Positions 1-32,358 of a DNA stretch of 32,358 bases are shown in pieces. Location of the stretch: contig JAGOXX010000002.1 of the NCBI GenBank assembly GCA_018059485.1, forward strand, positions 1 to 32,358, read 5' to 3'. The position numbers and the translations under genes are program-made. Under the pieces are notes generated by a model. The model saw only the letters and a program-made list of their open reading frames with translations. It made no database searches and was not told where the DNA came from. Positions within the stretch are counted from its first letter, which is position 1. Each line of letters begins with the position of its first letter. The DNA comes from Aeromonadaceae bacterium (lineage in GTDB: Bacteria; Pseudomonadota; Gammaproteobacteria; Enterobacterales; Aeromonadaceae).

Positions 1-238
1 GCAACATGATGTGGCCTTCGAAGATGGCCTCTTTCTCTTCACCGAAAGTACGGCCAGCCATCTCTTTGATGGCTTCGAGTTGTTGCGACGATTTGCTACG
101 CGCATCGAAAAAACGTGCAATTTCACGTTCCACGTCAGCGTCTGCGATCGCATGGTTGTTAATGACAATTTCGTCTTCTTTGAGCAGCAGCGCTTTAGCG
201 AAAGCGACGCCTGGAGATGCCAGGATTCCAGAAATCAT
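1..238 (-). CDS. ptsI: PTS enzyme I, N-terminal part (cut by window edge)
   Basis: This is the first 79 codons of phosphoenolpyruvate-protein phosphotransferase, the soluble enzyme that takes phosphate from PEP and passes it to HPr at the start of all PTS sugar uptake. The protein begins [20 protein letters not shown] and continues to [15 protein letters not shown], nearly identical to the E. coli EI amino terminus. The catalytic histidine lies outside the window. The start ATG is the complement of 236-238. It lies 52 bases after the ptsH stop on the same strand, so the two are expected to be one operon, as in E. coli ptsHI-crr. The gene is truncated only by the window boundary. Confidence 0.96.
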
Positions 239-281
239 AGCCGTACCTGTAGTTGTGAGTGGATACCTGAATGCAGAAGCG

Positions 282-302
282 GAGCTGGAATTATTCCAGC
301 TC
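282..302 (-). other. Hairpin holding the ptsH stop codon in its loop
   Basis: A perfect 9-bp inverted repeat, GAGCTGGAA at 282-290 and TTCCAGCTC at 294-302, is separated by three bases that are exactly the ptsH stop codon (TAA on the minus strand). No T-run follows, so it is not a classical terminator. It could protect the ptsH 3' end from exonucleases or reduce read-through into ptsI. HPr is generally needed in excess over EI, so either role is plausible, but this is inference. Confidence 0.6.
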
Positions 303-548
303 AGCCATCAGCGCGACCAACTTCTCTACAGCTTTTTGAGCGTCAGGACCATCAGCTTTGATGGTGACCGTGGTGCCCTTGGTCAGACCCAGGGTCTGCA
401 GCTTGAACAGACTCTTGGCGCTGGCTGACTTTCCGCCACTCACTACCGTGATTTCGCTTTGGAACTCTTTGGCTTCTTTGACAAATTGAGCAGCCGGACG
501 AGTGTGGAGACCGTTTTCAGCAGTAATGACAACAGATTTCTCAAACAT
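291..548 (-). CDS. ptsH: HPr phosphocarrier protein
   Basis: HPr is the small cytoplasmic phosphocarrier between enzyme I and the sugar-specific EIIA proteins. The 85-residue length is the family standard. His15, the phosphorylated residue, sits in the signature [10 protein letters not shown], and Ser46 is present in KSLF. In Gram-positive bacteria the equivalent serine is phosphorylated for regulation; in gammaproteobacteria it is usually only conserved. The start ATG (complement of 546-548) is preceded by GGGGTGA. The gene is first in an apparent ptsH-ptsI operon and lies downstream of the cysK terminator, as in Enterobacteria. Confidence 0.98.
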
Positions 549-907
549 TATTCACCCCAATGTTGTTGATGGCATCTCAAGGAAGGTGTGATCCTTGAAA
601 CATCCTCGTGAGTTATGCGGAACAAGTTTCCAGCGGCGTGCCTGATTTTGGTAGTTATTTGACCGCTGAGCTTCTAACCGCCCCGGATTATGCCTTGCTC
701 TTGGGCCTGGCAAAAGGCCAGAACGTTCGGATGCAACAAAAAATATCCATGCGTTACCTTTTGATACGTTACCGTTGAAAACCCTTGCGTCAGGTCAATG
801 ACGGCAACGAAAACCTTTTTACGACAAATTTTACCGATAGAGAACCATGGTTATTTTTCATATTGAAATAAGTAGTTAAATTCAGCTTCTTTTGGGTATA
901 TAGCACG
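549..907 (-). promoter_or_regulatory. ptsH upstream region
   Basis: About 360 non-coding bases lie between ptsH and the cysK terminator. Read on the minus strand, the best promoter candidate is a -10 CATAAT (complement of 687-692) with a weak TTGCCA upstream at 15-bp spacing. Further upstream, GGTAACG occurs twice with a 15-base period (complement of 752-758 and 767-773). A TTGACC lies just beyond it, without an obvious partner -10. I do not see a good CRP site (TGTGA-N6-TCACA). The region is probably a multi-promoter leader, as known for E. coli ptsH, but individual elements are uncertain. No open frame or RNA gene is evident. Confidence 0.4.
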
Positions 908-942
908 AAAAAAAGGCCCCGGATAAACCGGGGCCTTTTTTT
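908..942. terminator. Intrinsic terminator downstream of cysK
   Basis: GGCCCCGG (915-922) pairs with CCGGGGCC (928-935) around a 5-base loop. An A-run on the left and a T-run on the right mean either strand gives a stem followed by U residues. It lies 25 bases after the cysK stop and insulates cysK from ptsHI. Confidence 0.92.
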
Positions 943-967
943 ATCGGAAAAACTAGCGGTAGATCAA

Positions 968-1936
968 TCAGGCCTGGAGTTCTTGTTCACCAAACAGGCC
1001 TTGGAACAAGACGCTGGAGAGGTAACGCTCACCCGAGCTCGGCAGAATGACGACAATGGTTTTGTCAGCAAACTCGGGCAGTTCGGCAATTTTGTTCGCT
1101 GCAACGACAGCCGCACCTGAACTGATACCCGCCAATATGCCCTCTTCTTGCATCAGGCGGCGAGCCATGGCGACGGCATCGTCGCTACTGACTTGCTCGA
1201 CGCGATCCAGCAAGGAGAGATCCAGATTGCCAGGGATAAAACCCGCGCCGATCCCTTGGATTTTATGCGGGGCTGGCTTGATCTCTTCCCCGGCCAGTTT
1301 TTGACTGATAACTGGGGATTCTTTCGGCTCTACAGCCACGCTGGTGATCGCTTTGCCGCGGATCTGTTTGAGATAACGAGAGATACCGGTAATGGTGCCA
1401 CCAGTACCAACCCCGGCGACGATCACATCGACCTCGCCATCGGTGGCATCCCAAATTTCAGGACCGGTTGTTTTGACATGGATCTCCGGATTGGCTGGAT
1501 TATCAAATTGCTGAAGCAATACATACTTTTCCGGTGCCGAGTCACGGATCTCTTCTGCCTTGGCGACAGCCCCCTTCATACCCAGAGCGCCTTCGGTCAG
1601 TATCAGGTTGGCTCCGAGGGCTTTAAGCAACTTACGACGTTCCAGACTCATGGTGGCTGGCATCGTCAGTGTGATGCCGTAACCCCGAGAGGCTGCGACG
1701 AATGCCAGAGCAATACCTGTGTTGCCGCTGGTCGGTTCGATAATCTCTTTACCTGGGCCCAATAACCCTTTCTTTTCGGCATCCCAGATCATGTTGGCGC
1801 CGATGCGGCATTTGACGCTGAAGCTGGGATTGCGACTTTCGATCTTCGCCAGCACTCGTCCCTTGCTGACCCGGTTGAGTTTGACCAGGGGGGTGTTACC
1901 TATGGTCAGTGAGTTATCTTCGTACACTTTGCTCAT
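968..1936 (-). CDS. cysK: Cysteine synthase A (O-acetylserine sulfhydrylase)
   Basis: A PLP enzyme that makes L-cysteine from O-acetyl-L-serine and sulfide, the last step of assimilatory sulfate reduction. The 322-residue protein is very close to E. coli CysK. The PLP lysine is Lys42 in [11 protein letters not shown]. The phosphate-binding GTGGT loop and the substrate-loop TSGNTGIAL are both present, as is the conserved [10 protein letters not shown] near the end. The open frame extends 15 codons further upstream, but the ATG at the complement of 1934-1936 matches the family start [11 protein letters not shown] and has a GGGACA ribosome site. It is monocistronic, with its own terminator, and likely CysB-activated, judging from the weak -35 and the family's known regulation. 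Confidence 0.97.
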
Positions 1937-2257
1937 GGTGCTGTCCCTATGTTTTTCAGCAGATAGGATTAGATTAATCATATAAACAACGAGTGGAAGT
2001 GACTTTTCGTTATAACGATATGTTCTGAGTAACTATCGTTCGCCGGATGTGGGGCATCACGCATCGGATGGCAATTGATAGTGTGACGATGAATTGACTG
2101 TGAGCCGGATCATGCCTTCCGTGGAAAGCAAAAGCCTCGATTGACAGTCAGGTATTAAATCGAAACACTGCTGCAGATTGGCACGATGCCAATTGTAGAC
2201 GAAACAGGACGTTATACTGCGTAAGCAGTAGTGAGTATTCCTCACAGTGGAGGCGGA
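1937..2257. promoter_or_regulatory. Divergent cysK / ldtD control region
   Basis: A non-coding stretch of about 320 bases. For cysK, a TATGAT-like -10 lies near the complement of 1978-1983 with no good -35, as expected of an activator-dependent (CysB) promoter. Upstream is an AT-rich block with a perfect 10-bp palindrome CGTTATAACG (2008-2017). It overlaps a 7-bp inverted repeat, AACGATA (2014-2020) and TATCGTT (2034-2040), and is a candidate activator site. On the plus side, GGAGG (2249-2253) is the ldtD ribosome site. I see no clear sigma70 promoter for ldtD and no credible gene in 2041-2230. Confidence 0.4.
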
Positions 2258-3811
2258 ATGCTAGATAAGAAAGTAATGTGGATAAAAATGGTTCTGCTCT
2301 TGGGGGGCACCCTGGTTGCGGGGGGCGCCTTGGGGGCTGAAGCTCAGGTAGATAGCAAACTGCCGCAAGCAACCCCTTCCATTCCCAGTGAATTGGTTTA
2401 TCCATTGCCTGCTGAACAGGTGCGAGCCGAGTTAGCGCAGCAGTTGCTGGAGCTGGCATTGGCCAACGTGCATCCCTATTTCAATGAGCAGTGGCTGGCG
2501 TTGATGAATACCCAGGATTCTGCGAAACAGGGGCGTTTATTTGCGGATACCTATATTGCTCTCAAGCAATTTCGTCATCAGTGGCATCAGCTGAACTGGG
2601 ATGCGCGTGAACGGATTGCTATTCGTAAACTTCGTTTTTCACCTTCAGATACGGAGCGCCTGGCCTATATCTCTGCCGAGCAGCAACAAAGTCTTGCCAG
2701 CGATGTGTTGGCCTTGCGACCGCAGACCGCAGAGTACTTGCGGATTCGTGAGAGTCTCAATCAATTGCTGGATATGGCACGTCAGGATCCATGGCCAGTG
2801 ATTCCCGAACTGCGCCTGCATCCCGGGGAGAGCAGTGATGGGCTGCCCGCCGTTAAGCAGGTGCTGGTTCGTCTCAAGTTGCTCGACCATGCCGATGGCA
2901 ACACACTCTATGATGAGGCGTTGCTCGAGCCCATTAAGAAGTTTCAACGGATGCATGGCTTGCTGGATGATGGTGTGATTGGTCGAAAGACAGCGGCTTG
3001 GCTGCGTGTTACTCCCGAGCAAAAAGCCGTGATTCTCGCCAGAGCCTTGTTGCGTCAGGATGTTGGTGATCAACTCAAGGATCGCCGTTATGTATTGGTC
3101 AATCTTCCTGAATATCAGCTGCGTGTGTTGGATGGTGAGCAGGAGCTAATGACGAGCCGGGTGATTGTCGGCCAGCTCAAGCGGCAGACGCCAATCCTGG
3201 CCAGCCAGATTGCCAGCGTGGTTTTAAACCCCGCCTGGCATGTGCCGAGCACCATACTGCGCAAGGACATAGTTCCCAAGCTGACTCATGATCCTGAGTA
3301 TCTGACCAAGGAGCGGATCGACATCTACGATTACGAGGGAACCAAAATCGATCCGGCCTCTATCTCACTGGATGAGGCGATCAGTGCCGGCTTCCCTTAT
3401 CGTCTGCGTCAGCAGCCTGGGGATCACAATGCCTTGGGACGGTATAAGTTCTATTTACCGAATGATGAATCCATCTATCTTCACTCGACCTCGAATCCTC
3501 GTCTGTTCAACAAGGATCTGCGAGCCATCAGCTCGGGATGTGTCCGTGTTGAACTGGCCGCTGATCTGGCACAGTTGTTGTTGAAAGATAGTAGCTGGAA
3601 CAAAGACAAGGTCGATGCCGTACTCCAAAGCAAGGCGACCAAATGGGTGCCGCTACGCACTCCTGTTCCTGTTTACACCGTCTACTGGCGCAGCTGGGTT
3701 GATGCCCAAGGGACGTTGCAGTTCCGCGATGATATTTATGGTTTCGATACGGGGAAAGAACAGGGCAGTAGCCAGGTGATGCAGAGTCTGCTGCTCCATC
3801 GCAAAGCGTGA
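2258..3811 (+). CDS. ldtD: L,D-transpeptidase of the YcbB/LdtD type
   Basis: A periplasmic peptidoglycan enzyme predicted to form 3-3 (mDAP-mDAP) cross-links. From the ATG at 2258 the protein has 517 residues. A signal peptide or anchor at residues 7-28 is followed by an alpha-helical region. A peptidoglycan-binding-like segment lies at about 195-250 (KKFQRMHGLLDDGVIGRKTA), and the YkuD catalytic domain at about 275-470. The catalytic signature is complete: His409 in LHSTSN and Cys428 in SSGCVRVE. It is shorter than E. coli LdtD (615 residues). The ORF can begin at GTG 2231, but GGAGG before ATG 2258 favours the later start. It is followed by mepK, as ycbB-ycbK in E. coli. The exact paralogue assignment is inferred from domain order and context. 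Confidence 0.9.
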   Translation: MLDKKVMWIKMVLLLGGTLVAGGALGAEAQVDSKLPQATPSIPSELVYPLPAEQVRAELAQQLLELALANVHPYFNEQWLALMNTQDSAKQGRLFADTYIALKQFRHQWHQLNWDARERIAIRKLRFSPSDTERLAYISAEQQQSLASDVLALRPQTAEYLRIRESLNQLLDMARQDPWPVIPELRLHPGESSDGLPAVKQVLVRLKLLDHADGNTLYDEALLEPIKKFQRMHGLLDDGVIGRKTAAWLRVTPEQKAVILARALLRQDVGDQLKDRRYVLVNLPEYQLRVLDGEQELMTSRVIVGQLKRQTPILASQIASVVLNPAWHVPSTILRKDIVPKLTHDPEYLTKERIDIYDYEGTKIDPASISLDEAISAGFPYRLRQQPGDHNALGRYKFYLPNDESIYLHSTSNPRLFNKDLRAISSGCVRVELAADLAQLLLKDSSWNKDKVDAVLQSKATKWVPLRTPVPVYTVYWRSWVDAQGTLQFRDDIYGFDTGKEQGSSQVMQSLLLHRKA

Positions 3812-3831
3812 TTGGTTAGCGTGAAATGATA

Positions 3832-3861
3832 CAAAACGCTCCGTAAGGAGCGTTTTGTTTT
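3832..3861 (+). terminator. Intrinsic terminator after ldtD
   Basis: CAAAACGCTCC (3832-3842) pairs perfectly with GGAGCGTTTTG (3847-3857) around loop GTAA, followed by TTTT. It separates ldtD transcription from mepK. Confidence 0.93.
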
Positions 3862-3934
3862 GCGGCGTCGGTCAAAAAACTACCATTTTGTCGGAGTAAA
3901 GAGCCTAGTTTGAGCCACGCGAGGTAATCGTTGT

Positions 3935-3963
3935 TTGACAGACTCTTTGTTCAGTCGTTATCT
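3935..3963 (+). promoter_or_regulatory. sigma70-type promoter for mepK
   Basis: A consensus -35 TTGACA (3935-3940), a 17-base spacer and a -10 TTATCT (3958-3963) lie about 80 bases before the mepK ATG and downstream of the ldtD terminator. This implies that mepK is transcribed independently of ldtD. Confidence 0.72.
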
Positions 3964-4042
3964 TCTTGACTAATTCATGAATGCGGCTACGCCCAGGCGT
4001 CTTGCTGGATGTGGTTCTGTGTCAGAAGCGTGGAGGAATGCA

Positions 4043-4591
4043 ATGCTCGATCTGGAGATCAGTCGACGGCGTCTACTGTTGGGAAGTGCCTGTCTGGTAG
4101 CGGCAACACTGTTACCGGAAAAGGCCCATGCCAGCCGGACGGCCCCAGCTCGGATGCTGCGTTTTTATAACCTGAATACAGGGGAGCGCGCGTCCGCCTG
4201 TTATTGGGAAAATGGTCGCTATATCAAAGATGGCCTCCAGGAATTCAGTTGGTTGTTTCGCGACCACAGGGCAGGGGATTTGCAGATCCCTATTGATGCC
4301 AAGCTTTTCGATCAGCTCTTCGAGTTGCAACGAAAACTGGGGGTGCAAAAAGAGATCCATGTGGTGTGCGGCTATCGCTCAGCCCAGACCAATGCTTCGT
4401 TGCGACGTTCGAGTCGCGGGGTGGCCAAAAAGAGTCTGCATATGACAGGGCAGGCTGTTGATTTACGAATTCCTGGAATTGAACTGAATCGGGTTCGCCG
4501 GGCAGCACTGGCCATAAACGCGGGCGGGGTTGGCTATTACCCCAGATCCAATTTTGTCCATATGGATACGGGGCCGAAGCGTCACTGGTGA
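4043..4591 (+). CDS. mepK: MepK-like murein endopeptidase (DUF882 / M15 family)
   Basis: A predicted exported zinc peptidase that cuts 3-3 (mDAP-mDAP) cross-links, the bonds made by the upstream L,D-transpeptidase. Starting at ATG 4043 (TGGAGGA 6 bases before), it has 182 residues, the same length as E. coli MepK/YcbK. The amino end carries a twin-arginine-type signal (ISRRRLLLG, hydrophobic stretch, then AHA). The M15-type zinc motif is visible as LHMTGQAVDLR. The carboxyl end GGVGYYPRSNFVHMDTG is almost identical to MepK. An in-frame ATG at 3977 would add 22 residues before the Tat motif and is less likely. The stop codon is followed by a strong convergent terminator. Confidence 0.9.
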   Translation: MLDLEISRRRLLLGSACLVAATLLPEKAHASRTAPARMLRFYNLNTGERASACYWENGRYIKDGLQEFSWLFRDHRAGDLQIPIDAKLFDQLFELQRKLGVQKEIHVVCGYRSAQTNASLRRSSRGVAKKSLHMTGQAVDLRIPGIELNRVRRAALAINAGGVGYYPRSNFVHMDTGPKRHW

Positions 4592-4623
4592 GTGCATCAA
4601 CGCAAGGTTGATGCTGCTTGGTC

Positions 4624-4655
4624 AATAAAAAAGCGCCGCTAGGCGCTTTTTTATT
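4624..4655. terminator. Bidirectional terminator between mepK and cysZ
   Basis: AATAAAAAAGCGCC (4624-4637) pairs perfectly with GGCGCTTTTTTATT (4642-4655) around loop GCTA. The A-run and T-run flank the GC stem symmetrically, so it can end both converging transcripts. Confidence 0.94.
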
Positions 4656-4663
4656 GTTCGTCG

Positions 4664-5419
4664 CTACTGGTTCGACATATGTTTGGCCCGGTACAAATCG
4701 ACCCACATGGCGGTTGCGCCACAGATGGCGATCGGCATGATGAGGAAATTGACAATCGGGATAGCTGTGCAGACCGAGACAATCAGGCCAAAGCCCAGGT
4801 TCGTCCAACGATGGTTTTTAAGATCCTCGCGCATGATCTCGAAACGAATCTTGTGATTGTCATATGGATAGTCACAGTACTGAATGGCAGCCATCCAGGC
4901 ACATAGCAGCAACCAGAGTACCGGTGCTATGGTCTGGCCCACTAAAGGAATAAAAAACAGGATCAGGCAGCCGATGGCTTTGGGCAGGTAATATTTTAGT
5001 TTCTGCCATTCGCGGGCCAATATGCGGGGCACATCTTTGAGTAACTGGGCGACGGATACCTCGGGCGGTTGGACTCCGGTCAGGCGGGCCTCAACCTGTT
5101 CCGCCAAGAGTCCGTTAAAAGGGGCCGCAATCCAGTTGGCCACCATGCTGAAAATGAACGAGAACAGCAACAAGACGGTGATGATTGCCAAAGGCCAGAG
5201 CAGATATTCCAGCCAGGTTAACCACTCCGGTAGCAGCCCTATCCAGTGATCGGCCAGCTCTGATAACTGAGAGAACAACCAATAAAATGCTGCCGAAAAT
5301 AACAACAGGTTCGTCAACAGCGGCAGCAGAACAAATCGCCGGAGTCCGGGTTGACTGACCAGTTGTAGCCCTTGGAATAAATAGCTGACACCGCTCTTTT
5401 TGCTAATCTCGTAAGCCAT
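4664..5419 (-). CDS. cysZ: CysZ sulfate permease
   Basis: An inner-membrane protein for sulfate uptake that feeds cysteine synthesis. The 251-residue length fits the family (253 in E. coli). Hydrophobic segments are visible at about 27-50, 69-97, 148-178 and 206-236. The conserved [13 protein letters not shown] follows the second segment and CDYPYDNHK follows the third. The ATG (complement of 5417-5419) follows a GGGAAAG ribosome site. It shares the sulfur role with cysK but is separated from it here by ldtD and mepK. It is divergent from zipA, as in E. coli. The promoter region holds a repeated ACACTATT motif. Confidence 0.94.
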
Positions 5420-5434
5420 ACTGCTTTCCCGCGC

Positions 5435-5482
5435 ACAATAGTGTTACAGATATTACAAATAGTGTCTCATTTTGGTAAAGTC
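5435..5482 (-). promoter_or_regulatory. cysZ promoter with 21-bp-spaced direct repeats
   Basis: On the minus strand, TTACCA, a 17-base spacer and TAATAT form a plausible promoter for cysZ. Overlapping it, the octamer AATAGTGT occurs twice on the plus strand, at 5437-5444 and 5458-5465. The period is 21 bases, two helical turns, so two protein subunits could bind the same DNA face. CysB is the natural candidate given the gene, but the repeat does not obviously match a CysB site known to me. Confidence 0.45.
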
Positions 5483-5634
5483 ATTACCGCCATACTCGAC
5501 AGATTGCTGAAATTGAATTGGTTATCTGTCGTGGGGATAAATAAGGACGAGCTAGACTGCTGATTTGGTGTCTGGTATCGAGGCGATGGGCTTCGGCTCG
5601 GATGGGCGTAATAGAATTAGAAAGAGAAGCGGCA

Positions 5635-6426
5635 ATGCAGGATTTGCGTATCGTACTGGTCATCATAGGGGCATTGGCAATCGCGGCCTTGGTCATTCAT
5701 GGACTATGGACAAATCGCAAGAACAAGCGGATTTCTATCAAGGAAAAGCCGCTTGGGCGCGTTCCCGACATCAAAAAAACCAGCTATCGGGAGAGTCTTG
5801 ACGAAGAAGCTGGTGACGGATTTGATGCCGATGGGATTGGCAAGGTTCGTGTGGTCTCTCGTCGCCAAGAGCCCAAGATGCCAAGTAGCCCCACCAAGCA
5901 GTGGAGTAGCGCCAAGGTTGAGCCCGCCCTTGCCATGCCGCAAGTATCTGCCGAGATAGCTCCAGAGCCCGTTGTTGAGCCCCCAGTTGCCCCTCCTGTG
6001 GTTGAAAAGTGTTGGAGTGATTTTTATCAGATCAACATCATGGCGCGCAGCGAGGCGCAAATTGCCGGTGAGGATCTGCTGTTTATCCTGAAGAAGCTCG
6101 GTTTTCGCTATGGGGAGATGTCTATTTTCCATCGCCACCTTGAGCCGGATGGTCATGGTGACGTGCTGTTTAGCTTGGCGAACATGGTAAAGCCGGGAAC
6201 TTTTGATCCGGCCCGCATGACGCAATTTACGACCCCAGGGGTCTCCTTGTTTATGGAATTGCCTCGCCAGGGGCGTGCGGAGGCCCATTTCAAGCTGATG
6301 CTGCAGGCGGCTGAAAAGATCGCTGCCGAGCTGGATGCCTTATTGATGGATCGTCAACGCAATCCGCTGAGCGAATATGGGGTCAACCAGCAGCTGGAAG
6401 AGCTGCGAGCCTATGACCTGCATTGA
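5635..6426 (+). CDS. zipA: Cell division protein ZipA
   Basis: ZipA is an inner-membrane protein that tethers FtsZ at the division ring. The amino end MQDLRIVLVIIGALAIAALV is the transmembrane anchor and matches the E. coli start, so ATG 5635 is chosen over an in-frame ATG 33 bases upstream. A charged segment follows, then a Pro/Val/Glu-rich linker at about residues 85-125 and the globular FtsZ-binding domain at about 127-257. That domain includes YQINIMARSEAQIAGEDLL and ends near the stop. The total is 263 residues, shorter than E. coli ZipA (328), mainly because of a shorter linker. The neighbours cysZ and ligA are conserved. Confidence 0.95.
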   Translation: MQDLRIVLVIIGALAIAALVIHGLWTNRKNKRISIKEKPLGRVPDIKKTSYRESLDEEAGDGFDADGIGKVRVVSRRQEPKMPSSPTKQWSSAKVEPALAMPQVSAEIAPEPVVEPPVAPPVVEKCWSDFYQINIMARSEAQIAGEDLLFILKKLGFRYGEMSIFHRHLEPDGHGDVLFSLANMVKPGTFDPARMTQFTTPGVSLFMELPRQGRAEAHFKLMLQAAEKIAAELDALLMDRQRNPLSEYGVNQQLEELRAYDLH

Positions 6427-6448
6427 TTGCGCAGTTTTGTAGAAATAG

Positions 6449-8574
<2,126 letters not shown>

Positions 8575-8615
8575 CGTCAAAATGCCATCAAGCAACTAAC
8601 TACATCCAGTAAGTA

Positions 8616-8643
8616 AAAGGCCCTTGATTACTCAAGGGCCTTT
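8616..8643. terminator. Bidirectional terminator between ligA and mltD
   Basis: AAAGGCCCTTGA (8616-8627) pairs perfectly with TCAAGGGCCTTT (8632-8643) around loop TTAC. It lies between two convergent genes. The T-run is short, so efficiency is uncertain. Confidence 0.85.
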
Positions 8644-8678
8644 GCGTTTATGGCTCGCGGTGTTGCCTGTGCGACTCT

Positions 8679-10061
8679 TTAACCCTTTACGATCAGGGTC
8701 TGTCCCGGCTTTAAGGACGCCTTGTGAGAGATTTGATTCCAGCGGACCAGGTCATCGACGGAGATCTGGAAACGCTGGGCGATGGAATAGAGCGAATCCC
8801 CACGGCGAACCTCATAGTTCTTACGCTTGTGGGATGTACTCTGGGCCGATGCCTGCAATTTCAGAGTTTGCCCAACCTTAAGCTTATTGTGGGGCAATTT
8901 GTTCCAGCTCAGGATCTGTGCCTGGGTGACGCCATGGGCTTTCCCGATGGTCCACAGGCTATCGCCTGATTTGACTGTGTATTGGGTGTAACGAGCTTGG
9001 CGTTCACCGCTGCTCTTGCTCCGGCGTGAGGCTAGCTGAACTCTCTCTTCTTCGCCCGGTAGTACGAATTGCTCGCCTGGCTTCAAACGGCGGCTGGATG
9101 GGAGTTCGTTCAACGCCAGCTCCAGCTCATGCGCATCTTTCTTCGGCACCAGCAGATGGTGGGGGCCTTGGCTGGGGGTGGCATTGCGCAGGTAGCCCGG
9201 GTTGAGCGCCTTTACTTCCTGCAAAGAGAGCCCCGCCAGATCGGCGACCACCGACAGTGAAACCTGGCCACCGGCATCAATGCGCTGCCATTGTTGTTTA
9301 TAGGGATGGTCAGGGAGTTTGACGCCGTACTGATCGGCGTTTTTGATGATATCGGCTAGTGCCAACAGGCGAGGCACATACTCTGTGGTCTGTCTGGGCA
9401 GATTTAGCGACCAAAAATCGCCACTCTTGCCGGCGCGCTGGCTTTGCTCAATGGCGCGCTGGATCCGGCCTTCCCCGGCATTGTAGGCTGCAACGGCATT
9501 AAACCAGTCACCTCCCAGCTCATCATGCAACTTTTGCAGGTAGTCTAAAGCGGCTGAGGTTGACGCCTGAATATCGCGGCGGCCATCATACCAATGGCTC
9601 TGTTCCAGTCCGAAGCGACGACCGGTGCCCGCGGTAAATTGCCATAGTCCGGTGGCATTACTTGGGGAGCGTGCATTCGGGTTGTAGGCGCTCTCGACGA
9701 TGGGCAACAACACCAGCTCCATCGGCATGTCGCGCTTGTCGATCTCCTGCATGACCAGATAGAGATAGGGGGCGGCCTTTTGGGTGACGGTATTGAGATA
9801 CTTGGGGTGTTTGAGGTACCAGTCGCGGTAGCTGATGATTTCGGGGTTATCCGGGATCTCCATCTTCATTTGGTTGCTGGCGTGGCGCCAGGCTGAGATC
9901 CGGGATTGTTCGCTTTCCGATCGATCGAGAGCGGTGCGACTCTTGGTCGCCGTTTGGGCAGTTTGCTGTTCGTCAGTCACTGCGTCATTACGGTTCGGTA
10001 ATGTCTGGCAGCCCGTGAGCAACAAAGTGGCCACCACGGCCAGTCGTAGCTTCATGTTCAT
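8679..10061 (-). CDS. mltD: Membrane-bound lytic murein transglycosylase D
   Basis: A lipoprotein that cleaves the MurNAc-GlcNAc bond of peptidoglycan with 1,6-anhydro product formation. The signal ends in the lipobox LLTGC with the lipidated Cys at about residue 18. The SLT domain is at about 95-220; its catalytic Glu123 lies in LLPIVESAYNP, and ATGLWQF and NAVAAYNAGEGRI follow. A degenerate LysM unit at about 268-310 and two clear C-terminal LysM units (YTVKSGDSLW and YEVRRGDSLY) bind glycan. The length is 460 residues. A second ATG two codons in (complement of 10053-10055) is an equally good start. It is adjacent to gloB, as in E. coli. Confidence 0.96.
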   Translation of the reverse strand: MNMKLRLAVVATLLLTGCQTLPNRNDAVTDEQQTAQTATKSRTALDRSESEQSRISAWRHASNQMKMEIPDNPEIISYRDWYLKHPKYLNTVTQKAAPYLYLVMQEIDKRDMPMELVLLPIVESAYNPNARSPSNATGLWQFTAGTGRRFGLEQSHWYDGRRDIQASTSAALDYLQKLHDELGGDWFNAVAAYNAGEGRIQRAIEQSQRAGKSGDFWSLNLPRQTTEYVPRLLALADIIKNADQYGVKLPDHPYKQQWQRIDAGGQVSLSVVADLAGLSLQEVKALNPGYLRNATPSQGPHHLLVPKKDAHELELALNELPSSRRLKPGEQFVLPGEEERVQLASRRSKSSGERQARYTQYTVKSGDSLWTIGKAHGVTQAQILSWNKLPHNKLKVGQTLKLQASAQSTSHKRKNYEVRRGDSLYSIAQRFQISVDDLVRWNQISHKASLKPGQTLIVKG

Positions 10062-10158
10062 CCAGTTTTCATCCTATCAGTGAGTCGCCGATGGTAAGGG
10101 TGATCGAAAACCAGATCAACCAATGCAAGCTTTATGCTCAAAATTCGAGCTTTGGTGG

Positions 10159-10929
10159 TCAAAGATTATTCTTTTTTTCTCTGAGAATGGCAAAGACATG
10201 GATCTCATTTTCACATTCACGCAGCGCATTCCGTTCTGCCCAGTGGCGAACCTGAGGGATCTGGGTGCGTAAAAAGACGTTGGTGCGCAGCTCCTCCGCT
10301 AGAGTACTTGGCAGCGTTGGTAACCCTTGTTGGCGCAACTTACTGACCAGGCGTAGCCGTTCGGTTGTCTGTTGGTTGTCCGGCTCTACCAGCTGGCAAA
10401 ACGCCAAGTTGCTTTGGGTATACTCATGGGCGCAATAGATGCGGGTCTGCTCCGGTAGCTGTTTGATTCGCTGCAAGGAGTTTTGCATCTGTTCGGCAGT
10501 GCCATCCAGCAGCCGTCCACAACCACCGCCAAACAGGACATCCCCGCAGAAGAGGCAACCATCGCCCAGATAGGCGATGTGCTCTGGGGTGTGGCCAGGT
10601 AACTGCATGACCTCAAAGGATATTCCCAGACTGTCTAACCGAAGATGCTGGCCGTCAGCCAGCGGAATTTTCGTTGGCAGTCTAGGGTGGGGCGCCTGTG
10701 GGCCATAGCAGAGTGCTTGTGGATACAGCCGCAGCAGATCTGGGATCCCGGCGATGTGATCGGCGTGAAAATGTGTTACTAAAATAGCGTCCAGTTGTAT
10801 CCCTAGCTGCTGCAATCGCTCAACAACCGGAGCCGCATCACCCGGATCCACCACCACGGCATGCTGCCCTTTTTTGAGCAACCAGATATAGTTATCTTGC
10901 CGAGCGGGTAGGGTGATGACTTGTAACAT
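10159..10929 (-). CDS. gloB: Hydroxyacylglutathione hydrolase (glyoxalase II)
   Basis: Glyoxalase II hydrolyses S-D-lactoylglutathione to D-lactate and glutathione, completing methylglyoxal detoxification. From the ATG at the complement of 10927-10929 (AAGGAG upstream) it has 256 residues; the longer open frame is not used. The metallo-beta-lactamase signature THFHADHIAG holds His53, His55, Asp57 and His58. GHTPEHIAY and the FCGDVLFGGGCGRL segment follow, and AHEYTQSNL provides a further ligand. It is divergent from the YafS-type methyltransferase, 77 bases apart. Confidence 0.96.
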   Translation of the reverse strand: MLQVITLPARQDNYIWLLKKGQHAVVVDPGDAAPVVERLQQLGIQLDAILVTHFHADHIAGIPDLLRLYPQALCYGPQAPHPRLPTKIPLADGQHLRLDSLGISFEVMQLPGHTPEHIAYLGDGCLFCGDVLFGGGCGRLLDGTAEQMQNSLQRIKQLPEQTRIYCAHEYTQSNLAFCQLVEPDNQQTTERLRLVSKLRQQGLPTLPSTLAEELRTNVFLRTQIPQVRHWAERNALRECENEIHVFAILREKKNNL

Positions 10930-10958
10930 ATAAACTCCTTCGCGTGTGCAGGGCTTTA

Positions 10959-10987
10959 TTGATACGGATATCCGGCAGCGGGTGCAA
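10959..10987 (-). promoter_or_regulatory. Candidate gloB promoter
   Basis: On the minus strand, TTGCAC (complement of 10982-10987), a 17-base spacer and TATCAA (complement of 10959-10964) lie about 30 bases before the gloB ATG. Both hexamers are only partial matches. Confidence 0.4.
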
Positions 10988-11006
10988 TAGTTTCGTAGGA
11001 GTCGAT

Positions 11007-11723
11007 GTGAAACCAGCGCTAACGCAACGTCAGCTAGTTCCTCCCTTGTCATGGCTCGAGTTGCCGATGGGAGATTGGCTATCCGCCGAGATCCAGGAAC
11101 GCCTTGATCTCTGGTGTCCGCTCCTGTTTGGTTATCATCTGCTCAAATTGGGGGCGCTCAGTGGTCGATTGTCGTGCAATTGCTCGGCAATTCGACATCA
11201 AAGTTGTGTGGGAACCGAAGGGGACAACGTAGGGATCCTGGCGGATTTGACGGCATTACCAATCCGGGATCTGTCGATCGATGCCTGTCTGCTGGCCCAT
11301 ACTCTGGATTATGTTGCTGATCCTCACCAAGTCTTGCGTGAGGTTGAACGGGTGCTGACTGCCGACGGCTGGCTGCTCATCAGTGGTTTCAATCCACACA
11401 GCCTGGTGGGTTTAGGTCGCTTGCTACCTAAATTACGGCGACAACAACCCTGGCATGCGCGCATGTTCTCCCCCGAGCGATTGCGTGATTGGCTGGAGCT
11501 GTTGGGTTTTGAAGTGATTCACTTCGAGGCTTTTGGCTTTAGCAGCTTTTCATCAGGCTGCCGTATTCACTGGTGGCGTGAAAATTTGGGCCGCGATTAT
11601 TGTAGTTATTTTGCCTCTGTCTATATGCTTGCAGCCCGCAAGCGAACTGTGCCTCTGACCCTGGAGCCTGAGCGCCGTTGGGCCAGGAAGCCCCAGATAG
11701 TTCCGGGCATGGCACGGATCTGA
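11007..11723 (+). CDS. YafS-type class I SAM-dependent methyltransferase
   Basis: A predicted SAM-dependent methyltransferase; the substrate is unknown. The GTG at 11007 follows AGGAG by five bases and gives 238 residues, close to E. coli YafS (240). The alternative upstream ATG has no support. A Methyltransf_11-like core is visible in ADLTALPIRDLSIDACLLAH, typical of motif II, followed by HQVLREVERVLTADGWLLIS and FNPHSL. The canonical glycine-rich SAM motif near residue 60-75 is weak. The gene lies between gloB and rnhA, exactly where yafS sits in E. coli. Its stop is directly adjacent to the rnhA stop on the other strand. Confidence 0.88.
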   Translation: MKPALTQRQLVPPLSWLELPMGDWLSAEIQERLDLWCPLLFGYHLLKLGALSGRLSCNCSAIRHQSCVGTEGDNVGILADLTALPIRDLSIDACLLAHTLDYVADPHQVLREVERVLTADGWLLISGFNPHSLVGLGRLLPKLRRQQPWHARMFSPERLRDWLELLGFEVIHFEAFGFSSFSSGCRIHWWRENLGRDYCSYFASVYMLAARKRTVPLTLEPERRWARKPQIVPGMARI

Positions 11724-12188
11724 TTACGGCTGATAACCGCTATCTTCCAGCAGGTTGGCGCTCATGGCTGCATCACGAGCCAGTATATCGCAACGCTCGT
11801 TTTCATCATGGCCGGAGTGGCCTTTGACCCAGTGCCAATCCACCTGATGGCGTTGTACCTCGGCATCCAGAAGTTTCCACAGGTCGACATTCTTGACGGG
11901 ATCCTTGCTGGCAGTCAGCCAACCCCGGCGCTTCCAGTTCTGTATCCACTGGGTGATGCCTTGTTTGACATATTGGCTGTCCGTCGTCAGTTGGACGATA
12001 CAGGGCTCCTGCAAGGATTGCAGTCCGGCGATGGCGGCCATCAGCTCCATACGATTATTGGTGGTTAGTCGATAGCCTTGCGCCAGCTCTTTTTGGTGCT
12101 GCTTATAAATTAATATGGCGCCGTAACCACCGGGACCAGGGTTGCCGAGGCATGAGCCATCGGTGAAGAGAGAGACCTGCTTTAACAT
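11724..12188 (-). CDS. rnhA: Ribonuclease HI
   Basis: RNase HI cuts the RNA strand of RNA-DNA hybrids and so removes R-loops and primers. The start [18 protein letters not shown] matches E. coli, so the ATG at the complement of 12186-12188 is chosen; the open frame extends 37 codons upstream. Its 154 residues carry the catalytic set Asp10, Glu48 (NNRMELMAA), Asp70 (TTDSQYV) and a C-terminal Asp in [11 protein letters not shown]. The basic handle NWKRRGW is also present. The gene is divergent from dnaQ with only 49 bases between starts, as in E. coli, so their promoters must overlap. Confidence 0.97.
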
Positions 12189-12237
12189 CGAAAAGTGCGG
12201 TAACATGGGGTTTTGCCCAGTTTGACATAAAAGGCTT

Positions 12238-12972
12238 ATGAACCCAATCCAATCCACGCGCCAAGTGATCCTCGATACTGAAACGACCGGTATGAACATG
12301 AGTGGTGGGCCGCATTATTTGGGTCACCGTATCATTGAAATCGGCTGTGTTGAGGTGATCAACCGTCGGTTGACTGGTCGCCATTATCATGTGTATCTCA
12401 AGCCGGATCGTTTGGTGGATGAAGAGGCAATCCGTGTGCATGGCATCACGGATGCGTTTCTTGCCGACAAACCGCCATTTGCGGCTGTGGTTGATGAGTT
12501 CCTCGATTTTATCCGGGGCGCTGAACTGGTGATCCACAATGCACCATTCGACGTCGGCTTCATGGATTACGAGTTCGATAAGCTCGGATTGGCGCTCAAG
12601 ACCAAGGAAATCTGTAGTGTTACCGATACCCTAGTGATGGCGCGCCGTCTGTTCCCGGGTAAGCGCAACAGCCTGGATGCTCTCTGTTCCCGTTACGATA
12701 TCGACAATAGCCATCGAACCCTGCACGGCGCTTTGCTGGATGCCGAGATACTGGCCGATGTCTATCTGTTGATGACCGGGGGGCAAACCCGTCTCGATCT
12801 GAGTGCCGGAGAGACAAATAATCAGCAGCAACAGAGTAATGAAGCGCAAAGGCTCGACCGGCAAGGTGGCGCCCTGCGTATCATCAAAGCCAATGACGCT
12901 GAGTTGGCAGCCCATGAAAAACGTCTGGATCTGGTGAACAAGAAGGGTGGGCGCTGCCTCTGGCGTGAGTGA
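12238..12972 (+). CDS. dnaQ: DNA polymerase III epsilon subunit (proofreading exonuclease)
   Basis: The 3'-5' exonuclease that proofreads for the replicative polymerase. The DEDDh residues are visible: Asp13 and Glu15 in ILDTETTGM, Asp105 in HNAPFDVGF, His163 and Asp168 in [12 protein letters not shown]. At 244 residues the length matches E. coli (243). After the catalytic domain comes [12 protein letters not shown], at the position of the clamp-binding motif of E. coli epsilon and closer to the clamp consensus than the E. coli sequence. A Gln-rich linker and a C-terminal tail for polymerase alpha binding ([19 protein letters not shown]) follow. ATG 12238 has AAGG upstream. Confidence 0.97.
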
Positions 12973-12993
12973 GTGGGGACAGCTCCTCTGAAT

Positions 12994-13021
12994 GAAAAGG
13001 AACCTGACGGTTCCTTTTTTC
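12994..13021. terminator. Terminator between dnaQ and the HD-GYP gene
   Basis: AAAAGGAACC (12995-13004) pairs with GGTTCCTTTT (13009-13018) around TGAC, followed by more T. The flanking bases AATG/CATT extend the symmetry. It is best oriented for dnaQ but can also act on the convergent regulator gene. Confidence 0.9.
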
Positions 13022-13045
13022 ATTTCGGTTCAGCCAACTCCAAGA

Positions 13046-14554
13046 CTAGTCGCCTTGAAATTCATCCCGGTAGGTATCGCGAATGGCCAGGAAGCCATCG
13101 AGATTGGTCAACATCAAGTCGACCAGTTCGGGATCAAAGTGTCGGCCTTTCTCTTCCTGGATCAGCGCCAAAATTTTATCCAGCGGCCAGGCTCGTTTAT
13201 AGCAACGATCCGAACCCAAGGCGTCAAAGACATCGACCAAGGCGGTGATCCGCCCTTCGAGCGGAATAGCCTGGCCCGTCAACCCCTGCGGATAACCGGA
13301 ACCATCCCACTTTTCGTGGTGGTTTAACGCAATCTGTGCGGCGACCTGGAACAGTTCGATATCCGAACCACTCAGCATGTCATAACCGATCTGTGAATGG
13401 GTCTTCATGATGGCCCACTCATCCGCATCCAGTTTTCCTGGCTTATGCAGCACGGCGTCCGGGATACCGATCTTGCCGATGTCGTGAAGTGGCGATGCTC
13501 GTTTGAGCAGCTCTTGTCGCTCATCGGGCAGCCCCAGTAGGCGAGCAAATTGCTCGCAGTAGAGAGCAACCCGCTTCACGTGTAAGCCGGACTCTTTGGA
13601 GCGGGTTTCGACGATTTCACCAATCCGGTAGATGATCTCGCGCTGGTTATCCGCTAGCAGCTCGTTGAGGCGGATATTTTCCAGGGCAATGACGATGTTT
13701 CCGGTGAACAGGTTGAGCAGATAGGTGTCCATCTGGCTCAGCGGACGGGTTCCCTGAATGTGAAAAAGTAGACTATGACGTGGGTTGCTGCAGTAGATGA
13801 CGAGCTCGTTGTCTTGATAGACGTTTTGCTTGCAGGCCACGGCCTGCTGGATGATGACCGAATCGTGGAAATTCTGAAGGTCATTGTCATTCAGCACGGA
13901 TCCCAAGGCGTCATCGCGGATCTCGTAGGCATTGTGTCGCAATTGATACAGGTTGGTCTCTTCGAGTGCCAGCAGAGCGCTTAACTGTTCCAGCGTCCCT
14001 TCGGCAAATTGTTTGAGCGCCTGCTTTTCAAAAATACCCTTGGAGGCGGCGATGACCTTTTCCAGCCCTTTGCGATTGTGTTCGAGTGAACAGATGTCGC
14101 GATAAGAGCGCAAGCTGGCCCGGATCAGGGTGCGGAGCTTTTGCGAGGTTAATTCGGTCTTGTCTTTGTAGTCGTTGATGTCGTAGTTAACGACGACATC
14201 ATCTTCTGGCGCCTGGCCTGGTTGTCCGGTGCGAAGGACGATGCGAATTTGTTGGTTATGCAGTTCGTTTCGGACATAGCGCACCACGTCGAGCCCGGCA
14301 TTATCCGTCTCCATCACGACATCGAGTAGCACTAAGGCGATGTCAGTTTCATTCGTAACGATTGCTTTGGCCTCGCGGCCGGTATAGGCATGGATAAATT
14401 CGATAGGTTTATTGTCAAACTCGAACTTGGCCAAGGTCATTTTGGTGATGCGGTGTACCTCGGGTTCATCATCGACGATGAGAACCTTCCAGCCCTGCTT
14501 GATGCGGTTAGAGTCTACTTTTTCGTCATCAATAATCAGGATTTCATCATCCAT
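13046..14554 (-). CDS. Response regulator: REC - DUF3369 - HD-GYP (cyclic-di-GMP phosphodiesterase)
   Basis: A cytoplasmic two-component regulator predicted to hydrolyse cyclic di-GMP. The receiver domain spans about residues 22-150, with the acidic pair in VLIVDDEPE and the phosphoacceptor Asp78 in LVLLDVVMET. The middle region, about 160-290, fits DUF3369, a GAF-like domain usual in this architecture. The HD-GYP domain is at about 305-490; it has His357/Asp358 in PLHDIGKIG and the full HHEKWDGSGYP with GYP at 420-422. All catalytic motifs look intact. The first 12 residues (DDEILIIDDEK) resemble a second receiver beta1 strand. No sensor kinase is adjacent. An AGGA ribosome site precedes the ATG. 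The biological output is unknown. Confidence 0.92.
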   Translation of the reverse strand: MDDEILIIDDEKVDSNRIKQGWKVLIVDDEPEVHRITKMTLAKFEFDNKPIEFIHAYTGREAKAIVTNETDIALVLLDVVMETDNAGLDVVRYVRNELHNQQIRIVLRTGQPGQAPEDDVVVNYDINDYKDKTELTSQKLRTLIRASLRSYRDICSLEHNRKGLEKVIAASKGIFEKQALKQFAEGTLEQLSALLALEETNLYQLRHNAYEIRDDALGSVLNDNDLQNFHDSVIIQQAVACKQNVYQDNELVIYCSNPRHSLLFHIQGTRPLSQMDTYLLNLFTGNIVIALENIRLNELLADNQREIIYRIGEIVETRSKESGLHVKRVALYCEQFARLLGLPDERQELLKRASPLHDIGKIGIPDAVLHKPGKLDADEWAIMKTHSQIGYDMLSGSDIELFQVAAQIALNHHEKWDGSGYPQGLTGQAIPLEGRITALVDVFDALGSDRCYKRAWPLDKILALIQEEKGRHFDPELVDLMLTNLDGFLAIRDTYRDEFQGD

Positions 14555-14748
14555 CTACATCGTCCTGGTCGGCCTATGGCGGCATGGCATTTTAATCATA
14601 TTAAAAGATATCAATAAAAAAGGTGGATGATTTATCTTGAGTTGGAAGTGTGCTGTGCCGCAATCAATTATGCGCGTTGAGTAACGCTGACGTCTGTCAT
14701 TAGCTGTGTCAGAATGAAAACTCATGTCTGAATTTATCGGAGAACGAA

Positions 14749-15333
14749 ATGTATCAGGATTTGATCCGCAATGAATTGAATGAGGCTGCTCAGGTATTGC
14801 AGGCATTCATGGCCGATCCGAAGAATCTATTGAACATCGAAGCAGCCGCAACGCTGATTGCCGATTCGTTCCGCCAGCAGGGCAAGGTGTTGTCTTGTGG
14901 TAATGGCGGTTCTCATTGCGATGCGATGCACTTTGCCGAAGAGCTGACCGGGCGTTATCGTGAAAACCGCCCCGGCTATGCCGGCATTGCGATTTCTGAT
15001 CCGAGTCATCTCTCCTGTGTCTCCAACGACTTTGGTTATGAGTATGTCTTTTCCCGCTATGTCGAAGCCGTCGGCCGTGAGGGCGATGTGCTACTGGGGA
15101 TCTCAACGAGCGGGAACTCGGGCAATATCATCCGCGCTATCGAAGCGGCCAAGAGTAAGGGTATCAAGACCATTGCTCTGACGGGCAAGGATGGTGGCAA
15201 GATGGCGGGGTTGGCGGATGTCGAAATTCGAGTCCCCCATTTTGGTTACGCCGATCGGATCCAGGAGGTGCATATCAAGATCATTCACTTGCTGATCCAG
15301 TTGATCGAGAAAGAGATGGTTCGTCAGCCGTGA
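14749..15333 (+). CDS. gmhA: Sedoheptulose-7-phosphate isomerase
   Basis: GmhA converts sedoheptulose 7-phosphate to D-glycero-D-manno-heptose 7-phosphate, the first step towards the heptose of the LPS inner core. The 194-residue single SIS domain is standard (192 in E. coli). Key segments are [35 protein letters not shown] and [11 protein letters not shown] for phosphate binding. The C-terminal [16 protein letters not shown] carries active-site histidines. ATG 14749 follows GGAGAACGAA. The next gene starts 26 bases later; gmhA-yafJ linkage is also found in E. coli. Confidence 0.97.
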
Positions 15334-15359
15334 GCCGGTCTGGATCGTTGGAGTAATGC

Positions 15360-16172
15360 ATGTGTGAACTGTTGGGCATGAGTGCCAATGTGCCGACCGA
15401 TATCTGTTTCAGTTTTACCGGTTTGATGCAGCGGGGTGGCAAGACGGGACCTCACCGAGATGGATGGGGGATCACCTTCTATGAGGGTAAGGGGTGCCGG
15501 ACCTTTAAAGATCCGATGCCAAGTTATCAGTCCCGGATCGCCCAGTTGGTTCAGGAGTATCCGATCAAGAGCTGCGCCGTTGTCAGCCATATTCGTCAGG
15601 CTAACCGAGGGGCTGTGGCTCTGGAGAATACCCATCCGTTCACCCGGGAGTTATGGGGTCGCTACTGGACCTTTGCACATAACGGGCAACTGAGCGGCTA
15701 CGAGTCTTGGCCCACGGGGCGTTTCTTGCCGGTCGGTACTACGGACAGTGAACAGGCGTTCTGTTGGCTGCTGAATGAACTGGAACTGGCATTCCCAACG
15801 CCACCTGAAGATATGCGTTCCGTTTTTCTCCGGGTGGCTAGCTGTTGTGACGAGCTGGCGTCCCATGGCGTATTTAATATGTTATTGACCGATGGGGATC
15901 ACCTGATGACCTATTGCAGCAGCCAGTTGCACTGGTTGACGCGGAGGGCCCCGTTTGGTCAGGCTCGCCTGCTGGATGAGGATATCAGTGTCGATTTTCA
16001 GCAGGAGACGACGCCAAACGACGTCGTAAGCCTGGTGGCTACGCTGCCGCTGACGCAGAACGAGCAGTGGCACAAGATGGCCACAGGGGAGTGCAACCTG
16101 TTTCATGAAGGGGAGCGGCTGCTATGGCGCATCGTTGGTGACACAACCCTCGGCGGCCCTTGGGCTGAGTAA
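15360..16172 (+). CDS. yafJ: YafJ-type class II glutamine amidotransferase
   Basis: A predicted Ntn-hydrolase that releases ammonia or transfers amide nitrogen from glutamine; the acceptor is unknown. Met1 is followed directly by Cys2, the nucleophile after Met removal, in MCELLGMSANVP. Family motifs HRDGWGI, SHIRQANRG, NTHPF and FAHNGQL are present, followed by TTDSEQAF. The 270-residue length fits YafJ (255 in E. coli). GGAG lies just upstream of ATG 15360. It probably forms an operon with gmhA. A functional link to heptose metabolism is not established. Confidence 0.93.
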   Translation: MCELLGMSANVPTDICFSFTGLMQRGGKTGPHRDGWGITFYEGKGCRTFKDPMPSYQSRIAQLVQEYPIKSCAVVSHIRQANRGAVALENTHPFTRELWGRYWTFAHNGQLSGYESWPTGRFLPVGTTDSEQAFCWLLNELELAFPTPPEDMRSVFLRVASCCDELASHGVFNMLLTDGDHLMTYCSSQLHWLTRRAPFGQARLLDEDISVDFQQETTPNDVVSLVATLPLTQNEQWHKMATGECNLFHEGERLLWRIVGDTTLGGPWAE

Positions 16173-16187
16173 ATGGATTGCGGCAAC

Positions 16188-16221
16188 AAAAAAGAAGGGA
16201 AGCTGGCAGGCTTCCCTTCTT
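16188..16221. terminator. Terminator between yafJ and purN
   Basis: AAGAAGGGAAGC (16192-16203) pairs perfectly with GCTTCCCTTCTT (16210-16221) around a 6-base loop. An A-run at 16188-16193 becomes a U-run only for minus-strand transcription, so it is chiefly the purN terminator; it may also stop yafJ. Confidence 0.88.
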
Positions 16222-16262
16222 GATCGCTTGTTCTATGTTTTAGCTCTCGTTATCGAGCCATA

Positions 16263-16943
16263 TCAGTCATCGAGGCTGTCGTTTAGCACACTAGTCAGTG
16301 GCTCTTCGTCATCACAGGCGTAGCCACGGGGCGGAAGTGGTTGCCCATCCAGCCAGGCTTGTGAGCCGACCATGGTTAAACGACCCTGACAGAACCAGTT
16401 GATGACCAGCGGATAGATCTGATGCTCCTGACTGAGAACCCGCTCGGCGAGCGAGGCTTCGTCATCATCGGCAAAGATCGGCACTTGAGCCTGTAGTACC
16501 ACGGGGCCGCCATCGAGCTCTTCGGTGACGAAGTGGACACTGGCTCCATGCACGCTATCTCCGGCGGCAATGGCGCGGGCATGCGTTTTTACCCCTTGGT
16601 ACTTGGGTAACAAGGAGGGGTGAATGTTCAGCATGCGTCCAGCGAAGTGCTGGACGAATCCTGGTGTCAGGATCCGCATAAAACCAGCCATTACCAGCAA
16701 GTCGGGTTTCCAGCTCTCCAGCAGGTGGATCAGGGCGGCATCGTAGCTTTCGCGATCGCTGAATTCTTGATTGCCCAGCACACGAGTGGCAATCCCGGCT
16801 GCTCGGGCCCGTTCCAGACCAAACGCATCGGCGCGGTTGCTCACCACGCCAACGAGTTCACCCTGGATGCGGCCTGAGTGGCAGGCGTCGATCAACGCCT
16901 GCAGATTACTGCCATTTCCTGAAATCAGAACCGCGAAGCGCAT
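16263..16943 (-). CDS. purN: Phosphoribosylglycinamide formyltransferase (GART)
   Basis: PurN transfers a formyl group from 10-formyl-tetrahydrofolate to GAR in purine synthesis. The catalytic residues are at the E. coli positions: Asn106 and His108 in RMLNIHPSLLPK, and Asp144 in ELDGGPV. The phosphate loop SGNGSNLQA is near the amino end. The protein has 226 residues against 212 in E. coli. The extra is a C-terminal acidic tail (CDDEEPLTSVLNDSLDD) that I do not recognise. The start overlaps the purM stop in TGATG, giving tight translational coupling. Confidence 0.97.
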   Translation of the reverse strand: MRFAVLISGNGSNLQALIDACHSGRIQGELVGVVSNRADAFGLERARAAGIATRVLGNQEFSDRESYDAALIHLLESWKPDLLVMAGFMRILTPGFVQHFAGRMLNIHPSLLPKYQGVKTHARAIAAGDSVHGASVHFVTEELDGGPVVLQAQVPIFADDDEASLAERVLSQEHQIYPLVINWFCQGRLTMVGSQAWLDGQPLPPRGYACDDEEPLTSVLNDSLDD

Positions 16944-17980
16944 CAGCGGATCTCGACCTGCTCTTCACCGGCAGCTGCATCGGCGATATGACCGATATGC
17001 CAGGCTTGTTCACCTTCGGCTTGCAACAGAGCTAAGGCAGCCGCAACTTGATCGGCCGGCAGCGCAATGATCATGCCGACGCCACAGTTGAAGGTGCGGT
17101 ACATCTCGTAGGTCTCGACGTTACCGTTGGCTTGCAACCAGGAGAATACGGCTGGCCACTGCCAGCTGCTGCCATCAATCACGGCCTTGGTGTTTTCCGG
17201 CAGCACGCGAGGGATGTTTTCCCAGAAGCCACCACCCGTGATGTGTGACAGGGCGTGGATATCGCAGGCTTCGATCAGCTTCAGTACCGGCTTGACGTAG
17301 ATACGGGTCGGCTCGAGCAGGGCATCGGCCAGGCTCTTGTCGCCGACGGTTTGCTGCAGATCGGCCTTGGAAACTTCCAGGATCTTGCGGATCAGCGAGA
17401 AACCGTTGGAGTGAGGACCAGAAGAGGCCAGCGCAATCAGGGCATCACCCGCCTTGACCTTGCTGCCATCGATGATTTCAGAGGCTTCGACCACACCGAC
17501 GCAGAAACCGGCGATGTCATAGTCTTCGCCTTCGTACATGCCTGGCATCTCGGCAGTCTCACCGCCAATCAGGGAGCAGCCAGACATTTCACAACCTGCA
17601 CCGATCCCGGTCACGACCGCGGCAGCGGTGTCGACGTCCAGCTTGCCGGTGGCGTAGTAGTCGAGGAAAAACAGAGGTTCGGCACCTTGTACGATCAGAT
17701 CGTTGGCACACATGGCCACCAGGTCGATACCGACGGTGTCATGCTTCTTCAGATCGATAGCCAAACGCAGCTTGGTACCGACACCATCGGTGCCAGAAAC
17801 CAGTACCGGCTCACGGTAACCGGCCGGAATACGGCACAGGGCACCGAAGCCGCCGAGGCCACCGATGACTTCCGGACGGCGAGTGCGCTTGGAAACGCCT
17901 TTGATTCGCTCAACCAGTGCATTGCCTGCATCGATGTCTACGCCAGCGTCCTTGTAGCTCAGAGAAGTCTTGTCAGTCAC
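16943..17980 (-). CDS. purM: Phosphoribosylformylglycinamidine cyclo-ligase (AIR synthetase)
   Basis: PurM closes FGAM to AIR using ATP, the fifth step of purine synthesis. The sequence [20 protein letters not shown] matches E. coli residues 2 onward, so the start is the GTG at the complement of 17978-17980, with AAGGA upstream, giving 345 residues as in E. coli. Motifs [32 protein letters not shown] and [11 protein letters not shown] are intact. It is the first gene of a purMN operon with a good promoter and a PurR-like site upstream. Confidence 0.97.
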
Positions 17981-18019
17981 GGGAGATCCTTGTCGTATCA
18001 GGGTGGAAAAAACGCGCAC

Positions 18020-18047
18020 ATTCTAGCAACCAACGCGGCCAGGACAA
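18020..18047 (-). promoter_or_regulatory. purMN promoter
   Basis: On the minus strand, TTGTCC (complement of 18042-18047), a 16-base spacer and TAGAAT (complement of 18020-18025) lie about 40 bases before the purM start. The -10 is one mismatch from consensus. Confidence 0.7.
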
Positions 18048-18048
18048 A

Positions 18049-18064
18049 ACGAAATCGTTTGTCC
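18049..18064. promoter_or_regulatory. PurR-like operator upstream of purM
   Basis: ACGAAATCGTTTGTCC matches 11 of 16 positions of the E. coli PurR consensus ACGCAAACGTTTGCGT, including the central CG and the TTTG half. It abuts the purM -35. The purM promoter of E. coli is a known PurR target. It also forms part of a wider imperfect palindrome (18042-18064) whose ends GGACAAA/TTTGTCC are exact. Confidence 0.6.
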
Positions 18065-18082
18065 ATCGCTCGATTAAACTGC

Positions 18083-18111
18083 TCTACACGCCCGCGACTG
18101 GATGATAAAAT
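18083..18111 (+). promoter_or_regulatory. Candidate upp promoter
   Basis: TCTACA (18083-18088), a 17-base spacer and TAAAAT (18106-18111) lie 34 bases before the upp ATG. The -10 has five of six and the -35 four of six consensus bases. Confidence 0.5.
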
Positions 18112-18145
18112 TCCGCGGTTATGCATGGCGCACGAGGAGCGAATA

Positions 18146-18772
18146 ATGAAAGTGGTCGAAGTCAAACATCCGTTGGTTAAACACAAACTGGGTCTGATGC
18201 GTGAAGCAGACATCAGTACCAAGCGTTTTCGTGAGCTGGCCAAGGAGGTGGGAAGTCTGCTGACTTATGAAGCGACTGCCGACTTTGAAACTGAAAAAGT
18301 CACGATTGATGGTTGGAATGGCCCCGTGGAGGTCGATCAGATCAAGGGCAAGAAGGTCACTGTAGTTCCCATACTGCGGGCTGGTCTTGGCATGATGGAC
18401 GGCGTACTGGAACATATCCCGAGTGCCCGCGTCAGTGTGGTCGGTATCTACCGTGACGAAGAGACTCTGCAGCCGGTTCCCTATTTTGAAAAGATTGTCA
18501 GCAATATCGAAGAGCGTCTGGCTCTGGTGGTCGATCCCATGCTGGCGACCGGTGGCTCCATGATTGCGACTATCGATCTGCTGAAAAAGAAAGGCTGCAA
18601 GTCGATCAAGGTGATTGTCCTCGTAGCGGCTCCAGAAGGTCTGGCGGCCTTGCAGGCGGCCCATGATGATGTCGAGCTCTATTGTGCGGCGATCGATCAG
18701 CGGCTCAACGAGAAGGGCTACATAGTTCCGGGCCTCGGCGATGCGGGTGACAAGATATTTGGTACCAAATAA
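18146..18772 (+). CDS. upp: Uracil phosphoribosyltransferase
   Basis: Upp salvages uracil to UMP using PRPP. From ATG 18146, with CGAGGAG upstream, it has 208 residues, the same as E. coli, and starts [20 protein letters not shown]. The PRPP loop is [16 protein letters not shown] at about residues 128-143. The uracil-binding region near the end reads [17 protein letters not shown]. The reading frame stays open nearly 900 bases upstream, antisense to purM; that extension is not part of the protein. It is divergent from purM. uraA, which follows upp in E. coli, is absent here. Confidence 0.97.
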
Positions 18773-18791
18773 GTCATTGTTAGTAAAAAAG

Positions 18792-18813
18792 AACCGGCTG
18801 CGGCCGGTTTTTT
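18792..18813 (+). terminator. Terminator after upp
   Basis: AACCGGC (18792-18798) pairs with GCCGGTT (18803-18809) around TGCG, followed by a T-run. Confidence 0.88.
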
Positions 18814-18903
18814 CATAACTGGGAGCTATGGCTCCAGGCGCACCCTTGCGATTATTCGCGAGCCAAGGCTATCATCGGCACACTCTTCTTCAAGGATCAC
18901 GCC

Positions 18904-19944
18904 ATGCGCCCAGTACTCGTGTTGCTCTGTTTGTTTTGGCTTGGTGGTCAGCCGGCTTGGTCTGCGGATCAGCCCGCATCCCTGTTTCGGGTCACTGTTC
19001 CTGGCAATAGCGCGGTTCTGGCAGCCGAACAGCAGGGGCTTGCGGTCGTGCTCCAGCGGCTAACCGGTGGGCAGATCGACTTGCAACAGCCGGATGTGGC
19101 CAAGGGCATCGAGCAGGTGGGCAATCTGGTCAGTCAGGTGACCCCTGGCTCCGGTGGCTTGACGATCGACTTTGCGCCGGACGGGGTGAAACAGTTGATT
19201 GCCACCAGCGGCGTACCCTACTGGGAGCAACCCAGACCGGCATTGATTTTTTGGCTGGTGGATTCGCAATTGTCACCTGTACCTCTGGTGCCGGGTGATC
19301 CCTCGACGGTTTGGCCAGCCCTGTTTGCCCAAGAGGGGAACCGTTGGGCCCTGCGCAGCAGTTTCCCCCTCATGGATCTGGATGATCTGACGCTCGTCAA
19401 TGCCGATCTGGTTAACCAGGGTTTGATGCCCTCCCTGCTCAAGGCCAGTGCCCGGTATGGCGATGGCCTGTTGGTTCGAGGCAACTTGAGTCAACGCGAA
19501 GATGGTTGGTTGTTGCAATGGCATCTGCATGCCGGGGATGGCAAGGGAGAGGCTCTGATTAACGGTCAGGCTCAAGGAGCTCCTGATGCTGTGGTGGCTC
19601 AGACGATGGCGGCCATCAGCCACTATCTGGCTGAACGATATGGCCAGAAACTGCTAGCTGCCACGGGGTTGGATGTCACGGCCGGTTTAATGCCCACTGG
19701 TGAGTATCAGTTGGTTGTTGAAGGGGTCAAGAGTGTGGATGACCTGCTGGCCCTGCAGGGTGTTGTCCGGCAACTGCCCATGGTTAGCAAGAGCAATGTG
19801 GCAAGCATGGATGGTGATAGGGTCACTCTGTCATTGACTCTTAACGGCGACGTTGCTGCCCTCGTCACGGCCTTGCAGGCTCAACCGAGGTTGAAAGCCA
19901 TAGCGGCAACCAATAATTTCCACTTGCAGTGGCAGCAACCATAA
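18904..19944 (+). CDS. DUF2066-type exported protein
   Basis: The function is unknown. The 346-residue protein starts with a good signal peptide (MRPVLVLLCLFWLGGQPAWSA, cleavage near residue 20), so it is probably periplasmic or outer-membrane associated. Features consistent with DUF2066 are FRVTVPGNSAVLAAEQQGLA near the start, LIFWLVDSQLSP in the first third, and a repetitive C-terminal part resembling a two-strand fold. No catalytic motif is apparent. The stop is 20 bases before hda, so the two are likely co-transcribed. This linkage is one I associate with Vibrio, Shewanella and Aeromonas rather than Enterobacteria. The family name comes from recall of the context and is less certain than the ORF itself. 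Confidence 0.8.
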   Translation: MRPVLVLLCLFWLGGQPAWSADQPASLFRVTVPGNSAVLAAEQQGLAVVLQRLTGGQIDLQQPDVAKGIEQVGNLVSQVTPGSGGLTIDFAPDGVKQLIATSGVPYWEQPRPALIFWLVDSQLSPVPLVPGDPSTVWPALFAQEGNRWALRSSFPLMDLDDLTLVNADLVNQGLMPSLLKASARYGDGLLVRGNLSQREDGWLLQWHLHAGDGKGEALINGQAQGAPDAVVAQTMAAISHYLAERYGQKLLAATGLDVTAGLMPTGEYQLVVEGVKSVDDLLALQGVVRQLPMVSKSNVASMDGDRVTLSLTLNGDVAALVTALQAQPRLKAIAATNNFHLQWQQP

Positions 19945-19964
19945 CTCGGAAAAGGACACTCGGC

Positions 19965-20666
19965 GTGAGTCAACCTGCGCAACTCTCCTTGGCAGTGCAA
20001 CTGCCTGATGATGAAACCTTCGCCAGTTTTTATCCTGGGGACAACGCTCAACTGATCACCAATCTGAAGAATGCGGCGATTGGTCAGGGGGCTCCCTTGC
20101 TATTTGTCTGGGGGAGTCGCGGGGCGGGGCGCTCGCACCTGCTGCACGCTACCTGCGCCGAGGTGAATGCTAGCGGTGAGGCGGCGGCTTATATTCCGCT
20201 GGAGCAACATGCCATGTTTGAACCTGGCGTACTGGAACAGATGGAGCAACTCCCTCTGGTGTGCCTTGATAATCTGGATGCCATTGCCGGAAATGCACAG
20301 TGGGAGGAGTCGCTGTTTGACTTTTTCAATCGCTGGAAGGAACACAATCAAGGCTCTTTGATTGTCACGGCGGCCACGGCACCCCGCAAAATCGGGCTCT
20401 GTCTGCCGGATTTGGCATCGCGTCTGGATTGGGGGCTCTCATACCAACTGCATGAGCTGGATGATGAGGGTAAGCTCGGAGCCCTGCAGCTTCGCGCCGA
20501 GCTGCGAGGTTTTAAACTGCCGGTCGATGTTGGCCGCTTCTTGTTAAATCGGCTATCGCGCGACATGCGCACCCTGCTGACAACCCTCAATGAGTTGGAT
20601 CACGCCTCGCTGGATGCCAAACGAAAGTTGACTATCCCCTTTGTCAAAGAGGCATTGCATCTCTAG
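19965..20666 (+). CDS. hda: DnaA regulatory inactivator Hda
   Basis: Hda is an AAA+ protein that, bound to the DNA-loaded sliding clamp, makes DnaA hydrolyse ATP and so prevents re-initiation. The GTG at 19965, with AGGA upstream, gives 233 residues, as now accepted for E. coli. The clamp-binding motif QLSLAV is at residues 6-11, followed by LPDDETFASFYPGDN. The P-loop is GSRGAGRS at about 50-57, with the Arg typical of Hda in place of Lys. LVCLDNLDAIAG is Walker B, and RLSRDMRTLLTTLNELD contains sensor 2. Earlier in-frame starts would bury the clamp motif and overlap the previous gene. Confidence 0.96.
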   Translation: MSQPAQLSLAVQLPDDETFASFYPGDNAQLITNLKNAAIGQGAPLLFVWGSRGAGRSHLLHATCAEVNASGEAAAYIPLEQHAMFEPGVLEQMEQLPLVCLDNLDAIAGNAQWEESLFDFFNRWKEHNQGSLIVTAATAPRKIGLCLPDLASRLDWGLSYQLHELDDEGKLGALQLRAELRGFKLPVDVGRFLLNRLSRDMRTLLTTLNELDHASLDAKRKLTIPFVKEALHL

Positions 20667-20679
20667 CCGAGATGGATAA

Positions 20680-20702
20680 ACCATCAATTGATGGTCTTTT
20701 TT
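20680..20702 (+). terminator. Terminator after hda
   Basis: ACCATC (20680-20685) pairs with GATGGT (20690-20695) around AATT, followed by CTTTTTT. Confidence 0.8.
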
Positions 20703-20707
20703 GCAAA

Positions 20708-20736
20708 CGAAAAGCCATCACAAATGCGATGGCTTG
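20708..20736 (-). terminator. Terminator for yfgD-bepA transcription
   Basis: AAGCCATC (20713-20720) pairs with GATGGCTT (20729-20736). On the minus strand it ends in TTTTCGTTT. It faces the yfgD gene and sits directly beside the hda terminator, giving back-to-back convergent terminators. Confidence 0.7.
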
Positions 20737-20760
20737 TTTATGACGATTCTGTCCACTGAA

Positions 20761-21111
20761 CTAAAGAATTTCTAACACCTGCTCGGGAGGGCGACCGATG
20801 CGGGCCTTGCCATCCTTGACCACAATTGGTCGCTCCAGCAATGACGGGTTTTCTGCCAACTGACGATAGAGGCCCTCTTCATCCAGGGTTGGATCATCCA
20901 ATCCCAGCGTCTTGTAGAGCTCCTCCTTGGTTCGCATCAGCTGTCGCACCGAGGTGAATCCTAACTGGGTGACCAGAGACTTCAGTGTTGTTACATCGGG
21001 TGGTGTCTCAAGATAACGGACGACATCCGGGCTCAACTGGCGGGTTTCCAGCAGAGCGAGCGTCTCCCGACTCTTGGAGCAACGTGGATTGTGGTAGATA
21101 CACAGGGTCAT
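20761..21111 (-). CDS. yfgD: ArsC/Spx-family reductase-like protein YfgD
   Basis: A small thioredoxin-fold protein of the arsenate reductase family. The 116 residues begin MTLCIYHNPRCSKSRETL with the family cysteine Cys11, and contain RPIVVKDGKARIGRPPE, carrying the arginines expected around the active site. Arsenate reduction by YfgD proteins is not well established and no other ars genes are nearby, so the biological substrate is open. It starts 14 bases after the bepA stop on the same strand. The pairing yfgD-bepA next to hda and perM is as in E. coli. Confidence 0.93.
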   Translation of the reverse strand: MTLCIYHNPRCSKSRETLALLETRQLSPDVVRYLETPPDVTTLKSLVTQLGFTSVRQLMRTKEELYKTLGLDDPTLDEEGLYRQLAENPSLLERPIVVKDGKARIGRPPEQVLEIL

Positions 21112-21125
21112 GATCTGATCTCCAG

Positions 21126-22574
21126 TTATTGGCGCAGACTTTCGTCTTGACGCTTGGCCTCTTCAAGCTGAACCAGGCGAGCATCGATCCGGGCCAGCTG
21201 TAACTTATCGCTGGTGGTTGCTCGCGCCATATTCAGCTCATCCATGGCGCGCAGATAGTCGCCACTCAAGGCTTTGCTCTCCGCATAGGCTAAATGCAGA
21301 TTGGTTTCATCTCCTGTTTGCTGATAGGCAGAGACCAAAGTTTTCCAGCCCAGATCGCTATCCGGATGGTCTCTTAGGTAGAGATCCAGCAGCTTGGCGG
21401 CCTGGGTGGCCCGGTTGGTCTCCAGGTAACAGCTGGCAAGGTTGAAAATGACCACGCTGTTGTTCGGTAGCTGTTTGCGCTTGTTCTCCAGCCGCTTGAT
21501 GGCCTGATCGTAGCGCTTATTGGCCATGTCGATATCGGTCTGGGTATCGAGCACGAAGAAATTATCCGGGTAGCGTTCGGCCAGTTTGTTGATCAGAACC
21601 TCAGCCTCTGCGGGGCGATTAAGCGCCAGCAGTGCCAGGGCCTTGCCATAGAGCAGGTCTTGACGTTGTCCCTGACGGCTCAACTGGCGATCAAAGTAGC
21701 TCAACATGCCATCTGGCGTCTCTTGGCTGAACCGCACCTGGATCCGGGCTTTGGCAAATAGGAATTGGGTGTCATCGTGCGGGGAGAGCCTAGGAAAATT
21801 CGCGGCTCGGCTGCGTGCCTCGGCGATCCGGGTCTCGGGCAGTGGGTGAGTCAGCAACATCTCGGGGGGTTTGGTGGCATAGCGATATTCTGCTGCCAAT
21901 TTTTGAAAGAAGTTGGCCATGCCCATGGGCTCGAAGCCGGCATCGTAGAGTAACTGCATCCCTATGCGGTCGGCTTCATATTCGTTGTCCCGGGTATAGT
22001 TGATGGCGGACTGAGCCTGGAGCCCCATGGTCGTCTGCAGGGCAGCAATCCCAGCGGTTGGATTGATCATTGCCAGGGCGACGGCCCCGACAACACCGGC
22101 GATCGTCATCGGGGTCTGGCGGGTTTGTGCCTCGAGGTAGCGGGCTATGTGCCGTTGGGTTACGTGGCTGATTTCGTGGGCCAATACCGAAGCCAATTCA
22201 CTTTCGTTATCCGCATTCAAAAATAGCCCGCTGTGAACCTTGACCTTGCCGCCGAGAAACGCGGCCGCATTGATGGTCTGATCCTGGATCAGAAAGAAGG
22301 TAAAGGGGAACCGGATATTATTGGCGTGGCTCACCAGACGTTGACCCAGGTCGCTGAGATACTCATTGAGAACAGGATCATCAATGATTGGCAACTGAGC
22401 ACGGGCAAAACGCATGAATGAGTTGCCGTAAGTGATTTCACGATCGATCGAGAGTGCCGCCACACCGGCTGTGCCTATATCGGGCAGTTGACTCTCATCG
22501 ACGGCATGGGCTGAATGGATACACAGGGTAACCAGCAAGGCTGTGGTCATTGATTGCAGTAAGCGCTTGAGCAT
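21126..22574 (-). CDS. bepA: BepA periplasmic metalloprotease / chaperone (M48, TPR)
   Basis: BepA assists LptD and BAM assembly in the outer membrane and degrades stalled substrates. A signal peptide at residues 1-24 ends SAHA. The M48 zinc site HEISH is at about 133-137, with Glu200 in NEYEADRIG as third ligand. The conserved LLTHPLPETR loop follows. The C-terminal half holds TPR-type helices (for example AEVLINKLAERYPDNFFVLD and VVIFNLASCYLETNRATQAA). The ATG (complement of 22572-22574) gives 482 residues. A TTG six bases upstream lies closer to GGAG and cannot be excluded. It is divergent from perM. Confidence 0.95.
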   Translation of the reverse strand: MLKRLLQSMTTALLVTLCIHSAHAVDESQLPDIGTAGVAALSIDREITYGNSFMRFARAQLPIIDDPVLNEYLSDLGQRLVSHANNIRFPFTFFLIQDQTINAAAFLGGKVKVHSGLFLNADNESELASVLAHEISHVTQRHIARYLEAQTRQTPMTIAGVVGAVALAMINPTAGIAALQTTMGLQAQSAINYTRDNEYEADRIGMQLLYDAGFEPMGMANFFQKLAAEYRYATKPPEMLLTHPLPETRIAEARSRAANFPRLSPHDDTQFLFAKARIQVRFSQETPDGMLSYFDRQLSRQGQRQDLLYGKALALLALNRPAEAEVLINKLAERYPDNFFVLDTQTDIDMANKRYDQAIKRLENKRKQLPNNSVVIFNLASCYLETNRATQAAKLLDLYLRDHPDSDLGWKTLVSAYQQTGDETNLHLAYAESKALSGDYLRAMDELNMARATTSDKLQLARIDARLVQLEEAKRQDESLRQ

Positions 22575-22802
22575 TCGCAACTATCTCCATGAAAACGCTG
22601 GGGCAGGATACTCCGGCCCTAGGCCATGGAACAAGCGTTGTTTCGATGGTCTGCGCGGGAGATAATGGCTGTTTGATGCGCCTTGATGAAGGCCTACCAG
22701 AGAGTGGATCTCGGGTATTCCTTGCGTTGAGTTGTAAAGATTTCACTCTCTTGGCGGTTAATCCGAGAATCAGGGTGCCCCGATTTCGGTATAGGATTTT
22801 GC

Positions 22803-23900
22803 ATGTTTCACGTTCTGATGAATTGGTACAAACGTCGTTTTTCTGATCCCAATGCGGTAACGCTCTTTTTGCTGTTGCTGTCCGGCTTCATGGTCATCTA
22901 TTTCTTTGGTGATCTGGTGGGGCCAATCCTGGTTGCTTTGGTGCTGGCTTACCTGCTGGACTGGCCGACACAACGGCTGATGCGGTTGGGGTGTAGCCGA
23001 ACCCTGAGTACGACTCTGGTACTTTGCTTGTTTCTCGGGGTCATGCTGCTCTTGTTGACTGGCTTGTTGCCAAGCATAGTGCGTCAAGGGGTCAACCTGG
23101 CCAGAGAGGCTCCCAGCATGTTGGGAAACATCAAGCTCTATATGCTGAGGTTACCCGAATCCTATCCCGATCTGATGGATGTATCGCTGGCCGAGACCCT
23201 GCTCAACACGGTTCAGGCTCGCCTAGTCAAACTCGGTGAGTTGATTGTTTCGGCATCGGTCAGTTCGCTGATCAACGTCGTGATGGTGGTGGTCTACCTG
23301 TTTCTGGTCCCCTTGATGGTTTTTTTCATGCTCAAGGACAAGGAACTCCTGCTCAAGGGGGTCTACCGCTTTTTGCCGAGCAACCGGGTGTTGGTCTCGA
23401 AGGTTTGGGATGAGATGAACGGCCAGATCGTCAATTACATCCGCGGTAAGGTGATTCACATTCTGATTGTTAGCCTGGCCAACTACCTGGTGTTCTACTT
23501 CATGGGCATAGATTACGCCCTGCTGTTGGGTGTCGGGGTCGGGCTCTCTGTGCTGATTCCCTATGTTGGAGCCGTCATGATCACGGTGCCCGTCGTCACG
23601 GTTGGGCTATTTCAATGGGGGATGTCGCCAGAATTTGCCTATTTGCTGGTAGCCTACCTGGTGGTCCAGATCCTGGATGCCAATTTATTGGTGCCACTGC
23701 TTTTTTCCGAAGCGATGAATTTGCACCCGATTGCCATCATCATTGCCGTGCTGATCTTTGGTGGGCTCTGGGGATTCTGGGGGGTCTTTTTCGCCATTCC
23801 CTTGGCGACTCTGGTGAAGGCGGTCGTGAATGCCTGGCCAGCGGCAGTAGGCAAGATTGATGGCCATGAGGTTTCTGTGGAGAAAAAAATCGCCTCGTGA
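22803..23900 (+). CDS. perM: PerM, AI-2E transporter family permease
   Basis: A polytopic inner-membrane protein of the AI-2 exporter/UPF0118 family; the substrate of PerM is not firmly known. The 365 residues open with MNWYKRRFSDPNAVTL, as in E. coli PerM. Hydrophobic segments lie at about 22-60, 72-95, 155-180, 215-245, 250-275 and 280-345. The conserved signatures are VYLFLVPLMVFFMLKDKE, NYIRGKV, SVLIPYVGA, DANLLVPLLFSEAMNLHP and FGGLWGFWGVFFAIPLATL. Its last codons lie inside a terminator hairpin that serves the convergent gene. Confidence 0.94.
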   Translation: MFHVLMNWYKRRFSDPNAVTLFLLLLSGFMVIYFFGDLVGPILVALVLAYLLDWPTQRLMRLGCSRTLSTTLVLCLFLGVMLLLLTGLLPSIVRQGVNLAREAPSMLGNIKLYMLRLPESYPDLMDVSLAETLLNTVQARLVKLGELIVSASVSSLINVVMVVVYLFLVPLMVFFMLKDKELLLKGVYRFLPSNRVLVSKVWDEMNGQIVNYIRGKVIHILIVSLANYLVFYFMGIDYALLLGVGVGLSVLIPYVGAVMITVPVVTVGLFQWGMSPEFAYLLVAYLVVQILDANLLVPLLFSEAMNLHPIAIIIAVLIFGGLWGFWGVFFAIPLATLVKAVVNAWPAAVGKIDGHEVSVEKKIAS

Positions 23901-23910
23901 TGAGGCGATT
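23883..23910 (-). terminator. Terminator for cnoX, overlapping the perM 3' end
   Basis: AATCGCCTC (23888-23896) pairs with GAGGCGATT (23902-23910). The perM stop lies partly in the loop. An A-run in perM codons (23883-23889) gives the U-tract for minus-strand transcription, 13 bases past the cnoX stop. Confidence 0.85.
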
Positions 23911-23922
23911 GGGTCGTTCGAA

Positions 23923-24765
23923 TCAATAGAGCAGGGTATAGAGCTGGCGTCGGTAGCGGCTGGCGGCAGCATCGCCAGCCATGGTGGCTAGAATATCTAG
24001 GTAGATTTTTTTGGCTTCGCCAAAAGAGAGATCGTGACGCAAGATGCCCAGCAATAACTCCAGGGCCTCCTCCTTGCGTCCAGACTGACTGTACTGGATG
24101 GCCAGCTCCTGCTTGAGTAAGCCATTGTTGGGATCCTGGCTTAGTCGGCTCTCCAGGGCCTGGATCTCCGGGCTATCCGCGGCCTGTTCGGCCAATTCGA
24201 GTGCGGAGATCAGCCGCGCATAATCGGAGTCCTGGTCCACCATGGGGATTTGCGCCAGCAGTTCTTTTGCTTGGGCCAACTTTTGCAACTGAAGGCTGCA
24301 GTCGGCGAGGGCCAGGTTGATATCGCTACGGTTCAGAACCAGCTTGCGGGCTGTGAGCAGAGCCTCATAAGCAGTTTGTACGGCTCCACGACTCAAATCG
24401 GCGCGAGCTTGCTCCAGTAGCAGATCTTCCTCTTTGGGTTGGTAACTGGCGAGGAATTGCTGGGCTCCAGCCAGTTGTTCAGCACCCATAATGGCGTCTA
24501 CGGGGCGTCCTTCCTTGAATAGCACCAGAGCCGGGAGTGCTTGTAGCCCCAACTGCACAGCCAGACCTTGCAACTGGGGGTTGCTGACATCGACCTTGGC
24601 TAGAGTCAGATAGCTGTTGGCTGTGCCAACCAAGGTCTCGAGCTGACCGGTTATTGGCTGACATTCCGGGAGTGCATCGGCGTAAAAATAGACGGCGATG
24701 GTTTTGGTCATGGAGGCGTCGATGAGCTCGGCGCGGAAATTCTCAGGTGTAATTTGGATGATCAT
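23923..24765 (-). CDS. cnoX: CnoX/YbbN-type thioredoxin-TPR chaperone
   Basis: CnoX is a cytoplasmic holdase that protects proteins from oxidation by HOCl and works with GroEL. The thioredoxin domain at about residues 1-110 is followed by TPR helices ending LASRYRRQLY-like in the form AASRYRRQLYTLLY. It aligns along its length with E. coli CnoX (LALQ..GRNEEALELL here AIQYSQSGRKEEALELLLGIL). The redox motif is reduced to one cysteine, Cys35 in ALPEC, as in E. coli SQHC. The ATG at the complement of 24763-24765 gives 280 residues; its ribosome site is weak. It lies downstream of lapC rather than in the ybb region as in E. coli. Confidence 0.9.
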   Translation of the reverse strand: MIIQITPENFRAELIDASMTKTIAVYFYADALPECQPITGQLETLVGTANSYLTLAKVDVSNPQLQGLAVQLGLQALPALVLFKEGRPVDAIMGAEQLAGAQQFLASYQPKEEDLLLEQARADLSRGAVQTAYEALLTARKLVLNRSDINLALADCSLQLQKLAQAKELLAQIPMVDQDSDYARLISALELAEQAADSPEIQALESRLSQDPNNGLLKQELAIQYSQSGRKEEALELLLGILRHDLSFGEAKKIYLDILATMAGDAAASRYRRQLYTLLY

Positions 24766-24799
24766 GACAAGCACTCTGCGATAGATGTAACCCATATAT

Positions 24800-24840
24800 G
24801 GGCTTGGTGATCGCCTATTTCAAGGGGGATCGCCAAGCCC
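24800..24840 (-). other. Stem-loop between lapC and cnoX
   Basis: GGGCTTGGTGATC (24800-24812) pairs with GATCGCCAAGCCC (24828-24840) with one G-T wobble and a 15-base loop. There is no T-run. It lies in the 104-base gap of the lapC-cnoX direction and could stabilise or attenuate the transcript. Confidence 0.5.
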
Positions 24841-24869
24841 TGTGCATTGGACTGAGCCGATGCAGGTTT

Positions 24870-26756
24870 TCAGGGAGGGGAGGGTGAGCCGTTGATGCCC
24901 TTGAATCGCCCCAAATCACGCATGACTTTGAGCAGCGCCGGCATATCCGGTCGTCCATCGTCGATGACGTCATACGTGGATGCATCGCGGACTTCAAAGT
25001 TACCTTGTCGGTCAAACAAGGTGATCTCTTTGTCTCCAACGATGACAAAGTGGCGACTATTACCGCTGAGCAGCCATTTGCGAGGTTGCTGTTGCAACAA
25101 AGAGCGTCCAGCCGAGTAATCATCGACCGGGGAGCTTACCCCGAATAACTCAGGAAGTAGCGTGGGAACCAGATCCTGATGGGAGCTGATCTCGTCATGC
25201 TGTTCGGGAGCCTTACCTGGCCAGGCAAGAATCATGGGGACGCGCATCTGAGCCTTGGAGTAGTTGCTGCCGGCGCCCCAATTATCCTGACCGCTCTCGC
25301 CCAGCTCAAAGCCGTGATCACTGGTGATGATGATCAGTGTATTGTCCATCAACTGGGCTGTTTGCATCGATTCAAACAGAGTCCCTAACAGTTGATCAAC
25401 ATAGAAGACGGCATTTTTATAGCGATTGATCAGCTGGGGGCGCAACTCCGGAGAGATAGAGTTGAACGGATCGAGTCGTTTGAGCTCTGGCTGGTTTGGT
25501 CCCTGATAGTTGGCTGGTAGCTCCAGGCTGCCGGGTCCATCGAGCGATAGATAGGTAAACCAGGGTTGGTCCTTTGGCTGACCTTGTTGCCAGCGCATCA
25601 AGTTCTCCAGCGTCAGCGCATCCGACTGGGTACCAGCCTGCGTACGCTTGTGGCGGATCCCACTGAAAATGGCCTCTTGGTAGATAGGCAGATCCAGTCC
25701 CTGAGTGGAAAAGGCTTTGATGCGGTACTCCTGGCGCTGCATCTCGTCCAGCAACAAGGGGGAGCGTTTATCGGCTTCTACATCATCGGCATATTGTGCT
25801 GGAAGACCATAAAACAGGGAAAAGAGGCTGGTTTCGGTTTCATTGTCGCCAGCGATGTGGTTGACGTAGCGTTGATGCTGTTCGGCAAACCGCTGGAGAT
25901 TGGGCATGTTGATGTTGTTGACCATGTCTTGCCGTAGCCCCTTGAGGACGATCAGCATCAGGTTCAATTTCTGCTCGCGTGGCTCAACCTTCAATGGTGC
26001 CAGCGGATAGTTGAGGCGGCGTAAGGGCTGTGCCGAGTAGTTTTTCTGGCGCGCCTTGAACTCCTGTAGGTCAAGCCAACCATGTCGGGCCAGGAAAGAA
26101 CGAGCCGTCATCGGGTAGGAGAGGGGGAAATTTGATTTTTGCGCCACTATGGGGGTGTAGAAACTGGCATCGGCCCATATGTGCGTCAAATGAGTAATCA
26201 AGAATGACGAAAGGAATAACAGAACCAAGGAACGACCGACCAGGCGGTTAGGGCGTTTGAACTGCCGTTTCCAAGCCAGATTAGAAAAAACGATTTCCAA
26301 TAAGACTATGACTGGAATAGCAATGAATAGAAAATTCCAATTCAGGTTGGCTTTGCTCTGTGCAGGCTCAAATAGCAAACTCCATACGAAAGGGTTCAGA
26401 TGGAATTTAAGTAAATGATACACCTGTGTATCAATAAGTAACAAAGTCTGTATCGCGACAGCAATCAGTATTGATAAGCTGCGTAGGAGTCTTTGGTTCG
26501 TACAAACAAAGGTGAGCGGGAAGATCGTCAGCAGGAATAATATGAATCCTATAAAGCCAAAATGCCCAATCCAACTGACCAGCAGGTAGAACTGTCCCAA
26601 TCCTGTGGTTGGCCATGGTGTCGCGATAATGAAACGTATCGCAATCAACATGCCTAATAGGATATTGAAAAACAGAAACCAATGACCCCAACTGATCAGT
26701 CGCGAAACGTTTTCGCGATACTGGAAACTTGAGTTTTTAGAAAAAATCTCATTCAT
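24870..26756 (-). CDS. lapC: LapC/PbgA (YejM) inner-membrane sulfatase-like protein
   Basis: In E. coli this protein senses periplasmic lipid A and restrains LpxC degradation by LapB-FtsH, setting LPS levels. The 628-residue protein has an amino-terminal membrane part with five likely helices (about 25-45, 57-80, 90-112, 140-160, 172-192). The inter-domain WADASFY...PLSYPMTARSFL is strongly conserved with YejM, and an alkaline phosphatase-fold domain runs from about 262. Where sulfatases and E. coli YejM have Asp in the first metal loop (VDGL), this protein has Lys272 (IVLKGLRQDM). TSDHGFELGES, lost in E. coli, is retained. It lies 17 bases after yejL and is co-transcribed with it. Confidence 0.93.
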   Translation of the reverse strand: MNEIFSKNSSFQYRENVSRLISWGHWFLFFNILLGMLIAIRFIIATPWPTTGLGQFYLLVSWIGHFGFIGFILFLLTIFPLTFVCTNQRLLRSLSILIAVAIQTLLLIDTQVYHLLKFHLNPFVWSLLFEPAQSKANLNWNFLFIAIPVIVLLEIVFSNLAWKRQFKRPNRLVGRSLVLLFLSSFLITHLTHIWADASFYTPIVAQKSNFPLSYPMTARSFLARHGWLDLQEFKARQKNYSAQPLRRLNYPLAPLKVEPREQKLNLMLIVLKGLRQDMVNNINMPNLQRFAEQHQRYVNHIAGDNETETSLFSLFYGLPAQYADDVEADKRSPLLLDEMQRQEYRIKAFSTQGLDLPIYQEAIFSGIRHKRTQAGTQSDALTLENLMRWQQGQPKDQPWFTYLSLDGPGSLELPANYQGPNQPELKRLDPFNSISPELRPQLINRYKNAVFYVDQLLGTLFESMQTAQLMDNTLIIITSDHGFELGESGQDNWGAGSNYSKAQMRVPMILAWPGKAPEQHDEISSHQDLVPTLLPELFGVSSPVDDYSAGRSLLQQQPRKWLLSGNSRHFVIVGDKEITLFDRQGNFEVRDASTYDVIDDGRPDMPALLKVMRDLGRFKGINGSPSPP

Positions 26757-26773
26757 GGTGACGGTTGTCCAAC

Positions 26774-27004
26774 TTAGTGTTTGACGTCAGGCCGGGCGAT
26801 CGATTGCTGTAATGCGGCCGCAAAAGAGTCTGCGATGCTACGTTGTTGGGCCACAGGCAGACGCTCGGTGATGAGATGAGTCGTCAGGTTTCCGAGGGCG
26901 ATCAGGGATAAATCTACCGGCGCTTTCTGGCGTTGCAGAACTGCAAGTAACTCATTTACCAAGGATTCTATCTGTTCAGTGCTGTATTTTGAGGTAATGG
27001 GCAT
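26774..27004 (-). CDS. yejL: YejL family protein (DUF1414)
   Basis: A small cytoplasmic protein of unknown function. Its 76 residues closely follow E. coli YejL (75): YSTEQIESLVNELLAVLQRQKAPVDLSLIALGNL is recognisable, and the C-terminal SIADSFAAALQQSI is also conserved. The ATG is the complement of 27002-27004, with AAGGA upstream. It is the first gene of yejL-lapC and is divergent from yejK, as in E. coli. Confidence 0.95.
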   Translation of the reverse strand: MPITSKYSTEQIESLVNELLAVLQRQKAPVDLSLIALGNLTTHLITERLPVAQQRSIADSFAAALQQSIARPDVKH

Positions 27005-27073
27005 CGGGTCGATCCTTTTTGCGGTGATTGGAGCTTATAATACTGCACATCTTTGGCTAACACTATGATTGCT

Positions 27074-28084
27074 ATGAGTGTACAGAATATCTCCATGGTG
27101 CTGCATGCCTTGCGCCATCACGTCGAAAACGGTGTTGTATCAGAGCTGAATCAGCAGCTGATTGCGGCTACCGAGCCAGTGGCTGACCTTGCTCTTGTGC
27201 TTCATCAAACATTCCAGCAGAAAACTAACCGAGGCTATGCTGCATTTAGTGATGCCACGAGTGGGGATTCATCTTTTCCGACATTACTCGCTGAGTATCT
27301 CGATGGTAAATTAAATTTTATTGACTTCTCTTGTTCAGCAACTCAATTGTTGACGACTGCCATTAATAAGTACTCCTTAATTTGTGAAGGGTATTTGTAT
27401 TTTATTCATTACCAATATGTTGGTGCTGATTATTTGATGGTTGGTATATTTGAGGATGAAGAGAGTGTCAGCTTTACGGACGGCTTTGATATTCAGAAGG
27501 TGAAATATATTGATTTGAATAATATGGGTCTGGTGGCCCGTATTGATTTATCTCAATATCGAATTTCCGCAGAGAATAGGCGTTATATTTCATTTATCAA
27601 GGGGCGAGCGGGCAGAAAGGTTGCTGACTTCTTTATGGAGTTTTTAGCAGCCGAGGAGGGCATTGATCAAAAACTGCAAAATGAAACCTTGGTCAAGGCT
27701 ATTGCCAGTTATGCACAATCCCAGAACTTGCCTACTGAGCAGGTATATGAAGCGAAGAAAGAGTTGCAGAGCTATTGCAAGGAGCAGCTGAAGTCAGGGG
27801 CTGATCTCGAGAGCAAACGGATGGGTGAGATCATGCCAGGTTCGGAGACGGGTGATTTTTACTCGTTTTTGACTGAGTCAGTCGGCCTGCCCGAGAGTTT
27901 TCCTCCCAGTCCAAGTGCATTGCGAACCATGACCAAGTATGTGGGCTCTGGTGGCGGATTGACGATCAGCTTTGATCAGAAGTTGCTGGGGCAGCGGATC
28001 AGTTATGATCCGGTTACCGATACGTTAACGATAGTTGGCATGCCACCCAATTTGAAAGATCAACTGCTGCGGAATAATCACTAG
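27074..28084 (+). CDS. yejK: Nucleoid-associated protein YejK (NdpA)
   Basis: YejK is an abundant nucleoid-associated protein, reported in the literature to interact with DNA topoisomerases in E. coli. The 336 residues align throughout with E. coli (335): ARIDLSQY, FIKGRAGRKVADFFMEFL, SYCKEQLKSG and KYVGSGGGLTISFDQKLLG, then PPNLKDQL. ATG 27074 (MSVQNISMVLHAL) best matches the E. coli start; ATG 27065 and TTG 27053 are also in frame and none has a strong ribosome site. Codon use between 27300 and 27600 is noticeably AT-rich relative to its neighbours, but homology is continuous. Confidence 0.95.
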   Translation: MSVQNISMVLHALRHHVENGVVSELNQQLIAATEPVADLALVLHQTFQQKTNRGYAAFSDATSGDSSFPTLLAEYLDGKLNFIDFSCSATQLLTTAINKYSLICEGYLYFIHYQYVGADYLMVGIFEDEESVSFTDGFDIQKVKYIDLNNMGLVARIDLSQYRISAENRRYISFIKGRAGRKVADFFMEFLAAEEGIDQKLQNETLVKAIASYAQSQNLPTEQVYEAKKELQSYCKEQLKSGADLESKRMGEIMPGSETGDFYSFLTESVGLPESFPPSPSALRTMTKYVGSGGGLTISFDQKLLGQRISYDPVTDTLTIVGMPPNLKDQLLRNNH

Positions 28085-28423
28085 CACACAGACTTGAACC
28101 GTTGAAACGAACTTGGGTTTTCGACGGTTCAAGTCGCAATATCCCATGGGGCAACCTAGGTTGACGTTAACTTTTCCGATAGGTAGGAATTTGTTCTTGG
28201 ATATTCTCTGCTCAATTTAAAAATATCAAGCGTATTTTTTAAAGTGAAACCGATACCAGAAAATGGTTTCAATTCAGCAAGTCAGCGTTTCTTCTCTATC
28301 TTTCCAAAAATGCGAGATCCGTCATAGGACCAATAGGGGGCATGTTTTAATATGCACCCCGCACACAGGCTTATTACAGCGTGTTCAGCGTGGGACTAAC
28401 AACTCATAAGTAAGGAAAGGCTA
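28085..28423 (+). promoter_or_regulatory. malE control region
   Basis: A 339-base non-coding region. At 28091-28135 a long hairpin (arms from GACTTGAACC and GGTTCAAGTC) may end yejK transcription, though no T-run follows. CAACCTAGGTTG (28152-28163) is a perfect 12-bp palindrome touching a TTGACG. TGAAACC (28245-28251) and GGTTTCA (28265-28271) form an inverted repeat with 13-base spacing. GGGGGCAT (28336-28343) and ATGCACCCC (28352-28360) form an imperfect inverted repeat around TTTAAT, a possible -10. AAGGAAAGG is the malE ribosome site. I could not find convincing MalT boxes. Confidence 0.5.
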
Positions 28424-29605
28424 ATGAAAAAGAAAATTCTCGCGTCTTTTATCGGGCTTGCAACTCTGGGCATGGCTTCTGCTGCTAGCGCAGCGATCGA
28501 AGAAGGTCAGCTCACCATCTGGATCAACGGTGACAAGGGCTATAATGGCCTGGCCGAAGTAGGTAAGAAGTTCGAAGCCGCAACTGGCGTTAAAGTCACT
28601 GTTGCTCACCCGGATCAAGTCGAAGTTAAGTTCCAGCAAACCGCTGCTACCGGCAACGGCCCGGATATTTTCCTGTGGGCTCATGACCGTTTCGGTGAGT
28701 GGGCTAAATCAGGTTTGATCGTTCCTGTTACTCCGAGCGCAGCCACCAAGGCTAAGTTCGAAAACTTTGCATGGGACGCAATGCAAGTTGATGGCAAGTT
28801 TGTCGGTTACCCGGTAGCTGTTGAAGCTGTTGGCCTGATCTACAACAAGAAGTTGCTGCCAAACCCGCCGAAGACTTTCGAAGAGCTGAATCAGCTGGAC
28901 GAAAAACTGAAGCCTGAAGGCAAGCGCGCTGTAATGTGGGCTTACACCACTCCGTACTTCAGCTACCCGCTGGTTGCTGCAAACGGCGGTTATGCCTTCA
29001 AGAAGACCGCTACTGGCTATGACGTCAAGGACACTGGTGTTGCCAATGCCGGCGCTAAAGCTGGTGTTAAGTTCATCGTGGACATGGTCAAGAGCGGCCA
29101 CATGGAGAAGGGTGTTGACTACGGTGTAATGGATGCCAAGTTCTCCAAGGGCGAAGTTGCTGCCATCATCAACGGCCCATGGTCATGGAGCAACTATGAT
29201 GCTGCCAAGGTTGACTACGGTGTAGCTCCGCTGCCGACTCTGAACGGCAAGCCTGCCAAGGCTTTCGTTGGTGTTCTGGGTGCTACCATCAACGCAGCTA
29301 GCCCGAACAAGGATCTGGCTATCGAGTTCCTGGAAAACTACCTGCTGACTGACGATGGTCTGAAGCTGGTTAACAACGACAAGCCGTTGGGCGCCGTTGC
29401 TCTGAAGTCTTTCCAAGCCACTCTGTCCAAGGATGCTCGCATCCAAGCTACCATGGCTAACGCCCTGAATGGCGAGCCGATGCCGAGTGTTCCTGAAATG
29501 ATTAAGTTCTGGTCTTCTTTCGAGACCGCACTGAAGAATGCGACCACTGGCCGTCAATCACTTGACGACGCTCTGGATACCGCAGCACGTCGTATCGTGC
29601 AATAA
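28424..29605 (+). CDS. malE: Maltose/maltodextrin-binding protein
   Basis: The periplasmic receptor of the maltose ABC importer. The signal peptide [20 protein letters not shown] is followed by ASAA, giving a mature start near [20 protein letters not shown]. That and [20 protein letters not shown] match E. coli MalE closely, as do the aromatic sugar-site segments [15 protein letters not shown] and [10 protein letters not shown]. The length is 393 residues (396 in E. coli). Codon use is strongly biased towards preferred codons, suggesting high expression. It is the first gene of malEFGK, with a terminator-like hairpin straight after. Confidence 0.98.
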
Positions 29606-29612
29606 ATGATAG

Positions 29613-29647
29613 GGAGGCCCTGTTTAAGGGGCCTCCACTTTTTTTTT
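29613..29647 (+). terminator. Terminator-like hairpin between malE and malF
   Basis: GGAGGCCC (29613-29620) pairs with GGGCCTCC (29629-29636) around an 8-base loop, followed by AC and nine T. It lies 8 bases after the malE stop and 22 before malF, so it likely lets only part of the transcripts continue. Confidence 0.87.
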
Positions 29648-29669
29648 GGCGTTATGAAGGTTTTTGGGC

Positions 29670-31307
29670 ATGGAAGAAATCCAGTCTGTTGATACCAAAG
29701 TGGCTTCTGCCTCCAGGACCGCCTGGATTAAGTGGTTAGTTGCGACTCTGGTTGTAATCTTAAACGGCTATGCCGTCGTCATGATGTATGCAGGCGGCGA
29801 AATAGCATTTGCTTTGTTAGACCTGGTTCTCGTTGCAACCGGTGTTTACGTATTCCTCAATAAGAAGACTTATGCGCATCGTTACATCTTCCCAGGTGTG
29901 GCGGGTATGGTTGCGTTCATTATCTTCCCGTTGGCATACACCATCAGCATTGCTTTTACCAACTACTCAGGTGCGAACCTGCTGTCATTGGAACATGCAT
30001 CTGCTTATCACCTGAAGAAGACCTTCAAGGTAAAGGGTGGCGAGTTCGACTTCTCGTTGCTGGATCGCGGTGAACAGCGTTACCAACTCCTGCTTCGTCA
30101 GGATGGTGTTGCTTACATCAGCAATCCGATGCAGCTGTGGAACAATGCTGAACTCAAGAGCTCTACCAATAGCTTGGCGGCCAAGGCGCAGATCAAGCTG
30201 GTACCCTTTGAAGGCGATGCTCCTGCTCCTGAAGCTCCGATCCGCGAGATCGTCGGTCACAAGAGCCACCTGACTGCAATGACTCTGTTATTGCCGGATG
30301 GAACTCAGCTCAGCATGACCGGGATGAGAAAATTTGCAGCGCAGAAGCCGCTGTTTACTCATTTGCAGAGCGGTTTCACTCTGAAGACCGGTATTCAGCT
30401 GGATAACCCCTACATTTTACGTAATAACGAAACTGGCCAGATCATGCTTCCAAATATGGAAACGGGTTACTTCCAGTACGTGAATGACGAGAATGTTTTT
30501 GTTGGGGAAGGCTTTGCTCCTGGTTTCGTGGTCAATGTCGGCTGGAAGAACTTCCTGCGCGTAGTGACCGACCCGGGTATCCAGGGTCCATTCCTGCAAA
30601 TCTTTGTCTGGACTGTGATTTTTGCCGCGTGTTCCGTGGGTTTCACTCTGGCCATCGGTATGGTGCTGGCGTGCTTGGTGCAGTGGGAAGAGTTGCGTGG
30701 TCGCGGATTCTACCGTGTCATGCTGATTCTGCCTTACGCGGTACCGGCCTTTATCTCCATCCTGGTGTTTAAGGGTTTGTTCAACCAGAACTTCGGTGAA
30801 ATCAACATGCTCTTTGAGATGTTTGGTTTCGAGAAGCCTGAGTGGTACACCAGCCCTATGCTGGCCAAGACCATGATCCTGATCGTCAATACCTGGTTGG
30901 GTTATCCGTACATGATCATTCTGTGCATGGGCTTGCTGAAGTCTATCCCTGAAGATCTGTATGAAGCATCTGCAATGGATGGTGCTGGTCCTATCCAGAA
31001 CTTCTTCAAGATTACGGTTCCACTGCTGATGAAGCCGCTGACTCCGTTGTTGATCGCTTCGTTTGCATTTAACTTTAACAACTTCGTGTTGATTCAACTG
31101 TTGACCAATGGTTCTCCGGATATTATCGGCGCAACCACCCCGGCCGGTACCACCGACTTGTTGGTTAGCTATACATACCGTATCGCTTTCCAAGGTGCAG
31201 GTGGCCAGGATTATGGTCTGGCAGGTGCGATTGCTACCGCTATCTTCCTGATTGTTGGCGCGTTGGCTTTGCTCAACCTGAAGCTGTCCAAAGTTGACAA
31301 GATCTGA
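29670..31307 (+). CDS. malF: Maltose ABC transporter permease MalF
   Basis: An inner-membrane permease that forms the translocation path with MalG. ATG 29670 gives 545 residues, longer than E. coli MalF (514). Amino-terminal helices at about 18-60 and 72-95 come first. A large periplasmic P2 domain (about 96-295) carries FKVKGGEFDFSLLDRGEQRY and contacts MalE. Further helices follow, with the coupling loop EASAMDGAGPIQNFFKITVP (EAA motif). The end resembles MalF: GLAGAIATAIFLIVGALALLN. A TTG two codons upstream is in frame, but the ATG is better placed after AAGG. Confidence 0.97.
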   Translation: MEEIQSVDTKVASASRTAWIKWLVATLVVILNGYAVVMMYAGGEIAFALLDLVLVATGVYVFLNKKTYAHRYIFPGVAGMVAFIIFPLAYTISIAFTNYSGANLLSLEHASAYHLKKTFKVKGGEFDFSLLDRGEQRYQLLLRQDGVAYISNPMQLWNNAELKSSTNSLAAKAQIKLVPFEGDAPAPEAPIREIVGHKSHLTAMTLLLPDGTQLSMTGMRKFAAQKPLFTHLQSGFTLKTGIQLDNPYILRNNETGQIMLPNMETGYFQYVNDENVFVGEGFAPGFVVNVGWKNFLRVVTDPGIQGPFLQIFVWTVIFAACSVGFTLAIGMVLACLVQWEELRGRGFYRVMLILPYAVPAFISILVFKGLFNQNFGEINMLFEMFGFEKPEWYTSPMLAKTMILIVNTWLGYPYMIILCMGLLKSIPEDLYEASAMDGAGPIQNFFKITVPLLMKPLTPLLIASFAFNFNNFVLIQLLTNGSPDIIGATTPAGTTDLLVSYTYRIAFQGAGGQDYGLAGAIATAIFLIVGALALLNLKLSKVDKI

Positions 31308-31319
31308 GGAATTTAGACC

Positions 31320-32210
31320 ATGGCTATCGTTCAACCTAAATCAATCAAATATCGGCTGTTGGCTACCCATCTGGTGATGTTGGGGTTCCTGGCTCTGATT
31401 GTGTTCCCGCTCATCATGGTCATTGCCATCTCTTTCCGTACGGGTAACTTCTCCGTCGGTGAGATTATCCCAAGCAACCCGACGCTGGATCACTGGCGTC
31501 TGGCCCTGGGCATGACTATCACTGGTCCGGATGGCAACGTGACTCCGCCGCCGTTCCCTGTGCTGTTGTGGCTGTGGAACTCCATCAAGGTTGCAGGTAT
31601 CACCTCCCTGTTTATCGTGGTTCTTTCTACGACTTCCGCCTACGCCTTTGCGCGTCTGCGCTTCCGTGGTAAGGACACGATCCTCAAGGGTATGTTGATA
31701 TTCCAGATGTTCCCGGCGGTGCTGGCTCTGGTTGCTATCTATGCCTTGTTTGACAAGATTGGCGACTATGTTCCTTGGCTGGGCCTGAACACTCATGGTG
31801 GCCTCATTCTGGCCTACATGGGGGGGATTGCCCTGCACGTCTGGACCATCAAGGGATATTTCGAGACAATCGATCCATCCCTTGAGGAAGCTGCTGCGAT
31901 CGACGGTGCTACGCCTTGGCAGGCATTCCGTTTGATCCTGTTGCCGCTCTCTGTACCGATTCTGGCAGTGGTGTTTATCCTCTCCTTTATCAGTTCTATC
32001 ACTGAGGTTCCGATGGCATCTATCCTGCTGTCAGATGTAAACAATCTGACGCTGGCAGTTGGTGCTCAACAGTACCTCTATCCGCAGAACTATCTGTGGG
32101 GTGACTTTGCCGCTGCGGCTGTAATGTCTGGTTTGCCTATCACTATCGTATTCCTGCTGGCTCAACGCTGGCTGGTCGGCGGCCTGACCGCTGGTGGCGT
32201 GAAAGGTTAA
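31320..32210 (+). CDS. malG: Maltose ABC transporter permease MalG
   Basis: The second permease subunit, partner of MalF. The 296-residue length equals E. coli MalG. Features in order are the amino-terminal helix ([20 protein letters not shown]), the [15 protein letters not shown] segment, and the coupling loop [22 protein letters not shown] with the EAA motif. The C-terminal end [15 protein letters not shown] reaches into the sugar-binding cavity in the E. coli structure. It starts 12 bases after the malF stop with GAGGAA upstream. Confidence 0.98.
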
Positions 32211-32219
32211 TAATGTTAG

Positions 32220-32239
32220 GGGGAGAGAAGCCTCTCCCC
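32220..32239 (+). other. Hairpin between malG and malK
   Basis: GGGGAGAG (32220-32227) pairs with CTCTCCCC (32232-32239) around AAGC. No T-run follows, so it is more likely an RNA-stability or attenuating element than a terminator. Confidence 0.5.
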
Positions 32240-32285
32240 TGAATTGGTTTCCATAAAATTATCGATTTATACAGCGGAGCGACTC

Positions 32286-32358
32286 ATGGCTGACGTAGTT
32301 CTGAATAATGTTCGCAAGAATTATGATACTTCTTCACTGAAAGACACACTGCGTAACA
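32286..32358 (+). CDS. malK: Maltose ABC transporter ATPase MalK, N-terminal fragment (window edge)
   Basis: Only 24 codons are visible, giving MADVVLNNVRKNYD followed by TSSLKDTLRN. The opening MADVVLNNVRKNYD is typical of MalK/UgpC-type ABC ATPases (E. coli MASVQLQNVTKAWG). The Walker motifs are beyond the window. GGAG at 32274-32277 precedes ATG 32286. The identity rests mostly on position after malG. In E. coli malK is divergent from malEFG; here it is collinear. Confidence 0.75.
   Translation, partial: MADVVLNNVRKNYDTSSLKDTLRN

Follow-up and report, generated by a model that had tools for sequence, protein, structure and literature searches.

Whether LapC, also called YejM or PbgA, is an enzyme is a question on which published accounts disagree, and it is raised anew by a lapC-like gene in the window, the whole stretch of 32,358 nucleotides from an Aeromonadaceae bacterium that was analysed here. 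In this gene, a Lys occupies the position of the first metal-binding Asp of the site. Gabale et al. described a Mg-dependent phosphatase activity of full-length YejM, which was lower in the T302A, R451A and H468A variants, as well as Mg density at the YejM site (PMC7576196). On the other hand, YejM was stated to be without catalytic residues (PMC7018646, PMC7240159), was termed a 'pseudo-hydrolase' in a Klebsiella structure paper in which no metal site was seen (PMC13125744), and was described as an LPS-sensing anti-adaptor (PMC9356133). A 2025 review called the relevance of the phosphatase activity unclear and noted that phenotypes of Mg-site variants had gone unreported (PMC12444477), and a 2026 review listed the YejM substrate as unknown (PMC13333357). 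A report on Vibrio cholerae vc2041 found that cultured cells require its DUF3413 part, and that survival in the rabbit depends on its sulfatase part (PMC4222735).

Judged by its sequence, the window gene is a lapC orthologue, an ordinary LapC by architecture with one unusual residue (Table 1). The frame begins with ATG and continues for 628 codons with 0 internal stops, and the PF11893 and PF00884 scores of the product both exceed their cut-offs. NCBIfam model NF038282 (LapC_YejM_PbgA) was the best of 24 models, at 530.8 bits; the curated cut-off of this exception-type model, 825 bits, was not reached, and we take it to be tuned to proteins nearer to that of E. coli. The lipid A motif YPMTARRF is matched in 7/8 letters. 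The gene order yejK / yejL-lapC is the same as in E. coli K-12, with the neighbours named by position and size. On the 3' side of lapC, the same strand encodes a 290-aa thioredoxin-like protein (window 23923-24795, minus strand), which by eye we take to be CnoX/YbbN-like. LpxC was present in 7/7 genomes searched, including the window's own, and LapB in 6/7, including both same-genus genomes. LapB had no match in G000, the window's own assembly of 203 contigs, probably reflecting a gap, as this assembly is 71.7% complete.

Table 1. Features of the lapC region in the window, and members of the sister family with an intact site in other genomes
Feature	Position	Strand	Details
lapC/yejM orthologue, 628 aa	24870..26756	-	DUF3413 + Sulfatase domains; top PDB matches YejM, E 9.8e-116; adjoins yejL-/yejK-like genes
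DUF3413 transmembrane + linker region, residues 12-256	25989..26723	-	PF11893, 311.2 bits
Sulfatase-fold periplasmic domain (Pfam span), residues 283-535	25152..25910	-	PF00884, 134.2 bits
YPMTARSF, residues 214-221	26094..26117	-	Equivalent of E. coli lipid A-binding YPMTARRF
Lys272 codon AAG	25941..25943	-	Column of E. coli Asp268 and first metal ligand
Thr307, kept	25836..25838	-	Column of E. coli Thr302
Gly409, site residue lost	25530..25532	-	Column of E. coli Asn403 and sister-family third-position His
TSDHG, residues 478-482	25311..25325	-	Asp480 and His481 kept; E. coli: TAGRG
Ala495, site residue lost	25272..25274	-	Sixth site column; sister family: His in WGH
yejL-like ORF, 76 aa	26774..27004	-	Directly upstream of lapC; named by position and size
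yejK-like gene, divergent	27053..28084	+	Name given from position and size, as in E. coli
Sister-family member L004	G002:C32:33078-34847
Further sister-family members			L118, L119, L121-L123, L125, L126, L129, L133-L136, L250, L253-L258, L261, L263, L265-L267, L271-L276; L271 is the one with an incomplete site

Lys272 lies in the context LIVLKGLRQDM, and its codon, read on the minus strand from 25943 to 25941, is AAG. In both the HMMER and MAFFT alignments, it falls without a gap on Asp268 of E. coli YejM (ITVDGL). The first-pass annotation of this DNA, which had proposed a Lys in place of the first metal Asp, an Asp retained in E. coli, and a TSDHG segment kept here and lost in E. coli, is thus borne out on all three points. 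It had also allowed for a shifted alignment in which another Asp fills the position. Asp277 was considered as such a shifted metal Asp and ruled out: in a seven-row alignment (A3), the 7 intact sister proteins described below have two invariant Asp residues, D271 and D276, one at each place. The AlphaFold2 model of the site that it had suggested was built from an alignment of 41 sequences and reached a mean pLDDT of 81.7 and a pTM of 0.65. A strand is predicted at residues 265-271, with a mean pLDDT of 95-96 there, and since it ends at 271, Lys272 directly follows strand 1. Residues 194-220 were poorly predicted.

The nearest relatives also lack the Asp. The column holds His in the same-genus genome G002 (sister species), whose LapC is 60% identical to the window protein over residues 1-620 and, over the C-terminal 450 residues, identical to the LapC encoded on a public 'uncultured Aeromonadaceae bacterium' contig. 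Genome G001 gave no DUF3413 match. Ser was found in 9/9 proteins of the Tolumonas group (g5), while Aeromonas (g2) has Asp in 20/22 and Asn in 2/22, one of them Aeromonas simiae, and the Oceanimonas-Zobellella-Oceanisphaera group (g4) has Asp in 18/18; these groups were named by protein identity. In the tree, the window protein joins the sister-species LapC with an SH-aLRT of 98, and these two join one Tolumonas and five f3 rows with 100. Given that the relatives read His or Ser, the Asp seems to have been lost around the window lineage, with Lys as the local outcome.

In the main set, Lys occurs at this column in 1/177 LapC-side proteins. It is also aligned there in five LapC-side proteins of family f7 (L289, L293, L295, L298 and L299), although these are divergent and their alignment at the column is less sure. 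As far as these alignments go, the window protein shares its Lys at this column with others, and f7 may have arrived at this residue independently. Lys in the window protein and the five f7 rows might have been selected, for example as a replacement of the cation. A rule by which a basic residue replaces the metal found no support: Lys or Arg stands at any site column in 22/177 proteins, although it does so in 10/20 of the extension set described below.

To place these changes in a wider frame, we compared the site across related proteins. A search with the window protein as the single query found no relative, while a profile search for related loci kept 80 loci from 583 relatives. The main set of 217 loci, less 25 duplicates, gave 192 proteins: 177 LapC-side proteins, 13 proteins of a sister family and 2 EptA-like outgroup proteins. 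The LapC-side proteins are a sample of the matches obtained and comprise everything outside the intact clade and the outgroup. A site was counted as complete when it had the EptA-type set of Asp/Glu, Thr/Ser/Cys, His, Asp, His and His.

A complete six-residue site was found in 0/177 LapC-side proteins. Four proteins keep none of the residues, 65 keep one, 81 two, 26 three and one (L181) four, so that 176/177 keep at most three. The first column reads Asp in 92, Asn in 42, Glu in 20, Ser in 19, and Lys, His, Ala and Arg in one each. The nucleophile column holds Thr in 12/177 and Ser in 10/177, and the third-position His is present in 1/177. The fifth column is His in 138/177, and 20/177 have a His at some place close to the sixth. 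The commonest sets differ among the groups: S,H,A,D,R,S in Tolumonas, D,D,G,N,H,Y in Aeromonas and D,P,N,G,H,F in the Oceanimonas group. Asp268 was stated to be 100% conserved across homologues in a 2020 paper (PMC7576196). Taking E. coli together with f19, a family placed beside it by its thinned tree rows, the column is Asp in 8/8 proteins; the statement therefore fits a sample close to E. coli, but fails beyond it.

These counts bear on two further points of the first-pass annotation. Its view that two lineages had broken different halves of the metal site was too narrow, as all 177 LapC-side proteins are incomplete, in many patterns. In the alignment, three of the six residues are lost from the window protein (K,T,G,D,H,A), those at the first, third and sixth positions, and four from E. 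coli, whose His468 falls close to, but outside, the sixth column; the third-position His is absent from both. The annotation had also reasoned that Asp in most relatives would imply a sequencing error or a strain-specific change. By count, the relatives come close to this (92/177 with Asp, 112/177 with Asp or Glu), but the nearest ones are without Asp, so that neither an error nor a strain-specific change explains the loss.

Some genomes carry a second DUF3413-Sulfatase protein. These proteins form a separate clade (12 thinned rows, SH-aLRT 99), and the 13/13 first found have the set D,T,H,D,H,H. A profile search of 394 genomes gave 30 best sister loci, 18 of them new, and the set is complete in 17/18 of the new ones, bringing the total to 30/31 sister-family proteins with a complete site. 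The single incomplete protein, L271 (G333:C28:14092-15903), has the set A,A,N,D,H,H and is possibly a second, independent pseudoenzyme. The sister protein L004 shares 30% identity and the same two domains with the window protein over the full length, and four intact sister proteins score 212-340 bits with NF038282.

The surroundings of some sister genes hint at a link with the LPS inner core. Homologues of waaA and kdkA were found in 6/13 sister regions (f1, f3 twice, f12 twice and f22) and were absent from the other 7/13. The queries were drawn from L218, L219, L221 and L222 themselves, and 6/6 positive regions match the queries of other regions. Among sampled sister neighbours, a Kdo kinase scored 315 bits (cut-off 142), a Kdo transferase 554.9 (cut-off 438) and a heptosyltransferase II 378.2 (cut-off 134.6). 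The waaA/kdkA queries matched 0/81 LapC loci, with flanks of mostly at most 3 kb a side, shorter than the sister regions; a yejK homologue was found in 80/81 LapC loci, the locus that provided the query included. The intact site and the neighbourhood together make the sister family a candidate LPS inner-core modifying phosphotransferase. In the mainly open-access literature on DUF3413, YejM and PbgA, we found no description of an intact DUF3413-Sulfatase sister family.

We then asked how the site fares relative to the rest of the domain. Forty-eight periplasmic columns are invariant in at least 30/31 sister proteins, 6 of the site and 42 others. The sister residue is kept in LapC with a median of 0.13 in the site columns versus 0.82 in the others (one-sided rank test, p 0.002, a guide value given that the rows are related). 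In the 94 thinned rows, the corresponding values are 0.16 and 0.73 (p 0.003). On this alignment evidence, the LapC site residues are lost selectively. Nevertheless, on the 94-row tree the first Asp changed 22 times and the DHG His 21 times, as compared to 33 for the median periplasmic column (change percentiles of 0.32 and 0.28). Since both residues change less than most periplasmic columns, some constraint remains, which is perhaps structural.

The transmembrane and linker region is strongly conserved. T213, A214, D104 and H114 (E. coli numbering) are identical in 177/177 LapC-side rows, the first two corresponding to Thr217 and Ala218 of the window protein, and position 215 is basic (Lys or Arg) in 174/177 LapC-side proteins. 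It is Asn, rather than Arg or Lys, in 10/13 sister proteins. The second 'tandem arginine' (Arg216) is Ser or Thr in 152/177 LapC-side proteins, including that of the window. The Klebsiella structure paper assigns a lipid A-binding role to YPMTARRF (PMC13125744), and the T213D/R215D/R216D variant of YejM was no longer reversed by Kdo2-lipid A (PMC9356133).

A late extension covered families f7, f15 and more of f3, which had been thinly covered before. Of 26 genomes searched, 25 had a match; 29 new loci, less 1 short one and 4 duplicates, gave 24 proteins, which were scored against both profiles. Twenty of the 24 were nearer the LapC profile, and among these the site was complete in 0/20, each having at most two of the six residues; the five with Lys, all from f7, are those named above. 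The remaining 4/24 were nearer the sister profile, with a complete site in 4/4. In f15, matches came from 2/3 genomes searched, G088 being the one with no match, and all three proteins scored (L279, L280 and L305) were nearer the sister profile and had an intact site with Glu first, as in EptA. No eroded LapC was seen among these three, suggesting that the intact protein may do LapC's job in f15.

The tree sets bounds on how this comparison is to be read. The window protein groups with the LapC rows, apart from the intact clade (SH-aLRT 99), with deep branches resolved in part. The EptA-like outgroup, L003 and L005, sits on a branch of length 4.24, which makes the root unsafe. In a quick tree, the intact clade lies within a 23-row group together with the LapC-side f6, f16, f17 and f21 rows (SH-aLRT 95), implying that the LapC-side proteins may not be one clade. 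The alignment of L003 and L005 is shifted by a few residues at the third and sixth columns, with a His visible beside them, so the EptA equivalence there rests on motif position.

The most serious competitor to a pseudoenzyme is a LapC that has remained a metal-dependent enzyme, its site shifted and variable. Thr307, Asp480 and His481 would then hold one metal, Lys272 would take a charge role, and other lineages would use other ligands. Those three residues are indeed present in the window protein, the fifth-column His recurs in 138/177, and YejM, itself without a full set, was reported to be active (PMC7576196). However, the leftover residues differ between genera, leaving no common chemistry, and the nucleophile is Thr in just 12/177 and Ser in 10/177. 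We therefore regard a shifted-site enzyme as unlikely.

Far less probable are two accounts that confine the matter to the window. Lys272 could stem from faulty sequencing or assembly, or be private to one draft genome, as the fragmentary source (203 contigs, 71.7% complete) and the single Lys in the main set would allow; yet the reading frame is intact, Lys recurs in the five f7 rows, and the column is His in the same-genus genome and Ser in 9/9 Tolumonas-group proteins. As an account of the Asp loss, error is refuted by these relatives, and only the exact letter could be wrong. Several canonical residues are gone, as would also be expected if the whole gene were decaying and the site were lost along with it, but a 628-codon frame without stops, 60% identity to the sister species and conserved transmembrane and linker residues make this hardly credible.

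We thus consider it probable, with good confidence, that LapC is an LPS-sensing pseudoenzyme and that Lys272 is one of many breakages. Weighing against this are the phosphatase activity and Mg density described for YejM, the constraint left on the first Asp and the DHG His, the His near the sixth column in 20/177, a possible selection of Lys, the missing LapB match in G000 and the intact f15 proteins. The first-pass annotation had favored a sensing rather than a catalytic role, and our results support that direction; the single Lys alone would have been weak evidence, and it is the comparison with the intact sister family that carries the argument. The sequences themselves show the homology, the site residues, how widely the site is lost in the sample, the selectivity of that loss and the conserved linker and transmembrane residues; that LapC is inactive, senses LPS and binds LapB, and that the change ran from intact to broken, on a tree whose root is unsafe, is what we infer. 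In the proposed mechanism, the transmembrane region and linker of LapC would bind LapB or lipid A, and LapC binding would decide whether LapB hands LpxC to FtsH, as is established for E. coli and presumed here. The periplasmic domain would be an alkaline-phosphatase/sulfatase fold that is no longer an enzyme. With catalysis gone as a constraint, its metal site may have come apart in different ways within the order. The window lineage would have replaced the first metal ligand by Lys and two site histidines by Gly and Ala, keeping Thr307, Asp480 and His481 in a site that is incomplete. Selection would still act on the fold, the lipid A motif and the transmembrane residues.

A broader reading, to which we give about even weight for and against as a whole, is that two sister systems exist: LapC, a pseudoenzyme LPS gauge, and the intact family, an enzyme that adds the headgroup of a phospholipid to the inner core of LPS. 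On this reading, LapC would be a former LPS-modifying enzyme whose metal site was lost separately in many lineages. If the sister family does modify the LPS core, this would explain why a lipid A sensor has an EptA-like fold. The 'pseudo-hydrolase' and the sensing view are already published for Enterobacteriaceae; as far as our literature searches show, this analysis adds the natural losses of Asp268, a count across the order and a sister family with an intact site. Given the disagreement on YejM, the LapC comparison offers a clean natural experiment, in which natural LapC proteins without the first ligand provide a ready negative control and the intact sister family a positive control.

Among known systems, the window protein is closest to LapC/YejM/PbgA (6xlp, 6v8q, 6vat and 5i5h), with which it has the domains, the yejK-yejL-lapC order and the fold in common; its model matched seven YejM entries with Z scores of 40.3-45.6, versus about 31-32 for LtaS entries (4uor: Z 32.0, rmsd 3.2, 328 aligned). 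The lipid A-linker motif is the same as that of E. coli save for Arg216, which is Ser. The differences lie in the site, where the window protein has Lys for Asp268 and TSDHG for TAGRG, placing His481 at the Arg451 column, and in the stretch from 408 to 442, which is about 24 residues longer when aligned with Salmonella YejM. EptA and LtaS share with it the periplasmic alkaline-phosphatase fold, the transmembrane anchor and the nucleophile Thr column. EptA, however, keeps Glu, Thr, His, Asp, His and His, of which we take the Asp to be Asp452, whereas the window protein retains only the Thr, the Asp and the DHG His. The EptA residue list derives in part from PMC7576196. The intact sister family has the two domains of the window protein, but all six site residues in 30/31 members, and its set is that of EptA with Asp in place of Glu.
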